A stretch of DNA of 64,000 nt from Mycolicibacterium goodii (GTDB taxonomy: Bacteria > Actinomycetota > Actinomycetes > Mycobacteriales > Mycobacteriaceae). The first letter of the stretch is position 1, and each line of letters begins with the position of its first letter. The notes below the pieces were generated by a model. The model was not told where the DNA came from. It was given only the letters and a program-made list of their open reading frames with translations, and ran no database searches. Shown here one piece after another: positions 1-64,000 of the stretch. The stretch is from the NCBI RefSeq assembly GCF_001187505.1, contig NZ_CP012150.1, forward strand, positions 5,428,048-5,492,047, in the 5' to 3' direction. The translations under genes were made by a program, and so were the position numbers.

Positions 1-42
1 AACATCGTTTTTGACCGCCCGTTCCCCGTTCGTAATGCGGAT

Positions 43-72
43 TTGTGCCTTTGAGCATCCGTCGACTAATGT
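43..72 (+). promoter_or_regulatory. Putative promoter of the tRNA cluster
   Basis: A TTGTGC hexamer (43-48) and TAATGT (67-72) are separated by 18 bp and lie about 38 bp upstream of the first tRNA. This fits a SigA-type promoter for the tRNA operon. It was identified by eye only. Confidence 0.4.
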
Positions 73-109
73 TCTGCATCGCGACGGGCGACGATCTCGC
101 TCGTGGCGC

Positions 110-182
110 GCGGATGTAGCGCAGTTGGTAGCGCATCACCTTGCCAAGGTGAGGGTCGCGGGTTCGAATCCCGTCATCCGCT
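110..182 (+). tRNA. tRNA-Gly (GCC)
   Basis: The acceptor arm GCGGATG pairs with CATCCGC. The anticodon stem TCACC/GGTGA encloses the loop TTGCCAA, giving anticodon GCC. The T-arm GGGTTCGAATCCC is canonical. The 3' CCA is not encoded, because the discriminator T is followed by CGA. It is the first of three tandem tRNAs, probably cotranscribed. Confidence 0.95.
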
Positions 183-210
183 CGAAGGTGCGAAAGGCAT
201 CAACCCCCGC

Positions 211-284
211 GGTGGAGTGGCCGAGTGGTGAGGCAACGGCCTGCAAAGCCGTGCACACGGGTTCGATTCCCGTCTCCACCTCCA
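211..284 (+). tRNA. tRNA-Cys (GCA)
   Basis: The acceptor GGTGGAG pairs with CTCCACC. The anticodon loop CTGCAAA gives GCA. The T-loop GGGTTCGATTCCC is canonical, and the 3' CCA is encoded (282-284). It lies 28 bp after tRNA-Gly. Confidence 0.95.
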
Positions 285-296
285 ACAGTTCGACCA

Positions 297-371
297 GCGC
301 GATTAGCTCAGCGGGAGAGCGCTTCCCTGACACGGAAGAGGTCACTGGTTCAATCCCAGTATCGCGCACCA
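297..371 (+). tRNA. tRNA-Val (GAC)
   Basis: The acceptor GCGCGAT pairs with ATCGCGC. The anticodon stem CTTCC/GGAAG encloses CTGACAC, giving GAC. CCA is encoded (369-371). It is the last tRNA before an accessory region containing an integrase remnant. A tRNA-Val gene is also the reported attachment site of prophage phiRv2 in M. tuberculosis, so it is the natural attachment-site candidate. I could not find a second copy of its 3' end further right. Confidence 0.95.
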
Positions 372-736
372 GCATTACCGCAGGTCAACGGCTATTTCTG
401 AATCAAGATCGGACGCTCGGGACCTAAACGGGACCTTACCGCAACTGCAGATTAGGTCCGGCCCGCCTCCGCTGCTGCAAACCGCCCGGCACGTTTGCGC
501 GAATCCCCGCATCTGCCTACATTGACCCCGACGGCTCCCTCATCATGCGGGACAACGAGCAGACGGCGGCCTGGACCCCCGAGATCCACGAACCGTTTCC
601 GACGCTGATCGGAGATGAGGGCGGCCTCTCGTGAGACCCGTCGTCCGGGGTCGGTGCCGGCTGGGCATGCACCCGTAATGTTCGCGCGGTGGCTGGGTGC
701 GCGGGCAGCGGGCCAAGGCTGTGCTCGGCGCCGGCG
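372..736. other. Gap with a possible coding remnant
   Basis: No complete gene is recognised in these 365 bases. A plus-strand open frame ends with TGA near 633. Its last 38 codons, beginning IDPDGSLI and ending GDEGGLS (about 521-633), look protein-like but have no convincing start or ribosome-binding site. This could be the tail of a gene lost when the island decayed beside the tRNA-Val gene. Confidence 0.3.
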
Positions 737-1894
737 TCACGGATGGGAGGCTGAACCTTCCGCGATCCGATAACGCGGTACCAACGCGGCGACGGTGTCT
801 GCTAACCCCGCCGGGTAGTTGCGGACCCGCCTGGGGTCGGGCCGTGGTCCGACCGACTGTGCCTCGAACAGTGACACTGCACATTCGGTCATGCGGATGG
901 CGTTCCCGAACGCGTCCAGCGTGACCTCCAACAGACCCGAGTCGTCCAATTCATCACCAGACACGCCGAACAGGTAGTCAGTCAGCCACTTGAACCCGTG
1001 CACAGATCCCGAGCCGAGCGAATAGAAGCTCTTGGCCCTGCGCGGGTGAATCACCTTGTCTAGTTCGGGGTCCGGTGTCCGCGGTAGGTGCTCGTCCATC
1101 CAGTCTTCCGCTCGTTCGACCAGTTCCAGTGGCCCAGGCGGCCCGATGAGAGCCTCCGCGGGCAGTGCGGCTATCTGCGCGTAGCGCGCGGCGGTGCGCT
1201 TGCGGTGCTGCTCGAACTTGGCCCGCTGAGCTTCGGCGAGCGGGTCGGTGCGCGCCGCCAGGGCCTCGGCCTCAAGCTTTTCGAATTGCTCTTGTCGTCC
1301 GCGTTCGCCCTTGATGAACCCGTAGCAACGCCGAATCCGTTCCTCCGTGTCCGTCTCGGTTATCAGCCATATGGTCTTGGCCGAGGACTCCATCGCGATG
1401 CGGCACAGCGCCGCTACGGCCGAGGAGCGAATTTGACCCTTCGTCAGCGCGAGCGCGATCACCTCGGCGGCCGCTACGAGGTGCTCGCTTGCGTTCATAG
1501 TTGGGTAGAGCGCAGTCGAACTGATCAAGTTCGGCTCGTTCTCTAGCGTTACCGCCGCATTGTCGCGAGCGAACCGGCTTTCTGGGTGCGTCGGGTTAGG
1601 CCTTAACCCCCACGCCATGAATGCGTGGGCCTGCTTCGCCCGTTCGCCCACGAATGCGATGTACATGGCCCGCTTCACCCGTGGCGCGTCACCTGGATAC
1701 GCGCGCTGCAGAGCCTCCCAATCGGTTCCGGAGAAGTCAGGCCGCTGCGCGGGATCACCGGGTGCGGCCGGCGGCGGCATTCTGATTCCGAACGCCTCTG
1801 GGCCGAGTTCGCGATTGCTACTCTCTGCGCGACGTTGCCGCTCTCGGTCTTGGGCACGTTGCTTTCGCGCCTTCCGGTCCCCGTGCTTCCCCAT
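737..1894 (-). CDS. Island protein of unknown function (385 aa)
   Basis: I do not recognise this family with confidence. The ATG at 1894 is chosen over an upstream in-frame start at 2101 because GGAGAGGA lies just before it and the protein then opens with a basic stretch (MGKHGDRKARKQRAQ). The body looks mostly helical and soluble. It has a helix with a conserved-looking core (ALCRIAMESSAKTIWL, roughly residues 165-180) and a later segment containing SGSVHGFKWLTDYLFG. This pattern recalls all-helical HEPN/DUF5677-like proteins of defence or phage islands, but that is inference. It lies between tRNA-Val and the IS21-disrupted gene, in the orientation of the integrase remnant. Confidence 0.6.
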   Translation of the reverse strand: MGKHGDRKARKQRAQDRERQRRAESSNRELGPEAFGIRMPPPAAPGDPAQRPDFSGTDWEALQRAYPGDAPRVKRAMYIAFVGERAKQAHAFMAWGLRPNPTHPESRFARDNAAVTLENEPNLISSTALYPTMNASEHLVAAAEVIALALTKGQIRSSAVAALCRIAMESSAKTIWLITETDTEERIRRCYGFIKGERGRQEQFEKLEAEALAARTDPLAEAQRAKFEQHRKRTAARYAQIAALPAEALIGPPGPLELVERAEDWMDEHLPRTPDPELDKVIHPRRAKSFYSLGSGSVHGFKWLTDYLFGVSGDELDDSGLLEVTLDAFGNAIRMTECAVSLFEAQSVGPRPDPRRVRNYPAGLADTVAALVPRYRIAEGSASHP

Positions 1895-2163
1895 CGGCCC
1901 GTCCTCTCCCGTTCGATGGCCGGGCGCCACGTTAACCGCGAGCACCGACAGGCCGACAGCTATCACCGTTCGAACCTTCCTAAGGGCCGTGGCAGATGGC
2001 GTTCCCCGGCCGGTCGCGATCCTGCGGCTTGACTTCGGTACATCTCGGATCGGGACCGCCGGGCGGGGCGAAGCTTCTGGCGCCTCTACGCGCGACGGCA
2101 AGCGACCTCAGTGCGTCGATGGTCTTTCGTGCTCTTGCACCACTGGGCGTCGTCTGAAATTGA

Positions 2164-2343
2164 TCACTGCCAGATCGGTTGGACTAGCAGGGTGACTGCC
2201 AACGTCACTGCGCTGCCGCCTACGAAGTACAGCGCGCCAACAAGTATCGACTTTCTGTTTGCCCGCTTTCCTTCCGCGGCGACTTCAGTACGGATCTCGC
2301 TGCGTAGAACTTCGGCGATCGCGTCCTTCTGCGGCTGGGTAAG
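2164..2343 (-). pseudogene. C-terminal half of IS-split two-TM protein
   Basis: This is the 3' part of a gene whose 5' part lies at 4976-5259. Removing the IS21 element and one copy of the GTAAG duplication restores one open frame of 152 codons plus TGA (stop at 2164-2166). This half continues from ALLTQPQKDAIAEVL through a helical region and ends in a second hydrophobic segment (ILVGALYFVGGSAVTLAVTL) before VQPIW. The insertion alone explains the loss of function. The absence of other lesions suggests a recent event. Confidence 0.85.
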
Positions 2344-2504
2344 TGTCGCTTGCCATGAGGATGGGACCAGTGTGACCTGATTTTTGCCAGGGTGATGGGA
2401 CCACCTGGATTGCCAGTTATGGGACCACCGGCGCGTCGCGTCGGTGGTCTTTTCATCTGTCCGTTCGATCGCCGTGACGGCTCAAAGTCACGGAGGTCGC
2501 CGGC

Positions 2505-4115
2505 ATGGCTTTTCGGGAGGTCAGTGTGAACGAGATCAGGGAAGTGCTGCGGGTGTGGCTGGGGGTGGCGGGACTCCCGGCGCCGGGGTACCGCACCATT
2601 GCCGCGCATTGCGGCTTGGACCGCAAGACGGTGCGCCGCTATGTCGAGGCCGCCCAGGCGGCGGGTTTGCGTCGTGACGACGACGTCAGCGCGGTCGATG
2701 ACGTGTTGATCGGGATGGTTGCCGAGGCGGTGCGTCCGGTGCGCCCCGATGGCCACGGGGTGGCGTGGGAGCAGCTGGTGGGGTTCGAAGATCAGATCAC
2801 CGCCTGGGTGGGCGGCACCGGTGAGCATCGGCCGTTGACGGTGACCAAGATCCACACCCTGTTGGCCCGGCAGGGGTGCGTGGTGCCGTATCGGACGTTG
2901 CACCGATTTGCCAGTGAGCGTTGCGGTTTCGGCCGCAAAGACCTCACGGTGCGGGTTGCCGATGGTGATCCCGGAGTGGAGTGCCAGGTCGACTTCGGCT
3001 ATCTGGGGATGCTCACCGACGCTGCTGACGGGCGGCGCCGCAAGGTGCACGCGCTGATCTTCACCGCGGTGTACTCCCGGCACATGTTCGTGTGGTTGTC
3101 GTATTCGCAGACTCTGGCTGCGGTGATCGCCGGCTGCGAGGCGGCCTGGGAGTTCTTCGGCGGGGTGTTCGCCGTGCTGATTCCCGACAATCTCAAGCCG
3201 GTGATCGCCGACGCGGACGCGGTCAACCCGCAGTTCAGCCAGGGCTGGCTGGACTACGCCGGTCATAGCGGGTTTCTGACCGACCCCGCCAGGGTGGCCT
3301 CGCCGAAGGACAAGCCACGCGTGGAACGCGCCGTGCAGTACGTGCGGCGAAACTTCTGGGACGGAGAAACATTCACCAGTCTGCAGCAGGCGCAGGACGC
3401 CGCCGCAGCCTGGTGTCGTGACACCGCGGGCACCCGCACCCACGGCACCACCTGTGCACGCCCGCTGGAGGTGTTCACCGACGAAGAGCAGCCCCGGCTG
3501 TTGGCGGTGCCGGAGGTCTATGACGTGCCGGTGTTCAAGAGGGTCAAGGTCCACCGCGACTTCCACGCCGAGGTCGCCAAGGCCCTGTATTCGCTGCCCG
3601 AATGCTGGATCGGTCAGTACCTGGACGTGCGCGCCGACACCGAGCTGGTGAAGTTCTATCGCCGCGGCGTGCTGGTCAAGGTCCATCCCCGCCAACCGGC
3701 CGGTGGGCGCAGCACCGACCCCGCGGATCTGCCCGAACACAAGACCGGCTACGCGCTGCGTGATGTGGCGGCGTTGATCGCCACCTGCGCCGCGCACGGC
3801 CCCAACGTCGGGATCTACGCCGAACGCATCCTCGATGACCGGCTGCCCTGGACGAAGATGCGTACCGTCTACCGACTGCTGGGTCTGGTGCGCCGCTACG
3901 GCGCCGACCGGGTCGAACAGGCCTGCTCGCTGTCGCTGGATCTTGATGTCGTCTCGGTGAACAAGATCGCCTCCATGCTCGAACGTGCCACCGAGACCAG
4001 CTCCCCGGCCCTGCCGAAGGCGGTCGGTCACACCGCGACCCGCTTCGCCCGTGATCCTTCCGAATTCAGCTCCACCCCAACACCATTGACCATCGTTTCC
4101 GAGGAGAACCGCTGA
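2505..4115 (+). CDS. istA: IS21-family transposase IstA
   Basis: This 536-aa DDE integrase-type recombinase joins IS ends to target DNA. An N-terminal helix-turn-helix (APGYRTIAAHCGLDRKTVRRY, about residues 27-47) binds the ends. The rve-type catalytic core carries the acidic residues of ECQVDFGYLG, IPDNLKPV and PRVERAVQYVRR. The length is normal for IstA. The stop overlaps the spacing to istB, whose ATG starts 1 base later, so the two are probably translationally coupled. The ATG at 2505 is preceded by GGAGGTCGCCGGC. Confidence 0.95.
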   Translation: MAFREVSVNEIREVLRVWLGVAGLPAPGYRTIAAHCGLDRKTVRRYVEAAQAAGLRRDDDVSAVDDVLIGMVAEAVRPVRPDGHGVAWEQLVGFEDQITAWVGGTGEHRPLTVTKIHTLLARQGCVVPYRTLHRFASERCGFGRKDLTVRVADGDPGVECQVDFGYLGMLTDAADGRRRKVHALIFTAVYSRHMFVWLSYSQTLAAVIAGCEAAWEFFGGVFAVLIPDNLKPVIADADAVNPQFSQGWLDYAGHSGFLTDPARVASPKDKPRVERAVQYVRRNFWDGETFTSLQQAQDAAAAWCRDTAGTRTHGTTCARPLEVFTDEEQPRLLAVPEVYDVPVFKRVKVHRDFHAEVAKALYSLPECWIGQYLDVRADTELVKFYRRGVLVKVHPRQPAGGRSTDPADLPEHKTGYALRDVAALIATCAAHGPNVGIYAERILDDRLPWTKMRTVYRLLGLVRRYGADRVEQACSLSLDLDVVSVNKIASMLERATETSSPALPKAVGHTATRFARDPSEFSSTPTPLTIVSEENR

Positions 4116-4116
4116 C

Positions 4117-4914
4117 ATGACCACCACCGCCCGTGGCGCTACCGATCCGGTCGGCGCTGATCTGCTCCGACTGCTCAAAGCCCTCAAGCTCGGTGCAATG
4201 GCTGACACCCTGCCCGAACGCGCCGCCTTGGCCCGACAACACAAACTCAGCCACATCGGCTTTTTGGAAACACTGCTGGCCGACGAGGTCTCCCGACGCG
4301 AATCCCGCTCCGCCGCGTTGCGGGCGGCCAAAGCCGGACTCGACCCGAGCATGCGGTTTGACACCTGGACCGCCCACGACGACCTGCGCTATGACCGCAC
4401 CCTGCTCGGTGATCTCACCTCGCTACGGTTCCTGGACGCCGGCCAGTCCGCGATCGTCCTCGGGCCCGTCGGCGTCGGCAAGACCCATCTGGCAACAGCA
4501 TTGGGCCACATGGCTATTCGCCGCCGACACACCGTCGTTTTCGGCCGCGCCGACAAACTGTTCACCCGGCTGCGCGCTGCACGCCTGGACCACACCGTCG
4601 ATGCCGAGATCCGCCGACTGGCCGCCGTCGACGTTCTGATCATCGACGACTTCGCGCTACGACCCCTCGACGCCACCGAAACCAGCGACTTCTACGAAAT
4701 CGTCGTCGAGCGCCACCGCGCCAAGACCACCATCATGACCTCGAACCGGGAGCCCGCCGAATGGCTGACCATGACCGCCGACACCCTGCTGGCCCAATCA
4801 GCCATCGACCGGCTGACCTCCGCCGCGCACACCCTGGTCATCGAAGGACCGTCCTACCGCCAACGAACCCGGCCCCAGCTTGACCCAGACCCTGCCGACA
4901 AGCATCCTCAATAA
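4117..4914 (+). CDS. istB: IS21-family helper ATPase IstB
   Basis: This 265-aa AAA+ ATPase is related to DnaC and selects and remodels target DNA for IstA. Walker A is GPVGVGKTHLAT (about residues 115-126) and Walker B is VDVLIIDDFAL. Sensor-like TIMTSNREPAEW follows, and the C-terminus has SAIDRLTSAAHTLVIEG. Length and order after istA are standard. The gene is intact, so the element may still be mobile. Confidence 0.95.
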   Translation: MTTTARGATDPVGADLLRLLKALKLGAMADTLPERAALARQHKLSHIGFLETLLADEVSRRESRSAALRAAKAGLDPSMRFDTWTAHDDLRYDRTLLGDLTSLRFLDAGQSAIVLGPVGVGKTHLATALGHMAIRRRHTVVFGRADKLFTRLRAARLDHTVDAEIRRLAAVDVLIIDDFALRPLDATETSDFYEIVVERHRAKTTIMTSNREPAEWLTMTADTLLAQSAIDRLTSAAHTLVIEGPSYRQRTRPQLDPDPADKHPQ

Positions 4915-4975
4915 CGCGCCACGGTGGTCCCATCCCCCTGGCAATCAGGTGGTCCCATCACCCTGGCAAGCGACA

Positions 4976-5259
4976 GTAAGCAGCGCTAGCTGTTCAGCCT
5001 TCTGAACATCGTCAGCAAGTTGTCTCGCCTTCGCAGCCCTAGCGTCAATCTCCGTCTGCACCAACGCCATCAGAACCGCTGCCTGCTGCAAGCTCTCGGC
5101 GATAGTCGCCAAGCGCGATTCCAGTGACTCCTCGGCCTCGGACTCGATCTCGGGTACCGATTCCGTTTTCCGGCGAGTGAGGACTCCCGCGAGGTAGGTA
5201 GAAATCAGGCCGACACCACCGCTGGCCAGGACGGCAATCAAAGGCTCGAACTCGGGCAT
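4976..5259 (-). pseudogene. N-terminal half of IS-split two-TM protein
   Basis: The ATG at 5259 opens a protein starting MPEFEPLIAV with a hydrophobic segment (LIAVLASGGVGLISTYLAGVL, residues 7-27). An acidic region and a long amphipathic, coiled-coil-like helix rich in Ala, Glu and Gln follow, before the frame is interrupted at AEQLALLT. The remainder lies at 2164-2343. The intact 152-aa product would have one membrane segment at each end with a helical rod between. The topology resembles small phage or island membrane proteins such as holin-like factors, but no homologue is identified. Confidence 0.85.
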
Positions 5260-5330
5260 AGCGGAAATTAGACTCCTTCACCCGCGTCAACCCCGCGAAT
5301 GACGCGCCGACCAATCTCGTGTCCTTGCTG

Positions 5331-5790
5331 TCAGCCTCCCGTCGCGATCTTCGAAAGTGCCGCAGCGATGGCTTGGTCCCGCCCTTGTGCGGCGTGCTGG
5401 TAGCGCATCGCCGCCTGCGGTGTCGAATGCCCAAGGCGCGCCATCAATTCCGCAAGCGTCGCACCCGTCGCCGCAGCCAGCACCGCACGGCTGTGGCGGA
5501 GGTCGTGGAAGCGTAGATCGGGCCGCCCGGCCTTATCACGGGCCCGGTAGTAGTGACGGTTGAGCGTCACAGGCGCCAGGGGCCCGCCGTGGGCAGCCGG
5601 GAACAGCAGAGCGTCCGGTTCGGGACCGACATGGCTCGCTAGGTGCTGCTGGAGCACCGGCACAAGGTGCGGAGGGATCGCCACGTCGCGGGCGCCTGCA
5701 TCGGACTTGGGTGTAGTGACCTTGAACTGTCCTCCCCCGACACGGACCACGCCGCGCTCCACACGGATAACGACCGTTTGATGAGGTGGT
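5331..5790 (-). pseudogene. Truncated tyrosine integrase (catalytic domain only)
   Basis: The C-terminal half of a phage-type tyrosine recombinase is present. It carries the beta-hairpin Lys (TPKSDAGARDV), the HxxR box (FHDLRHSRAV), the third-box His (ARLGHSTPQ) and the nucleophile Tyr (AMRYQHA). The N-terminal DNA-binding region and the first catalytic Arg box are missing. The open frame continues to 6047, but upstream of about 5790 the translation is low-complexity and unlike any integrase. The ancestral enzyme probably drove integration at the tRNA-Val gene. It is now non-functional, and the exact break point is approximate. Confidence 0.8.
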
Positions 5791-6102
5791 CCGTCACCTA
5801 CGAATACTGGCCCGCGGATGACAGCGGATCGGGTGAAAAGTGAACACGCACTGAACTTTCGGCTAGCACGCCCGAACATGGCGTGATCAGGCGATACAGC
5901 CGCCGGCCGAACCCCTTGGCGCACACCATCGGCCGCATCCCTGCGCCCAGGTGTTTTGTCCACAAAATGGCGGGGGAGATGACCCCTAACCGGGCGGAGG
6001 TGCGGCGGGGACCGGGCAGAGATTTGACCCCACCCCCGGTGACTCATGGTCGTGAGGTGACGGTCTGATGGGCGACGTGGCGGTGTTACTCGCCCACCTG
6101 CG

Positions 6103-6399
6103 TTACATGAGGTTCAGCGGCCAGACCAAGCGAGGGTTGAGCACCAGTACCTGCACCGAGCAAACCCCAAGGAACAGAACCATCCCCGCCCAAAACGCAT
6201 ACCGGTCGGGACTCCTGTGTCGGCGCAACACCACCACCGCGCCGACGACGGTACCGAGGAGCCCCAGCACCATCGCGGTGCCCATCGCCAATGAGTAGAA
6301 GCCAACGGCTCCCAGAATCAGCGTGAGCACCGCGTACACGGCAAGGCCCGCCACAATGCCGAGGACCAGCCAACCTGCAATTGTCAACGCTCGCTTCAT
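6103..6399 (-). CDS. Small membrane protein with three TM segments (98 aa)
   Basis: This hydrophobic protein has predicted membrane segments near residues 7-27, 32-56 and 68-88, with a basic loop (LRRHRSPDR) between the last two. Its ATG overlaps the stop codon of the WXG-domain gene upstream (ATGA at 6396-6399), so translation is almost certainly coupled. The fixed pairing suggests a membrane partner, anchor or immunity protein for the upstream product. Family unknown. Confidence 0.75.
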   Translation of the reverse strand: MKRALTIAGWLVLGIVAGLAVYAVLTLILGAVGFYSLAMGTAMVLGLLGTVVGAVVVLRRHRSPDRYAFWAGMVLFLGVCSVQVLVLNPRLVWPLNLM

Positions 6400-7598
6400 C
6401 GTCCACCTGTATTCGGTACGGCAATAGGCGGTAATCCTGGTGGCACCACCGGAGGCCCTACGTTGGGCACCACCCCGCGCGACTGCTGAATATTGTCGGC
6501 CAGGCGGTCAATGTAGGGCTGCCACGTCAGATTCGCTATACCCGTATACCCTGCCCTGAACGCCGGTCCAACCGGGAATGGCTGAGTGCCGGGGCCGGGG
6601 TCAGTGACGTGCGCGTTGATGCCTAGGTGAATCTCCCCGCCCTGCTCGAAGAACCGGAAGTGGATCGTGCTGCCGGGACCGTCCACATGTCCTGGGAGGG
6701 TTTCGAATTCGATGTTTATCTCCGAGCCAGTTTTTTCGGCCTGAGTGACCTTCACTGGGAAATTCGCCAGCTTGGCCCCGGCCATTTTGATTTCCAGAGG
6801 CAGCTCATCGCCCACCTTCGGGAACTGCTTGGGTGCTCCTCCCATCGGGAAGTTGCAGTTAAAGCAACGGTGCAGCTCGTTCCACACGTCATCAACCGTA
6901 ATCCCTTCGCCCGCACTCTTGCCGCCGGAGACTTTGAGGTCGGTTGTCAGGTCTAGGTTGTAATCCCAGGGCTTCTCCGGCAGTGGGAACCGGGGCGACT
7001 CCGGTACCGAGCCGAAGCTAGCCGCCTGGACAGACGCCGCCTCGCCTTCATCGTCGAACCGGATTCCTTCTAGTTCGGTTGCCTTCGCCTGCAAGCGATC
7101 ACTGACGAGCTTGTCGGTCTGTACGAGCTGCTGGGCGGCCCATCTGATGTCCTCGGCGTGCTCGGCCAGGGCCTTGTTCCGTTGGACGACTGTGGCGATG
7201 TCGTACTTGCGGGTGTCGGTCACTCTCAAGTCCTCCGCTACGCGGAACCCGTCGTTCTCGGCGGCGCTGATCGCCTCCACGGCTTTACCCTTGGCGGCCT
7301 TGATGTCGTGGCTGCCGTTTTCGGCGAGGTTTGCGGCCTCGCGCAGCACGTCGCCCTGGCGACCGACCACGGCGCAATCAGCGTTCACACGATCCATCGC
7401 CGCGTCCTTGGCGTCGCCTTCCCACGTGGTGCCGCCTGGTGCAGCGATGTTCTGTCGGTGCTGGTCAAACACCTGCTCAGACTGGGCGGCCGCCGCGCGC
7501 CAGGTGGAAGCCGCGTTCTCTAGCTCGGAGGTGTCCCAGCTTTCTAACTCCGACCTGGTGGGCAAACTCCCTGCCCCGGCTGTTGCCGACCCCACCAC
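6396..7598 (-). CDS. WXG-domain protein, candidate ESX (type VII) substrate
   Basis: The 400-aa product begins with a helical hairpin resembling the WXG100/EspE-type secretion domain. The turn reads GGTTWEGDAKDAA (around residues 55-67) and is flanked by long Ala/Gln/Glu-rich helices to about residue 180. The C-terminal half (about 205-370) is a compact beta-rich domain containing CFNC, followed by a Pro-rich tail (PPVVPPGLPP). GTG at 7598 follows AGAGGGGGA. The stop overlaps the next gene by ATGA. The architecture of a secretion domain plus a variable C-terminal domain suggests an ESX-exported effector or toxin. No known toxin motif is evident, so the activity is unassigned. Confidence 0.75.
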   Translation of the reverse strand: MVGSATAGAGSLPTRSELESWDTSELENAASTWRAAAAQSEQVFDQHRQNIAAPGGTTWEGDAKDAAMDRVNADCAVVGRQGDVLREAANLAENGSHDIKAAKGKAVEAISAAENDGFRVAEDLRVTDTRKYDIATVVQRNKALAEHAEDIRWAAQQLVQTDKLVSDRLQAKATELEGIRFDDEGEAASVQAASFGSVPESPRFPLPEKPWDYNLDLTTDLKVSGGKSAGEGITVDDVWNELHRCFNCNFPMGGAPKQFPKVGDELPLEIKMAGAKLANFPVKVTQAEKTGSEINIEFETLPGHVDGPGSTIHFRFFEQGGEIHLGINAHVTDPGPGTQPFPVGPAFRAGYTGIANLTWQPYIDRLADNIQQSRGVVPNVGPPVVPPGLPPIAVPNTGGR

Positions 7599-7686
7599 CG
7601 TTCCCCCTCTAGTAACACTTCTAGCGAGCTGAGACTAGTCAACGCCGAGCAAACGGGAAAGTGGGGTTCCCCACCGAGGGTCGCTG

Positions 7687-8067
7687 CTATCGCTGGCCCG
7701 TCCGATGGGCAGTACCCTGTAGCGCCCTTTGGAGCACGCGGGCGTTAGTACTATCAATCTCCGACTGTGATGCGGGGTCGTGATCGACGTTAGCCGCCGA
7801 GGCAAACCAGAAGATTGCGGGGATGACCGTGCCCAGCAGCGAGAAAATCGCTAAGAGCGCAAACCCGGTAGTGAATGGTGATCCGTCCCGGTTCGCCACC
7901 CGCGGGCGTCGCGGCGGCAGACGACGGCGGAAACTGCTGTACGGGAGCGTGGGCCTGACGTTGATCAGTCCATTGACGCCGTTGAACCAGCGCAGGGACG
8001 GTTCGCCATCAGGGTCGGGATACCAGCCCGCAGGGGTCGTTGGTGGCGGCGGCGGTACGCCGGTCAC
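7687..8067 (-). CDS. DUF2510 membrane protein (126 aa)
   Basis: The N-terminus has the DUF2510 signature, PAGWYPDPDGEPSLRWFNG (residues 12-30), a short cytosolic motif common in actinobacterial membrane proteins. A basic Pro/Arg linker and one membrane segment (GFALLAIFSLLGTVIPAIFWF, about 68-88) follow. The GTG start at 8067 overlaps the stop of a 15-codon upstream frame (8064-8111). It lies 88 bp upstream of the WXG-domain gene on the same strand and may be part of the same transcript. Confidence 0.75.
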   Translation of the reverse strand: MTGVPPPPPTTPAGWYPDPDGEPSLRWFNGVNGLINVRPTLPYSSFRRRLPPRRPRVANRDGSPFTTGFALLAIFSLLGTVIPAIFWFASAANVDHDPASQSEIDSTNARVLQRALQGTAHRTGQR

Positions 8068-8111
8068 AACTGACCCAACCCAGCGAGTCGCCGCAGGGCG
8101 AGTTCGCTCAT
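8064..8111 (-). CDS. Possible 15-aa leader ORF
   Basis: ATG at 8111 opens MSELALRRLAGLGQL and ends in TGA overlapping the GTG start of the DUF2510 gene (GTGA). A weak GGGAT lies about 6 bases upstream of the ATG. It could couple translation to the DUF2510 gene or be the remnant of a lost upstream gene. No composition bias pointing to attenuation is visible. Confidence 0.3.
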   Translation of the reverse strand: MSELALRRLAGLGQL

Positions 8112-8191
8112 AGATGATCCCACTACATGCAGCAGCTTTGGCAGCTAACCGTTAGTGCGCACTCTAGCAACAACAACGGACTAAGGCCTCA

Positions 8192-8641
8192 CTAGCAACG
8201 GTAGTAACCGCTGACGTGGGTCCCGTTCTTCTTCGTGTAACCGTTGACCCAAGTGCAGCCGACGTTGGGCACGCCCACGCTGGGAGCATTCGGCACATAA
8301 GGCACGTATGGGACGTTCGGCGCGTCGACACCGACACCAACGCCAGCGCCAACAGGCGGGGGCGCTACCGCAGGCGGCGGGGCGGGCGTAGGGCTGCCAG
8401 CCGTGTCAGACGGTTGCACTCCGGTGCAGTTAGGTGTGTAGTTCGGATAGTCAACGCATAGCTGCCGGTCGATATGCGTCCACATGCCCGTAACGCACAG
8501 AGAGTACGTGCCGTCCGCTTCGGGGTTGATCGCACCATCCTCACAATCGGCAGCTAAAGCAGTTGGAGCGCCGACAGTTAGCCCGCTACCGAGTGTGAAC
8601 ACCGCGACGGCAGCGGCCAACGCAAAGCGCATGATCCTCAA
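8192..8641 (-). CDS. Secreted Cys-containing small protein (149 aa)
   Basis: A classical signal peptide (MRFALAAAVAVFTLGSG...APTALAA) is cleaved near residue 31. The mature part has Cys residues in ADCEDG, YSLCV, RQLCVDY and PNCTG, then a long Pro/Ala/Val linker with the repeat VPYVPYVP. A terminal module, CTWVNGYTKKNGTHVSGYYRC, ends at the last residue with Cys. The two terminal Cys probably form a disulfide. TTG at 8641 (after GAGGA) and ATG at 8632 are both possible starts. It resembles small exported proteins of mycobacterial accessory regions. Function unknown. Confidence 0.75.
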   Translation of the reverse strand: MRIMRFALAAAVAVFTLGSGLTVGAPTALAADCEDGAINPEADGTYSLCVTGMWTHIDRQLCVDYPNYTPNCTGVQPSDTAGSPTPAPPPAVAPPPVGAGVGVGVDAPNVPYVPYVPNAPSVGVPNVGCTWVNGYTKKNGTHVSGYYRC

Positions 8642-8878
8642 TTTTGTCCTCGGTCCTCCCCGCCTTCACGGCCCGGTATCAGGCAGCAGCCAGTAATATC
8701 ACAGCCGACGGCCCCGCCCCGCAAGAGCCACCAGCTAACGCCATCCGCTCAGAGGAGAATCAGCACCCGCCGAGGCGCCCGTCGCTGCAAGCAAACTTCC
8801 CAGCGTACATCCGAGCATATCGCCGTGATGCGGTTTCAGAAAACGAAACTCGGCGGTCGATGCACTCGTATTGCGTTG

Positions 8879-8907
8879 TTGCCCTTAGCGTTTCACGGCA
8901 TTAACCT
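8879..8907 (+). promoter_or_regulatory. Putative promoter for a leaderless transcript
   Basis: TTGCCC (8879-8884) and TAACCT (8902-8907) are separated by 17 bp. The -10 lies 6 bases before the ATG at 8914, which has no Shine-Dalgarno sequence. This geometry matches the leaderless promoters common in mycobacteria. The rest of 8642-8913 holds no recognisable gene and may contain the right edge of the island. Confidence 0.45.
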
Positions 8908-8913
8908 TCGGCC

Positions 8914-9243
8914 ATGGGGTACACGGTTCCTGATCACCCACCGGACACACAGGCCGCGGCCCTCGATGTGATCGTGCGTTGGGCCGAGCATCTGCCGCAG
9001 CCGAACATCCACGCCGCGCTGCGCGAGCTCGCCATGGACCTCGACGCCGAGGCCGCCTTCGCCGGACTCGGCTGGGAGGACGCCCAGAGCCTGGCGAAGT
9101 GGGTCGTGATGACCGTGCTCACCGGCACCGAGATCCCCGCCACGGTCGACCCACCCTGGACCGATCCGGCCGCCGTGGCGCACAGCCTCGACATCTGCCG
9201 GCCGCTCGCCCGGCACGTGCGGACCTCGATCGCCGGGCGGTGA
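8914..9243 (+). CDS. Hypothetical protein (109 aa)
   Basis: This is a soluble, acidic, mostly helical protein without a recognised domain. Notable segments are a Trp-containing helix (LDVIVRWAEHLPQPNIHAAL) and GLGWEDAQSLAKWVVMTVLTG. The ATG is directly preceded by a -10-like element at the spacing expected for leaderless mRNA. Codon use is GC-rich and like the core genome, unlike the island to its left. A second small gene of unknown function follows after 34 bp. Confidence 0.65.
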   Translation: MGYTVPDHPPDTQAAALDVIVRWAEHLPQPNIHAALRELAMDLDAEAAFAGLGWEDAQSLAKWVVMTVLTGTEIPATVDPPWTDPAAVAHSLDICRPLARHVRTSIAGR

Positions 9244-9277
9244 CCCGCACACAGCCATTCGAACATATGATCGATGC

Positions 9278-9583
9278 ATGGGTGACATGCAGGCGATCGG
9301 CTACGGCGGACAGCCTGTTCAACAGGTCTTCCGTGTGGTGCGGCCGCCGACGACCGTCCTCGTGGATCTCGTCGCCCTGTTCCCCCGGGAGCCGCACGCC
9401 GAGGGCCGGTACAACCCGTGCGGCCTGCAGATGAACCGGATCGTCGAGGGCAAGCTGACCTGCTGGGCGCTGTGCGAGCAGGGACAGTGGTGGGGCCTGG
9501 TCACCTACCCCATCCGCTACGGGGCCACCACGAAAACCGTGACGCACTGGATCCCGGCGTGGGTGCTCAAGCCGAAACACTGA
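9278..9583 (+). CDS. Hypothetical protein (101 aa)
   Basis: The protein contains two Cys-bearing stretches (YNPCGLQMN and LTCWALCEQGQWWG) and ends WIPAWVLKPKH. The Trp/Tyr-rich composition with beta-strand character suggests a small beta-barrel or SH3-like fold, but no family is recognised. TATGAT (9266-9271) lies 6 bases before the ATG, again suggesting a leaderless start. An alternative ATG lies at 9287. Confidence 0.65.
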   Translation: MGDMQAIGYGGQPVQQVFRVVRPPTTVLVDLVALFPREPHAEGRYNPCGLQMNRIVEGKLTCWALCEQGQWWGLVTYPIRYGATTKTVTHWIPAWVLKPKH

Positions 9584-9598
9584 CCCGGCTGCTGTGGC

Positions 9599-10072
9599 TC
9601 AGCGTAGGACCCGCCGCTCGGTGCTCCATCGCCCGAGCGGCGAGCGCCAGTTGACCTCCACCCGCACCTCATCGCCGCCGGACCCGGGCAGTGTGATCTC
9701 CACCGCCGAGGACTGCGCACCATCGCCACGCGGCGCAGGCACCGAACTCACGGTCCGTTCGGCCGTGCCCGCGGCACCGGACGCGGTGACCGTCACCGAA
9801 CGGGCGCCGTCGTGGCCGACGTTGACCACGCGGATCCGGTCGGCACCGGCCCGCTCGACCTCCCAGGCGACGAAGGAATTCTCGGAAGCCAACTCGTGGA
9901 CGCGCGCCGTCTCGTGCCGAACCTGCTCGATGAGCGATTTGAGCTCAGCCTGGCCGGAAAGCTCGCGGCGCCGCAGAACCTCATTGCGCCAGGCGACCGC
10001 GATCACCAACAGCAACAACGGCCAGACCCACAGCACCAACCCGAACGACCGGATCACAAAGTCTGTCACCAC
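9599..10072 (-). CDS. Single-pass membrane protein, hypothetical
   Basis: From GTG at 10072 (or 10069) the protein starts with a membrane segment (SFGLVLWVWPLLLLVIAVAW), followed by a charged helix (EVLRRRELSGQAELKSLIEQVRHET). An extracytoplasmic beta-sandwich-like domain ends RRVLR. An in-frame start at 10201 would add 43 low-complexity basic residues and is less likely. It is convergent with the preceding gene. Function unknown. Confidence 0.6.
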   Translation of the reverse strand: MVTDFVIRSFGLVLWVWPLLLLVIAVAWRNEVLRRRELSGQAELKSLIEQVRHETARVHELASENSFVAWEVERAGADRIRVVNVGHDGARSVTVTASGAAGTAERTVSSVPAPRGDGAQSSAVEITLPGSGGDEVRVEVNWRSPLGRWSTERRVLR

Positions 10073-10284
10073 GACGAAGAAGCCTACGGTCGACCGCAGA
10101 CACCGGCAGCGGTTGACGGCCTGGCAAATATCGGAGGCGACCCGTCGGCGACCGGAGCTGCTCATGCGCGGGCCATCGTCACCGCGACCGGCGCCAGGCA
10201 TGCCGGCGAGTCTCGGTTTACCCTGTCACGGGCACCGCTGGGCCCTGCCGCTTGTCGTCGTCATCGATACCGGAGAACTCATAC

Positions 10285-10767
10285 ATGGCCGTCGTCGTCG
10301 TAGGAAACCCCAAGCCGAACTCGCGCACCCGCGCGGCCGCGGAACTGATCGCCGAGAAGCTGACCGGCTCGGCGCCCGAGCACGTCATCGACGTCGTCGA
10401 CCTCGGTGCGGGACTGCTGGGCTGGGGTGATCCGAAAGTCGCCGAGGCCAAGGAGATCGTGAAGTCCGCGGACGTTCTGGTGGTCGCCTCGCCGACGTAC
10501 AAGGCCACCTACACCGGCCTGCTGAAGCTGTTCCTGGACCAGTTCGGCCAGGGCGAACTGGGCCAGGTCACCACCTTCCCGCTGATGCTGGGCGGTTCGT
10601 GGGCGCACGCGCTCGCACCCGAGCTGACGCTGCGGCCGGTGCTGGTCGAGATCGGTGCGAGCGTGCCCGCGCCGAGCCTGTACCTGCTGGACTCGGACTA
10701 CGAGACGGCGGCCGAGCTGGACAGCTGGCTGCAGATCGCCCGCAAGTTCGTTCCGCAGGCCTCCTGA
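10285..10767 (+). CDS. NADPH-dependent FMN reductase family protein
   Basis: This 160-aa flavodoxin-like protein has the FMN phosphate loop GNPKPNSRTR near the N-terminus and the second flavin-binding segment VVASPTYKATYTGLLKLFLDQ (about residues 65-85). It resembles SsuE/MsuE-type reductases that supply reduced FMN to monooxygenases. The ATG at 10285 (MAVVVVGNP) is preferred to the frame opening at 10252 because the Rossmann strand starts immediately after it. No partner monooxygenase is adjacent, so the physiological acceptor is unknown. Confidence 0.85.
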   Translation: MAVVVVGNPKPNSRTRAAAELIAEKLTGSAPEHVIDVVDLGAGLLGWGDPKVAEAKEIVKSADVLVVASPTYKATYTGLLKLFLDQFGQGELGQVTTFPLMLGGSWAHALAPELTLRPVLVEIGASVPAPSLYLLDSDYETAAELDSWLQIARKFVPQAS

Positions 10768-10779
10768 CCGACGCCGAGA

Positions 10780-10809
10780 AAGGGTGATACCGCATGCGAT
10801 ATCACCCTT
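10780..10809 (+). terminator. 30-bp palindrome, probable terminator
   Basis: AAGGGTGATA and TATCACCCTT are 10-bp arms enclosing a CGCATGCG core with one C/A mismatch. The hairpin begins 13 bases after the flavin reductase stop and has no U-tract, as is common for mycobacterial intrinsic terminators. Because the whole sequence is also a DNA palindrome, an operator role is possible. Confidence 0.55.
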
Positions 10810-11014
10810 CGGAAGTGATCCCCGCCGGCAGAGACCACAAGATCCGCGCCGCCCGATTCCACGCCCACCGCCACAAATAAGACTTTGGCGAATTGTGGTG
10901 AACCTGTGAGCCTTTCGTGAGAAACCCGCCTTTCGGCCGGTCGCATGGGGCCCACCCGGACAACTCGTGGCAATACTGGAAGCTCCCCGCAGAACACGCC
11001 AGAAGGGAGCGCCG

Positions 11015-11827
11015 GTGGCCCATGAGACCGTGACCGAGCTCCCAGAGTGGGACGAGCACCTGCCGCACTTCTCGACGCGCGAAAAAGGCGACCGCATCAC
11101 GACGCTGCCGTTCGGACCTGCAATGCTGACGGAGTTCGCGGTGCTCTCCGGTGCGCTGTACGTCCCCGCAGGCGTGGGCGGCGTGCTGTTCTTCAACTCA
11201 TTGCATCAGCGCGGGTCGCACTTCATCTGGTGGCTGGGCGTGCTGTACATCCTCTACACGTTCCTGCCCCTGATCCTCTCCAGCATCGTCACCGACGAGG
11301 CCACCAAGGTGGTCGGGCAACGCTGGACGGCCAAACGCATCGCCGCGGTCCCGGCCTTCGTCGGTACCGGACTGGGGATCCTGGGCGCCGCAATCTGGGT
11401 CGGCGGGCCCACCGGCGGCTGGATCAGCCTGCTCGCCGCGGGATGCGGGGTCATCGCCGCGATCGTCGCGCTGTCGGCCTGGCGCGGAATCGGGTACATC
11501 AACAAGCGTCATGCCTGGATCAGCTGGATGCAGCAATACGGCACGCGCACACCGGGATTGCTGCGCAACGTCGAATTCCTCCGGAACTGGATCGACGGCA
11601 ATCCGGTGTTCACCGTGGTCGTCGAGTTTTCCACCGAGCATGGCGCACAACGAGTCACGGCGAGCATGGTGACCACCACACGCCGGGTACCGCGTGCGGG
11701 AACCGCGATGGTGGTCACCCGCAGGCCGGGAGACACCGGAGCCGACGTGCTGATCGACCTCGACCACACTGCGCAGCCGCAGTTCGACCGCGACCACGCG
11801 AAGTACACGCAGCCCAGCGGAACCTAA
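11015..11827 (+). CDS. Membrane protein of unknown function (270 aa)
   Basis: The start is GTG at 11015, chosen because GGGAG lies 6-7 bases upstream; the frame is open from 10967. Four hydrophobic segments are visible: MLTEFAVLSGALYVPAGVGG, FIWWLGVLYILYTFLPLIL, IAAVPAFVGTGLGILGAAIWV and ISLLAAGCGVIAAIVALSAW. A cytosolic C-terminal domain of about 100 residues follows, with TTTRRVPRAGTAMVVTRRPG. No known family is recognised, and no neighbour explains its role. Confidence 0.7.
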   Translation: MAHETVTELPEWDEHLPHFSTREKGDRITTLPFGPAMLTEFAVLSGALYVPAGVGGVLFFNSLHQRGSHFIWWLGVLYILYTFLPLILSSIVTDEATKVVGQRWTAKRIAAVPAFVGTGLGILGAAIWVGGPTGGWISLLAAGCGVIAAIVALSAWRGIGYINKRHAWISWMQQYGTRTPGLLRNVEFLRNWIDGNPVFTVVVEFSTEHGAQRVTASMVTTTRRVPRAGTAMVVTRRPGDTGADVLIDLDHTAQPQFDRDHAKYTQPSGT

Positions 11828-12172
11828 CTGGCTGTAGGTCGTGTCAAGACTGTTGGTGGGTGCAAGGCACCGACATCCGGGATGCGGGTGTTGTGGGTTC
11901 GTGTGTGGTGTCGGTGGCTGGCCAGGGCTGACCGGGGGGCCGGGCGCCCACGTTGACGTATGCGACCTCGGCAGGGGTCATCTGGCGTCGTTCGGGCTGC
12001 CTTGGAGGCGAAGGGTCGGGTGCCAAGTTAGACGCGGCGTAACCTGCGGAGGTCCGCCATAACGCCGGCGGCATCTGATCCGGCCCTTCGTCCCGTCTGT
12101 TCAGCGTGGCACTGCCGACGGGACTTGTGAAGGTGGGATTGAGGCTGGTCCTTTCGTCGATGGCGAGGTTGG
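11828..12172. other. Non-coding 3' flank of the IS110 element
   Basis: These 345 bases hold no convincing gene. An inverted repeat CACC-CATCC-G-GGATG-GGTG (11868-11890) could terminate the membrane protein transcript. Part of this stretch probably belongs to the IS110 element, whose ends cannot be fixed because this family usually lacks obvious terminal inverted repeats and target duplications. Confidence 0.4.
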
Positions 12173-13387
12173 TCAAACCCAGCGGGCCGGGTCGTAGGCG
12201 GTGTGGTCGCGCACCAAGGCGTGGGCGATGCGGTTGGCACGGTGGGCCAGCGCACAGGCGATGACCCCGCCACGTTTGCCGCGAGCTTTGAGTCCGCCGG
12301 CGTAAGCCTTGGCCGCCGGTTCGGTCAGCCATAGGCCGAGGCCGAGGTCGATCAAGGCGCGGCGCAAGGCCACGCTGCCCTCGCGACTGATGCCGCCGTC
12401 ACGGCGTTTGTGGGCGGATTCGTACTGCATCGGTGAGAGTCCCGAGGCCCGGTAGATTTGTCGCGGGCCGGGCCAACGGGACGGATCACCCAGGGCTGCT
12501 GCGTAATTGGCTACTCGCACCACACCCCAACCCGGAACGGTGGTCAGGGTGGCGAACGGGCTGCGCGGCAACAGCACTGCCAACGCGGCCTCAGCGGCCT
12601 GGATCTGTGAATCTAGGTCGGCGAGCAGGTTCAGGTCGGCGGCCAGGATCTGGCGGGAGATCGCCGCGTCCCGGGTAGGCAGCGCATCGCGGGCTGCGGC
12701 GACCAGCCGCTCGGCGACGGGACGGCGCAGCTGCAGGTCGCGTGCCGCGGCGAAACGGATCAGCCGATTCACTCCGAGGGCGGCCAGCCGGCAGGGGTCG
12801 GAGAACTCCGCGGCGACCAGCCGGCCGATCTTGGTGGCCAACACATCCGGCAGCGCCAGGGTCAGCCCAGGAAACGCCCGATCCAGCTGCCCGAGCAACT
12901 GATTCTTTGTCGCCGTGCGCGTGGTGACCCGCCGGCTTCGGTGTCCCGCCCAGGCGCTGAGCTCGCCGATCACGACATCGCGGTCGGCGATGGCGCGCCC
13001 GCGCCCGGCCAGCGCCAGCTCGGTGATCGCCTCCAGATCGATCACGTCAGTCTTGATCCGGCGTCGGCCCTGCGCGCGGCGCTGCTCGGCGACATGGGCG
13101 GGATTGAGCTCCAACACCTCCCAGCCATCGGGCCAGCGGTGATCAAGCACTGGGCGGTGATAGTGGCCAGCAGCCTCCACTGCCACCTTGACCTGCCCCG
13201 ACACCGGAACTGCCGCCATCACGCTCGCCGCCGCAGCACCCAAGCCTGAGCGGTTCATCGTGAACTCTGTCGGGCTGACCAGCAGATGACGTGCAGCATC
13301 GGTCACCGAAAACAAGGCCGAGGTCTTGCCCACATCAACAGCAACGACGATCGTGGACGACGTGACTGGAGCACACTGCACAGACAC
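12173..13387 (-). CDS. IS110-family DEDD transposase
   Basis: The 404-aa recombinase has the N-terminal RuvC-like DEDD domain: Asp in VVAVDVGKTSALF, Glu in KVAVEAAGHYH, and the paired Asp of TDVIDLEAI. The C-terminal Tnp_IS116/IS110/IS902 domain (TVPGWGVVRVANY, ASGLSPMQYES, ALRRALIDLG) supplies the serine nucleophile region. GTG at 13387 is chosen because GGAGGTGTTTT precedes it; the frame is open to 13432. It appears intact. IS110 enzymes are guided by an element-encoded bridge RNA. Confidence 0.92.
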   Translation of the reverse strand: MSVQCAPVTSSTIVVAVDVGKTSALFSVTDAARHLLVSPTEFTMNRSGLGAAAASVMAAVPVSGQVKVAVEAAGHYHRPVLDHRWPDGWEVLELNPAHVAEQRRAQGRRRIKTDVIDLEAITELALAGRGRAIADRDVVIGELSAWAGHRSRRVTTRTATKNQLLGQLDRAFPGLTLALPDVLATKIGRLVAAEFSDPCRLAALGVNRLIRFAAARDLQLRRPVAERLVAAARDALPTRDAAISRQILAADLNLLADLDSQIQAAEAALAVLLPRSPFATLTTVPGWGVVRVANYAAALGDPSRWPGPRQIYRASGLSPMQYESAHKRRDGGISREGSVALRRALIDLGLGLWLTEPAAKAYAGGLKARGKRGGVIACALAHRANRIAHALVRDHTAYDPARWV

Positions 13388-13483
13388 AAAACACCTCCGG
13401 GGTGTGTCAGGAGGTCCCACGTGCGACAACACGCGGACCCCACAAAGGATCAGTTACAGATCCCTTCCTGACACCTCCGGAGG
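13388..13483 (-). ncRNA. Structured leader of IS110, candidate bridge RNA
   Basis: A 9-bp helix (GTGTCAGGA at 13404-13412 with TCCTGACAC at 13466-13474) closes a segment holding two hairpins. One is GGTCC...GGACC with an inner CGTG/CACG stem (13413-13439). The other is GGATC/GATCC with a 7-base loop (13447-13463). The sequence ACACCTCCGG is repeated directly at 13391-13400 and 13471-13480. A three-way junction upstream of an IS110 transposase is where IS110-group bridge RNAs are encoded. It is shorter than described bridge RNAs, so this is a hypothesis. Confidence 0.4.
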
Positions 13484-13511
13484 CATTTGAGAAGGACCAA
13501 CTCGATCTATA

Positions 13512-14564
13512 TCAACGCCGGGCGAGCTCGCGCAGCACCAGATGAGTTGCGTCCCAATCCATGCACTTGTCGGTGACGGACTGCCCGTAGGTGAGCGGCT
13601 CGGCATCGGGGCTCTGGGCACCGCCGACGAGGAAGCTCTCCAGCATCACACCGCTGATCGGCTGACCATCGCGGACCATCTGGGCGACCTCGGTGGCGAC
13701 CACGGCCTGGCGGATGTGGTCCTTGCCGGAATTGGCGTGGCTGCAATCGATCACGACCCGCCCGGGCAGACCGGCCTTGGTCAGCTTGGCCGCGGCGTCC
13801 TGCACCGATTCGGCGTCGTAGTTGGGTCCGCGGGTGCCGCCGCGCAGGATCACATGGCAGTCCTCGTTGCCCGCGGTGCTCACCACCGCACCCCGGCCCA
13901 TGTCGTCCATGCCGAAGAACACGTGCTCGGCCGCAGCGGATTTCGCGCCGTCGACCGCAACCTGCACGTTGCCGTCGGTGCCGTTCTTGAAGCCCACCGG
14001 CATCGACAGGCCCGACGCCAGCTGGCGGTGCACCTGGGACTCGGTGGTACGGGCACCGATGGCGCCCCACGCGACGGCGTCGGCGATGTACTGCGGGCTG
14101 AGCGGTTCGAGGAACTCGCATCCGACGGGCAGGCCGATGTCGATGATGTCGAGCAGCAGCCGACGCGCGATGCGCAGACCACGGGCCACGTCGAAGGTGT
14201 TGTCCATGCCCGGATCGTTGATCAGGCCCTTCCAACCGATCGTGGTGCGCGGCTTCTCGAAGTACACCCGCATGACGATCTTCACGGTGTCCTCGACCTC
14301 TTCGGCCACCCTGACCAGCCGGCTCGCGTAGTCCAGCGCGGCCGCCGGGTCATGCACCGAGCACGGCCCCACCACGACCAGCAGCCGGTTGTCGCGGCCG
14401 GCGAGGATGTCGGCGACCTCGTCACGGTCGGCGGCCACCCGCTCGGCGCGCCGCGCACCGAGGGGGAACTCGGTGAGCACGTCGTGCGGGCTGGGGATCG
14501 CGCCGAAGCTGCGGATACGCCGGTCCGACGTCGCGGGCGGGTTGGCGATCTGCGCCAGATTCAT
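13512..14564 (-). CDS. aroG: 3-deoxy-D-arabino-heptulosonate-7-phosphate synthase, type I
   Basis: This enzyme condenses phosphoenolpyruvate and erythrose-4-phosphate, the first step of the shikimate pathway. At 350 aa it matches the AroF/G/H (type I alpha) class. Family motifs are LLVVVGPCSVHDPAAALDYA (about residues 62-81), MRVYFEKPRTTIGWKGLINDP, GARTTESQVHRQLASGLSMP, GFKNGTDG, and VIDCSHANSGKDH with the metal-binding Cys and His. ATG at 14564 follows AGGAAGG. Mycobacteria also have a type II DAHP synthase, so this is probably a second isoenzyme. A strong inverted repeat lies in its leader (14679-14716). Confidence 0.93.
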   Translation of the reverse strand: MNLAQIANPPATSDRRIRSFGAIPSPHDVLTEFPLGARRAERVAADRDEVADILAGRDNRLLVVVGPCSVHDPAAALDYASRLVRVAEEVEDTVKIVMRVYFEKPRTTIGWKGLINDPGMDNTFDVARGLRIARRLLLDIIDIGLPVGCEFLEPLSPQYIADAVAWGAIGARTTESQVHRQLASGLSMPVGFKNGTDGNVQVAVDGAKSAAAEHVFFGMDDMGRGAVVSTAGNEDCHVILRGGTRGPNYDAESVQDAAAKLTKAGLPGRVVIDCSHANSGKDHIRQAVVATEVAQMVRDGQPISGVMLESFLVGGAQSPDAEPLTYGQSVTDKCMDWDATHLVLRELARR

Positions 14565-14678
14565 GTTGTGGTGCCTTCCTGGGTGGTGGGCACCTGCTCG
14601 GTCCGGCGCCCATTTACGACGAAAGGCAGCGACCGATGGTCACTGCCTGGGGCTCCGGGTGGATGCGTGCGTGATGCT

Positions 14679-14716
14679 GCGCTTTATCGGCTCCGCCCGG
14701 AGCCTAGATAAAGCGC
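14679..14716. repeat. 38-bp inverted repeat between aroG and lysR-type gene
   Basis: Arms GCGCTTTATC/GATAAAGCGC and GGCTCC/GGAGCC form a 16-bp stem with a TA bulge and a 4-base loop. It lies 115 bp upstream of the aroG ATG and 122 bp from the regulator start. It could be a leader-RNA hairpin of aroG, a terminator, or a protein-binding palindrome. Confidence 0.6.
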
Positions 14717-14837
14717 CAATACGAGGCGCGCACACCGATAGTCACGGGTCCAAGGTACACGAGGATCGCAAAGACCGGAAATCGCCCCGCAGATGCGCCT
14801 CACAAGCCGAAATTGTGACCGACGTTACGATCCGAAC

Positions 14838-15770
14838 ATGCCGCTGAGTGCCCGCATGCCCGAATTGGCCGCGTTCGACGTGCTGCTGGCGATCGCCCGC
14901 ACCGGCAGCCTTGGCGCCGCCGGTCGCGAGCTGGGGCTCACACAGCAGGCGGTGTCCGCGCGGTTGGCGTCGATCGAGGCGCAGACCGGAGTTCGGCTGG
15001 TGCAGCGCAGCAGCCGGGGTTCGGCGCTCACCCCGGCGGGCGTGGTGGTTGCCGAATGGGCCGACCAGCTGCTGGAGGTCGCCCATCGCGTCGACGCCGG
15101 ACTAGCCGCGCTGCGCAGCGAGAGCCACACACGGCTGACCGTGGCCGCCAGCCTGACGATCGCCGAACAACTCATGCCGCGGTGGCTGGTGTCGCTGCAC
15201 GCCGAGGCGCGCCGGCGCGGGGCTCCCGCACCGGAGGTGATCCTCACCGCGGCCAACAGCGAGGAGGTGATCGCCGCGGTGCGCGACGGCTCCGCCGAGC
15301 TGGGCTTCATCGAATCTCCTGGGTCGCCAAGAGGTTTGCATACCCGCGTGGTGGCCCGCGACGAGTTGATCGTGGTGGTGCCGCCCGGGCACAAATGGGC
15401 CAGGAGGTCGACGCCGATCACCCCCGCCGAACTCAACGCCACACCACTGGTGTCCCGGGAGACCGGTTCGGGCACCCGCGACGCCCTGAGCACCGCCCTG
15501 CGTCGAGCACTCGGCGATACCGAGCAGGCCTCTCCCGCAATCGAGTTGTCCTCGGCGGCCGCGATGCGTGCGGCCGTCGCGGCGGGCGCCGGGCCCGCGG
15601 TGATGAGCCGACTCGCGGTGCAGGACGATCTCACCCTGGGCCGGTTGGTGGCGGTACCGGTCGAGGGACTCGATCTGCGTCGTGATCTTCGGGCCGTGTG
15701 GTCGGGCACCCGCACCCCGCCCGCCGGCGCGGTGCGCGAGCTGCTCGGCCACATCGCGACGGCCCGGTGA
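14838..15770 (+). CDS. LysR-family transcriptional regulator
   Basis: The 310-aa protein has an N-terminal winged helix-turn-helix (LAAFDVLLAIARTGSLGAAGRELGLTQQAVSARLASIE) and a C-terminal periplasmic-binding-like effector domain (GSAELGFIESP, RDELIVVVPPGHKWA). ATG at 14838 is selected over the open frame from 14793. TACGAT (14826-14831) lies exactly 6 bases upstream and there is no Shine-Dalgarno sequence, so the mRNA is probably leaderless. It is divergent from aroG and converges with the TDT transporter with a 2-bp gap. Either could be its target. The TDT neighbour and CysL/YeiE-like appearance make a sulfur-related signal plausible, unproven. Confidence 0.88.
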   Translation: MPLSARMPELAAFDVLLAIARTGSLGAAGRELGLTQQAVSARLASIEAQTGVRLVQRSSRGSALTPAGVVVAEWADQLLEVAHRVDAGLAALRSESHTRLTVAASLTIAEQLMPRWLVSLHAEARRRGAPAPEVILTAANSEEVIAAVRDGSAELGFIESPGSPRGLHTRVVARDELIVVVPPGHKWARRSTPITPAELNATPLVSRETGSGTRDALSTALRRALGDTEQASPAIELSSAAAMRAAVAAGAGPAVMSRLAVQDDLTLGRLVAVPVEGLDLRRDLRAVWSGTRTPPAGAVRELLGHIATAR

Positions 15771-15772
15771 GC

Positions 15773-16924
15773 TCAGCCCGCCAGCAGGCGCCCGGACGCC
15801 ACGCCGCGCACCGTGTGTGTGGCGACGGTGACCCACGCCGCCAGCAACCCGATGTAGAGCAGCATCGCAAGGCCCGAGAAGAGCACCAGGCCGGTGGCTG
15901 CCGACAGTGCGGACGCCGCGGTCACGCAGGTGCCGACCGGGAAGGTGAAACTCCACCAGGTCAACGTGAACGACAACCCGCGACGCGCGGCGTGCACCGT
16001 CAACGCCGCCGCGACCCAGAACACGAACGCGCCGAATCCGCCCATCACCAGCCCGTACACGATGCCGAAGCCGTGCAGCGCGCCGATCAGGGCCGGGTCG
16101 ACGATCACCGAGGAGGCGTGGGCGGCAAGCAGATTCGCCGCGGTGACGGACTGGCCGACGACACCCAGCACGATCCAGACGGTCGGGATCGCCTGCACCT
16201 CGGGCAATCCGGAGTGCATCAACCGCGAGTAGACCATCGTGATGGTCACGAACCCGACCAGCAGGCTGAGCCCGAACATCGCATAGCACGCCATGAGCAG
16301 CGTTTCCCCGGCCTGGCCCGAGCCGAGGTGCTCGAGCAGCAACGCTCCGGTGGACGCCGAGACCATCGGCGGCACCACGGGCATCATCCAGGCGGGCACC
16401 GCCGCGGTCCCATGACCGGTCCGGGTGATCATCCGGTACGGGACCGCCACGGCGACAACGAGTCCGATCACAGTGCCGGCCACCCACAACGTGACCCCCA
16501 GGCAGACGGCGGCGGCCTGTCCGAGCACCGCCGGTCCGAGGAGCAGGGTTCCGGCGCCGACGGTGAGCAGCGCCATCGCCGGGGCGCCGTAGAACTGGGC
16601 CATGACGGGGTGATTCGCATACGCCGTGGCCTGGCGCCGGTGACGCAGCCAGTGCGTGGCGAACGCGGCGGTGAGAACGGCCAACAGGGTGGCGGCGAGC
16701 GCCCAGACCAGTGTGGCGAAAACGCGCAGGCCGGGCGCATGCACGGGCAGGGTCACCGCCGCGGTGGCGACGATGCCGGTGCCCATCACCGAAGCGAACC
16801 AGTTGGGTGTGATGTGGGCGAACATCGATGCGCGACGCGGCGTTTCGGTGCACCACGCGAGGTGGAACGGCCGTGGCGCGGCCACGAAGTCGGTGTCGGG
16901 GTCGAGGGTGACGTTGATGCTCAC
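15773..16924 (-). CDS. TDT-family (TehA/SLAC1-type) transporter
   Basis: The 383-aa integral membrane protein has about ten hydrophobic segments. The family opening is HITPNWFASVMGTGIVATAAVTLP, and later segments include PAWMMPVVPPMVSASTGALL and TWWSFTFPVGTCVTAASAL. TDT proteins export C4-dicarboxylates, sulfite or tellurite-related anions. GTG at 16924 (VSINVTLD) is preferred because upstream codons read as Arg/Pro low-complexity sequence. The stop is 2 bp from the stop of the LysR-type gene. Confidence 0.88.
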   Translation of the reverse strand: MSINVTLDPDTDFVAAPRPFHLAWCTETPRRASMFAHITPNWFASVMGTGIVATAAVTLPVHAPGLRVFATLVWALAATLLAVLTAAFATHWLRHRRQATAYANHPVMAQFYGAPAMALLTVGAGTLLLGPAVLGQAAAVCLGVTLWVAGTVIGLVVAVAVPYRMITRTGHGTAAVPAWMMPVVPPMVSASTGALLLEHLGSGQAGETLLMACYAMFGLSLLVGFVTITMVYSRLMHSGLPEVQAIPTVWIVLGVVGQSVTAANLLAAHASSVIVDPALIGALHGFGIVYGLVMGGFGAFVFWVAAALTVHAARRGLSFTLTWWSFTFPVGTCVTAASALSAATGLVLFSGLAMLLYIGLLAAWVTVATHTVRGVASGRLLAG

Positions 16925-17004
16925 AGCTCGATGCTGCGCCCAACGCGGCGAGCGCGGTAGCCGCCGTGGGTTTGTGAGGCCACAAGGCCGGCTTGTGGGT
17001 CGAT

Positions 17005-18258
17005 CTATACGTAGCGGTCGCGACCGGCAAGCGCGCCGCCCACCATCTGTACGAGGTAGACCGCCAGCACCAGGACCCAGGGCGCGGTCCAACCGCCCGT
17101 CACGTCGTGCAGCAGGCCGAAGGCGAACGGCCCGAAACCGGCGAGCAGATAGCCGAAGCCCTGCGCCATGCCGGAGAGTTTGGCGGTGTCGTCGGCGCTA
17201 CGTGCCCGCAGCGCGATCACGGTGAGCGCCAACGAGAACACGCTCATCCCCAGACCCACCAGCACGGTCCACAGCAGCGGCGCGGCACCCGGGTCGATCA
17301 GCAGGCCGATCATCCCGGCGAAGCCAATCACACCCAGGCCGACGATCCACCAGGTCTGACCGGCCTGCCGTGCGGCCAGCGGCGCGATCACCAGGCTGAT
17401 CGGCACCGCCAGCAGCGACGCCAGGCCCACCAGCAGTCCGGCGTCGGTCTTGTCGACGCCGCTGTCGATGAACACCTCGGGCAACCAACCCATCACGACG
17501 TAGGCCAGAAACGACTGGCACCCGAAGAACAACGTCACCGTCCAGGCCAGCGGATTGCGAAGCAGCGAGCGGCCTTTCCCGGACGCGCTCGGCGGTGCGG
17601 TGCGGGCACCGTGGATGCTGCGGGCGCCGATCAACCACATCACCAGGGCGAGCACCGCCAGCAGGGCCCAACTGCCGAGGGCCTGGCGCCATCCGCCGAG
17701 CATGTCCTGCAGCGGCGCCGTCGCCGCCGAGCCCAGCGCCCCGCCGCCCTGCAGCGCCGCGGTGTAGATGCCGGTCATCAGCCCGATGCGGGCCGGGAAC
17801 GAACCCTTGATGACGACCGGGATCAGCACGTTCGCCAGCGCGATGCCGCCGGTGGCAACCAGCGTGCCGCCGAGCACCACGAGCGGGCCGTCGAGCACCC
17901 GCACCAGCAGGCCGACGCTGAGGACGCCCATCGCGACCGAGATCGCCCACCCCAGACCGAGTTTGCGCGCGAGCCACGGCGCCGCAAGGCCGGCCGCGGC
18001 GAAACACAACCCCGGCAGCGTGGTGAGCACGCCGGCCCACACCCCGGAAGCGCCCAGCGATTGGCGCATGTCTCCCAGCAGGGGGCCGACGCTGGTGATC
18101 GCGGGCCGCAGGTTCAGTGCCGTCAGCACCACGGCGACGGCCAGCAGCACACCGCCTGCGGCCATCACGGGCGCGCGGAACTCGGCGGCCCCGTCGATCT
18201 CGAGCTCCAGATCGTGCTCGTAACTGTCGAGAGAGTCCCTGGGCACGTTCCGGTTCAC
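17005..18258 (-). CDS. MFS transporter, CynX/NimT-like
   Basis: The 417-aa protein has twelve predicted membrane segments after an acidic N-terminal tail. The CynX/NimT signature ALNLRPAITSVGPLLGDM is at the first membrane segment. Others are VWAGVLTTLPGLCFAAAGLAAP and MAQGFGYLLAGFGPFAFGLLHDVTGGW. The family includes cyanate and 2-nitroimidazole exporters. GTG at 18258 overlaps a GGAG. The divergent GntR-family gene starts 47 bp away and is the likely regulator. Confidence 0.88.
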   Translation of the reverse strand: MNRNVPRDSLDSYEHDLELEIDGAAEFRAPVMAAGGVLLAVAVVLTALNLRPAITSVGPLLGDMRQSLGASGVWAGVLTTLPGLCFAAAGLAAPWLARKLGLGWAISVAMGVLSVGLLVRVLDGPLVVLGGTLVATGGIALANVLIPVVIKGSFPARIGLMTGIYTAALQGGGALGSAATAPLQDMLGGWRQALGSWALLAVLALVMWLIGARSIHGARTAPPSASGKGRSLLRNPLAWTVTLFFGCQSFLAYVVMGWLPEVFIDSGVDKTDAGLLVGLASLLAVPISLVIAPLAARQAGQTWWIVGLGVIGFAGMIGLLIDPGAAPLLWTVLVGLGMSVFSLALTVIALRARSADDTAKLSGMAQGFGYLLAGFGPFAFGLLHDVTGGWTAPWVLVLAVYLVQMVGGALAGRDRYV

Positions 18259-18275
18259 TCCGCTAGGGTGCCATA

Positions 18276-18292
18276 CATCCCATCATTGGATG
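18276..18292. promoter_or_regulatory. Possible GntR operator in divergent intergenic region
   Basis: CATCC and GGATG are inverted around a 7-bp spacer in the 47-bp gap between the MFS and GntR genes. The position would let one site control both promoters. The sequence does not match the usual FadR consensus. Confidence 0.35.
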
Positions 18293-18305
18293 AAAGGGTA
18301 GTCCT

Positions 18306-18983
18306 GTGCCGCTCGCCACAACCCGACGGACGGGCCTGGTCGATCAGGTGATCGAGCAATTGCGCGCCTCGGTCGCCTCCGGGGAATGGCCCGTCGGAAC
18401 CAAGATCCCCACCGAGCCCGAACTGGCCGACGCCCTCGGCGTCGGCCGCAACACCTTGCGGGAGGCAGTCCGCGCGCTCGCCCACAGCGGCATCCTCGAG
18501 GTGCGCCAGGGCGACGGCACCTACGTGCGGGCCACCAGCGAGGTCTCCGGCGCGCTGCGACGGCTGTGCAGCGCGGAACTGCGCGAGGTGCTGCAGGTGC
18601 GCCGATGCCTGGAGGTCGAGGGTGCGCGACTGGCCGCCACCGCCCGCACCGACGCCGACCTGGCCGAGCTGCGCGCGTTCCTGGACCGCACCGCGACCTG
18701 CGACCCCGCCGACTTCGTCCGCAACGACACCGCATTCCACCTCGCGGTGGTGCGCGCGTCGCACAACAGCGTGCTCATCGAGCTCTACCGCGGCCTCATC
18801 GAGGCCATCTCGGCCAGCGTCGCCACCGCGAGCACCCGGCCCAACGGCAAGGTCAGCCACCGCGGCCTGGTCGACGCCATCGCCGCGGGAGATGTCGCGC
18901 GGGCCGGACGCGAAGCCGGGGAGTTCCTCGACGCGATTCTGGCCGAGATGCCCGGCACGGAAGGCACCGCCTCCACATCGTGA
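18306..18983 (+). CDS. GntR-family regulator (FadR/FCD subfamily)
   Basis: The 225-aa protein has an N-terminal winged helix (GLVDQVIEQLRASVASGEWPVGTKIPTEPELADALGVGRNTLREAVRAL) and a C-terminal all-helical FCD ligand domain. Metal or ligand positions include NDTAFHLAVVRASHN and SHRGLVDAIAAGD. GTG at 18306 follows AAAGGG. It is divergent from the CynX-like transporter and probably controls it in response to a small carboxylate-type ligand. Confidence 0.9.
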   Translation: MPLATTRRTGLVDQVIEQLRASVASGEWPVGTKIPTEPELADALGVGRNTLREAVRALAHSGILEVRQGDGTYVRATSEVSGALRRLCSAELREVLQVRRCLEVEGARLAATARTDADLAELRAFLDRTATCDPADFVRNDTAFHLAVVRASHNSVLIELYRGLIEAISASVATASTRPNGKVSHRGLVDAIAAGDVARAGREAGEFLDAILAEMPGTEGTASTS

Positions 18984-18988
18984 CATGT

Positions 18989-19016
18989 GCGCATCTGCGC
19001 AACTGTTGACATACTG
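18989..19016 (+). promoter_or_regulatory. Candidate ArsR operator and promoter of MFS-arsR operon
   Basis: Two TGCGCA palindromes (18989-18994 and 18997-19002) lie 2 bp apart. They are followed by CATACT (19011-19016), which would be a -10 element placing transcription start at the GTG at 19022, a leaderless mRNA. The repeat would cover the -35 region, consistent with repression by the downstream ArsR protein. Confidence 0.4.
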
Positions 19017-19021
19017 GACGG

Positions 19022-20290
19022 GTGCGCTCACCCCTGCGGAATGCGACGTTCCGGCACCTGTTCACCGCTCAGGTGGTGGCGCTGCTCGGCACCGGACTGC
19101 TGACCGTCGCCCTGGGCCTGCTCGCCTACGACCTGGCCGGCGCCGACTCCGGGGCCGTGCTCGGCACCGCTCTGGCGATCAAGATGGTCGCGTACGTGTT
19201 CGTCGCACCCGTCGCGGGCGCGCTCACCGCGCGGGTGCGGCCCCGCACCCTGCTGGTGGCCACCGATGTGGTGCGCGCCGGGATCGCACTGACGTTGCCG
19301 TTCGTCGAATCCGTTTGGCAGATCTACCTTCTGGTGTTCCTGCTGCAATCCGCATCGGCCACGTTCACCCCCGCCTACCAGGCGCTGGTCGCCTCGGTGC
19401 TGCCCGATGACGACAGCTATACCCGCGCGCTGTCGATGTCGCGGCTTGCCTACGACCTGGAGTCCCTGGCCAGCCCGGCGTTGGCGGCCGCGCTGCTGAC
19501 CGTGCTCCCCTATTCGGCGTTGTTCGCCGGGACCGTCGCGGGCTTCCTGTCGTCGGCGACGGCGATCCTGTCGACGCACCGCTGCGCGGCACCGCAACCG
19601 CCTGAGCCGCACCGTTTTTCCGAAAGATCGATCCGCGGCGCGCAAATCATGTGGCGCACAACCGAACTGCGCGCCCTGCTCGCGCTCAACGTGGCGGTGG
19701 CCGCGGCAACCGGCCTGGTGGTGGTCAACAGCGTGGTGTATGTCCGCACTCTGCTGGACTCGCAGGCGTCGGGATTGGCGGTGGCGATGGCGTACTACGG
19801 CGGCGGGTCGATGCTGGCCGCGCTTGCGGTCCCCCGGCTTCTGCGGCGGCGGCCCGAACGGGTCCTCATGCTCGGCGGTGCCGTCGCCGCGAGCGTCGGG
19901 CTCACCGGGACAACGCTTTTCCTGCTCGCCGCCCCTCGCGGCACGCTCGGCTGGTGCGTGTTGGCTACCCTGTGGGCGACCCTCGGCGCGGCCACCTCGG
20001 CGGTCAACACCCCGGCCGCGCGCCTGCTGCGCCGCAATGCCACACCGGGCGACCGCACCGCGGTGTTCACCGCCCAGTTCTCGCTGTCGCACGCGGCATT
20101 CCTGTTCACCTATCCGGTCGCGGGTTGGGTGGGCGCCACGCTCGGCCATGTCGCGGCCGCACTGATCCTGGCCGCGGTCGCTACACTCGCGACATCAGCC
20201 GCGACAGTGGTATGGCCGCGTCCCGGGAAGGAGCGCCATGGCATCACAGCCCCAGACGCCGCCCTCGCAGCGGCCCAGCCTGGTCCATGA
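19022..20290 (+). CDS. MFS transporter
   Basis: The 422-aa protein has twelve predicted membrane segments. It begins LRNATFRHLFTAQVVALLGTGLLTVALGLLAYDLAG, typical of MFS members related to EntS/MefA-type exporters, with the loop ALTARVRPRTLLVATDVVRAG. No Shine-Dalgarno sequence precedes GTG 19022. Its last 53 nt overlap the ArsR-family gene, which indicates an operon. With a metalloregulator-type partner, metal or oxyanion export is plausible, but the substrate is unknown. Confidence 0.87.
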   Translation: MRSPLRNATFRHLFTAQVVALLGTGLLTVALGLLAYDLAGADSGAVLGTALAIKMVAYVFVAPVAGALTARVRPRTLLVATDVVRAGIALTLPFVESVWQIYLLVFLLQSASATFTPAYQALVASVLPDDDSYTRALSMSRLAYDLESLASPALAAALLTVLPYSALFAGTVAGFLSSATAILSTHRCAAPQPPEPHRFSERSIRGAQIMWRTTELRALLALNVAVAAATGLVVVNSVVYVRTLLDSQASGLAVAMAYYGGGSMLAALAVPRLLRRRPERVLMLGGAVAASVGLTGTTLFLLAAPRGTLGWCVLATLWATLGAATSAVNTPAARLLRRNATPGDRTAVFTAQFSLSHAAFLFTYPVAGWVGATLGHVAAALILAAVATLATSAATVVWPRPGKERHGITAPDAALAAAQPGP

Positions 20291-20606
20291 GGCCGCGCCC
20301 GACCGGGAACGCCTCGACATCGCCAGCGAAACCTTCCGGATGCTCGCCGACCGCACCCGCCTGCACCTGCTGTGGCTGCTGGCGCAGGGCGAGGCCGACG
20401 TCTCCGCACTCGCCGAGGCGACCGGCGCGTCGCGCACCTCGATCAGCCAGCACCTCGCGAAGCTGCGCTTCTCCCGACTGGTCGACACGCGCAAGGACGG
20501 CAGGCACGTGTACTACCGCCTGCGCGACGGCCATCTCGCCCGGCTGGTCCAGGAGGGCCTCAACCACGCCGATCACCGGGTGACCGGCGAACCCACGCAT
20601 CCCTGA
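20238..20606 (+). CDS. ArsR/SmtB-family metalloregulator-like repressor
   Basis: The 122-aa winged-helix protein contains FRMLADRTRLHLLWLLAQGEADVSALAEATGASRTSISQHLAKLR and the wing KDGRHVYYRL. The C-terminal helix carries DGHLARLVQEGLNHADHRV. His and Glu residues in this helix resemble the Ni/Co site region of mycobacterial NmtR/KmtR sensors, which suggests a metal effector. The ATG at 20238 lies inside the end of the MFS gene, so the two are cotranscribed. Confidence 0.88.
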   Translation: MASQPQTPPSQRPSLVHEAAPDRERLDIASETFRMLADRTRLHLLWLLAQGEADVSALAEATGASRTSISQHLAKLRFSRLVDTRKDGRHVYYRLRDGHLARLVQEGLNHADHRVTGEPTHP

Positions 20607-20607
20607 A

Positions 20608-22002
20608 TCAGAACGAGGCGTCGTCGCCGCGTGACCGGTTGATCGGCAACCGCAGCAGCAGGCGCGCACCACCGAGCGGGCTCTCCTCCAAAGCCGCGGA
20701 GCCGCCGTGCAATTCGGCTTGCTGCGCGACCAGCGCCAGGCCAAGGCCAGATCCGGAGCGCGAGGCCGTCGAACCCCGCGCGAACCGTTCGAACACCTCG
20801 GCACGTTCGGCCTCGGGCACGCCGGATCCGTTGTCGTCAACCGCGATCTCGACGTCGTCGGCCGAACTGACCGCACTCAGACGGATCTCGGTGGCGCCAC
20901 CGTGTTTGACCGCGTTGGCGATCGCGTTGTCGATCACCAGACGCAACCCCGCAGGCATGCCGAGCATGAGCACCGTCGGCGACGGCATGAGCGTGACCTT
21001 CAGACGCGGATAGGTGTGCTGCGCGTCGTGCGCGGCGCGGTCGAGCAGTTCGGTGACGTCCATCGGCACAAAGTCCTCGACGGTGGTCAGTTCCCCCTGC
21101 GCGAGGCGTTCGAGCGCGGTGAGGGTGGCCTCGATGCGGCTCTGGGTCCGCATGACGTCGCCGATCACCTCCTGGCGCTGCTCGGGTGTCATGTCCAGCG
21201 TCGAGAGCACCTCCAGGTTGGTGCGCATCGCCGTCAACGGTGTCCGCAGTTCGTGCGAGGCGACCGCGGCGAAGTCACGCGCGGATTCCAGTGCGGCCTT
21301 GGTGCGCTCCTGCTCGCTGCCGATGCGGGCCAGCATCCCCTCGACCGCCTCGGCGATCTCGACGGCCTCGCGCACGCCGCGCACCTTCACCTCTTCGGGG
21401 TTCGATTGGGCGTTGATGGCGCGGGCCTGCTGGGCCAGCAGCCGGAAGGGGTTGATCATCACCAGCGAGATGACCCAGCCGACCACCACGGTGCCCGCGA
21501 TGACGCCGGCGCAGATCAGCACCACGCGCAGATGCAGTTCGTCGATGCGCCGCTGCGTCTCGGCCAGCGGCGCGCCCAGCGCGATCGTCGCGGGCCCCGC
21601 GGTGAACGTCCGCACCCGGTATTCGACGCCGTCGATCGTGGTGTTGGCGTATCCGTTCTCCAGGTGCGGCAGCACGATGTCGCTGGGCACCGAGACGGTG
21701 ACGCCGCCGATGTACGCGGTGCGCACCAAACCGCCGTCGTCGGGCCCGGCGTCGGCGTCCTCCTCGCGGGTGCTGTTGAGCAGCGTGCTGACATCGCCCA
21801 GGCTGCTCAGCGAATCGAGCCGCCGGTCCAGCTGGGCGTACTGGTCGTTGGTGACGCCGATCCACACCCAGGTGCCCAGCGTCAGCACCAGCACCACCAC
21901 GGACAGCGCGGCGACGATGACGATCGTGCGCAACGACAGCACCCGCGCCACCGGCCGCAGCACGGGCCGGAGCAGGCCGATCATGCGCTCTTCGAAAGTC
22001 AC
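20608..22002 (-). CDS. Orphan sensor histidine kinase, PrrB-like
   Basis: The 464-aa membrane kinase has a first membrane segment (about residues 27-49), an extracytoplasmic sensor of about 110 residues, and a second segment (VVLICAGVIAGTVVVGWVISLVMI). A HAMP domain and HisKA box follow (FAAVASHELRTPLTAMRTNLEVL, phospho-acceptor His in SHELR). The ATPase domain has N box NAIANAVKHGG, G1 VDDNGSGVPE and G2 GSGLGLALVAQQAELHGG. No response regulator is adjacent on either side. M. smegmatis is reported to carry an orphan PrrB-type kinase, and this fits it. Its stop is 1 bp from the ArsR-family stop. Confidence 0.9.
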   Translation of the reverse strand: MTFEERMIGLLRPVLRPVARVLSLRTIVIVAALSVVVLVLTLGTWVWIGVTNDQYAQLDRRLDSLSSLGDVSTLLNSTREEDADAGPDDGGLVRTAYIGGVTVSVPSDIVLPHLENGYANTTIDGVEYRVRTFTAGPATIALGAPLAETQRRIDELHLRVVLICAGVIAGTVVVGWVISLVMINPFRLLAQQARAINAQSNPEEVKVRGVREAVEIAEAVEGMLARIGSEQERTKAALESARDFAAVASHELRTPLTAMRTNLEVLSTLDMTPEQRQEVIGDVMRTQSRIEATLTALERLAQGELTTVEDFVPMDVTELLDRAAHDAQHTYPRLKVTLMPSPTVLMLGMPAGLRLVIDNAIANAVKHGGATEIRLSAVSSADDVEIAVDDNGSGVPEAERAEVFERFARGSTASRSGSGLGLALVAQQAELHGGSAALEESPLGGARLLLRLPINRSRGDDASF

Positions 22003-22055
22003 GGCGCTATCTTGCCTGATCCGCCGGGCGGCCCTGCGCCCCCGATCGCAGGATC

Positions 22056-22100
22056 GTCAACCCAAGGTTGACGCATGGTAATCGTCAACCTATCGTTGAC
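22056..22100 (+). promoter_or_regulatory. clpC2 promoter with twin palindromic operators
   Basis: Two 17-bp palindromes with GTCAAC/GTTGAC arms occupy 22056-22072 (GTCAACCCAAGGTTGAC) and 22084-22100 (GTCAACCTATCGTTGAC), 28 bp apart centre to centre. The first overlaps a -35 TTGACG (22068-22073). The second contains a -10 TATCGT (22091-22096) at 17-bp spacing. The ATG at 22104 would be leaderless. Binding at either site should block RNA polymerase. ClpC2 itself has a helix-turn-helix, so autorepression is likely. Confidence 0.75.
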
Positions 22101-22103
22101 GGC

Positions 22104-22871
22104 ATGGTCGAACCCGCCAAGATCACCAATCCCGTCCGCCTCGACGACCTCATCGCCGCCATCAAGCACGCACACACCGAACCGCTCGAACAACTCACCG
22201 ACGCCGTCATCGCCGCCGACGCCCTCGGCGAGATCGCCGACCACCTGATCGGCCACTTCGTCGACCAGGCCCGGCGCTCGGGCGCGTCGTGGACCGAGAT
22301 CGGCAAGTGCATGGGCGTCACCAAACAGGCCGCCCAGAAGCGCTTCGTCCCCAAAGTGCCGGACTTCGACCCGACTGGACTCGACCCCGAGGCCGGGTTC
22401 GGCCGGTTCACGCCGCGTGCCCGCAACGTCGTCGTCGTCGCGCACAACCTCGCACATGACGCCGGAAACGCCGAGATCACGCCCGATCACCTGCTTCTGG
22501 GCCTGTTCGCCGACCCCGAGGGCCTGGCCGCCAAACTGCTGGCCGGTCAGGGCGTCGACGCCGACGCGGTGCGCGCCGCGGTGACGCTGCCGCCGTCGAC
22601 CGGCGAGAGCGCCGCGCTGATCCCGTTCAACACCGCAGCCAAGAAGGCGCTCGAACTCACCTTCCGGCAGGCACTTCGCCTGGGCCACAACTACATCGGC
22701 ACCGAACACATCTTGCTGGCACTCGCCGAAGCCGAGGACGGCAGCGCGGGCGGGCCGCTGCACCGACTCGGGGTGGACGCCGAACGCTTCGAAGCCGACC
22801 TACGTGCCGCGCTGGAACCGTTCATGGCCAAGCCCGCATCGGAACCGCCGCCGCAGGTGAGCGGGGAATGA
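22104..22871 (+). CDS. clpC2: ClpC2, Clp N-domain protein with helix-turn-helix
   Basis: The 255-aa protein lacks AAA+ modules. An N-terminal segment contains a helix-turn-helix (GASWTEIGKCMGVTKQAAQKR, about residues 60-80). A Clp_N double repeat like that of ClpC1 follows (RFTPRARNVVVVAHNLAHDAGNAEITPDHLLLGLF and ALRLGHNYIGTEHILLALAEAEDG). Mycobacterial ClpC2 is reported to bind cyclomarin-type antibiotics through this domain, act as a decoy for ClpC1, and control its own expression. The twin palindromes over the promoter support autoregulation. ATG at 22104 is chosen because the upstream alternative at 22068 falls in the operator. Confidence 0.93.
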   Translation: MVEPAKITNPVRLDDLIAAIKHAHTEPLEQLTDAVIAADALGEIADHLIGHFVDQARRSGASWTEIGKCMGVTKQAAQKRFVPKVPDFDPTGLDPEAGFGRFTPRARNVVVVAHNLAHDAGNAEITPDHLLLGLFADPEGLAAKLLAGQGVDADAVRAAVTLPPSTGESAALIPFNTAAKKALELTFRQALRLGHNYIGTEHILLALAEAEDGSAGGPLHRLGVDAERFEADLRAALEPFMAKPASEPPPQVSGE

Positions 22872-22899
22872 ACCGCGCGGCGCCACTGTAGAAGAGGTC

Positions 22900-23343
22900 A
22901 TGAAACTCAACGACACCGCGCGAGAATTCATCGGCAACGGTGCCGACGCCACCCTGATCACCCTCAACCCCGACGGCAGCCCACAGGCCACGTTGGTGTG
23001 GGTGGCGTGGGAATCCACCCCCGACGGTGACGAACTGGTCACCGCGCATCTCTCCGAGCACAAGAAGGTGCGCAACGTGCGTCGCGACCCGCGCGTCGCC
23101 GTGACGATCGTCGACCCCGGCAAGGTCGGCAAGGTCATGCGCCCATACCTGTCGATCACCGGCACGGCCCGGATCGTCGACGGCGGCGCCAAGGAAGTGC
23201 TGAAGAATCTGGCGCAGGTCCTGGCCGCTCCGGACTCCGGGTTTCCGCCGGAAGACGCCCCCGACGGCTGGCTCACCCGCATCCGGATCGACAAGGTCGG
23301 CGGCGTCGGCCCCTGGGTGCCCGGACCGGCAAGCGGGGAGTAA
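22900..23343 (+). CDS. PPOX-class FMN/F420-dependent oxidoreductase
   Basis: This 147-aa split beta-barrel protein starts MKLNDTAREFI, with ATLITLNPDGSPQATLVWVAWE, KKVRNVRRDPRVAVTIVDPG and YLSITGTARIVDGGAKEVL. This is the pattern of the pyridoxamine 5'-phosphate oxidase-like/FDOR-B group, many of which use F420 in mycobacteria. GAAGAGG precedes the ATG. The natural substrate is unknown. Confidence 0.87.
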   Translation: MKLNDTAREFIGNGADATLITLNPDGSPQATLVWVAWESTPDGDELVTAHLSEHKKVRNVRRDPRVAVTIVDPGKVGKVMRPYLSITGTARIVDGGAKEVLKNLAQVLAAPDSGFPPEDAPDGWLTRIRIDKVGGVGPWVPGPASGE

Positions 23344-23364
23344 CACGTTTCAGTCTGTGCGATC

Positions 23365-23901
23365 ATGCCTGGCATGGCTCGCTGGTTTGCACTGCTGCTG
23401 TCCGCGCTGACGGTTCTCGCCGGGCTCGCGGCCCCGTACGCGGCCGCGGCAGGCGGCACCCCGATCGGCCGGATCGGTGAGACGCTGCGGGTGGACCACA
23501 ACGGCATCGTCGCCGACGTCACCGTCCACGACGTGCTCGCCTCCGAGGTCCCGCCCGGCTGGGGCTGGAACGGCTCACCGCGCTGGCGGGCCCAGGGCAG
23601 CCCGTGGCGGGCGCCGGTGACCGTCACCACGGTCTCCGCGCCGAATCCGTACGCGATGGCGCTCGCGTTCAGCTTCAGTGGCGTCACGCCCTACGCCGAC
23701 GCCTACCAGCCCAAGCACACCGACGCGCCCAACGCGCTGGAACTCGCGCTGCGCAACGCTCCCCCGGGCGCCACCGTCAACGGCGACGTCTACTGGGACG
23801 TCTACCGCGCCCTGGTGACCAATGTCGTTCTCACCGACCGCAAGACCGGTGAGCACCTGGCCCAGTGGAATCTGTGGCAGCCGGGGGCACCGCTACCCTG
23901 A
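23365..23901 (+). CDS. Exported protein, Rv2668-like
   Basis: The 178-aa protein has a signal peptide (MARWFALLLSALTVLAGLAAPYAAAA, cleaved after about residue 29). The mature beta-rich domain begins GGTPIGRIGETLRVDHNGIVADVTVHDVL, which resembles the MPT63/DUF1942-like immunoglobulin fold. Position between clpC2 and a GNAT gene matches M. tuberculosis Rv2668. Start is ATG 23365 or 23374. It overlaps no neighbour and precedes the GNAT gene by 4 bp, so an operon is likely. Confidence 0.8.
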   Translation: MPGMARWFALLLSALTVLAGLAAPYAAAAGGTPIGRIGETLRVDHNGIVADVTVHDVLASEVPPGWGWNGSPRWRAQGSPWRAPVTVTTVSAPNPYAMALAFSFSGVTPYADAYQPKHTDAPNALELALRNAPPGATVNGDVYWDVYRALVTNVVLTDRKTGEHLAQWNLWQPGAPLP

Positions 23902-23905
23902 CCGC

Positions 23906-24436
23906 ATGCCCGTCGTCGTCGAGCACGCCCAGCCCGCGGACCTTCCCGACCTCGCCGCCGTGGCCGCCGCCACGTTCCCCCTGGCGTGCCCGCCCTCGGT
24001 GACCCCGGAGAACATCGCGGTGTTCATCGACGAGACCCTGTCCGAGAAACGTTTCGGTGACTACCTCGCCGATCCCGACCGCACCGTCCTTGTGGCGCGC
24101 GAGGATTCATCGATCACCGGCTACGCGATGCTGATCCGCGGGGTCCCCGACGACGCCGACGTGCAACGCGCCGTCCCCACCCGCCCTGCGCTGGAACTGT
24201 CGAAGATCTATGTGCTGCCGGACCGGCACGGCGCCGGCGCTGCCACCGCGCTGATGACCGCGGCGCTGGCCTGCGCCGCCGAACTGGACACGCGCTGCGT
24301 GTGGCTCGGCGTCAACCAGCACAATGAGCGCGCGCAGCGCTTCTACACCAAGCACGGCTTCACCATCAACGGCACCAAGACTTTTCGGCTCGGCGCCGGA
24401 ATCGAGAACGACTACGTGATGGTGCGCGCGCTGTGA
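23906..24436 (+). CDS. GNAT-family N-acetyltransferase (Rv2669-like)
   Basis: The 176-aa protein has the acetyl-CoA-binding motif A LSKIYVLPDRHGAGAATALMTAAL (about residues 94-117) and motif B WLGVNQHNERAQRFYTKHGF. ATG at 23906 is 4 bp after the preceding stop. An earlier in-frame start inside that gene is ignored. The substrate is unknown. Synteny with Rv2669 is exact. Confidence 0.9.
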   Translation: MPVVVEHAQPADLPDLAAVAAATFPLACPPSVTPENIAVFIDETLSEKRFGDYLADPDRTVLVAREDSSITGYAMLIRGVPDDADVQRAVPTRPALELSKIYVLPDRHGAGAATALMTAALACAAELDTRCVWLGVNQHNERAQRFYTKHGFTINGTKTFRLGAGIENDYVMVRAL

Positions 24437-24452
24437 GCCGACGCCTTGACCA

Positions 24453-25490
24453 CTAGGCCTTCTCCTGGGCGGCGGCGGTCAGCGCCAGCAGCCGCGAGGT
24501 CGCCCGCAGGTACTTCTTGCGGAAACCGCCCGCGAGCATCTCCTCGCTGAAGATGGTGTCCAACTTGGTGCCCGACGCGAGCACCGGGATGCCCGCGTCG
24601 TACAGGCGGTCGGTCAACGCCACGAGCCGCAACGCCACGCTCTGGTCCTCGATGGGGTGCACCCCGGTGATGAACACCTCGGTCACCCCTTCGATCAACG
24701 CGTGATAGCGCGACGGGTGCATGGTGGCCAGATGCGCGCACAGCGCGTCGAAGTCGTCGAGGGTCGCGCCGTCGACGACGGTCGCCCGCTCGGCGACCTC
24801 GGCATCCGACAACGGCTCCGGCGCGGGCGGCAGGTCACGGTGCCGATAGTCCGGGCCCTCGATCCGCACGGTGGTGAAAATCTTTGCCAGCGTGTTGATC
24901 TCACGCAGGAAGTCCTGCGCGGCGAACCGGCCCTCGCCCAACTGCTCGGGCAGCGTGTTGGACGTCGCCGCGATCGACACCCCGCGCTCCACCAAAGCCG
25001 ACAGCAGCCGCGAGATCAGCGTGGTGTTGCCCGGGTCGTCGAGCTCGAACTCGTCGATGCACACCACAACGTACTCGGCGAGCAGATCGATGCACTCGTT
25101 GTAGCCGAACACCCCGGCCAGTTGCGTCAGCTCACCGAACGTCGCGAACGCGGTCCTGGCGCTGCCCTGCGACAGCGTGTAATAGGTCGAGGCCAACAGG
25201 TGGGTCTTGCCGACACCGAAGCCGCCGTCGAGGTAGAGACCGACACCGGGCAGCACCTCACGCTTGCCGAACAGCTTCTTCTTGCCCGCCCGCCGCTCGG
25301 CGGCCTGCTCGCAGAACTGGCGGCAGGACTGCACCGCGGCGGCCTGGGTCGGCTCGGCCGGATCGGGCCGGTAGCTCTCGAAGCTCACGTCGGCGAACGT
25401 CGGCGGCGGCACCAGCTCGGCGACCAACCGTTCCGGGGTGACGGAGGGACGACGATCGGAAAGATGAGCGACACCGCTGGACCCGTGCAT
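24453..25490 (-). CDS. zapE: Cell division ATPase ZapE / AFG1-like
   Basis: The 345-aa AFG1/ZapE-family ATPase has Walker A YLDGGFGVGKTHLLAS (about residues 87-102), Walker B EYVVVCIDEFELDDPGNT with the family-typical DEF, and sensor SIAATSNTLPEQLGEGRF. ZapE binds the division ring in Gram-negatives. The role of the mycobacterial homologue (Rv2670c) is not established. It is divergent from the ribD-like gene with a 34-bp gap. Confidence 0.88.
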   Translation of the reverse strand: MHGSSGVAHLSDRRPSVTPERLVAELVPPPTFADVSFESYRPDPAEPTQAAAVQSCRQFCEQAAERRAGKKKLFGKREVLPGVGLYLDGGFGVGKTHLLASTYYTLSQGSARTAFATFGELTQLAGVFGYNECIDLLAEYVVVCIDEFELDDPGNTTLISRLLSALVERGVSIAATSNTLPEQLGEGRFAAQDFLREINTLAKIFTTVRIEGPDYRHRDLPPAPEPLSDAEVAERATVVDGATLDDFDALCAHLATMHPSRYHALIEGVTEVFITGVHPIEDQSVALRLVALTDRLYDAGIPVLASGTKLDTIFSEEMLAGGFRKKYLRATSRLLALTAAAQEKA

Positions 25491-25524
25491 GCAGGAAGCG
25501 TAACGACGTGCTCAAATTCAGTTC

Positions 25525-26307
25525 ATGTCCGATGACACCGCCCCGGCCCGGCTCACCGAGCTCACGGCGGGCGGCCCAACCGTCACCAGCGGCGACGAGA
25601 CGCTGACGACACAGTTCTACGCCTACCCCGAGGACCTGCGGGAATGTTGGGTGAGGGCGAACATGATCGTCAGCCTCGACGGGGCCGCCACCCAGGACGG
25701 CAAGTCCGGTGGGCTCGGCGGTGCGGGCGACAAGGCTGTGTTCAATCTCATGCGGGAAACCGCCGACGTGATTCTCATGGGCGCCTCGACGGTGCGCGTC
25801 GAGAACTACTCGGGCGTGCAGCTGTCGGTGCCGCAGCGGCAGGCCCGGCAGCGGCGCGGCCAGGCCGAGGTGCCCCCGATCGCGATCGTCACGGCGTCGG
25901 CCGATCTGGACCCCGACGCCAAGGTCTTCACCCGCACCGAGGTGCGGCCGCTGATCCTCACCACCGCCGACACCGTCGTGGATGCGCGGCGCCGGCTGGG
26001 TGCGGTGGCCGAGGTGCTCGACGCGTCCGGCGCCGACCCGGCTCGCGTCGATCCGGCGCGGGCGCTGCGAATCCTGGCCGAGCGCAAGCTGTTCCGCGTC
26101 CTCACCGAGGGCGGACCCAGCCTGCTGGGTCTGCTGATCGAAGGCGAGCTGCTCGACGAGCTGTGCCTGACCGTCGCCCCGGTGCTCGTCGGCGGCCGCG
26201 CAGGACGCATCGCCACCGCGGTGGGGCAGGCGCGGACCCGGATGCGGGTGTCACACCTGCTGACCGACGACGAAGGCTACTTGTACACGCGTTACGTCCG
26301 CGGGTAG
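25525..26307 (+). CDS. ribD: RibD C-terminal-domain reductase (Rv2671-like)
   Basis: The 260-aa protein is a stand-alone RibD_C (DHFR-fold) reductase without the deaminase domain. Motifs are ANMIVSLDGAATQDGKSGGLGGAGDKAVFNLMRETADVILMGASTVR and VLTEGGPSLLGLLIEGELLDEL. It is assigned to NADPH-dependent riboflavin-pathway reduction. The M. tuberculosis counterpart is reported to substitute weakly for dihydrofolate reductase and to confer p-aminosalicylate resistance when overexpressed. Confidence 0.9.
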   Translation: MSDDTAPARLTELTAGGPTVTSGDETLTTQFYAYPEDLRECWVRANMIVSLDGAATQDGKSGGLGGAGDKAVFNLMRETADVILMGASTVRVENYSGVQLSVPQRQARQRRGQAEVPPIAIVTASADLDPDAKVFTRTEVRPLILTTADTVVDARRRLGAVAEVLDASGADPARVDPARALRILAERKLFRVLTEGGPSLLGLLIEGELLDELCLTVAPVLVGGRAGRIATAVGQARTRMRVSHLLTDDEGYLYTRYVRG

Positions 26308-26335
26308 CCCGAACCCGGTCGCTACTGTGGTGCCC

Positions 26336-27916
26336 ATGCGTGATCAGCTGGTGCGGGCCCTGCGCGTGTCGGGCGTGGTGGTTCCCGTGATGTCACTGGC
26401 AGTGCTCACCGCGTGCACGCCGATGTTCGCCGCGGACCCGCGGTACGCCACGGATTCCGGTGCGCATCCGCAGGGACAGCCCGAAACCACCAGCGCCGAG
26501 CCCTCCGGTCCGCCCGCCATCGAGGCACCCAAGAACGACCTGTCGTGGCGCGACTGCACCTCGCGCGTGTTCGGCGACGCCGGCGTGCCCGCCATTCCGG
26601 GCGTCACCCTGGACTGCGCCAACTACGACGCCGACCTCGACCCGCTCGAGGGTGCGTCGGGCACCCTGCAGATCGGCGTCGTGCGGGCGAAGACCGCCCA
26701 GACCCCCGCCGACGCAGGCCCGATCGTGATGACCACCGGATCGGACATCGCATCGTCGCTGCAGCTGCCCGCGTGGTTGTCCCGCACCGGCGCCGACCTG
26801 CTCAATGCGCACCCGATCGTCGCCGTGGACCGGCGCGGCCTGGGCATGTCCGGCGCGATCGACTGCCGCGACCTCTACGAGCGCCAGGAGATGCTCGACC
26901 AGGCGCAGTTCCAGGCAGGCAACGACCCAGTGGCCAACCTGGGGTCGATCGCCATGACGGCGACCACCAGCTGCACCGACACCATCGCCCCCGGCGACTC
27001 GGCGTACGACAACGCCCACGCCGCCGAGGATCTGGAACGGCTGCGCAGCACATGGGACGTCCCGACGCTGGCCCTGCTGGGCGTCGGCAACGGCGCGCAG
27101 GTCGCGCTGGCCTATGCGGGCACGCACCCGAACAAGGTCTCGCGGCTGGTGCTCGACTCCCCGCTGCCGCTGGCCATCGGCGCCGAAGCCGCCGCCGAGC
27201 AGCGCGTGAAAGGCCAGCAGGCCGCACTCGACGCGTTCGCCGCCCAGTGCGTCGCCACCGGCTGCCCGCTGGCCCCAGACCCGAAAGCCGCAGTGGATGC
27301 GCTGCTCGCCGACGCCAGGGCCGGCCGCGGTCCGGCGGGCGCGTCGGTCGCGACCGTCGTCGACGCGATCACCACCGCGTTGGGCTTCCCGCGCGGCGAC
27401 CGGGTCGCCGCGACCGCCGAACTCGCGCGCATTCTCGCCGCCGCGCGCGACGGCGATCCCAACCCGCTCACCGATCTGATCGCGCAGACCGAGAACATGC
27501 GCCTCACCGATGGGCAGTTCGTGAACTCGTGCAGCGATGCGCTCAACCGGCCCACCCCGGACCGGGTCCGCGAACTCGTCGTCGCCTGGGGCAAGCTGTA
27601 CCCCCAGTTCGGCGCCGTCGGCGCGCTGAGCCTGGTGCAGTGCCTCAACTGGCCCAGCGGTTCGGCGCCCCAGGACCCCAAGGATCTGCCGGTGCCGGTG
27701 CTGCTGCTCGGCGTGCAGAACGACCCGATCGTCGGCAACGAAGGCGTCGCCGCGGTGGCCGCCACGATCATCAACGCGGGCGCCAACAACCGCCGCGTGA
27801 TCTGGCAGGGCATCGGCCACGGCGCCAGCCTCTACGACACGTGCGCGATCGCGCCCGTGACGTCCTATCTCGACAACGGCAAACTGCCGGAGACCGACAC
27901 GTACTGTCCTGCCTGA
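26336..27916 (+). CDS. Alpha/beta-hydrolase-fold lipoprotein (Rv2672-like)
   Basis: The 526-aa protein has a lipoprotein signal (VVPVMSLAVLTACTPMF, lipobox LTAC) placing it on the outer face of the membrane. The hydrolase fold and C-terminal TAP-like domain (PVPVLLLGVQNDPIVG, IWQGIGHGASLYDT) retain the acid Asp and His. The nucleophile elbow, however, reads LLGVGNGAQVALAYAG, with Gly where GxSxG enzymes have Ser. It may therefore be inactive or use another residue. Positioned directly before aftC (36-bp gap), it may act in the cell envelope. Annotated elsewhere as a putative secreted protease. Confidence 0.85.
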   Translation: MRDQLVRALRVSGVVVPVMSLAVLTACTPMFAADPRYATDSGAHPQGQPETTSAEPSGPPAIEAPKNDLSWRDCTSRVFGDAGVPAIPGVTLDCANYDADLDPLEGASGTLQIGVVRAKTAQTPADAGPIVMTTGSDIASSLQLPAWLSRTGADLLNAHPIVAVDRRGLGMSGAIDCRDLYERQEMLDQAQFQAGNDPVANLGSIAMTATTSCTDTIAPGDSAYDNAHAAEDLERLRSTWDVPTLALLGVGNGAQVALAYAGTHPNKVSRLVLDSPLPLAIGAEAAAEQRVKGQQAALDAFAAQCVATGCPLAPDPKAAVDALLADARAGRGPAGASVATVVDAITTALGFPRGDRVAATAELARILAAARDGDPNPLTDLIAQTENMRLTDGQFVNSCSDALNRPTPDRVRELVVAWGKLYPQFGAVGALSLVQCLNWPSGSAPQDPKDLPVPVLLLGVQNDPIVGNEGVAAVAATIINAGANNRRVIWQGIGHGASLYDTCAIAPVTSYLDNGKLPETDTYCPA

Positions 27917-27952
27917 CGTCTGACGCGATCGCCGCCGGTGTACTGTGCGCTG

Positions 27953-29230
27953 GTGACGGCGACAGACTCCATCACCACGAAGCTCCTGAACGCGTTCCGT
28001 CCCCGCACCACTGCGCCGAGCACCGCCACGGTGTTGCGCTCGGTGTTGTGGCCGGTCGCGATCCTGTCGGTCATCCACCGCAGCTACGTGCTGGGAACCA
28101 ACGGCTACATCACCGACGACTTCGGTCCGGTGTACCGCGCCGTGGTCAACTTCAAGCTCGGCCTCGACATCTACAACGAGCACTTCGACTACGTCGACCC
28201 GCACTACCTGTACCCGCCCGGCGGGACGCTGCTGCTGGCGCCGTTCGGCTACCTGCCGGTCGACGCGTCGCGGTACTGGTTCATCTTCTTCAACACCCTC
28301 GCCGTGGTGCTGGCCGCGTATTTTCTGGTACGGCTGTTCAAGTTCTCGTTCACCTCGGTGGCCATGCCGGCCTTGCTGCTGGCGATGTACTGCACCGAAT
28401 CGGTCACCAACACTCTGGTGTTCACCAACATCAACGGCTGCATCCTGCTGTGCTGCGTGCTGTTCTTCCGCTTCCTGCTCGACGGAAGGGTGAGCCACGA
28501 ATTGCTCGCCGGCACCGCGATCGGGCTGACGCTCGTGGTGAAACCCTCACTGGCACCGCTGTTGCTGCTGCCGCTGCTCAACCGCCAGTTCTTCACCTAC
28601 ATCACGGCTTTCGGTGTGCCGCTGCTGTTCAACGTGGTGGGCTGGTTCCTGGTACCCGACCCCATGGGGTTCGTGCGCAACACCGTGCCCTACATCTTCT
28701 CGACCCGCGACTACTTCAACTCCTCGATCGTGGGCAACGGCGTCTACTACGGTCTGCCGACCTGGCTGATCTTGGCGCTGCGCGTGCTGTTCCTGCTGCT
28801 CGCCGTCGGCAGCCTGTGGCTGCTGTACCGCTACTACCGCGAACGCGATCAGCTGTTCTGGATGCTGACGTCCTCGGGTGTGCTGCTCATCGCGTCCTAC
28901 CTGCTGCTGTCGCTGGGCCAGGGCTACTACTCGATGATGCTGTTCCCGTTCCTGATGACGGTGGTGCTGCCCAACTCGGTGCTGCGCAACTGGCCGGCCT
29001 GGCTGGCGATCTACGGCTTCATGACCATGGACCGCTGGCTGCTGGGCCACTGGCCGACCACCGGGCGGTTCCTGGAGTACATGAAGATAACCTACGGCTG
29101 GTCGCTGATGCTGGTCGTGGTGTTCTGCGTGCTGTACTTCCGCTACCTCGACGCCAAACAGGACGGGCGCCTCGACCAGGGCATCGACCCGCCGTGGCTG
29201 GTCAAGCAGCGCACACCCGCCACGGTGTGA
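27953..29230 (+). CDS. aftC: Alpha-(1->3)-arabinofuranosyltransferase AftC
   Basis: The 425-aa polytopic GT-C (GT87, DUF2029) glycosyltransferase introduces alpha-1,3 branches into arabinogalactan and lipoarabinomannan using decaprenyl-phosphoarabinose. The GT-C acidic motif is in the first extracytoplasmic loop (GYITDDFGPVYRAV). YVDPHYLYPPGGTLLLAPFGYLP is also characteristic, and about ten membrane segments follow. GTG at 27953 (VTATDS) is preferred over the upstream ATG at 27938. Synteny with Rv2673 supports the name. Confidence 0.92.
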   Translation: MTATDSITTKLLNAFRPRTTAPSTATVLRSVLWPVAILSVIHRSYVLGTNGYITDDFGPVYRAVVNFKLGLDIYNEHFDYVDPHYLYPPGGTLLLAPFGYLPVDASRYWFIFFNTLAVVLAAYFLVRLFKFSFTSVAMPALLLAMYCTESVTNTLVFTNINGCILLCCVLFFRFLLDGRVSHELLAGTAIGLTLVVKPSLAPLLLLPLLNRQFFTYITAFGVPLLFNVVGWFLVPDPMGFVRNTVPYIFSTRDYFNSSIVGNGVYYGLPTWLILALRVLFLLLAVGSLWLLYRYYRERDQLFWMLTSSGVLLIASYLLLSLGQGYYSMMLFPFLMTVVLPNSVLRNWPAWLAIYGFMTMDRWLLGHWPTTGRFLEYMKITYGWSLMLVVVFCVLYFRYLDAKQDGRLDQGIDPPWLVKQRTPATV

Positions 29231-29233
29231 GGC

Positions 29234-29609
29234 TCAGTGCGAGGCGAACTGCATGAGCTGGCCGGCGAACCGGGTCTGCACCTGCAGCGTCAGGCCGTGT
29301 CGAGCGCAGACGCCGCGCAGTTCGCCGGGATCGGTCGGTCGCGTCGGCCACGCGCACGGTGACATCCGGGAACTGCTGCAACCGTTTCGTGGCGGTCTGC
29401 ACCATCACGGGGTCGAAGTCGGTGGCGGTGAGGTTCAGAACCGGCCGCGCCTGGCGTAGCCGCGCCGCGACATCGCCGCTGCCCGAGCCGATTTCGAGGA
29501 CGTCGCGGCCCAACCGGTGCACCGGCAGGCTCGATACCACGGCACCGCCGCTGCGACGCCACAGCGCGGTGGTGCAGAACGCCCGCTCGATCCGTGACAT
29601 CGCAGGCAT
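29234..29609 (-). pseudogene. Class I SAM methyltransferase, internally deleted (Rv2675c-like)
   Basis: The 5' part is intact, with motif I DVLEIGSGSGDVAARL and NLTATDFDPVMVQTATKRLQQFP, up to RVADATD. The sequence then jumps to the C-terminal end in a different frame (ELRGVCARHGLTLQVQTRFAG...FASH, stop at 29234-29236). The middle of the protein is missing and the frame is broken at the join, about 29325-29345. The product would be roughly half the length expected for this family. M. tuberculosis has an intact neighbour in the same place. Confidence 0.8.
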
Positions 29610-29698
29610 ACGGACCTCCCTCGTCGTCGCGCGCCGACAGAATAGGCACACGACGGGCGGATCTGGCGTGCTACCTCTCGTGCACGTAATTTGGGGAC

Positions 29699-30112
29699 AT
29701 GACGATCCCTGCCCCCAAGCTTCAACTCACCGACGACGAATGGCGCGAGAAGCTCACGCCCCAGGAGTTCGCCGTGCTGCGCCGGGCGGGCACCGAGCGG
29801 CCGTTCACCGGCGAGTACACCGACACCAAGACCGAGGGCGTCTACCAGTGCCGGGCGTGCGGTGCCGAATTGTTCCGCAGCAATGAGAAGTTCGAATCCC
29901 ACTGCGGATGGCCGTCATTCTTCGACCCGGCCGACTCCGACGCGGTGATCCTGCGGCCCGACGACTCCCTGGGCATGCGCCGCGTGGAGGTGCTGTGCGC
30001 CAACTGCCACAGCCACCTCGGCCATGTCTTCGAGGGTGAGGGCTACCCGACGCCGACCGACAAGCGCTACTGCATCAACTCGATCTCACTGCGCCTCGTG
30101 CCGGCCGAGTGA
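29699..30112 (+). CDS. msrB: Peptide-methionine (R)-S-oxide reductase
   Basis: The 137-aa cytosolic repair enzyme reduces methionine-R-sulfoxide. Zinc-binding CxxC pairs are YQCRACGAELF and VLCANCHSHLGHVF. The catalytic Cys is in RYCINSISLRL near the C-terminus, and the substrate loop is FESHCGWPSFFDP. Length and motifs are complete. It is convergent with the downstream gene across a strong hairpin. Confidence 0.95.
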   Translation: MTIPAPKLQLTDDEWREKLTPQEFAVLRRAGTERPFTGEYTDTKTEGVYQCRACGAELFRSNEKFESHCGWPSFFDPADSDAVILRPDDSLGMRRVEVLCANCHSHLGHVFEGEGYPTPTDKRYCINSISLRLVPAE

Positions 30113-30131
30113 GATTGCACTGAGATTGCGC

Positions 30132-30166
30132 TGAGGGTCGTGATCCTGCGCGGATCACGACCCTCA
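30132..30166. terminator. Bidirectional hairpin terminator
   Basis: A perfect 15-bp stem (TGAGGGTCGTGATCC / GGATCACGACCCTCA) with a 5-base loop lies 19 bases after msrB and 29 bases after the stop of the convergent gene. It probably terminates both transcripts. Confidence 0.75.
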
Positions 30167-30195
30167 CAAGCAATGTCGATGGTCCGACGCAGAAG

Positions 30196-30510
30196 CTACG
30201 CCGGGTAGACCCCGAACTCGGTGCCGCCCTCGGCGTCGGAGACGCACTGGAACAGCAGCGGCGCCGACGCCGCGGTGCCCGAGTAGCACGTGAAAGGGCC
30301 GATCTGCTGGTACTTCTCCCCGGAAGGGTTGTACTGCGCCGCGAACTGCGACGCCGTCACGCAGTCGATGTCACCGGCGATGATGTCGATGACCTGACCC
30401 GCCTGTGGCGGGCACTGCTCGACATCGGGTGCCTGCGCGAACGCGACCGGGGCCGTCGTCGCCAGTCCACCCGCCACCATCGCCGCAACGAGCAAAACGT
30501 GTGTCTTCAC
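30196..30510 (-). CDS. Small secreted protein (104 aa)
   Basis: GTG at 30510 opens a signal peptide (VKTHVLLVAAMVAGGLATTAPVAFA, cleavage near residue 25-26). The mature domain has four Cys (EQCPPQ, DIDCVTA, PFTCYSG and LFQCVSD), suggesting two disulfides, and ends FGVYPA. The start at 30549 would place charged residues before the signal and is rejected. Family unrecognised. Confidence 0.75.
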   Translation of the reverse strand: MKTHVLLVAAMVAGGLATTAPVAFAQAPDVEQCPPQAGQVIDIIAGDIDCVTASQFAAQYNPSGEKYQQIGPFTCYSGTAASAPLLFQCVSDAEGGTEFGVYPA

Positions 30511-30570
30511 CGCATCATGATGACCGACGGATGCCCGATTTCCCGGCATTTGGGGCCTGCCGAGTTACTC

Positions 30571-30635
30571 GCGCCGAGCAGACACAGAACTGCCCATTTT
30601 CGCTCGAAAAACGGCAGATTTGCGTCTGCTCGCGC
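30571..30635. repeat. 65-bp imperfect palindrome, REP-like
   Basis: Arms centred on GAGCAGAC and GTCTGCTC extend inward as CTGCC/GGCAG and TTTTCG/CGAAAA around a short centre. Similar GAGCAGACGCAAA-type palindromes are, as I recall, recurrent in mycobacterial intergenic regions. It lies just downstream of hemQ and could act as a terminator. Confidence 0.6.
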
Positions 30636-30650
30636 AGAGGATGGCGACGG

Positions 30651-31346
30651 TCAGGGCAACTTGGCGATCAAGTCTTCGACGCTGACGCGCGGGCCGGTGA
30701 AGAACGGCGTCTCCTCGCGGGTGTGGCGACGTGCGTCGGTGGCCCGCAGGTCGCGCATCAGGTCGACGATGCGGTGCAGTTCGGGGGCCTCGAACGCGAG
30801 GATCCATTCGTAGTCCCCCAGCGCGAAGGCGGGCACGGTGTTGGCGCGCACATCCTTGTAGCCGCGGGCGGCCTGGCCGTGCTCGGCGAGCATGCGGCGG
30901 CGTTCCTCGTCGGGCAGCAGGTACCACTCATAAGACCGCACGAACGGGTAGACGCAGATGTAGTTGCCGGGTTCCTCACCGGCGAGGAACGCCGGGATGT
31001 GGCTCTTGTTGAACTCGGCGGGCCGGTGCAGCGCGACGCTGCTCCACACCGGATCGCTGATCCGGCCCAGCGCGGTGGTGCGGCGGAAATTCGAGTAGGT
31101 GGACTGCAGGGCCTCGACGTTGTCGGCGTGCGTCCAGATCATGAAGTCGGCGTCGGCGCGCAGGCCCGCGACGTCGTAGATTCCACGCACCACGACGCCC
31201 TTGTCTTCCTGTTGTTTGAGGAACGTGGCGGCCTCGTCGATCACGTCGGCGCGGTCCTCGCCCAGTTCACCGGGGGTGACGGCGAACACCGAGAACATCA
31301 GGTACCGGATGGTGGAGTTGAGTGCGTCGAAATCGAGCTTGGCCAT
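30651..31346 (-). CDS. hemQ: Coproheme decarboxylase HemQ (ChdC)
   Basis: The 231-aa chlorite-dismutase-fold protein converts coproheme to haem b, the last step of the coproporphyrin-dependent pathway. It starts [21 protein letters not shown]. The conserved [28 protein letters not shown] supplies the catalytic Tyr region. It lies directly downstream of hemY and hemE on the same strand, in the M. tuberculosis Rv2676c-Rv2678c order. Confidence 0.94.
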
Positions 31347-31350
31347 AGGC

Positions 31351-32712
31351 CTATCGTGCCACGCCCGTCCTCACCAGCGTCGCGGCCGCTCGGGTAGCCG
31401 CCGCCACACACGCCGGGACGCCGATCCCGTCGAGGTAGCTGCCCGCAACGGCGAGGTTGGGCGGCAACCCCGCGCGCAGTTCGGCAACGAGATCCAGGTG
31501 GCCGGGACCGTACTGCGGCATGGCGTCGATCCACCGCTGGATGTGCCAGTCGACGGGGTCGACGGTGGTGCCGAACAGCGTGTTCAGGTCGCGCGTCGAC
31601 CAGGCCAGCAGATCCTCGTCGCCGGTGTTGCGGGCCAGATCGTCGCCGTAGCGGCCGAACGACAACCGCACCAACTCGACATTGCCGCGTCGACCCCATT
31701 TGCGCGACGACAGCGTGACGGCCTTGGCGTTGAGGGTGCCCGCCTCACCCGTGGCCACCAGCACCCCGGACTGTTGCGGGATCGGTGTCCCGCCGGGAAG
31801 CGCGAGCGCCACCACCGCCGCCGAGGCCACCCGGATCCGGCGCGCGGCCGCCGCGGTTTTCGGGGCGAGGTGTTCGATCAGCGGGGGCAGGCACGGTGCG
31901 GGCACGGCCAGCACCACACCGTCGGCGTTCCATACCGTGCCCTCGTCGTCGGCCACGGCCCAGCCGTTCGCGTCGCGGTCGATGCGCACGGCGGTGACCT
32001 GCGCCCAGCGCACAGCGGCCCGCCGTTGCAGTTCCTCGAGCAGGACGCGGTATCCGCCGTCGAGCGCGCCGAACACCGACCCGGTGCTCGGCGGCGGCAA
32101 CGCCGCACGCACCGCGTCGGTCAGGCTGGGCGCGCCGCGGTCCAGCGCCGCGGCCAATGTCGGTACGGCAGAACGCAATCCGATGGTCGCAGACGATCCG
32201 GCATACACGCCGGTCAACAGCGGGTCGACGGAACGGTGCACGACCTGTATGCCGAACCGGTCGCCCACGGTGTCGGCGACCGACGGGTCGGAGCCGGGCC
32301 GCCAACGCAACGGGCGCGTGCGTTCGTCGAGGATCTGCGCGACGGTCGCATCGTCGACCAGACCCAGCACCGACGACGCCTGCGCCGGGATGCCCTGCAG
32401 GGTGCCCTGCGGCAACGGATGCAGCCGGCCCGCGCTGTAGATAAGCGGACGCGCACCCGAGGTCGAGAGCTGCCTGCCCGCCAGGCCCAGTTCCGCCAGC
32501 AGCGCGGGCATCTCGGGGCGGCGCACCACGAACGCCTCGGCACCGACGTCGAGCCACTGCCCACCGACGCGTTCGGTGCGCAGGATCCCGCCCAGGCGGT
32601 CGGCCGGGTCGAGCAGCGTGATATCGGCGTGCGGGCCCGCGGCCTGACGCAACCGGTACGCCGCGACCAGACCGGAGATCCCGCCGCCGACGACGCAGAA
32701 CCGGCCGGTCAC
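31351..32712 (-). CDS. hemY: Coproporphyrinogen III oxidase HemY (CgoX)
   Basis: The 453-aa FAD flavoprotein has an N-terminal dinucleotide-binding motif [22 protein letters not shown] and the second FAD segment [24 protein letters not shown]. The C-terminal FAD contact is [20 protein letters not shown]. In actinobacteria this enzyme oxidises coproporphyrinogen III rather than protoporphyrinogen. The start is GTG at 32712, overlapping the hemE stop as GTGA. The frame stays open far upstream, antiparallel to no real gene. It is 4 bp from hemQ. Confidence 0.93.
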
Positions 32713-33770
32713 AGCGAGTGCACCAACGCCACCGCCTCGGTGATGATGCCCGGATCGGTCGCGGGCAGCACACCGTGGCCCAGATTGAAGATGTGTCCGG
32801 CGGCGCCCGCCGCGACAGCCGCCCTGCCGTCCTCGACGACGCGGCGCACCGCGTTCTCGACGACCGGCCAGCCCGCCAACAGCACGACGGGATCGAGGTT
32901 GCCCTGCAGCGCGGTGCCCGGGCGCACCCGGGCGGCCGCATCGGTCAACGAGGTCCGCCAGTCCACGCCGACGACCCGCGCATCGCCCGGGGTCAGGGCC
33001 TCGGACATCGCGCCGAGCAGTTCGGCGGTGCCGACGCCGAAGTGCGTCATCGGGATCCCCGCCGCGGCCATGGTGGCGAACACCCGGCTGCTGTGCGGCA
33101 GCACGTACTCGCGGTAGTCGGCCAGCGACAGCGTGCCCGCCCACGAATCGAACACCTGCAGGGCATCCACCCCGGCGTCCACCTGCGCCTGCAGGAACGC
33201 GATGGTCAGGTCCGTCAGCGCCGTCATCAGCGCATGCCAGGTCGGGCCCTCCCCCAGCATCATCGCCTTGGTGCGCTCGTGGTGGCGGCTGGGACCACCC
33301 TCCACCAGGTACGACGCGAGTGTGAACGGGGCACCGGCGAAGCCGATGAGCGGGACGTCGCCGAGCTCGGCGGTCAACAACTTCACGGCCTCGGCAACCG
33401 GGGCCACCTGGTCGGGCTGCAGTGCGGGCATGGCCTGCACGTCGCCGATCGTGCGGATGGGGTTGTCGATCACCGGACCGACGTCGGGCACGATGTCGAG
33501 CCCGATACCCGCGGCCTTGAGCGGCACGACGATGTCGGAGAACAGGATGGCCGCATCCACCTTGTGCCTGCGCACCGGCTGCATCGTGATCTCGCACACC
33601 AGTTCGGGGTCGAAGCAGGCCTGCAGCATCCGGTGCTGGGCGCGCAGCTCCCGGTACTCGGGCAGCGACCGGCCGGCCTGCCGCATGAACCACACCGGCA
33701 CGCGGTGTGGGCTGCGGCCGCCTGCGGCGGTCAAATAGGGCGACTCGGGCAGCTCACGGCGGGTATTCAT
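32709..33770 (-). CDS. hemE: Uroporphyrinogen decarboxylase
   Basis: The 353-aa enzyme decarboxylates uroporphyrinogen III to coproporphyrinogen III. Signatures are [21 protein letters not shown] (about residues 23-43), [17 protein letters not shown] and [16 protein letters not shown] at 33770. The gene overlaps hemY by GTGA, so hemE-hemY-hemQ form one coupled operon covering successive pathway steps. Confidence 0.95.
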
Positions 33771-33891
33771 CGCGTCCTATCGTGCCACGGGCGAATTCCC
33801 GTCGGCGTGACGCGCTCCTGGTCGGACTTCGCGAAGCTCATTACGGCGCGCCTGTCCCCTGTCGTGCCCAAATGGGCTAGCGTCAAACGCC

Positions 33892-34473
33892 GTGACCTCT
33901 GCCGAACCGGCACAGTTCCGGACGGCGGTGGCGGCGATGAATGCCACCACCGTGCGGCCGGAAATCGAGCTGGGCCCGATCCGCCCGCCGCAGCGGCTGG
34001 CGCCGTACAGCTATGCCCTGGGCGCCGAGGTCCGGCATCCGGACACCGCGATAGTTCCCGAACGCTCCGAGGGTGACGCCTTCGGACGGCTCATCCTGCT
34101 GCACGACCCGGACGGCGCCGAGGCATGGGACGGCACGATGCGCCTGGTCGCCTACATCCAGGCCGATCTGGACTCCAGTGAGGCCGTGGACCCGCTGCTG
34201 CCCGAGGTGGCGTGGAGCTGGCTGGTGGACGCGCTCGAAGCGCGCGCCAACCAGGTCACCGCGCTGGGCGGCACGGTCACCGCGACCACATCCGTCCGCT
34301 ACGGCGACATCGCCGGGCCGCCGCGCGCCCACCAGCTGGAATTGCGCGCGTCGTGGACCGCGACGACGCTGGAGCTCGGACCGCACGTGGAGGCGTTCTG
34401 CGAAGTGCTCGAGCACGCCGCCGGGCTGCCCCCGGCAGGCGTCACCGACTTGAGTTCCCGTACCCGCGCTTGA
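33892..34473 (+). CDS. DUF3000 protein (Rv2680-like)
   Basis: The 193-aa soluble protein belongs to an actinobacterial family of unknown function. It includes FRTAVAAMNATTVRPEIELGPIRPPQRLAPYSYALGAEV and GRLILLHDPDGAEAWDG. GTG at 33892 is used. The stop is 1 bp before the RNase D start, so the two are likely cotranscribed. Confidence 0.85.
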   Translation: MTSAEPAQFRTAVAAMNATTVRPEIELGPIRPPQRLAPYSYALGAEVRHPDTAIVPERSEGDAFGRLILLHDPDGAEAWDGTMRLVAYIQADLDSSEAVDPLLPEVAWSWLVDALEARANQVTALGGTVTATTSVRYGDIAGPPRAHQLELRASWTATTLELGPHVEAFCEVLEHAAGLPPAGVTDLSSRTRA

Positions 34474-34474
34474 G

Positions 34475-35722
34475 ATGACCGAAGGGAATACCGAACCTGC
34501 CGAGGGCGAGGAGGCAGAAGCGACACCGCTGCTCGCCCCCGCCGAGGGTGTTCCCGAGCTGTGTGTCAGCGCCGAGGACATCGCCGCGGCGGCCCGCCAG
34601 CTCGCCGGTGGCAGCGGCCCGTTCGCCATCGACGCCGAACGCGCGTCGGGCTTCCGCTACTCCAACCGGGCGTACCTGGTGCAGATCCGCCGCGCCGGGG
34701 CAGGCACCGCGCTGATCGACCCGGTGAACCATGGCGGATCCCCTATCGACGCGCTCGAGCCGGTGGCGCAGATCCTCGCCGAAGACGAATGGGTGCTGCA
34801 CGCCGCGGATCAGGACCTGCCGTGCCTGGCCGAGATCGGTCTGCGTCCGGGCAAGCTCTACGACACCGAACTCGCAGGCCGCCTCGCCGGCTTCGAGCGC
34901 GTCAACCTCGCGGCCATGGTGCAGCGACTGCTGGGGCTGCAGCTCATGAAAGGCCACGGCGCGGCCGACTGGTCGAAGCGCCCGTTGCCCGCCGAGTGGC
35001 TCAACTACGCGGCGCTGGACGTCGAGGTGCTGCTGGAATTGCGCGACGCGATCGCCGCGGTGCTCGACGAGCAGGGCAAGTCCGACTGGGCCGCACAGGA
35101 ATTCGAGCACCTGCGCACATACGTCGCGCAGCCGACCCGGCGTGACCGCTGGCGGCGCACATCGGGCATCCACAAGGTGCGCAACCCGCGCGCGCTGGCC
35201 GCGGTGCGCGAACTGTGGACCACCCGGGACAACATCGCCCGCGGTCGCGACATCGCGCCGGGCCGGATCCTGCCCGACGCCGCGATCATCAACGCGGCCA
35301 CCGTCGATCCGAAGACCACCGAGGAACTCACCGCGCTCCCCGTCTTCGGCGGCGCCAAGCAGCGCCGCAGCGCCCAGGTGTGGTTGGACGCACTGGCCCG
35401 GGCGCGCAACAACCCCGACCTGCCGTCGGCGTCGGAAGCGTCCAACGGCCCGCCACCGGCGGCACGCTGGGCGCGACGCAAACCCGAGGCCGCGGCGCGC
35501 CTCGAGGCGGCCCGGGCCGGGCTGGCCGAACTGTCCGAGCGCGTGTCGGTGCCGACCGAGAACCTGATCACCCCCGAGGTGGTGCGCCGGTTGTGCTGGG
35601 ACTGGCAGCCGGTGTCCGATGTGGCGTCGACGATCGAGGAGTTCCTGGCCGACAACCAGGTGCGGCCGTGGCAGCGCGAACTCACCGTGCCGGTGCTGAC
35701 CGTCGCACTGGCCGAAAACTGA
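34475..35722 (+). CDS. rnd: Ribonuclease D-like 3'-5' exoribonuclease
   Basis: The 415-aa protein has a DEDDy exonuclease domain: Exo I GPFAIDAERASGFRYSNRAYLVQIRR, Exo II LHAADQDLPCLAEIG, and Exo III YAALDVEVLLELRDAI with the catalytic Tyr. An HRDC domain follows (RTSGIHKVRNPRALAAVRELWTTRDNIARGRDIAPGRILPD). It trims tRNA or other RNA 3' ends. The N-terminus is acidic and short. It follows the DUF3000 gene, as in M. tuberculosis Rv2680-Rv2681. Confidence 0.92.
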   Translation: MTEGNTEPAEGEEAEATPLLAPAEGVPELCVSAEDIAAAARQLAGGSGPFAIDAERASGFRYSNRAYLVQIRRAGAGTALIDPVNHGGSPIDALEPVAQILAEDEWVLHAADQDLPCLAEIGLRPGKLYDTELAGRLAGFERVNLAAMVQRLLGLQLMKGHGAADWSKRPLPAEWLNYAALDVEVLLELRDAIAAVLDEQGKSDWAAQEFEHLRTYVAQPTRRDRWRRTSGIHKVRNPRALAAVRELWTTRDNIARGRDIAPGRILPDAAIINAATVDPKTTEELTALPVFGGAKQRRSAQVWLDALARARNNPDLPSASEASNGPPPAARWARRKPEAAARLEAARAGLAELSERVSVPTENLITPEVVRRLCWDWQPVSDVASTIEEFLADNQVRPWQRELTVPVLTVALAEN

Positions 35723-35831
35723 ACCTGCTCGACCGATTTCGGACGCCACGTGCGCGACGCGGGATCCTCGACCGGCATCCAAACGGTGAAACCGGTCTGA
35801 AATCGCCCGCGACAGGCATAACGTCATTCCG

Positions 35832-36335
35832 GTGAGCCAGCAGATCACCCCGGAAGACGACCAGGAGCGGGAACGGTTCGCCGACCGCGCGCTCAAGATC
35901 GCCGAGGACGCCGTCTACTGGTCGATCGCGGTGCTGCTGCTGGCCGGCTCGGTGGTGTTGATCGTCGCGCAGGTGAATGTGCTGCTGCGACTGCGCAACA
36001 CACCCGCGACCCAGACCATGCTGGAGCTGCTCGACGGACTGCTGCTGGTGTTCATCTTCGTCGAACTCCTCTACGCCGTGCGGACCTCGCTGCGGTCGCG
36101 GGAACTGGTCGCCGAACCGTTTCTCATCGTCGGCATCCTGGCATGCATCAAGGAGATCGTGGTGCTGTCGGTGGACGCGGCCGCGATCCTGGACAAGGGA
36201 CCCGAGTTCTCCCGCGCGGTCGTCCAGATCGGCGTGCTGGGCGGCTTGACGCTGGTGCTGGCGCTGGCCATCTTCGTGTTGCGGTTACAGCGCCGCGAGG
36301 CCGACCACATCCAGGACAAGCCCGCCGGGTGCTAA
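35832..36335 (+). CDS. PsiE-like membrane protein
   Basis: The 167-aa protein has four membrane segments (about residues 29-50, 65-83, 95-117 and 128-151) with charged connectors. This matches the phosphate-starvation-inducible PsiE family, whose function is unknown. GTG at 35832 is used. It is convergent with the LLM oxidoreductase, overlapping by 4 bp at the stop codons. Confidence 0.8.
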   Translation: MSQQITPEDDQERERFADRALKIAEDAVYWSIAVLLLAGSVVLIVAQVNVLLRLRNTPATQTMLELLDGLLLVFIFVELLYAVRTSLRSRELVAEPFLIVGILACIKEIVVLSVDAAAILDKGPEFSRAVVQIGVLGGLTLVLALAIFVLRLQRREADHIQDKPAGC

Positions 36336-37234
36336 ACCAGGTTCGTGAGGAATGCGACCGTGGCGGCCTGCTCGTCGGGCGTGCCGAAAACGTTGGCGCA
36401 CAACTCGGTTGCGCCGGCCGCCGCCAGCTCCTCGATGCGTTCGCCGACCTCGTCGGCCGAACCGAGCAACGCGGCGTCACCGGCGTAGGCGAGGCCTTCG
36501 CGGTCCAGCATCGCGCGGTAGGACGGCACGTCGTTGTACGGCGCGAACTGTTCTCGGGCGAGCTCGCGCGCCGCCGCGACGTTGTCGGTGACGCACACCG
36601 GCAGACCGACGATCACCCGCGGTGACCGGCGCTGTGCCTGCTCGGCGGCTCGCGCGATGGTCGGCACGACATGCTCGGCGACCGTGCGGGGACCCGTCAT
36701 CCAGGTCACGGTGCCGTCGGCGTGGGTACCGGCCAACCGCAACATCGCCGGACCCATCGCCGCCAGCACCACATCCGGTGGCGTGGTGCCGGGCACCTGC
36801 AGGGGCCGCACGGTGTGCGCGCTGAGCTGCTCGCCGCGAACCTCGACGTGCTCACCGGTCATCGCGGGCGTGAGGATATCGAGGAACTCGGCCATGTGCT
36901 GCCTGGGCCGATCGAACTGCATACCCCAGACCTTCTCGACGACGAACCGGTGCGAGGTCCCCAGTCCCAGCGTCAACCGGCCGCCCGCCGCGGCCTGCGT
37001 CGTCATCGCGGTCTGGGCCAGCGCCACGGGATGGGTCGGGTAGATCGGCACCACTGCGGTACCGACCCGCAACGACGAGGTCCTGCCACCGGCGACGGCA
37101 AGCGCTGTCAGCGCATCCCATTCGAAGATCTGCGGCACCCACGCCCCGGCGAACCCGTCGCGTTCGCTCGCCACGATGTCGTCGACAAACTCCTCGAGGC
37201 CGCCGGTCGGAAAGACGAACCTGCTGATCTGCAT
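36332..37234 (-). CDS. LLM-class F420-dependent oxidoreductase
   Basis: The 300-aa TIM-barrel protein of the luciferase-like superfamily starts MQISRFVFPTGGLEEFVDDIVASERDGFAGAWVPQIFEWDALTALA. It has RVGTAVVPIYPTHPVALAQTAMTTQAAAGGRLTLGLGTSH, typical of mycobacterial F420-dependent members. Substrate unknown. It lies immediately downstream of dxs (10-bp gap, same strand). Confidence 0.9.
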   Translation of the reverse strand: MQISRFVFPTGGLEEFVDDIVASERDGFAGAWVPQIFEWDALTALAVAGGRTSSLRVGTAVVPIYPTHPVALAQTAMTTQAAAGGRLTLGLGTSHRFVVEKVWGMQFDRPRQHMAEFLDILTPAMTGEHVEVRGEQLSAHTVRPLQVPGTTPPDVVLAAMGPAMLRLAGTHADGTVTWMTGPRTVAEHVVPTIARAAEQAQRRSPRVIVGLPVCVTDNVAAARELAREQFAPYNDVPSYRAMLDREGLAYAGDAALLGSADEVGERIEELAAAGATELCANVFGTPDEQAATVAFLTNLV

Positions 37235-37244
37235 CGCGTCGGGA

Positions 37245-39161
37245 TCAGTCGAGCGTCTGCCCGACTTCGTCCTCGGCGGCGGCCCTGGTGCCGATCGCCG
37301 CGACCCATCCGGTGATCTGGCGGGCGATGTGGCGGTCGGTCAAGCCGACCTCGGCGAGCACCTCACCACGGGACGCGTGGTCCTGGAACTGCTGCGGCAC
37401 ACCGACATCGCGGCACGGCACGTCGACCTCGGCGCGTCGCAGCGCGGCCGAGACCGAGGATCCGATGCCGCCGTGCACGCCGTTGTCCTCGACGGTGACC
37501 ACCAGCTTGTGGTCGCGCGCAAGGTCGGCGAGAGCGTCCGGGACCGGCAGCACCCAGCACGGGTCGACGACGGTGACGCCGATGCCCTGGCTGCGCAGCA
37601 GATCGGCGACCGCCAGCGACATCTTCGCGAACGAGCCGACGGCAACCAGCAGCACATCGTGGGTGAGACCGGTGGCGGGAACCGCGAGCACGTCGATCCC
37701 GTTGCGGCGCTCGACGGCCGGAATGTCTTCGCCCACATCACCTTTGGGGAAGCGGACCGCGGTGGGACCGTCGTTGACGGCCAGCGCCTCGCCGAGTTCC
37801 TCGCGCAGGCGTGCGCCGTCGCGCGGCGCGGCGACCCGGATGCCGGGGATGATGCCGAGGATCGACAGATCCCACATGCCGTTGTGGCTCGCGCCGTCGG
37901 GCCCGGTGATACCTGCGCGGTCGAGCACCATGGTCACCGGCAGCTTGTGCAGCGCGACGTCCATCATCAACTGGTCGAAGGCCCGGTTGAGGAACGTCGA
38001 GTAGATCGCGACCACCGGATGCAGCCCGCCCATCGCGAGACCGGCAGCCGAGGTCATCGCATGCTGCTCGGCGATCCCGACGTCGAAGAACCGGTCGGGG
38101 AACCGATCGCGGAACGCGCTCAGGCCGGTGGGCCCAGGCATCGCCGCCGTGATCGCGACGACGTCGCGGCGTTTGGAGGCCAGCGCGATCAACTCATCGG
38201 TGAACACCGAGGTCCAACTGGTGCCGCCGGTCTTGGTGGGCAACCCGGTCTCCGGGTCGATCACACCGCAGGCGTGCATCTGATCGGCCTCGTCGTTCTC
38301 GGCGGGCGCGTAGCCCATGCCCTTGCGGGTCACGACGTGCACGATCACCGGCGCGTTGAAACCGCGGGCGTGCCGCAGCGCGCTCTCCACGGCGTGTTCG
38401 TCGTGGCCGTCGATGGGGCCGACGTACTTGATGCCGAGGTCGGTGAACATCACCTGCGGGGCGATGGCGTCCTTGATGCCGGCCTTGATCGAGTGGATGC
38501 ACTGGTAGCACAGCTCACCGATGACGGGCACGCCGCGCACGGCCTTGCGGCCCTCTTCGAGGACCCGCTCGTAGCCGGGTTGCAGGCGCAGACCGGCGAG
38601 GTGTTCGGCGAAGCCGCCGATGGTCGGCGCGTAGCTGCGGCCGTTGTCGTTGACCACGATCACCACCGGACGGCGTGACGTGGCGATGTTGTTGAGCGCC
38701 TCCCAGCACATGCCACCGGTCAGCGCGCCGTCGCCGACGACGGCAACGACGTGGCGGTTGCGGTGCCCGGTGAGCTCGAAGGCCTTCGCCAGCCCGTCCG
38801 CATAGGACAGCGCCGCGCTGGCGTGACTGGACTCGACCCAGTCGTGCTCGCTCTCCGAACGCGACGGATAACCCGAGAGGCCGTCCTTGGAGCGCAGCGT
38901 GTCGAAGTCCTCGCTGCGGCCGGTCAGCATCTTGTGCACGTACGCCTGATGGCCCGTGTCGAAGATGATCGGGTCGTGTGGCGAATCGAACACCCGGTGC
39001 AGCGCCAGCGTGAGCTCGACGACACCCAGGTTGGGGCCGAGATGCCCACCGGTTGCAGCGACCTTGTGGATCAGGAATTGCCGGATCTCCTGCGCCAGAT
39101 CACGTAGCTGTGACTGCGACAAGTGCTGCAAGTCAGCGGGGCCGCGGACCTGTTCAAGCAT
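37245..39161 (-). CDS. dxs: 1-deoxy-D-xylulose-5-phosphate synthase
   Basis: The 638-aa thiamine diphosphate enzyme joins pyruvate and glyceraldehyde-3-phosphate, the first step of the MEP isoprenoid pathway. Motifs are [15 protein letters not shown] (residues about 67-81), the ThDP motif [19 protein letters not shown], and the transketolase pyrimidine domain [23 protein letters not shown] at 39161. Complete. Confidence 0.96.
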
Positions 39162-39182
39162 TTCGCCAGTCTACGCACCGTG

Positions 39183-40478
39183 TCACGGTGGGTCCTGCCG
39201 AGGTTGGTAGATGTCGGGCACACCGTCGTCATCTGCATCGAGGGTTTCGGCCTCGTGGATGCGGCGATAAACCGCGTTCCTGGACAGCAGCACGGCCGTG
39301 GCCAGCAGACCCGCGACCACCGAGCCCGTGAGCACGGCGATCTTTACGTCGTCGTGGGCGACCGGGTTGGTCTCGAAGGCCAGCTCGCCGATCAACAGCG
39401 ACACCGTGAACCCGATTCCGGCGAGCAACGCCATGCCGAAGACGTCGACCCAGGCCAAATCGTCGTCCAGGCTCGCGTTGGTGAATCTGGCGAGCAGATA
39501 CGTGGTGGAGAACACCCCGACGGGTTTGCCGATGACCAGGCCGGCGATCACGCCGTAGGTCACCGGGTGCGACAGTGCGGCGCCGAACCCGGACAGCCCG
39601 CCGACGGTGACCCCGGCCGCGAAGAACGCGAACACCGGCACCGCCACCCCGGCCGACAGTGGCCGCAGGCGATGCTCCATCCGGTCGGCGGCGGCGTGTC
39701 GGCCCAGCACCGGGACCGTGAAACCCAGCAGGACGCCCGCGACGGTGGCGTGCACGCCGCTGGCGTGCATGAGCGCCCAGGCGACCACCGCGAGCGGCAG
39801 CAGCAGCAACGGCGAGCGCAGACCGCGCTGGACCGCAAGCCCGAACACCGCGATGGTCACCAGCGCGCCCACGAGCGGTCCGAACGAGAGCTGCGTTGTG
39901 TAGAAGACCGCGATGACGACGATGGCCAGCAGGTCGTCGACCACGGCCAGCGTGAGCAGGAACAGGCGCAGCGCCGACGGCAGGTGGGTGGCGATGACGG
40001 CCAGCACCGCGAGCGCGAACGCGATGTCGGTGGCGACGGGCACCGCCCAGCCCGCGAGGTTCTCGGGATGCCCGGTTGCGATGTTGATCCCGACGAAGAT
40101 CACCGCGGGCACGACCATGCCGCCGACGGCCGCGGCGATGGGCAGCGCGGCGCGGGCGGGATCACGCAGATCGCCGACGACGAACTCGCGTTTGAGTTCC
40201 ACACCGACGACGAAGAAGAAGACCGCCAGCAGCCCGTCGGCGGCCCAGGTGGCGATGCTCAGGTCCAGATGCAGCGACTGCGGCCCGACGACGAAGTCGG
40301 ACACCTGGTCGTAGGTGGTCGACCACGGCGAGTTCGCCCACACCAGCGCGGCCAGCGCGGCGATCAACAGGAGCGCGCCGCCGACGGTCTCGGTGCGCAG
40401 CAGTTCGGATATGCGCTGCCACTCGGGCCACGAGGTGCGCGAAAAAATGCGCCGACGCAAGGGTTGGGGTTCGGTCAT
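39183..40478 (-). CDS. nhaA: Na+/H+ antiporter NhaA
   Basis: The 431-aa protein has eleven to twelve membrane segments. Family motifs are [26 protein letters not shown], the ion-binding aspartate region [16 protein letters not shown] and [21 protein letters not shown] charged, hydrophilic C-terminus ([16 protein letters not shown]) is an extension beyond the bacterial core. M. tuberculosis has unrelated arsenite genes at this point, so this gene is specific to the present lineage. Confidence 0.93.
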
Positions 40479-40871
40479 GGCGGGCTCCTGGGCAGCATCG
40501 GACGGACGCCGACCAGACTTCCCGGCACACCCGGCCCATCACGTTAACAGGCGGGTGCGGGGAGCGCCGGTCGATCACGAACGGGGGTCGACGCCCCGGC
40601 GCCCGGCGCCGAACCCTCGATGAACCCGGCAATTTGCCGCAAATGGAGGCATCTCTCTTCGGATTCACACCGTCGGCGATCTACGCCGTGCAGCCCAGGG
40701 CTACGGGTTGAGCAGCACAAACCTGGTGGCCCGCGTTCGCTGAAAATGACGCTTACGTCACGCTGGTTGTGCCGGGCACGGAATCCGCTGTCCCCGATCG
40801 AACTGCGCGCATCCGATTTGCTGTGCGATTACGTAGGCTGTACATCGAAATCGATTTCCCGGGGTGCGGAT
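40479..40871. other. Intergenic region upstream of the GGDEF-like gene
   Basis: In these 393 bases I see no gene with good coding character. The open frame that starts at 40620 reads as Arg/Ser/Pro-rich sequence until the TTG at 40872. Both flanking genes diverge from here, so it must contain their promoters. Confidence 0.5.
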
Positions 40872-41951
40872 TTGAGTCCTTTCGATCACTACTACGCGCG
40901 CACCGCCATGCTCACGGCGCAGGGCCAGCGCTCCCGGATGCGCCGGATCATCGGCGTGACGATCACCGGCCTGGCGTTCGTGCCGATCCTGCTGCTGGTG
41001 TCGCCCACCGGCCCACACGGCCCGCTGCGGTATGTGCCGCTCGGCGCCACGGCATGCGGCGTGCTCATGTCGGTGTGGTGGTGGCGCCGCAATTGGCCGA
41101 GCCGCAATCAGTCCTGGCTCGTGGTGGCCATCGGCACGCTCGGCATCGCGACCACCTTGCTGACGATGAGCGACCCCACCGCGGCGCTGCTCGGTTCGTC
41201 GACATTCAGCCTGGTGACCACCTACACCGCGTTCCTGCACAGCCGGCTGGTGTTGCTGCTGTCCTGGATCGCGGCGGGCCTCACGGTGGCGTTCCTGGCG
41301 GTCCGGGTCGCCTTCACGAGCATTCCGCTGGCGGTCTCCGGTGCCCTGATGGCCGCGCTGGTCATCGCGACCACGTCGTTGTTGTGCCGCATGGCGATTC
41401 ATCTGCTCGACGCAGGCAACATCCAGCATCCCAATGAGATCGACCGGCTCACGGGTCTGCTCAACCGCGAGGCGTTCGAGATCCACGCCGCGACCATGCT
41501 GGGCTCCCACAGCCGCCACGACGATCAGTACCTCGTGATCCTCGCGGTCGGCATCGACGACATGTCGTTACTCGGCGACATGGACGGCACCCACAGCACG
41601 CTGCAGGCCCAGGTCGCGGTCGCCCAGGCGCTACGCGAAACCGTGCGGCACCGGGTCCCGCTGGCGCACGTCTCCGACAGCGAGTTCCTGATCGCCGACG
41701 TGTTCAAGACCAACGATCCCTCACCGCTCGTCGAGCGCATGCGCCTGGCGATCAGCACCACGCCCATGCGCCTGACCGCGAGCGTCGGCACGGTGTGCAG
41801 TCCGCTCGCCCCGCTGGCGAGCCTGCCCGCCGAGCAGGTGCTGCGGGAGCTCATCGACGTCGCGATCCGCGCGATGAACGATTCGCGGGCGGCCGGTGGT
41901 AATCAGACCACCTCGGTCAACCACCCCACCCCCACCCCCGACCACGAATAG
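40872..41951 (+). CDS. Membrane protein with degenerate GGDEF domain
   Basis: From TTG 40872 (ATG 40908 also possible) the roughly 359-aa protein has six predicted membrane segments up to about residue 190. A GGDEF-type domain follows, with the family lead-in EIDRLTGLLNREAFEIHAATML. The catalytic GG(D/E)EF loop is replaced by VSDSEF and the divalent-metal Asp region by AVGIDDMSLL. It is therefore probably not an active diguanylate cyclase. It may bind GTP or act as a sensor scaffold. A low-complexity Thr/Pro tail ends the protein. Start uncertain. Confidence 0.75.
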   Translation: MSPFDHYYARTAMLTAQGQRSRMRRIIGVTITGLAFVPILLLVSPTGPHGPLRYVPLGATACGVLMSVWWWRRNWPSRNQSWLVVAIGTLGIATTLLTMSDPTAALLGSSTFSLVTTYTAFLHSRLVLLLSWIAAGLTVAFLAVRVAFTSIPLAVSGALMAALVIATTSLLCRMAIHLLDAGNIQHPNEIDRLTGLLNREAFEIHAATMLGSHSRHDDQYLVILAVGIDDMSLLGDMDGTHSTLQAQVAVAQALRETVRHRVPLAHVSDSEFLIADVFKTNDPSPLVERMRLAISTTPMRLTASVGTVCSPLAPLASLPAEQVLRELIDVAIRAMNDSRAAGGNQTTSVNHPTPTPDHE

Positions 41952-41988
41952 CCCCCTTCGCCGAAACCGCATTCTGGCAGGGCGGGTT

Positions 41989-43182
41989 TCAGCGGTTGAG
42001 GACGGCGACGCACTCGATGTGGTGGGTGAGCGGGAACGAATCGAACACCCGGATCTCCTCGACGTGATACCTGTGCTGCAGGTACAGCCCCACGTCACGC
42101 GCGAATGACGCTGCCTCGCAACCGATGTGAATGATCCGCGGAACCTCCGCGGCGGCGATCTGGTCGATCACCTCGCGGTTGGCGCCGGTGCGCGGAGGAT
42201 CGAGCACCGCGACGTCGGCCCGCTGCTGTTGGGCTGCGAGCGCGCGGCGCACCGAATCGGTGATCACCGAGACCGATTTCAGGTCGGACAGGGCCGCGCG
42301 CGCCGAACGCGACGATCCGCGCGACGTGTCGACGGTGACGACGTGACCGCTGTCCCCTACCTGCCCGGCGAGCGCCGCGGCGAACACGCCCGCACCACCA
42401 TAGAGATCCCAAGCCGTCATCCCGGGTTCCAGCCGAGCCCAGCCCGCCACCAACTCGCTGTAGAGCGCGGCCGCCTCGCGGTGGGCCTGCCAGAACGCGG
42501 TGACCGGGACGCGCCACACCCGAGAACCGATGCGCTGCACCGCCTCGTACTGGCCGTCGACCACCCGGGTCGGGCTCTTGCGGCCGTTCTTGGGTCCGGT
42601 CTGCACGACGTGCCTGGTGCCCTCGGAGTCCATCGCGAGGTGCAGTTGCGCGCCGCCGGGGACCTGCAGCTCGTCGAGGCCGTCGACCATCCCGGCGGGC
42701 AATTGCGCGCAATGGAGGTCGGTGACCAGATCCGGGCTGTGGTAGCGGTGGAAGCCGGGTCGCCCGTCGGCGGTGGTGTCCAGGCGAACGCGGGTCCGCC
42801 ACCCGGTCGCGCCGCCGCTGCCGACAGGCTCGGCACGCGCCGAATCCTCGTCGCTCCAGTAATATCCGCCGAGCCGCGACAACTGGTTGGCCACCACCGC
42901 ACCCTTGATCCGCCGGGTGGCCTCCGGGGTGGCGAACGCCAGGTCACAGCAGCCGGCGCCGTCCACACCTGCGATCGGGCACAGCGAGTCGACGCGGTCG
43001 GGTGACGGGTCGATGACCTCGACAACCTCGGCGCGCCAAAAGGATCCGCGTTCGTCGACCACGCGCACCCGGACCGTCTCGCCGGGCAGGGCGTATCGGA
43101 CGAACACCACGCGCCCGTCGTGCCGGGCCACGCAACTGCCGCCGTTGGCCGGGGCCCCGGTGGTGAGGGTCAGATCTGTCAC
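41989..43182 (-). CDS. TRAM-domain RNA (uracil-5) methyltransferase, TrmA/RlmD family
   Basis: The 397-aa protein has an N-terminal TRAM RNA-binding domain (LTTGAPANGGSCVARHDGRVVFVRYALPGETVRVRV). A Cys-rich segment follows (LCPIAGVDGAGCCDLAF), which may hold an Fe-S cluster. The SAM domain has WDLYGGAGVFAAALAG, the catalytic DPPRTGANREV, and IIHIGCEAASFARD with the nucleophilic Cys. The RNA target is not evident. GTG at 43182 overlaps the permease stop as GTGA, so the two are translationally coupled, matching Rv2689c-Rv2690c. Confidence 0.9.
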   Translation of the reverse strand: MTDLTLTTGAPANGGSCVARHDGRVVFVRYALPGETVRVRVVDERGSFWRAEVVEVIDPSPDRVDSLCPIAGVDGAGCCDLAFATPEATRRIKGAVVANQLSRLGGYYWSDEDSARAEPVGSGGATGWRTRVRLDTTADGRPGFHRYHSPDLVTDLHCAQLPAGMVDGLDELQVPGGAQLHLAMDSEGTRHVVQTGPKNGRKSPTRVVDGQYEAVQRIGSRVWRVPVTAFWQAHREAAALYSELVAGWARLEPGMTAWDLYGGAGVFAAALAGQVGDSGHVVTVDTSRGSSRSARAALSDLKSVSVITDSVRRALAAQQQRADVAVLDPPRTGANREVIDQIAAAEVPRIIHIGCEAASFARDVGLYLQHRYHVEEIRVFDSFPLTHHIECVAVLNR

Positions 43183-45173
43183 TCCAAGAATCCCCTGCGC
43201 GCATCTCCTGGCGCCCACTGGCGCTGCATCGCCTTGAGCCGCTCGGAGGAATTGAGCTGCCACGGCACCGAGGTCACCATAACGTTCGGCATGAACAACA
43301 ACCGGCCTTTGAGACGCAGTGCGCTCTGATTGTGCAGGATCTGCTCCCACCAGTGCCCCACGACGTACTCCGGGATGAACACCGTGACGACGGTGCGCGG
43401 CGACTCCTTGGTGATGCGCTTGACGTAGTCGAGCACCGGCCGGGTGATCTCGCGGTACGGCGACGCGATCACCTTGAGCGGCACGGCGACATCGCTGTCC
43501 TCCCACTCGTGCACCAGGGCGCGGGTCTCGGCGTCGTCGACGCTGACCGTGATCGCCTCCAACACGTCGGGGCGGGTCGCGCGGGCGTAGGCCAGCGCGC
43601 GTTTGGTGGGCAGATGCAACTTGGACACCAGTACCACTGCGTGGTTGCGGCTGGGCAGGACGATGTCGTCCTCGCCGTCGGCCTGCGCCTCGAGTTCGCG
43701 CGCCACCGTGTCGTAGTGCCGGTGGATCAATTTCATCAACACGAACAACGCGACCATCGCCAGGATCGCGATCCACGCGCCCGCGACGAACTTCGTCACC
43801 ACCACGACAATCAGGACCGCACCCGTGGCGGTCAGGCCCACCGCGTTGATCGCGCGGGACCGCATCATGTGCCGCCGCATCGCCGGATCGGTCTCGGTGC
43901 GCAGCAGCCTGGTCCAGTGGCGCACCATGCCGATCTGGCTGAACGTGAACGACACGAACACGCCGACGATGTAGAGCTGGATCAGCGAGGTCACCTCGGC
44001 CCGGAACGCCACCACGAATGCGATCGCGGCGAGCGCCAGGAACAGGATGCCGTTGGAGAACGCCAACCGGTCACCGCGGGTGTGCAACTGGCGCGGCAGG
44101 AAACGGTCCTGGGCCAGAATCGACCCGAGCACCGGGAACCCGTTGAACGCCGTGTTGGCGGCCAGACACAGGATCAGTGCCGTCACGATCGCGATGAGGT
44201 ACAGGCCGATCGGGAAGTTGTGGAACACCGCGTCGGCGAGCTGGGCGATCAGGGTTTTCTGGTGGTAGTCCGGCGGGGCGCCGATGAGTTGCAGGTGCGG
44301 TCGCTCGGCGATCTGCACCCCGGTGGCCTTGGCCAGCAAGATGATTCCCATGAACAACGTGACCGAGATCACGCCGAGCAGCAGCAGCGTCGTCGCCGCG
44401 TTGCGGGATTTGGGTTTGCGGAACGCCGGCACACCGTTGCTGATGGCCTCGACGCCGGTCAGCGCAGCCGACCCCGACGAGAACGCGCGCGCCACCAGGA
44501 ACACCAGGGCGAAGCCCAGCACTTCGCCGTGTTCGGTGTGCATGTGGAAATCGGCCGACTCGGCGCGCAACGGGTGATCGAGCACGTAGATCTGGAACAG
44601 ACCCCAGCCCAGCATGACGAACATGCCGATCATGAACAGGTAGGTGGGAATCGCGAATGCCACCCCGGATTCCCGGATCCCGCGCAGGTTCATCGCCGCC
44701 AACAGCAGGATCGCGACCACCGCGAACAGCACCTTGTGGTGCGCGACGAACGGTATCGCCGAACCGATGTTGGACATCGCCGACGACATCGACACCGCGA
44801 CCGTCAGCACGTAGTCGACCAGCAGTGCGCTGGCCACCGTCAGCCCCGCGGTGGGACCGAGGTTGGTGGTCACCACCTCGTAGTCGCCGCCGCCCGACGG
44901 GTAGGCGTGCACGTTCTGGCGGTAGCTGGCGATCACGATGAGCATCACGGCGGCGACCGCGAGCCCGATCCACGGTGTCATCGCATACGCCGAGAGCCCG
45001 GCGACCGACAGCACCAGGAAGATCTCCTCGGGTGCGTAGGCGACCGAGGAGAGCGCGTCGGAGGCGAAGACCGGCAGCGCGATCCGCTTGGGCAACAGCG
45101 TGTGGGACAGCTTGTCGCTGCGGAACGGCCGCCCGAGGACCAGCCGGCGCGCTGCGGTCGAAAGCTTGGACAC
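43179..45173 (-). CDS. APC-family permease, KimA-like (possible K+ importer)
   Basis: The 664-aa protein has twelve membrane segments and a C-terminal cytosolic region of about 200 residues. The start FRSDKLSHTLLPKRIALPVFASDALSSVAYAPEEIFLVLS closely follows the opening of Bacillus KimA/YdaO, a high-affinity potassium importer related to KUP. Usually annotated only as an amino-acid permease. GTG at 45173 is chosen because the frame upstream runs into the divergent ceoB region. The neighbouring divergent RCK genes strengthen a potassium role. Inference, not proof. Confidence 0.85.
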   Translation of the reverse strand: MSKLSTAARRLVLGRPFRSDKLSHTLLPKRIALPVFASDALSSVAYAPEEIFLVLSVAGLSAYAMTPWIGLAVAAVMLIVIASYRQNVHAYPSGGGDYEVVTTNLGPTAGLTVASALLVDYVLTVAVSMSSAMSNIGSAIPFVAHHKVLFAVVAILLLAAMNLRGIRESGVAFAIPTYLFMIGMFVMLGWGLFQIYVLDHPLRAESADFHMHTEHGEVLGFALVFLVARAFSSGSAALTGVEAISNGVPAFRKPKSRNAATTLLLLGVISVTLFMGIILLAKATGVQIAERPHLQLIGAPPDYHQKTLIAQLADAVFHNFPIGLYLIAIVTALILCLAANTAFNGFPVLGSILAQDRFLPRQLHTRGDRLAFSNGILFLALAAIAFVVAFRAEVTSLIQLYIVGVFVSFTFSQIGMVRHWTRLLRTETDPAMRRHMMRSRAINAVGLTATGAVLIVVVVTKFVAGAWIAILAMVALFVLMKLIHRHYDTVARELEAQADGEDDIVLPSRNHAVVLVSKLHLPTKRALAYARATRPDVLEAITVSVDDAETRALVHEWEDSDVAVPLKVIASPYREITRPVLDYVKRITKESPRTVVTVFIPEYVVGHWWEQILHNQSALRLKGRLLFMPNVMVTSVPWQLNSSERLKAMQRQWAPGDARRGFLE

Positions 45174-45279
45174 GAGTGCCAAGAGTAAGCCCGAACCCAG
45201 ACGACCGTGAGAAAGCTGTAGCGTTCCGAGTGCACGGGTTGCGATAGCGTCGTCTTTCTGCCGCCGAAAGGATGCACTG

Positions 45280-45954
45280 GTGCGTGTAGTTGTCATGGGA
45301 TGTGGCCGGGTCGGCGCATCTCTCGCCGACAGCCTGGCCCGGATCGGCCACGAGGTCGCCGTCATCGACCGCGACGCCACCGCGTTCCACCGCCTGTCCC
45401 CCGACTTTCCCGGTGAGCGGATCCTCGGGATGGGTTTCGACCGCGACGTGCTGGTGCGCGCCGGGATCGAGGAGGCCGGGGCGTTCGCCGCGGTCTCCTC
45501 GGGTGACAACTCGAACATCATCTCCGCGCGGGTGGCGCGCGAGACGTTCGGTGTGCGACGGGTCGTGGCACGCATCTACGACGCCAAACGCGCAGCGGTG
45601 TACGAGCGGCTGGGCATCCCGACCGTGGCGACGGTGCCGTGGACCACCGACCGGTTGCTCAACGTCCTCACCCGCGAGACCGAGACCACCAAATGGCGCG
45701 ACCCCACCGGCAGCGTGGGCGTCGCCGAGCTCGACCTGCACGAGGGCTGGGCGGGCCGTCGGGTCACCGACCTGGAAGCCGCGACCGGTGGCCGGGTGGC
45801 CTTCATGATCCGGTTCGGCAACGGTCATCTGCCCGACGCCAAGACCGTCATCCAGTCCGGGGACCAGGTGTACCTGGCCGCGGTGTCCGGGCACATCGCC
45901 GAAGCGCTGGCCATCGCGGCGCTGCCGCCGTCGGAGGACCTGGAGGCCGAATGA
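45280..45954 (+). CDS. ceoB: TrkA-family potassium uptake regulator CeoB
   Basis: The 224-aa RCK protein has an N-terminal Rossmann NAD-binding motif VVVMGCGRVGASLADSLARIGHEVAVIDRD and a C-terminal TrkA_C domain (VAELDLHEGWAGRRVTDLEA). It is a cytosolic gating subunit. GTG at 45280. It is divergent from the KimA-like permease and precedes ceoC by 73 bp. Confidence 0.92.
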   Translation: MRVVVMGCGRVGASLADSLARIGHEVAVIDRDATAFHRLSPDFPGERILGMGFDRDVLVRAGIEEAGAFAAVSSGDNSNIISARVARETFGVRRVVARIYDAKRAAVYERLGIPTVATVPWTTDRLLNVLTRETETTKWRDPTGSVGVAELDLHEGWAGRRVTDLEAATGGRVAFMIRFGNGHLPDAKTVIQSGDQVYLAAVSGHIAEALAIAALPPSEDLEAE

Positions 45955-46027
45955 GCCGTTTTCCCGATGCATTCGGGGACGTGCTCCCCGACGTTTCTGC
46001 GGAGATTTCCGAAAAGGAGTGCCGCCG

Positions 46028-46696
46028 ATGAAAGTCGCCATCGCCGGGGCCGGCGCGGTCGGCCGTTCGATCGCCCGCGAACTGCTCGAGAGCAATCACG
46101 AGGTGACGCTGCTGGAGCGCAACCTCGACCACATCGACGTCGACGCCATCCCGGCCGCGCACTGGCGCCTGGGCGACGCGTGCGAGCTCTCCCTGCTCGA
46201 ATCGGTGCGCCTGGAAGAGTTCGACGTGGTGATCGCCGCGACCGGTGACGACAAGGTCAACGTCGTCGTGAGCCTGCTCGCCAAGACCGAATTCGCGGTG
46301 CCCCGGGTGGTGGCCCGGGTGAACGACCCGCGCAACGAATGGTTGTTCGACGAGAACTGGGGCGTGGACGTCGCGGTGTCGACGCCGCGCATGCTGGCCT
46401 CCCTGGTCGAGGAGGCGGTGGCCGTCGGTGACCTGGTGCGGTTGTTGGAGTTCCGCAAGGGGCAGGCCAATCTCGTCGAGGTCACCCTGCCCGACGACAC
46501 ACCGTGGGGCGGAAAACCGGTCAAGCGCCTGGAACTTCCGCGCGACGCCGCGTTGGTGACGATTCTGCGCGGCGCGCGGGTGATCGTGCCGGAGGCCGAC
46601 GAACCGCTCGAGGGCGGTGACGAACTGCTGTTCGTCACCACGACCGAGGTCGAGGACGAATTACTGGAGGTCCTGCTGCGGCCTGCGCGGCGCTAA
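46028..46696 (+). CDS. ceoC: TrkA-family potassium uptake regulator CeoC
   Basis: The 222-aa RCK protein is paralogous to CeoB. The NAD-binding motif is MKVAIAGAGAVGRSIARELLESNHEVTLLERN and the TrkA_C part is LVEVTLPDDTPWGGKPVKRLELPRDAALVTILR. ATG at 46028 follows AAAAGGAG; GTG at 46019 is too close to that site. No TrkH/TrkG channel is nearby. Its stop overlaps the convergent DUF3159 gene by 4 bp. Confidence 0.92.
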   Translation: MKVAIAGAGAVGRSIARELLESNHEVTLLERNLDHIDVDAIPAAHWRLGDACELSLLESVRLEEFDVVIAATGDDKVNVVVSLLAKTEFAVPRVVARVNDPRNEWLFDENWGVDVAVSTPRMLASLVEEAVAVGDLVRLLEFRKGQANLVEVTLPDDTPWGGKPVKRLELPRDAALVTILRGARVIVPEADEPLEGGDELLFVTTTEVEDELLEVLLRPARR

Positions 46697-47388
46697 CCGG
46701 CCTGCGGTTCGGCGCCGGGCGCGGCGTGGTGTTCCCGCACGGCGCGTTGCGCGCTGCGGATGGCCAGATAGGTCACCAGTGCCGCGATCGCGGTCAGCGG
46801 CCAGCCCATCGCGATGCGGGCCACGCCCAGCCACGTCGTCTCGTCGGCGTCGTACAGATGGTTCTGCACGACGAACCGCGACCCGAAGACGGCGACCCAC
46901 GTCACGGTGGCGATGTCGAACGCCAGTACGGCTCTGGGCACGTCACGCCATCCCCGGTCGTGGGTGTTCACCCACCCCCACAGGTAGCCGACCACCGGCC
47001 GGCGGATCAGCACCGAGATGCCGAACAGCACCGCATAGATCAGCGACGACCAGATGCCAAGCAGGAAGTAGCCTTTCGACTCCCCCACCAGGTATGCGAT
47101 CAACGCGCTCACACCGACGGCGAAAAAGCCCGAGATCGCGGGCTGCAGCGATTCACGACGGATCAGCCGCCAGATGAGGATCAGTGTCGCGATGCCCAGG
47201 GCCGAGACGATCGCCGCGGTGAGCCCGAAAAGCGAAGACACCGGGACGAATACGACGACCGGCAGAGACGAATAGATGAGGCCGCTGATCCCGCCCATCT
47301 GGTCGAGGACGGCGCGGCCGCCACGGGCACGGGGTACTTGCGCCTCGCCCGTGGATTCTGGGAGTGGGCTGTTGTCGGCCTGGGTCAC
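46693..47388 (-). CDS. DUF3159 membrane protein (Rv2693c-like)
   Basis: The 231-aa protein has six predicted membrane segments after a short hydrophilic N-terminus. Family pattern QMGGISGLIYSSLPVVVFVPVSSLFGL opens the domain, and ESKGYFLLGIWSSLIYAVLFGISVLIRRP continues it. GTG at 47388 overlaps the stop of the OB-fold gene (GTGA). Function unknown. Confidence 0.87.
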   Translation of the reverse strand: MTQADNSPLPESTGEAQVPRARGGRAVLDQMGGISGLIYSSLPVVVFVPVSSLFGLTAAIVSALGIATLILIWRLIRRESLQPAISGFFAVGVSALIAYLVGESKGYFLLGIWSSLIYAVLFGISVLIRRPVVGYLWGWVNTHDRGWRDVPRAVLAFDIATVTWVAVFGSRFVVQNHLYDADETTWLGVARIAMGWPLTAIAALVTYLAIRSAQRAVREHHAAPGAEPQAG

Positions 47389-47756
47389 TTTTGAATTTCG
47401 TAGAGCGGGTTGTAGATCGCCTTCACGCCGTTCTCCAGCTTGCCGATGCGACCGTGCACCCGCAGCGTACGGCCCTGTTCGATGCCCGGAATGCGACGCT
47501 GTCCGAGCCACACCAACATCACCGTGTCGGTGCCGTCGAACAATTCGGCTCTGACGCCACCCGAACATGCCTTCGTGTTGCACTCGACGCTGCGCAACGT
47601 GCCGACCATGGTCACTTCCTGGCCGCGCTGACAGTCGATCGCCTTCTGTGCGCCCGTGGTGGCCGCTTCTTCACTGAGCTCTTCTACGTCGAGCTGTTCG
47701 GGGTCTTCTGTCAGGCGTCGCGTAAGCCGGCGCAGATACCGTTCGGCCGTAGCCAT
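47385..47756 (-). CDS. OB-fold nucleic acid-binding protein (Rv2694c-like)
   Basis: The 123-aa protein has a short helical N-terminus (MATAERYLRRLTRRLTEDPEQLD) and an OB-fold (VTMVGTLRSVECNTKACSGGVRAELFDGTDTVMLVWLGQRRIPGIEQGRTLRVHGRI). This is similar to the anti-codon-type OB folds of RecG or Asp-tRNA synthetase. ATG at 47756 is preferred over 47804. It is coupled to the DUF3159 gene. Confidence 0.85.
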   Translation of the reverse strand: MATAERYLRRLTRRLTEDPEQLDVEELSEEAATTGAQKAIDCQRGQEVTMVGTLRSVECNTKACSGGVRAELFDGTDTVMLVWLGQRRIPGIEQGRTLRVHGRIGKLENGVKAIYNPLYEIQK

Positions 47757-47890
47757 GGCCTCTCCTGACTTGTCGCAGATCCACCTTGGATCTCTCCCAA
47801 CCAACCGCCACGGTAACCCTCTTGTTCTCCGAATGCCACGTCGGGTGGGTCGCCACGCCGTGCGTTTTTCGGGACAGGCACGATCATGTG

Positions 47891-48589
47891 ATGAGCGTCA
47901 TCCTCCGCGGCACCACAACCGTTCTGCTGCCCGGTACCGGTTCCGACGACGACTACGTCTATCGCGCCTTCTCAACCGCGTTGCACGAGGTCGACGCCCG
48001 CCTGGTGACCCCGCCGCCGCGGCCGGGGCGACTCATCGAGGGATACCTCGACGCCCTGGACGACGCCGCCCGCTCCGGGCCGATCACCGTCGGCGGTGTC
48101 TCGATAGGTGCCGTGGTGGCCCTGCGATGGGCACTGGACCATCCGCGTGCCGCGGTGGCGGTGCTGGCCGCGCTGCCGCCGTGGATGGGCGCGCCGCACG
48201 ATGCGCCCGCGGCGTTGCTGGCCCGTCAGTCGGCCCATTCGCTGCGTCGCGACGGGCTGGCCGCCACCGTCGCCGAGATGCGCCGCAACAGCCCGGCCTG
48301 GCTGGCCGACGAGTTGACCCGCTCCTGGTCGGGCCAGTGGCCCGCACTGCCGGAGACCATGGACGAGGCGGCGGCGTACCACGCGCCGGAATGCGCCGAA
48401 CTGGAACGGCTCACCGTGCCGATGGGCGTCGCGGTGGCGACCGACGACCCGGTGCATCCGGCCGAGGTGGGGTACGCGTGGGTCGCCGCCGCGCCGCGCG
48501 CGGCGTTGCGCACCGTCACGCTGGAGCAGATGGGCGTCGACACCGGTTCGCTCGGGGCGGCGTGCGTGACCGCGCTGGGCGACGTCTGA
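47891..48589 (+). CDS. Alpha/beta-hydrolase family protein (Rv2695-like)
   Basis: The 232-aa protein has a nucleophile elbow VGGVSIGAVVALRWAL (GxSxG, Ser near residue 79), an N-terminal oxyanion strand TTVLLPGTGSDDDYVYRAF, and the acid candidate in VATDDPVHPAEVGYAW. A C-terminal His is less clear. ATG at 47891 follows GTG AT. Substrate unknown. Confidence 0.82.
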   Translation: MSVILRGTTTVLLPGTGSDDDYVYRAFSTALHEVDARLVTPPPRPGRLIEGYLDALDDAARSGPITVGGVSIGAVVALRWALDHPRAAVAVLAALPPWMGAPHDAPAALLARQSAHSLRRDGLAATVAEMRRNSPAWLADELTRSWSGQWPALPETMDEAAAYHAPECAELERLTVPMGVAVATDDPVHPAEVGYAWVAAAPRAALRTVTLEQMGVDTGSLGAACVTALGDV

Positions 48590-48604
48590 ACGGGGCCCGC
48601 GCGA

Positions 48605-49402
48605 TCAGCCGCCGGTGATGGTGCGCAGCTGCTGCATGGCCGAGCCCTGCGCGCTGCGCCGGGCCACCGGCTCGGGCGGCTGCGGCCCCTGATCTTGTTG
48701 CGGCTGCGGCTGTGCGCCCTGCTGCTGGGCCGCCTGGTTCTGCTGCGCCGCGGCCTGGGCTGCGGCCCGCAGCTGTGCCGCCATCGGTTCGGGCAGCTGG
48801 ATCGGCAGCGGGGTCCTCACCGGCAACGGCGTGTCGCCGCGCCGGATGACGGCGTCGGTGAGTGCGGCCCTGGCCTCCGCGGCGAGCGCGTCGACCGTCT
48901 CGGGGGTTCCGTTGACCACGCACCGCACCATCCAGCGGTAGCCGTCGACGCCGATGAACCGCACGACGCCGCCGTTGCCGGTCCCGACCACCTCGCGGCC
49001 CCACGGCCCGTCCTGCACGCTGACCGACGTGGCGTCCTTCCGCAACGATTCGGCCAGCTCGGAGGCCACCTCACGCCACAGGCCCGCGCTCTTGGGCGCC
49101 GCGTAGGCCGCGATGGTGAACCGCCCGTTGGGCGTGACCACCCACACCGCGCTCGGCGCGCCCGCCTCGTTCAGCTCGACCTGTACCTGACCGCCGTCGG
49201 GCATCGGGATCAGCACCGAACCCAGGTCGAGGCGACCCTGCGCGGCGACCGCGGGATCGTCGAAGTCGTCGATGTCGAACGGGCCCTGCAGGTCCTCGTC
49301 CAGCTGCTCGTCGGCCGCGGGAGTGACCTCCCGCGCCACCACCGGCTCGTCACCGGTCCGCTTGTCCTGCTCCGCGCTCTTCTTGCGCTTTCCGAATGCC
49401 AT
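48605..49402 (-). CDS. DUF3710 protein (Rv2696c-like)
   Basis: The 265-aa protein has a basic start ([12 protein letters not shown]), an acidic stretch, and the DUF3710 core LGSVLIPMPDGGQVQVELNEAG...AVWVVTPNGRFTIAAYAAPKS. A long Gln/Pro/Ala-rich tail (AQQNQAAQQQGAQPQPQQDQ) ends the protein. The ATG overlaps the dut stop (TGATG at 49402), so translation is coupled. Function unknown. Confidence 0.87.
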   Translation of the reverse strand: MAFGKRKKSAEQDKRTGDEPVVAREVTPAADEQLDEDLQGPFDIDDFDDPAVAAQGRLDLGSVLIPMPDGGQVQVELNEAGAPSAVWVVTPNGRFTIAAYAAPKSAGLWREVASELAESLRKDATSVSVQDGPWGREVVGTGNGGVVRFIGVDGYRWMVRCVVNGTPETVDALAAEARAALTDAVIRRGDTPLPVRTPLPIQLPEPMAAQLRAAAQAAAQQNQAAQQQGAQPQPQQDQGPQPPEPVARRSAQGSAMQQLRTITGG

Positions 49403-49866
49403 CACAAACTCGCATGTCCGCCGGAGGAACCGTGGCCACCGTCGCCACGGGTTGTGTCGGCCAAACCGGCCTCGTCGAAGGACGTCACCTCGACCAGCTC
49501 GGGTAGCTCCACCCGCTGCACCAGCAGCTGGGCGATCCGGTCGCCGCGCTTGACCACGATCGGCGTCTGCGGATCGAGGTTGATCAGCGACACCTTGATC
49601 TCGCCGCGGTAGCCGGCGTCGATCGTCCCCGGGCTGTTGACGATCGAAAGTCCCACCCGCGCAGCCAGACCCGACCGCGGGTGCACCAGGCCGACCATTC
49701 CGTGCGGAACGGCGACCGCGATACCGGTGGACACCAGGGCCCGCTGCCCGGGAGCCAGTTCGACGTCCTCTGCGCTGTAGAGGTCGACGCCGGCATCACC
49801 GTCGTGCGCCCGCGAGGGCATCGGAAGCTCGCGGTCCAATCGGACGACCGCCAGAGAGGTGGACAC
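49402..49866 (-). CDS. dut: dUTP diphosphatase
   Basis: The 154-aa trimeric dUTPase has the five motifs: [58 protein letters not shown] and the flexible C-terminal arm [11 protein letters not shown]. The insertion seen in mycobacterial dUTPases (around [13 protein letters not shown]) is present. It removes dUTP and supplies dUMP. GTG at 49866 (VSTSLAVV). It is coupled to the DUF3710 gene and divergent from the DUF3093 gene with a 25-bp gap. Confidence 0.95.
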
Positions 49867-49891
49867 GACGTCACAGATTACTCTGAGCCGC

Positions 49892-50371
49892 GTGTCGGAC
49901 ACGCGCGCAACCACCCAAACCACGCGGTATCGCGAACGGTTGTGGGTGCCTTGGTGGTGGACGCCGATCGCCGCGGGGCTGGCGGCCCTGATCGCCTTCG
50001 AGGTGGTCATGGGCGTGCAGAGCATCCCGGCCTGGGTTCCCTACGCGGTGCTGCTGCCGGTGGCCGGCGCGGTGCTGCTGTGGTTCAGCAAGACCGAGGT
50101 TCGTGTGGTGAGTTCGCCCGATGGCGAGAACGAACTGTGGGTGAATGCGGCGCATCTGCCGAAGTCGGTGATCGCCCGTGCCGCGGAGGTTCCGCGATCG
50201 GCGAAATCGGCGGCCCTGGGCCGGCAACTGGACCCGGCGGCGTATGTCGTGCACCGCGCCTGGGTGGGGCCGATGGTTCTCGTGGTTCTCGACGATCCGG
50301 ACGACCCCACCCCGTACTGGCTGGTCAGTACCCGTCATCCGGACCGTCTGCTGGCGTCGTTGAACGCCTGA
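49892..50371 (+). CDS. DUF3093 membrane protein (Rv2698-like)
   Basis: The 159-aa protein has two membrane segments ([24 protein letters not shown] and [18 protein letters not shown]). A cytosolic domain with [52 protein letters not shown] follows, typical of DUF3093. GTG at 49892. The mRNA leader is short. Function unknown. Confidence 0.87.
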
Positions 50372-50391
50372 CCGGTTCGACCGCTCTGCGG

Positions 50392-50694
50392 TCAGGCCGC
50401 GCAGTCGGTGCAGATCATCACGCCGTTCTTCTCGCTGGCGAGACGGCTGCGGTGGTGCACCAGGAAGCAGCTGGCGCAGGTGAATTCGTCGGCCTGTTTC
50501 GGGACGACCCGGACCGAGAGTTCTTCGCCGGAAAGATCCGCCCCCGGGAGCTCGAAGGACTCGGCGGTCTCCGCCTCGTCGACGTCCACCACAGCGGACT
50601 GGGCCTCGTTGCGTCGCGCTTTGAGCTCCTCGAGCGAATCCTCGGAAACGTCGTCAGCCTCTGTGCGCCGCGGGGCGTCGTAGTCGGTAGCCAT
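50392..50694 (-). CDS. DUF4193 zinc-ribbon-like protein (Rv2699c-like)
   Basis: The 100-aa protein has an acidic N-terminal half (MATDYDAPRRTEADDVSEDSLEEL). A C-terminal ribbon with two Cys pairs follows (EFTCASCFLVHHRSRLA and GVMICTDCAA), likely a zinc site. It is conserved in actinobacteria and coexists with sigA-linked genes. GGAGGG lies before the ATG. Confidence 0.88.
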   Translation of the reverse strand: MATDYDAPRRTEADDVSEDSLEELKARRNEAQSAVVDVDEAETAESFELPGADLSGEELSVRVVPKQADEFTCASCFLVHHRSRLASEKNGVMICTDCAA

Positions 50695-50859
50695 CGTCTG
50701 TGTCCCCTCCCTTACCTTGCAGCAGAGCTTTGTACCAGCGTCGAACGCATTCCCCAAATGATTCGTGCCCGTATTGCCACACGTTCCAGTGTGATTTACA
50801 TCACACCACTGTCTGAGCTCCTGCGCCACACCTGGCGACCATGGCCTTAGAGTGTCGGG

Positions 50860-51510
50860 GTGGTCGCGCAAATCACCGAGGGCACAGCCTTCGACCGTCA
50901 CGGTCGCCCTTTTCGTCGCCGCAATTACGTGCCCGGCATCGTTCTGTTCGTCGCACTCGCCGTGGTGACGTTGACGGTTTGGGTGATGGCGCTCAACCAA
51001 CCGATCGATGTGCAGCAGGCGCTGGAGTGCAACGACCCGCCGCCGGCCAGCGATCCCGCCACCCCGAAACTCGGCAAACAGGTGCCGCCGTCTGACATGA
51101 CCGACGTGACCCCGGCCCCGCTGGCCGAGACCAAGATCAGGGTTCTCAACGCGAGCGGTCAGGGCGGTCAGGCCGGCGAGATCGCCAGCGAACTGCGCGA
51201 CCTCGGCTTCGCGCAACCCGACGCGGCCAACGATCCGATCTACTCCACCACCCGACTGCAGTGCCAGGGCCAGATCCGGTTCGGCCCGACCGGTCGTGCC
51301 GCCGCCGCCGCGGTCTGGCTGGTGGCGCCGTGCACCGAGCTGTACGAGGACGAGAGGCCCGACGCCACAGTCGATCTGGCGCTCGGCACCGAGTTCGGCG
51401 AGCTGTCCAGCAGTGACGACATCAAGGCCGTGCTGGCGAGCCTGCGGCCCGACGCCACCCAGCCCGCCGACCCGGCGCTGCTGTCAAAGATCCATACCGG
51501 CGCCTGCTAG
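50860..51510 (+). CDS. cei: Envelope integrity protein Cei (LytR C-terminal domain)
   Basis: The 216-aa protein has one N-terminal membrane segment (NYVPGIVLFVALAVVTLTVWVMAL, about residues 22-45) and an exported LytR_C domain (ETKIRVLNASGQGGQAGEIASELRDLGF). Three Cys pairs the family region (LECNDPP, LQCQGQ, APCTEL) and the last residue is Cys. M. tuberculosis Rv2700 is named Cei and is needed for envelope integrity. GTG at 50860. Confidence 0.9.
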   Translation: MVAQITEGTAFDRHGRPFRRRNYVPGIVLFVALAVVTLTVWVMALNQPIDVQQALECNDPPPASDPATPKLGKQVPPSDMTDVTPAPLAETKIRVLNASGQGGQAGEIASELRDLGFAQPDAANDPIYSTTRLQCQGQIRFGPTGRAAAAAVWLVAPCTELYEDERPDATVDLALGTEFGELSSSDDIKAVLASLRPDATQPADPALLSKIHTGAC

Positions 51511-52344
51511 CGCGTCGCGCAGCGCCGCGGCGATCCCGGGCGCGGCGGCGACCACCTTGCCGCCCCCGGCACCCGTCGGCAGCCATACCGTCGCGCCGGC
51601 CTCCGCCGCGATCAACGCCGCCGCCGCCCAGTCCCACACGTGCACGCCGTCCTCGTAGTACGCGTCGAGCTGGCCCGCGGCGACCATGCACAAATCCAGC
51701 GCGCACGAACCGAGGCGGCGCATGTCCCGCACCGCGGGCAAGATCTGCGCGAGCACCTGCGCCTGCCGCCTGCGCGCCTCATGCGAATACGAAAAACCCG
51801 TCCCCACCAGCGTCATCGACAGATCGTCGACGGCACTGCACCGCAGCGGCGTGGTGACGCCGTCCTGCTGCACATGGGCACCACCGCCCAGCGCGGCCGA
51901 GTAGACCGTCCCCGCCGACACGTGCGCGACCGCCCCCGCCACGGACCGCCCGTCCAACTGCACCGCGACCGACACCGCGTACGCCGGGATGCCGTAGACG
52001 AAGTTCACCGTGCCGTCGATCGGGTCGAGCACCCAGCTGAGGCCCTCGCGCCCCTCCTGCTGCCCGCCCTCTTCCTCGCCGAGAACGTGCTCGCCGGGCC
52101 GCAGCACCGCAAGACGCTCACGCAACCACCGCTCGGTCTCGGTGTCGACGACGGTCACCGGGTCCGTCGGCGTGCTCTTGGTGCGCACGGCGTGCGTACC
52201 GCCCGCGGCGTCCGGGTCCGACGCGCCTGCGGTGCGGCCGCCGAACACCTCGACGCGACGACGAAGGACCAGTTCTGCGGCTTCGGCGGCCAACTGCTCG
52301 GCGACGGCCCGCAGCTCGGCTGGATCGGTGCTGTTCTCGGTCAC
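51484..52344 (-). CDS. suhB: Inositol-1-monophosphatase family protein SuhB
   Basis: The 286-aa Mg-dependent phosphatase has the metal-binding motifs GEEEGG, WVLDPIDGTVNFVYGIP and VWDWAAAALIAAEAGA. It dephosphorylates inositol-1-phosphate for phosphatidylinositol, PIM and mycothiol synthesis. GTG at 52344 (VTENSTDP). Its 3' end overlaps the convergent cei gene by 27 bp. Confidence 0.93.
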   Translation of the reverse strand: MTENSTDPAELRAVAEQLAAEAAELVLRRRVEVFGGRTAGASDPDAAGGTHAVRTKSTPTDPVTVVDTETERWLRERLAVLRPGEHVLGEEEGGQQEGREGLSWVLDPIDGTVNFVYGIPAYAVSVAVQLDGRSVAGAVAHVSAGTVYSAALGGGAHVQQDGVTTPLRCSAVDDLSMTLVGTGFSYSHEARRRQAQVLAQILPAVRDMRRLGSCALDLCMVAAGQLDAYYEDGVHVWDWAAAALIAAEAGATVWLPTGAGGGKVVAAAPGIAAALRDALAGAGMDL

Positions 52345-52538
52345 CGGTCTATCCGAACATGTCCGCTCCGAAAAGTCGCTCGGTGGGTTGGCCGAGCGGC
52401 ACGCACGCGAGTTCGGAAGCAACTAGGGTGAGGCGCGTCGCCTGCTTGTCCGCTCATCCCGACCTGGAATCCGGTTCGCGAACCGGGCGCAGGACCGGCC
52501 AGGAGAACCGGCAATGCCTGTCCCCCAAAGGAGCTCTC

Positions 52539-53348
52539 ATGACCGCAGAAGAATCGCCCGCGGCCGATCCGACGACCGCAGAAGCCTCCGGCCGGCGCGC
52601 ATTCGGCGTGGACGTCGGCGGTAGCGGCGTCAAAGGCGGCATCGTCGACCTCGATACCGGCAAACTGATCGGCGACCGGTTCAAGCTCGACACACCGCAG
52701 CCGGCGACGCCGGAGGCGGTGGCCAAGACCGTCTCGGCGGTGGTGCGCGAGTTCGGCTGGACCGGCAAGCTCGGCGTCACCTATCCCGGCGTCGTGACCG
52801 GAGGCGTCGTCCGTACCGCGGCCAACGTCGACAAGGGCTGGATCGGCGTGAACGCCGTCGAGACCATCAGCAATGCGCTCGACGGTCAGGAGGTGACGGT
52901 CCTCAACGACGCCGATGCCGCCGGGCTCGCCGAGGAACGCTTCGGCGCCGGTAAGGACAACACCGGCGTGATCGTGCTGCTCACCTTCGGCACCGGAATC
53001 GGCTCGGCGGTGATCCACAACGGTGTCCTGTTGCCCAACACCGAATTTGGCCACCTCGAAGTGGGCGGCAAGGAAGCCGAGCACCGCGCCGCGTCCTCGG
53101 TCAAGGAGCGCAAGGACTGGAGCTATGCACGGTGGAGCGAGGAGGTCACCCAGGTCCTGATCACGATCGAGAACGCCATCTGGCCGGACCTGTTCATCGC
53201 GGGCGGCGGCATCAGCCGCAAGGCCGACAAGTGGATCCCGTTACTGAAGAACCGGACCCCCGTCGTCGGCGCGACGCTGCAGAACACGGCGGGGATCGTC
53301 GGCGCGGCGATGGCCTCGGTCGTCGACATCCAGGCTACCGCGCAGTAG
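52539..53348 (+). CDS. ppgK: Polyphosphate glucokinase
   Basis: The 269-aa ROK-related kinase phosphorylates glucose with polyphosphate or ATP. The phosphate motif is FGVDVGGSGVKGGIVDLDTGKL, the catalytic Asp segment is TVLNDADAAGLAEERFG, the second phosphate loop is LLTFGTGIGSA, and ExGH is TEFGHLEVGG. AAAGGAG precedes the ATG. It lies upstream of sigA. A weak GCGGC/GCCGC hairpin follows the stop. Confidence 0.94.
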   Translation: MTAEESPAADPTTAEASGRRAFGVDVGGSGVKGGIVDLDTGKLIGDRFKLDTPQPATPEAVAKTVSAVVREFGWTGKLGVTYPGVVTGGVVRTAANVDKGWIGVNAVETISNALDGQEVTVLNDADAAGLAEERFGAGKDNTGVIVLLTFGTGIGSAVIHNGVLLPNTEFGHLEVGGKEAEHRAASSVKERKDWSYARWSEEVTQVLITIENAIWPDLFIAGGGISRKADKWIPLLKNRTPVVGATLQNTAGIVGAAMASVVDIQATAQ

Positions 53349-53416
53349 CAACGATGATCGGACGCGCGACTCGCGGCAAATTACGCCGCTCAGCGCGGTA
53401 CCACCCGCAGTGACGT

Positions 53417-53422
53417 TACAAT
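53417..53422 (+). promoter_or_regulatory. Putative -10 element of the sigA promoter
   Basis: TACAAT is a near-consensus mycobacterial -10 lying 131 bp before the sigA start. No good -35 is visible, which is common for mycobacterial SigA promoters. The long leader implied could be regulatory. Confidence 0.45.
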
Positions 53423-53552
53423 GGTCGTCGGCGGCCGCCTACCGAATAGCGGTGAGTATCCCAGCCGATAACAACGCCAACATTCGTTAGCAGACGCTTC
53501 CGGTGAAGCATGCCCATGCGCACCGGGAATTCGCAAGACCGAAAGGGTGTAC

Positions 53553-54959
53553 GTGGCAGCGACAAAGGCAAGCCCGGCAACCGAAGAGCCGGTGAAGCGC
53601 ACCGCTACCAAGACCCCCGCCAAGAAGGCCCCAGCCAAGCGGGCAGCCAAGAGCACCGCGGCAAAAGCCGGCGGCAAGGCCCCCGCCAAGAAGGCCCCGG
53701 CCAAGCGGGCCGCCAAAGGCGCCGCGGCCAAGCCCGAGGACGTCGTCACCGACGACCTCGAGGTGACCGATGATCTCGAGGCTGAGCCGGGCGAGGATCT
53801 CGACGTCGACGACACCGATCTGGAGCTCGACGACCTCGACACCGACGACGACACCGCCGTCGAGGAGGACGAGGAAGAGGACGACGCCGAAGCGGTGACC
53901 CCCGCCGTCGCGACGCCCAAGGCCGCCGAGGACGACATCGACGAGCCGTCCGAGAAGGACAAGGCATCGGGCGACTTCGTGTGGGACGAGGAAGAGTCCG
54001 AGGCGCTGCGGCAGGCCCGCAAAGACGCCGAGCTGACCGCATCGGCCGACTCGGTCCGGGCCTATCTCAAGCAGATCGGCAAGGTGGCCCTGCTCAACGC
54101 CGAAGAAGAGGTGGAGCTGGCCAAGCGCATCGAGGCCGGCCTGTACGCCACGCAGAAGCTGGCCGAACTCGCCGAGAAGGGCGAGAAGCTGCCGGTGCAG
54201 CAGCGCCGAGACATGCAGTGGATCTGCCGGGACGGCGACCGGGCGAAAAACCATCTGCTGGAGGCGAACCTGCGCCTGGTGGTGTCGCTGGCCAAGCGCT
54301 ACACCGGCCGCGGCATGGCGTTCCTCGACCTCATCCAGGAAGGCAACCTGGGCCTGATCCGTGCCGTCGAGAAGTTCGACTACACCAAGGGCTACAAGTT
54401 CTCGACCTACGCCACCTGGTGGATCCGCCAGGCCATCACCCGCGCCATGGCCGACCAGGCCCGCACCATCCGTATCCCGGTGCACATGGTCGAGGTGATC
54501 AACAAGCTCGGCCGCATCCAGCGTGAGCTGCTCCAGGACCTGGGCCGCGAGCCCACTCCCGAGGAGCTCGCCAAAGAGATGGACATCACGCCGGAAAAGG
54601 TGCTGGAGATCCAGCAGTACGCGCGCGAGCCCATCTCGCTGGACCAGACCATCGGCGACGAGGGCGACAGCCAGCTCGGTGACTTCATCGAGGACTCCGA
54701 GGCCGTGGTCGCGGTGGACGCGGTGTCCTTCACACTGCTGCAGGATCAGCTGCAGTCGGTGCTGGAGACGCTGTCCGAGCGCGAGGCCGGCGTGGTTCGG
54801 CTGCGGTTCGGCCTGACCGACGGTCAGCCGCGCACGCTCGACGAGATCGGCCAGGTCTACGGCGTCACGCGTGAGCGCATCCGCCAGATCGAGTCCAAGA
54901 CCATGTCGAAGCTGCGCCACCCGAGCCGTTCCCAGGTGCTGCGCGACTACCTGGACTAG
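53553..54959 (+). CDS. sigA: Primary RNA polymerase sigma factor SigA
   Basis: The 468-aa sigma-70 protein has a Lys/Ala-rich N-terminus with two near-identical [13 protein letters not shown] copies (residues about 22-60). An acidic block follows (about 65-135), then region 1.2 ([31 protein letters not shown]). Regions 2.1-2.4 contain [56 protein letters not shown]. Region 4.2 has [34 protein letters not shown] at 53553 follows AAAGGGTGTAC. Essential housekeeping sigma factor. Confidence 0.97.
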
Positions 54960-54976
54960 AAATTCCTGAGGCCAGC

Positions 54977-55001
54977 GGCGGATCGGACACTCCGGTCCGC
55001 C
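54977..55001 (+). terminator. sigA hairpin terminator
   Basis: A 10-bp stem (GGCGGATCGG / CCGGTCCGCC, one G-T pair) with loop ACACT starts 17 bases after the sigA stop. No U-tract follows. Confidence 0.6.
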
Positions 55002-55021
55002 GTTGGTGTATCTGCGCCCTT

Positions 55022-55543
55022 TTACCGCCGACGGCCGCCCGGCGCACTTTTCGGGCGCCGCCGCTGCGGGCAGGGGCCCGCGGCGGGGACGCTGGTGCCG
55101 TCGGGACACTGTTTCGCCGGCGGCGGATTGGGAACGCACGGACCGCCGGGCGCAAGCTTGTCCGACTGCCCCGGCGGGCAACTCGGGGTCTTCGTCTGGA
55201 ATTTGTTCTCGGGGAAGAAGCTGACATCTTCGACGCGCCAACCCTCGGGTCCGCGCCTGGCGACGACGCGCTCGATCAGCATGGTCAGCGATGACACCAG
55301 CTTGCCGTCAGGTTCGCGGGCGGTGACGGTCAACATCACCGCCCGCTCGACGGTTTCGGGGGTGTCGGGTGAATGTTCACCCGGCACCAGCAGTGCCTGG
55401 CCAGGACGTCGAGCTTCGCGTCCTTCCACTCCCGCACCCGGTCGTAACGTCTTCTTCCGAACGGATGCCGATTCCTCCTGGGTGTCACCACAACTGACCG
55501 CTGTCGGCGACACCGCGGCGAACAGCGCAACGGTCACGCGCAC
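55022..55543 (-). pseudogene. Frameshifted exported protein
   Basis: One frame gives a signal-like start (VRVTVALFAAVSPTAVSCG) and a well-formed C-terminal part: ALLVPGEHSPDTPETVERAVMLTV, then SLTMLIERVVARRGPEGWRVEDVSFFPE, then a Pro/Cys-rich tail. Between them the plausible coding sequence moves to other frames (SEEDVTT, then DRVREWKDAKLDVLA). At least one and probably two frameshifts lie near 55400-55460. The open frame may still produce an aberrant protein. Family not identified. Confidence 0.55.
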
Positions 55544-55629
55544 CAGGCGAGCGCTGCGACGGGAAAACTCACTGACAGCACACCGAAAGGTGTGCCGGCG
55601 AATTCGTAGACGGGGACGGAAGATTCACC

Positions 55630-56042
55630 ATGACAGTCCGGCTCGCGATGCGAACGCGACTGCTGTCGGTCGCGCTCAGCGTGTGCATGGTCACGATGTT
55701 CGTCACCCCGGCGAACCCGGTATGGGCGCCGAGGGTAGCGCGGTCGAGGTGGGCAACAACGGCCAATCCAGCGGTCCCCGCCTGCATTTCGAGTACCGGG
55801 AAGGCGGTCGCCGCAGCGGTCGACGTGGACACCGAGGTGATCGAATCCGGATGTGCGACAAGGTATCTGACCGAGGATTCGAAGCACGCAGGGCGCTCCG
55901 CTTCCCAGCCCGCTGGTGCGCGTCACCGTCGACACCGGGGACGACGTGGACATCCGCAGCGTCGACGCGGTCAAACCTGCGCACATCCCCCACCGCGTCG
56001 AGGTGGTCAGCCGGTCGGAACCGCCCCCACGTGAACCGACGT
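55630..56042 (+). pseudogene. Decayed secreted protein gene
   Basis: An ATG at 55630 opens a convincing signal peptide (MRTRLLSVALSVCMVTMFVTPANPVWA). The following sequence loses coherence. A coding-like C-terminal part resumes in another frame (VRVTVDTGDDVDIRSVDAVKPAHIPHRVEVVSRSEPPP) near 55916-56030. This pattern suggests a frameshifted exported protein. Confidence 0.45.
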
Positions 56043-56380
56043 CAGAAGGCGGCCACCGCGAGATTGGCACGGATGCGGTCATTCTCGCGGCGGACGTACT
56101 CGGCGGAGCTGAAATCACCGGGCATCTCGTGTATTTCGGCGATCACCACCCAGGCGCTGTCCTGTTATCGGTCGAGCTGGACGGACCGGTGCGCCATGGT
56201 CAATGCCTGCTCGTACTCGCCCAGCGTGCGATGGTCCGTCGCCAGGGCAGCGGCCGACGCCGCGGCAAACGCACCGCGGGGATCGGCGGTGTCGCGTTTC
56301 GTCGGCGAACATAGCTGGCAGACCGCACGCTTCGAGGCGCTCGGCACGCCGTTGGCCTCGGGCACGTCACCGCCGGACAC
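56042..56380 (-). pseudogene. Remnant of a helical-repeat (TPR-like) protein
   Basis: The frame gives LATDHRTLGEYEQALTMAHRSVQLDR, then an in-frame TAA, then QDSAWVVIAEIHEMPGDFSSAEYVRRENDRI and a terminal stop at 56042-56044. The helix pairs look like tetratricopeptide repeats. The internal stop and missing start indicate decay. It may be the rest of the regulator fragment immediately upstream. Confidence 0.5.
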
Positions 56381-56681
56381 CTACTGCAGGAGGGAGATCG
56401 TCAGCGCCCGTGTCGGTCACCGTCGACAACGCGGCAGCCAGGTGGGCGACCAGGCGGTCCTCGGAGGAGTCTTCGGCGGTGATGCGGTACCAGCCGACGG
56501 GGCGCTGCGATGCGGTCGCGATGTGCGACAGCAGGGTCGTCTTGCCGCAACCGGCAGGCGCCACCACCATGTCGACGATGTTGTGCGACCCGGCCAGCAG
56601 GGGTTGCTCGAGTCGCGCGCGGGCCAGGCCGGCCACCTCGGGTACCCGGAGCTTCTCCCTCAGCACCGCCCAGTCGGTCAT
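56367..56681 (-). pseudogene. N-terminal fragment of a MalT/LuxR-type regulator
   Basis: ATG at 56681 opens MTDWAVLREKLRVPEVAGLARARLEQPLL. The P-loop is DMVVAPAGCGKTTLLSHIATAS (about residues 37-58) and WYRITAEDSSEDRLVAHLAAAL follows, the start of a STAND-type ATP-binding regulator. Coding character ends after about 95 residues. The remaining NTPase, repeat and LuxR helix-turn-helix regions are missing. A full-length protein would be about 800-900 aa. Confidence 0.65.
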
Positions 56682-56880
56682 AGTGGTGTGCCCCGTCCGC
56701 TCGGACGGTGTCCGCTGTGTGACGAATGGAAGCTCATCTCTGCCCGGCCGTCTCCGCTCCCGCCTCCGAAGAACTCTGGCGTGAGCATATGGTCGCGGGA
56801 AACGCACAGACTTGAGTAGCGAGCTACTTGATTTGTCGCCGCGCCGCGGGCGGTGCCGAGGATGTTCGCGGCGAGAGAAT

Positions 56881-57252
56881 TCAGTCGGCTTCCAGTGGCG
56901 GGAACCGGCCATCGTGGCCCGGCGCATAGTTCGTGATCGTCGTCACCGCATCGACCGGCAGTGGGCCGTACAGATGCGGGAACAGCATGGCCTCCGGATC
57001 CGTTGGTACACCTGGTTCCCACCGAACCGGCGCCGAGAGTCTGGCGCGGTCGATGTGGAGCAACACCAGGTCCCGGCGGCCCGCGTACAGACGATTCGCG
57101 GGCAGGTGTACCTGCTCGGGGGCGGAAAGGTGAACGAAGCCCTGCGAGTCGAGAGACTCGGGCCGAAGCTCGCCCGACTCCCTGGCTCGGTGCCAATCCT
57201 CGGCGCTGCACAGGTGGACGAGGACAGCCGGCTCAGCTGAGGGCGAATTCAT
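56881..57252 (-). CDS. DUF952 family protein
   Basis: The 123-aa protein has the DUF952 core: VHLCSAEDWHRARESGELRPESLDSQGFVHLSAPEQV, DLVLLHIDRARLSAPVRWE and FPHLYGPLPVDAVT. The fold is related to ADP-ribosyltransferase-like or ASCH-type small proteins, but no activity is established. ATG at 57252 (MNSPSAEP) is used. It lies in a pseudogene-rich interval yet is intact. Confidence 0.82.
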   Translation of the reverse strand: MNSPSAEPAVLVHLCSAEDWHRARESGELRPESLDSQGFVHLSAPEQVHLPANRLYAGRRDLVLLHIDRARLSAPVRWEPGVPTDPEAMLFPHLYGPLPVDAVTTITNYAPGHDGRFPPLEAD

Positions 57253-57409
57253 ACCGTCAGCTTGCCGGGTCGGCAACATGACGCCGGCGTGAGACACGAC
57301 ACACCGGTAAAGCCCTGGGGAACAACGCCGGAACCCAGAACGTCTGACAGAGTGGAGATACGCACATCGGCACTTTGCCGAAGTCGCGCAGAAGAGAGAC
57401 GGAGGAGCC

Positions 57410-57601
57410 ATGAACGCAACTCTGACAAGCCCCGAGCTGACCAGAGCTGACCGCTGCGATCGTTGCGGTGCGGCTGCTCGCGTACGGGCGAAGTTGCCGT
57501 CGGGAGCCGAGCTGCTCTTCTGCCAGCACCACGCGAACGAGCACGAGGCCAAGCTGATCGAGTTGTCGGCCGTTCTCGAAGTGAGCCCGGTCGAAGTCTG
57601 A
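57410..57601 (+). CDS. Small Cys-pair protein (DUF7455-like, 63 aa)
   Basis: The protein reads RADRCDRCGAAARVRAKLPSGAELLFCQHHANEHEAKL. A CxxC pair plus CxHH could bind zinc in a ribbon. GGAGGA lies 5 bases before the ATG, so translation should be strong. Small proteins of this type are conserved next to sigA in mycobacteria and other actinobacteria. Function unknown. Confidence 0.82.
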   Translation: MNATLTSPELTRADRCDRCGAAARVRAKLPSGAELLFCQHHANEHEAKLIELSAVLEVSPVEV

Positions 57602-57673
57602 GCACACGACACGCACCGCTGAGCGTCACCCTTCTGGGCAGGAGCACACCTCGTCAGTAATGCTGGTCTGGTC

Positions 57674-58666
57674 ATGACTGGCCGACCGCTTCCGGTACCA
57701 CCATCACCCCACCACATTCGGCACATCGCTAAACGCACGTTGTCGAAGAGCTGGGACGACTCGATCTTTTCCGAGTCGGCCCAGGCGGCGTTCTGGTGCG
57801 CACTGTCGCTTCCACCGCTGCTGTTGGGGATGCTCGGAAGCCTGGCCTACATCGCTCCGCTGTTCGGACCGGAGACGCTGCCGACGATCCAGCATCAACT
57901 GATCAACGCCGCGAACAGCTTCTTCTCCCCCAACGTCGTCAACGAGATCATCGAACCGACGATTCGGGACATCGTGAGGGGTGCTCGCGGCGAGGTCGTC
58001 TCGATAGGGTTCGTGATTTCGCTGTGGGCGGGGTCGTCGGCGGTGTCGGCGTTCGTGGACTCGATCGTCGAGGCCCACGATCAGACGCCGTTGCGGCACC
58101 CGGTGCGCCAGCGCTTCTACGCGCTGGGCCTGTACGTGGTGATGCTGGTGGGGGCGATCGCGGCGGCACCGTTCGTCGCGCTCGGCCCGCGCAAGATCGC
58201 CGAGCAATTACCCGACAGCTTCGACAACTTCCTGCATTACGGCTACTACCCGGCGTTGTTCCTGGCAGTGGCGCTTTTTGTGACGGTGCTCTACCGAGTG
58301 TCGCTACCTGAGCCGCTGCCGACGCACCGGTTGCTGCTGGGCACGGTGCTGGCGACGGTGGTGTTCCTGGTGACGACCGTGGGCCTGCGTATCTACCTGA
58401 CCTGGATCACCAGTACCGGCTACACCTACGGCGCACTGGCGACGCCGATCGCCTTCCTGCTGTTCGCGTTCTTCCTGGGCTTCGCGATCATGATCGGCGC
58501 CGAGTTGAACGCCGCGATCCAGGAGGAGTGGCCCGCCTCCGACACCCATGCCAAGCGGCTGCGCAAGTGGATCGAGGCCAGAACGATCAACGGCGGCTCC
58601 GAGCCACCGGCGCGGGACAAACCCGGCCCGGTGCCCGGCGCCGCCGAGGAACCGTCTGGTTCGTGA
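57674..58666 (+). CDS. YihY/BrkB family membrane protein (Rv2707-like)
   Basis: The 330-aa protein has six predicted membrane segments. Family features are the N-terminal SKSWDDSIFSESAQAAFWCALSLPPLLLGMLGSLAYI and the later GSSAVSAFVDSIVEAHDQ and GYTYGALATPIAFLLFAFFLGFAIMIGAELNAAIQEEW. The C-terminus is hydrophilic. Historically mislabelled ribonuclease BN. Its role is unknown. The stop is adjacent to that of the convergent DUF3039 gene. Confidence 0.9.
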   Translation: MTGRPLPVPPSPHHIRHIAKRTLSKSWDDSIFSESAQAAFWCALSLPPLLLGMLGSLAYIAPLFGPETLPTIQHQLINAANSFFSPNVVNEIIEPTIRDIVRGARGEVVSIGFVISLWAGSSAVSAFVDSIVEAHDQTPLRHPVRQRFYALGLYVVMLVGAIAAAPFVALGPRKIAEQLPDSFDNFLHYGYYPALFLAVALFVTVLYRVSLPEPLPTHRLLLGTVLATVVFLVTTVGLRIYLTWITSTGYTYGALATPIAFLLFAFFLGFAIMIGAELNAAIQEEWPASDTHAKRLRKWIEARTINGGSEPPARDKPGPVPGAAEEPSGS

Positions 58667-58909
58667 CTACTTCTTGAGGGACTCGTAGATGCGCTTGCAG
58701 TCCGGGCACACCGGGGAGCCCGGCTTGGGCGACTTGGTGACGGGAAAGACCTCGCCGCACAAGGCGACCACATGCGTACCCATGACCGCGCTCTCGGCGA
58801 TCTTGTCCTTCTTGACGTAGTGGAAGAACTTCGGAGAGTCGCTGTCGGTCCCGTCGTCGACGCGTTCGTCGGTGTCGGTGCGCTCAATCGTCTGGGTCTG
58901 CATAGTCAT
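58667..58909 (-). CDS. DUF3039 protein (Rv2708c-like)
   Basis: The 80-aa protein has an acidic N-terminus, then FFHYVKKDKIAESAVMGTHVVALCGEVFPVTKSPKPGSPVCPDCKRIYESLKK. His and the Cys residues in VALCG and VCPDC suggest a zinc site. ATG at 58909 or 58903. Function unknown. Confidence 0.88.
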   Translation of the reverse strand: MTMQTQTIERTDTDERVDDGTDSDSPKFFHYVKKDKIAESAVMGTHVVALCGEVFPVTKSPKPGSPVCPDCKRIYESLKK

Positions 58910-58981
58910 ATTGTGCCTGGCCCGGCCGGACTACGAAATCCAGCTGTTTATGGGTGCGACGAGGTGTGAAACAGTAGGGGT

Positions 58982-59410
58982 ATGAAACAAAGCCACGAGC
59001 TGAGTTTCGACGACGATTTCGATCCCGAAGCCCGCCCGGTCCTCATCACCCGTGCCGCTCCCGCCTACGAGGAGCAGCACCGCCAACGTGTCCGCAAGTA
59101 CCTGACGCTGATGGCCTTCCGCATCCCGGCCCTGATCCTGGCTGCGGTCGCCTACAACATCTGGGAGAACGGGCTGATCTCTCTGGCGATCGTCGCGGTT
59201 TCCATTCCGCTGCCGTGGATGGCGGTGCTGATCGCCAACGACCGGCCGCCGCGCAAACGTGAGGAGCCGCGCCGCTACGCCGGCGGCGGCGAGAAGATCC
59301 CGTTGTTCCCGACGGCGGAGCGGCCCGCGCTGATGCCCGACCTCCACCGCGAATCCACGGCGCCACCGCAACCGGGATCGACGGATTTTCGGGGGCAATC
59401 GGCCAGCTGA
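58982..59410 (+). CDS. DUF3099 membrane protein (Rv2709-like)
   Basis: The 142-aa protein has the family motif PVLITRAAPAYEEQHRQRVRKYLTLMAFRIPALILAAVAY and two membrane segments (about residues 41-62 and 66-86). A basic, proline-rich cytosolic tail follows. GTAGGGGT precedes the ATG. It lies directly upstream of sigB, as in M. tuberculosis. Confidence 0.88.
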   Translation: MKQSHELSFDDDFDPEARPVLITRAAPAYEEQHRQRVRKYLTLMAFRIPALILAAVAYNIWENGLISLAIVAVSIPLPWMAVLIANDRPPRKREEPRRYAGGGEKIPLFPTAERPALMPDLHRESTAPPQPGSTDFRGQSAS

Positions 59411-59493
59411 GAGGCTTCTGTCGCTATTCTCAGGAGAATCTCAGGTCGTCGCCAAAAAAGTGCAGGTCAACACGTATGAAACCGACGGCAGGC

Positions 59494-59521
59494 GGGAACT
59501 CTTTGGGGGCATGACACGTTG
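59494..59521 (+). promoter_or_regulatory. sigB promoter, SigE/SigH type
   Basis: GGGAAC (59494-59499) and CGTTG (59517-59521) are separated by 17 bp. They match the ECF sigma -35/-10 consensus reported for mycobacterial sigB promoters. Start of transcription would be about 59528, with a roughly 30-nt leader containing GGAGG before the ATG. Confidence 0.75.
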
Positions 59522-59557
59522 TACGTCATGACAGTTCGAGCCGATCAGGAGGCCGTC

Positions 59558-60517
59558 ATGGCAAATGCCACCACAAGCCGCGTTGACACCGATCTGGATG
59601 CCCAAAGTCCGGCAGCAGACCTCGTGCGCGTGTATCTGAACGGCATCGGCAAGACCGCATTGCTCAATGCCGCAGACGAAGTAGAACTCGCCAAGCGCAT
59701 CGAGGCCGGGTTGTACGCGCAGCATCTGCTGGACACCAAGAAGCGACTGGGCGAGGCGCGCAAGCGTGATCTCCAGATGGTGGTTCGCGACGGAGAGGCG
59801 GCACGGCGACACCTGCTCGAGGCCAACCTGCGCCTCGTGGTGTCGCTGGCCAAGCGCTACACCGGTCGCGGCATGCCGTTGCTCGACCTGATCCAGGAGG
59901 GGAATCTGGGTCTGATCCGGGCGATGGAGAAGTTCGACTACACCAAGGGCTTCAAGTTCTCGACCTATGCCACCTGGTGGATCCGGCAGGCGATCACCCG
60001 CGGCATGGCCGACCAGAGTCGCACCATCCGCCTGCCCGTCCACCTCGTCGAGCAGGTCAACAAGCTGGCCCGCATCAAGCGCGAGATGCACCAGAATCTC
60101 GGCCGCGAGGCCACCGACGAAGAACTCGCCGAGGAGTCGGGTATCCCGGTCGAGAAGATCAACGACCTGCTCGAGCACAGCCGCGACCCGGTGAGCCTGG
60201 ACATGCCGGTCGGCACCGACGAGGAGGCGCCGCTGGGCGACTTCATCGAGGATTCCGAGGCGATGTCCGCCGAGAACGCCGTCATCTCGGAGTTGCTGCA
60301 CACCGACATTCGCTACGTGCTCGCCACGCTCGACGAACGCGAACAGCAGGTGATCCGCCTGCGGTTCGGGCTCGACGACGGCCAGCCCCGCACCCTCGAC
60401 CAGATCGGCAAGCTGTTCGGTCTCTCCCGTGAGCGGGTCCGCCAGATCGAGCGTGAGGTCATGGCGAAGCTGCGCAACGGCGAGCGTGCGGATCGACTCC
60501 GCTCCTACGCGAGCTGA
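59558..60517 (+). CDS. sigB: RNA polymerase sigma factor SigB
   Basis: The 319-aa principal-like sigma factor is very similar to SigA in regions 1.2-4.2 but lacks its basic and acidic N-terminal part. It has [34 protein letters not shown], region 2 [47 protein letters not shown], and region 4.2 [24 protein letters not shown] at 59558 follows GGAGGCCGTC; the earlier in-frame start lies upstream of the presumed leader. Stress-responsive non-essential sigma. Confidence 0.96.
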
Positions 60518-60560
60518 GCCTCTCCGAGCCGGGCGACCGGGCTCGATCGACGCGACGTCA

Positions 60561-60593
60561 GAATGTGCCCGCCGGGTCCCGGCGGGCACATTC
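60561..60593 (+). terminator. sigB hairpin terminator
   Basis: A perfect 15-bp stem (GAATGTGCCCGCCGG / CCGGCGGGCACATTC) with a 3-base loop starts 43 bases after the sigB stop. It is one of the strongest hairpins in the window. No U-tract follows. Confidence 0.75.
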
Positions 60594-60708
60594 GTGTTCG
60601 CACCGGCGCCGCTGCACCTGAGGCGGCGCCGCTGTGCAGGGCAAACAACGGGTTACGGCCTGTGACCCGCGCGGCGCGGATGCGCCGCAGTTCAGGCCGT
60701 CAAAACGG

Positions 60709-60714
60709 TAGACT
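60709..60714 (+). promoter_or_regulatory. Putative ideR -10 element
   Basis: TAGACT fits the mycobacterial TANNNT pattern and lies 30 bp before the ideR ATG. It implies a short leader containing GGGAAGG. No clear -35 is visible. Confidence 0.4.
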
Positions 60715-60744
60715 GTGCGGTGAGTTTGGGCTGGGAAGGCGCGC

Positions 60745-61437
60745 ATGAACGATCTTGTCGATACCACCGAGATGTACCTGCGGACGATTTACGACCTCGA
60801 GGAAGAGGGCGTGGTGCCGCTGCGGGCGCGCATCGCCGAGCGGCTCGACCAGAGTGGTCCGACCGTCAGCCAGACGGTGTCGCGCATGGAGCGCGACGGT
60901 CTGCTGCACGTGGCGGGCGACCGTCACCTCGAACTGACCGACAAGGGCAGGGCCCTCGCCGTCGCCGTGATGCGTAAGCACCGGCTGGCCGAACGCCTGC
61001 TGGTCGATGTGATCGGCCTGCCCTGGGAGGACGTCCACGCCGAGGCATGCCGCTGGGAGCACGTGATGAGTGAAGAAGTCGAGCGCCGGTTGGTGCAGGT
61101 GCTCGACAACCCCACCACCTCCCCCTTCGGCAACCCCATCCCCGGGTTGTCCGAGCTGGGTGTCACGCCGGGCGTCAACACCGAGGATGTCAGCCTGGTC
61201 CGCCTCACCGAGCTGCCGGTCGGCATGCCGGTGGCCGTGGTGGTCCGCCAGCTGACCGAGCACGTCCAGGGCGACACCGACCTGATCGGACGGCTCAAGG
61301 AAGCCGGTGTGGTTCCCAACGCGCGGGTGACCGTCGAGGCCAACAACAACGGCGGCGTGCTGATCGTGATCCCGGGCCACGAGCAGGTCGAGCTGCCGCA
61401 CCACATGGCCCACGCGGTCAAGGTCGAGAAGGTCTGA
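60745..61437 (+). CDS. ideR: Iron-dependent repressor IdeR
   Basis: The 230-aa DtxR-family regulator has an N-terminal winged helix-turn-helix (LDQSGPTVSQTVSRMERDGLL). Both metal sites are complete by count: Met10, Cys102, Glu105 and His106 (primary), and His79, Glu83 and His98 (ancillary). A C-terminal SH3-like domain ends the protein. Fe(II)-bound IdeR represses siderophore genes and activates iron storage. No IdeR box is seen in its own upstream region. Confidence 0.97.
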   Translation: MNDLVDTTEMYLRTIYDLEEEGVVPLRARIAERLDQSGPTVSQTVSRMERDGLLHVAGDRHLELTDKGRALAVAVMRKHRLAERLLVDVIGLPWEDVHAEACRWEHVMSEEVERRLVQVLDNPTTSPFGNPIPGLSELGVTPGVNTEDVSLVRLTELPVGMPVAVVVRQLTEHVQGDTDLIGRLKEAGVVPNARVTVEANNNGGVLIVIPGHEQVELPHHMAHAVKVEKV

Positions 61438-61467
61438 TCCGGGCGGATGCGCCATGGGTGGGTGCCC

Positions 61468-62529
61468 TCACGCACCCGCCGACCGGAAGCCGTCGCCGAA
61501 CGTTCTGCGGGGTGGCAGTTGCACCCCGAGACGCTCGGCTTGCCGGTAGCCGGTGAGCGCGAGTTCACGAACCTGATCCGGCGGCATCCCGGACTGCAAC
61601 GCGGTGTCGAGCATGCTCGCCATGCGGTGGGCCGGGTTGCAGCGCAGCGCGGCGTCCAACGCGATGCCCGCCAGGGGTCCGTCACCGCGCACATAGGCCG
61701 AAAATGCCAGCTGCACAAGCGCTTCCACGCGCCACGGCGCGGGAAGGGACCGGGACAGCTCCGCCCACAGCGACTCGGCCTGCCCGGCGGTCTCCCCGAT
61801 GGCCAGCGCGTAGAGCGTGTCGCGGACCCGCGTGTCGGTCAACGCCATGGCGATCCTGGCCTGCTGGCGCACGGTCAGGGCGCGGCCGTCGGCCAGCCGC
61901 GCGGCCGCGGTGACGGCGGCTTGGATGTCGGCGCGGACGGCCGAGAGCCTGCGTCTACCCGAACGCGGCCCCGCCGCGGCGATGGCGTCGGCGATCTCCT
62001 CACCGCGCACCGGATCCGCCGTCACCACCGCCTGCAGATCGGCACGCCGCTTGTAGAGACGGCGGCCGTCGAGCACCGCCGCGACGGCCAGCGGTGAGGC
62101 GTAAGGATCCTCGACGACGCCGTTCCTGCCGCACCCGTCGGCGCAGTGCCACCGACCGCCCGCCGCGATGCGGTCCACGACGTGGACCGCCAGCAGTTCG
62201 ATGTCACGCGAGGCCAGTTCGATCGCGACCTCCTCGGCGAGGGCGGCGTGGTCCTCGTGGCACTGCACGCAATCCGCGCCGTCGGCGTCGACGATGACCG
62301 CGATCACCGCGTGCGGTTCGGCGGCCGCGGCCACCTCGGCCAGGTGTGCGGTCCCCTCGCGAAGGGCGAGTGAGAGATCGGTGCGCAGAACGCATCCCAG
62401 CTCATCGCCCTCGATGGTGGCCAGCACCAGGGACTTCTCGGGGATGAACCCCAGCACGGCGGGCAACGCGGCGATCAGCGCGCCCGGCCGGTTGACGCAG
62501 AATTCGGGTGTGTGCGGTGAAGGTGTCAT
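61468..62529 (-). CDS. DUF4192 protein (Rv2712c-like)
   Basis: The 353-aa soluble protein begins with the family motif NRPGALIAALPAVLGFIPEKSLVLATIEGDELGCVLRTDLSL. It continues with GRWHCADGCGRNGVVEDPYASPLAVAAVLDGR. Repeated Ala-rich helices in the C-terminal half (YVRGDGPLAGIALDAALRCNPAHRMASML) look TPR-like. ATG at 62529. Convergent with ideR. Function unknown. Confidence 0.88.
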   Translation of the reverse strand: MTPSPHTPEFCVNRPGALIAALPAVLGFIPEKSLVLATIEGDELGCVLRTDLSLALREGTAHLAEVAAAAEPHAVIAVIVDADGADCVQCHEDHAALAEEVAIELASRDIELLAVHVVDRIAAGGRWHCADGCGRNGVVEDPYASPLAVAAVLDGRRLYKRRADLQAVVTADPVRGEEIADAIAAAGPRSGRRRLSAVRADIQAAVTAAARLADGRALTVRQQARIAMALTDTRVRDTLYALAIGETAGQAESLWAELSRSLPAPWRVEALVQLAFSAYVRGDGPLAGIALDAALRCNPAHRMASMLDTALQSGMPPDQVRELALTGYRQAERLGVQLPPRRTFGDGFRSAGA

Positions 62530-62695
62530 GAGCCGACGGTGACGACCGCCGCCGACGCCACCCGCGTCCGGGACACCGCCCGAACGGCGGCTGTGGACGA
62601 AATCGGATCTGGGGACAACATCCGAAACAAACTGTTCACGCGCCATTTCCCGGCTCCGACGTGCGCACCGGCCCGGACCGGCGTACACACTCACC

Positions 62696-64000
62696 ATGGG
62701 TTCGATGCTGGAGTACGACCTCGTCGTCATCGGTTCCGGGCCGGGCGGGCAGAAGGCCGCGATCGCGGCCGCCAAGCTCGGCAAGACCGTGGCGGTCGTG
62801 GAGCGCGGTCAGATGCTCGGCGGGGTGTGCGTCAACACCGGCACGATTCCGTCGAAAACACTGCGCGAGGCCGTCGTCTACCTGACCGGGATGAACCAGC
62901 GCGAACTCTACGGCGCCAGTTACCGCGTCAAGGAGAAGATCACCCCAGCGGACCTGCTGTCGCGCACACAACATGTGATCAGCCGCGAGCAGGACGTCGT
63001 CCGCAGCCAGTTGATGCGCAACCGCGTCGACCTGATCAGCGGCCACGGACGCTTCGTGGACCCGCACACCATCCTCGTCGACGAACCCTCCCGCGGCGAA
63101 CGCACCATGGTCAGCGGCGAGTACATCGTCATCGCGACCGGCACGAAACCCGCACGCCCACCGGGGGTCGAGTTCGACGAACGCCGCGTGCTGGACTCCG
63201 ACGGAATCCTCGACCTGGTGACGCTGCCCGCCTCGATGGTGGTCGTCGGCGCCGGGGTGATCGGCATCGAATACGCGTCGATGTTCGCCGCGCTCGGCAC
63301 CAAGGTGACCGTCGTCGAAAAGCGCGACAACATGCTGGAGTTCTGCGACCCCGAGATCGTCGAGGCACTCAAGTTCCACCTGCGCGACCTGGCGGTGACG
63401 TTCCGGTTCGGTGAGGAGGTCACCGCGGTCGACGTGGGCTCGGCCGGGACCGTGACCACCCTGGCCAGCGGCAAGCAGATCCCCGCCGAGACGGTGATGT
63501 ACTCCGCGGGCCGGCAGGGCCAGACCGAACACCTCGACCTGGCCAACGCGGGCCTGGAGGTCGACGCCCGCGGACGCCTCCTCGTCGACGCCAACTTCCA
63601 GACCAAGGTCGACCACATCTACGCCGTCGGCGACGTCATCGGGTTCCCCGCGCTGGCCGCCACGTCGATGGACCAGGGCAGGTTGGCGGCCTACCACGCG
63701 TTCGGTGAACCGGCCAAGGGCATGACCGATCTGCAACCCATCGGCATCTACTCCATCCCCGAGGTGTCCTATGTCGGCGCCACGGAGGTGGACCTGACCA
63801 AGAACGCCATCCCGTACGAGGTCGGCGTGTCGCGCTACCGCGAACTCGCCCGCGGCCAGATCGCCGGTGACTCCTACGGGATGCTCAAGCTGCTGGTCTC
63901 CACCGAGGACCTGCGCCTGCTCGGCGTGCACATCTTCGGCACCAGCGCGACCGAGATGGTGCACATCGGCCAGGCCGTGATGGGTTGCGGCGGCACCATC
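62696..64000 (+). CDS. sthA: Soluble pyridine nucleotide transhydrogenase (3' truncated)
   Basis: 435 codons are present from the ATG at 62696 to the window edge, about 35 short of the family length. FAD motif [30 protein letters not shown] and NAD(P) motif [28 protein letters not shown] are clear. The active-site segment reads [15 protein letters not shown], with one Cys rather than the CxxxxC disulfide of lipoamide dehydrogenases, which identifies a transhydrogenase. It interconverts NADH and NADPH. Confidence 0.93.

What the first reader, a model, noticed from the sequence alone, without database searches (positions are those of the whole stretch)
22056..22106. Twin palindromes exactly cover the -35 and -10 of a leaderless clpC2 promoter
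GTCAACC-N3-GGTTGAC (22056-22072) and GTCAACC-N4-GTTGAC (22084-22100) are separated by 28 bp centre to centre, close to 2.7 helical turns. The first overlaps TTGACG and the second contains TATCGT; these are 17 bp apart, and the ATG follows 7 bases after the -10. ClpC2 has a helix-turn-helix before its Clp N-domain. This gives a concrete model for antibiotic-responsive autorepression in which the decoy protein leaves its own promoter when the Clp-domain ligand binds.
Basis: partly seen in the sequence, partly recalled or inferred. Interest (0 to 1): 0.75.

Follow-up and report, generated by a model that had tools for sequence, protein, structure and literature searches.

The report
Known self-repressing clpC2 promoter, HTH-read
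Two DNA palindromes sit exactly on the start signal of the mycobacterial gene clpC2, a known self-switching antibiotic-sponge gene; comparing many related genomes suggests that a small DNA-binding piece at the front of the protein, and not its antibiotic-binding domain, reads them.

Summary
The operator, its overlap with -35/-10, the inferred leaderless start, ClpC2 autorepression and relief by cyclomarin were published in 2023 (Taylor et al., PMC10030653), so the finding as written is already known. What remained open is which part of ClpC2 reads the DNA. My comparative evidence favours the HTH. (1) The solved N-terminal chain 8ADA ends at residue 72, just before the predicted recognition helix. 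(2) The same genome carries a split version, a 69-aa HTH gene followed by a separate Clp_N gene, with the same twin operator. (3) Of 79 twin-palindrome loci, 74 have this HTH in the adjacent gene or operon (72 of 77 without the own two). (4) Of 60 further HTH homologues, 50 have the palindrome (at most 1 mismatch) upstream, against 0 of 60 downstream. (5) The HTH keeps the palindrome where no Clp_N gene was detected (21 loci), and HTH core residues are 40/40 conserved in fused proteins, against 31 and 32 of 40 for the two C-terminal arginines.

The parts
22055..22073 (.). Distal operator palindrome CGTCAACCCAAGGTTGACG; its right half carries the -35
   Evidence: conserved layout
22083..22101 (.). 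Proximal operator palindrome CGTCAACCTATCGTTGACG; its centre carries the -10
   Evidence: TA in the proximal spacer in 26 of 26 fused and 35 of 37 stand-alone loci, in the distal spacer in 3 of 26 and 7 of 37
22068..22073 (+). -35 hexamer TTGACG
22091..22096 (+). -10 hexamer TATCGT
22104..22871 (+). clpC2 (255 aa); start codon 2 nt after the proximal palindrome; leaderless start inferred, transcription start not measured here
   Evidence: PMC10030653 suggests a leaderless transcript
22287..22346 (+). Helix-turn-helix SWTEIGKCMGVTKQAAQKRF (residues 62-81)
   Evidence: profile comparison with the stand-alone HTH family: probability 94.9, E 4.3e-8; below the Pfam cut-offs on its own
22320..22346 (+). 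Predicted recognition helix TKQAAQKRF (residues 73-81); absent from the solved N-terminal chain 8ADA, which ends at residue 72, and from the C-terminal construct 94-252
   Evidence: no ClpC2 chain's list matches residues 73-89
22398..22823 (+). Clp_N (ClpC1-like ligand-binding) domain, about residues 99-240
20608..22002 (-). Divergent sensor histidine kinase gene; shares the 101-bp intergenic region that holds the operator

Best explanation
The two palindromes are the clpC2 operator-promoter. A ClpC2 dimer sits on each: the distal site covers the -35, the proximal site covers the -10 and the start of a leaderless mRNA, so bound ClpC2 shuts its own gene off. When cyclomarin (or a natural ligand) fills the C-terminal Clp_N domain, DNA binding weakens and ClpC2 rises to act as a decoy for ClpC1 ligands. 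These steps are published (the leaderless start there too is inferred). My addition, inferred from comparison: base reading is done by the N-terminal HTH, with residues 73-81 as recognition helix; half-site centres 11-12 bp apart would put two recognition helices in successive major grooves of one face. The Clp_N domain is the sensor that changes HTH-dimer geometry; it may add backbone contacts, which would fit the R185A/R189A result. In the split version (HTH gene plus separate Clp_N gene, also present in this genome) the same signal would have to pass between two proteins.
For: Published binding, autorepression and CymA relief: PMC10030653. HTH as reader: (a) 8ADA, described as the N-terminal domain, stops at V72, before the predicted recognition helix. 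(b) In the same genome the HTH is a separate 69-aa gene (Pfam HTH_23 above cut-off) in front of a Clp_N gene, with twin sites GTCAAGTTTGGTTGAC/GTCAAGTTATGTTGAC ending 3 bp before its ATG; AlphaFold model of this HTH: helices 15-42, 47-54, 58-65, mean pLDDT 83.7. (c) Twin pattern in 74 of 396 Actinomycetota genomes, reversed control 0 in every row; of 79 loci examined (77 fetched, 2 own) 71 have an adjacent HTH ORF, 1 more in the other orientation (L139), 2 more have the HTH as second gene (L070, L106). Start codon 2-4 bp after the twin in 66 of 71, in 15 families. (d) Reverse test: 50 of 60 other HTH places have the palindrome (at most 1 mismatch) in 600 bp upstream, 0 of 60 downstream; with at most 2 mismatches 59 against 8 of 60. 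(e) 21 loci with HTH and palindrome but no Clp_N detected. (f) In 40 fused proteins S62, W63, I66, G67, G71, Q75 and R57 are 40/40; R188 31/40, R192 32/40; both are lost in L114, L178, L179, L188, L189, which keep palindromes. (g) Spacer length changes twice on a tree of 122 HTHs, architecture 7 times.
Against: R185A/R189A weakens DNA binding in EMSA and derepresses 2.0-fold in vivo, so the C-terminal domain matters. Pfam does not call an HTH in ClpC2 itself. The homologous antitoxin RelI uses this region to bind a toxin, and its authors found no evidence of DNA binding and no inverted repeats upstream (PMC13284704). The link between spacer length and fusion rests on very few events (2 independent pairs, not testable), and the tree has 52 columns and mostly weak forks. 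L199 has the HTH and no palindrome. With 2 mismatches allowed the downstream control is 8 of 60, so the weakest sites are soft. Adjacency shows association, not contact. The model of full-length ClpC2 failed and could not be repeated.
Confidence: 0.85

Rival explanations
1. As published: the C-terminal Clp_N domain reads the operator through the helix with R185/R189 (here R188/R192), and cyclomarin blocks DNA directly or by reshaping that domain; the N-terminal domain only dimerises.
For: Double mutant weaker in EMSA and 2.0-fold derepressed in vivo; conserved positive surface beside the CymA site. R188 and R192 invariant in the 40-row alignment of close homologues (A4).
Against: Palindromes accompany the HTH where Clp_N is a separate gene or not detected. 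R188/R192 are lost together in 5 of 40 fused proteins that keep the palindrome (a sixth, L186, is cut off there). In this genome ClpC1 keeps the first arginine but has Q at the second, and the split Clp_N protein has R and A (sequences, aligned by eye); [quoted passage not shown] The C-terminal construct alone lacks the HTH; its EMSA was cited as support for the need of dimers in high-affinity binding. In vivo effect of the double mutant 2.0-fold against 263-fold induction by CymA.
Confidence: 0.1
2. Composite reader: the HTH gives base specificity and the C-terminal arginines add essential backbone contacts, so that ligand binding in the C-terminal domain removes part of the DNA interface.
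For: Reconciles the mutant EMSA with the comparative data. This is a refinement of the best explanation, not wholly exclusive of it.
Against: The stand-alone HTH proteins have no such domain in the same chain; the arginines are not conserved in all fused proteins.
Confidence: 0.3
3. The palindromes are sites of an unrelated regulator, or a promoter coincidence.
For: TTGAC is itself a -35-like word, so a promoter alone explains part of the sequence.
Against: ClpC2 binds this operator in EMSA and repression is lost in the clpC2 deletion strain; both palindromes recur with diverged spacers in 15 families.
Confidence: 0.02

Closest known systems
ClpC2 autorepressor and operator clpC2o (Taylor et al. 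2023, PMC10030653; M. smegmatis MSMEG_2792, M. tuberculosis Rv2667)
   Same: Same gene, same operator CGTCAAC-n5-GTTGACG 1-2 nt before the ORF, repeated upstream, overlapping -35/-10, inferred leaderless, ligand-relieved
   Different: Nothing in the DNA. I differ only on which domain reads the DNA; the paper's main text does not use the term helix-turn-helix. Its supplements were not read.
RelI antitoxin (PDB 9SDC; PMC13284704)
   Same: Homologous HTH region (E 1.5e-11 with the family profile); its authors report 99% HHpred probability of partial similarity to ClpC2 within an HTH region and suggest that some RelI homologues emerged from ClpC2
   Different: RelI binds the toxin RelS; no DNA binding or inverted repeat reported there
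ClpC3 (small mycobacterial Clp protein, induced together with ClpC2 by Clp targeting; PMC10864484 and PMC10746685, passages)
   Same: Probably the Clp_N protein of the split operon in this genome, which carries the same twin operator
   Different: HTH encoded as a separate upstream gene, operator spacer 6 instead of 7. The identification with ClpC3 is my inference; the original ClpC3 paper (Hoi 2023) is not held

Membership tests
ClpC2 autorepressor/operator (Taylor 2023) | CGTCAAC-n5-GTTGACG 1-2 nt upstream of the clpC2 ORF | tested here: met
   22083-22101, ATG at 22104, 2 nt between
ClpC2 autorepressor/operator (Taylor 2023) | Second copy upstream; both overlap -35 and -10 | tested here: met
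   22055-22073; promoter scan
ClpC2 autorepressor/operator (Taylor 2023) | Protein with a ClpC1-like N-domain and no AAA+ modules | tested here: met
   255 aa, Clp_N the only Pfam match above cut-off
ClpC2 autorepressor/operator (Taylor 2023) | Arginines R188/R192 and D46/R57 present | tested here: met
ClpC2 autorepressor/operator (Taylor 2023) | ClpC2 binds the site and cyclomarin releases it | not testable with these tools
   shown in the paper with operator probes in vitro and in M. smegmatis cells; not tested for this genome
Helix-turn-helix DNA-binding domain (Pfam HTH models) | ClpC2 N-terminal region scores above a curated Pfam HTH cut-off | tested here: not met
   only Myb_DNA-bind_8 at 14.9 bits against 27
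HTH family of the split HTH/Clp_N operon | Profile homology to the stand-alone HTH (itself HTH_23, 27.7 bits against cut-off 24.6) | tested here: met
   hhalign probability 94.9, E 4.3e-8; Pfam for P0122
HTH family of the split HTH/Clp_N operon | GTCAA-N6/7-TTGAC palindrome at its own promoter | tested here: met
RelI-type antitoxin | Adjacent RelS/BrnT-like toxin gene | tested here: not met
   the two neighbours scanned are a histidine kinase and a PNPOx-like protein

The most novel reading that the evidence does not exclude
ClpC2 is one branch of an Actinomycetota-wide family of small autorepressors whose HTH reads GTCAA-N6/7-TTGAC sites, mostly as twins embedded in a leaderless promoter. The HTH is fused to a Clp_N decoy (N7), encoded just before a separate Clp_N decoy (N6), or paired with other genes (ABC-transporter membrane protein, GNAT acetyltransferase, small membrane protein), and in Nocardia the same twin also precedes an FAD monooxygenase. 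The 1-bp spacer difference could keep the fused and split paralogues of one cell from reading each other's operator (11 of 11 genomes with both).
Probability: 0.75. Interest if true: 0.6.

Novelty: already known. Interest (0 to 1): 0.45.

Why it matters
The operator itself is known. It would also mean that the antibiotic-sponge response has a second, split copy in the same cell, probably ClpC3, under a matching operator, and that the same switch may drive exporters, acetyltransferases and, in Nocardia, a monooxygenase. That gives a sequence rule (HTH plus GTCAA twin) for finding genes under this kind of control, and a clean two-protein system for separating sensing from DNA reading.

Tried and rejected
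Rejected: chance or bare promoter. Rejected: helical phasing as the reason for the 28-bp distance; promoter spacing explains it. Rejected as a strict rule: I-G against I-A in the first HTH helix predicting spacer 7 or 6 (fails for L145, L183, L184, L193). Not testable: spacer against fusion as independent events (2 pairs). Looked for more sites in the own genome: single GTCAA-N6/7-TTGAC sites 8 against 9 control, of which 4 make up the two twins. The third exact GTCAAC-N5-GTTGAC site in the genome (L014) lies inside a 696-aa open frame and was dropped. PADLOC: no match for either protein. Of the 79 twin loci, L115 and L122 look like chance.

Limits of sampling: one search's list of places was cut, and I fetched one region for each of 77 listed places outside the own genome. 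One search's list was cut too; I fetched 60 listed places not already covered and skipped several listed ones, among them about six from family f4 and the lower-scoring tail. The pattern fixes the letters GTCAA and TTGAC, so their invariance is by construction; spacer, TA content, start distance and neighbouring gene are not. The reverse-test profile A3 was built from the two own HTHs and 12 HTHs next to twins, so it leans towards such HTHs. 'No Clp_N' means not found by my own small profile in the stretch fetched; L198 has a weak match (E 0.0069). L130 lacks the motif used for trimming and is not in the tree, nor are the 10 HTHs without a palindrome of at most 1 mismatch. L120 was classed fused because its frame runs on past an HTH of the stand-alone type; it is an exception there and treated as split. 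Family codes were entered by hand in the script.

Full report
Observation. These are the only two exact copies in the 7.1-Mb genome. TTGACG (22068-22073) and TATCGT (22091-22096) are 17 bp apart, 7 nt before the ATG at 22104; a promoter scan of 301 bp finds this site alone. The gene encodes 255 aa with a Clp_N domain.

What is known. Taylor et al. 2023 (PMC10030653; I saw the abstract, sections 7, 11 and 13, and passages of others; no supplements) report the same operator formula, its repeat upstream, the overlap with -35/-10, the inferred leaderless start, EMSA binding by ClpC2, loss of repression in the deletion strain, and relief by cyclomarin A. Later work repeats this (PMC12913811, passages). 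So the finding is rediscovery. The paper places DNA contact in the C-terminal domain: R185A/R189A weakens EMSA and gives 2.0-fold derepression, and R57A (dimer mutant) gives 4.6-fold. Its N-terminal structure 8ADA covers residues 4-72 because of proteolysis in the drop, and its C-terminal structure covers 94-252. A 2026 paper on the RelI antitoxin (PMC13284704, abstract and passages) notes that RelI resembles an HTH region of ClpC2, but reports no evidence of DNA binding by RelI.

A split paralogue in the same genome. Searching the genome with ClpC2 gives two long frames (849 and 878 aa, taken as ClpC1 and ClpB from recall) and one further small Clp_N gene. In front of the latter lies a separate 69-aa gene homologous to the ClpC2 HTH (hhalign probability 94.9; Pfam HTH_23 above cut-off). 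Its own promoter has twin sites, GTCAAGTTTGGTTGAC and GTCAAGTTATGTTGAC, 27 bp apart, the second ending 3 bp before the ATG. The half-sites are the same and the spacer is one base shorter. By elimination the Clp_N gene is probably ClpC3, described as induced along with ClpC2 (passages); the original paper is not held.

Forward test. The twin pattern, allowing spacers of 6 or 7, occurs in 74 of 396 Actinomycetota genomes; the reversed control shows 0 in every row. I took 77 listed places and the two own loci. In 71 of 79 an ORF with this HTH starts next to the twin, 2-4 bp after it in 66 of 71, in 15 families. Of the 8 others, L139 has the HTH and a Clp_N gene in the other orientation. L070 and L106 have a small membrane-protein-like gene and then an HTH gene. 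L090 has an alpha/beta-hydrolase gene, L091 and L092 an FAD monooxygenase gene. L115 and L122 look like chance. That makes 74 of 79, or 72 of 77 without the own two. The HTH profile used here (from A2) was built from ClpC2 and stand-alone HTH sequences, without reference to palindromes.

Architecture and spacer. Among the 71, of 27 ORFs classed as fused HTH-Clp_N, 26 have spacer 7 at both sites (the exception, L120, is a stand-alone-type HTH whose frame runs on); 43 of 44 stand-alone HTHs have spacer 6 at the distal site, 37 of them at both, and one (L065) has 7 at both. Of the 44, 38 have a Clp_N domain within 300 bp, 6 do not; in 11 of 11 genomes with both kinds the fused one has 7 and the split one 6. 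On a tree of 122 HTHs the spacer changes twice and the architecture 7 times; the counts are split/6 61, fused/7 40, none/7 12, none/6 9. Spacer therefore follows HTH lineage, but the fused/7 link rests on very few events and cannot be tested as independent pairs; the tree has 52 columns and many weak forks.

Reverse test. The HTH profile A3 finds 125 of the same 396 genomes. Of 60 listed HTH places not yet covered, 50 have at least one palindrome (at most 1 mismatch) within 600 bp upstream, 0 of 60 in 600 bp downstream. Allowing 2 mismatches gives 59 upstream and 8 downstream. The nine gained have sites such as AGCAAC...GTTGAC or GTTGCT close to the start; of the ten, 9 have one upstream and 2 downstream in 600 bp; L199 has none upstream.

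Residues. In 40 fused proteins S62, W63, I66, G67, G71, Q75 and R57 are invariant; R188 is R in 31 and R192 in 32; L114, L178, L179, L188 and L189 lack both and keep palindromes, and L186 is cut off there. The AlphaFold model of the stand-alone HTH has mean pLDDT 83.7, with helices 47-54 and 58-65 where the HTH is expected; the full ClpC2 model failed and could not be repeated.

Promoter embedding. The proximal spacer contains TA in 26 of 26 fused and 35 of 37 stand-alone loci, the distal in 3 of 26 and 7 of 37. The right half of the distal site serves as -35; -35/-10 spacing is 17 or 18 in most, and -10 to start codon 6 or 7 nt in most. The distance between the two operators is thus set by the promoter.

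Regulon. In Nocardia carnea and N. flavorosea, 4 of 4 loci of the monooxygenase found in genome contigs carry twin spacer-7 sites 65 to 132 bp upstream of the aligned start (L201 is 100% identical and probably the record behind L091). G050, the genome of L091, also has a fused ClpC2-type protein (L088). Function of the monooxygenase is unknown.

Mechanism. Shown by others: operator binding, autorepression, ligand relief. Shown here: association and conservation. Inferred: the HTH reads the half-sites; the Clp_N domain senses. How a ligand in Clp_N frees the HTH is not known. In split operons it would need a protein contact. Eight searches of the held library (listings) showed no statement of the HTH-operator link beyond the two papers above; I opened only 7 papers, and subscription papers are mostly missing from that library.

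Noticed in passing
L027 1483-1695 (minus strand), own genome G000:C1 about 4522.6-4523.5 kb: Split paralogue: 69-aa HTH gene followed by a separate Clp_N gene, with its own twin operator (spacer 6).
   Followed up: yes
L091, L092, L201-L204: Nocardia FAD-monooxygenase gene with ClpC2-type twin operators upstream (genus named for L201-L204 only); L092 also has a PEP-utilising-domain gene on the other side.
   Followed up: partly
L065 and L182: HTH of this family directly before a GNAT acetyltransferase gene, with twin spacer-7 sites (one half-site mismatch in L182); looks like a toxin-antitoxin-style pair.
   Followed up: partly
L066, L067, L069: HTH with twin spacer-6 sites followed by an ABC-transporter membrane protein gene (Pfam for L066 and L069; L067 by eye), no Clp_N gene seen.
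   Followed up: partly
L161, L162, L166, L167, L168, L172, L177, L180: A variant half-site (xGCAA instead of GTCAA) next to the start codon of HTH genes of this family.
   Followed up: no
L239, L259, L274, L280: Viral contigs with a twin palindrome and an HTH of this family within 700 bp.
   Followed up: no
22003-22103: The operator lies in a 101-bp gap shared with a divergent histidine kinase gene, which ClpC2 binding could also affect.
   Followed up: no
L090: Twin spacer-6 sites 3 bp before an alpha/beta-hydrolase gene, no HTH found in the stretch.
   Followed up: no
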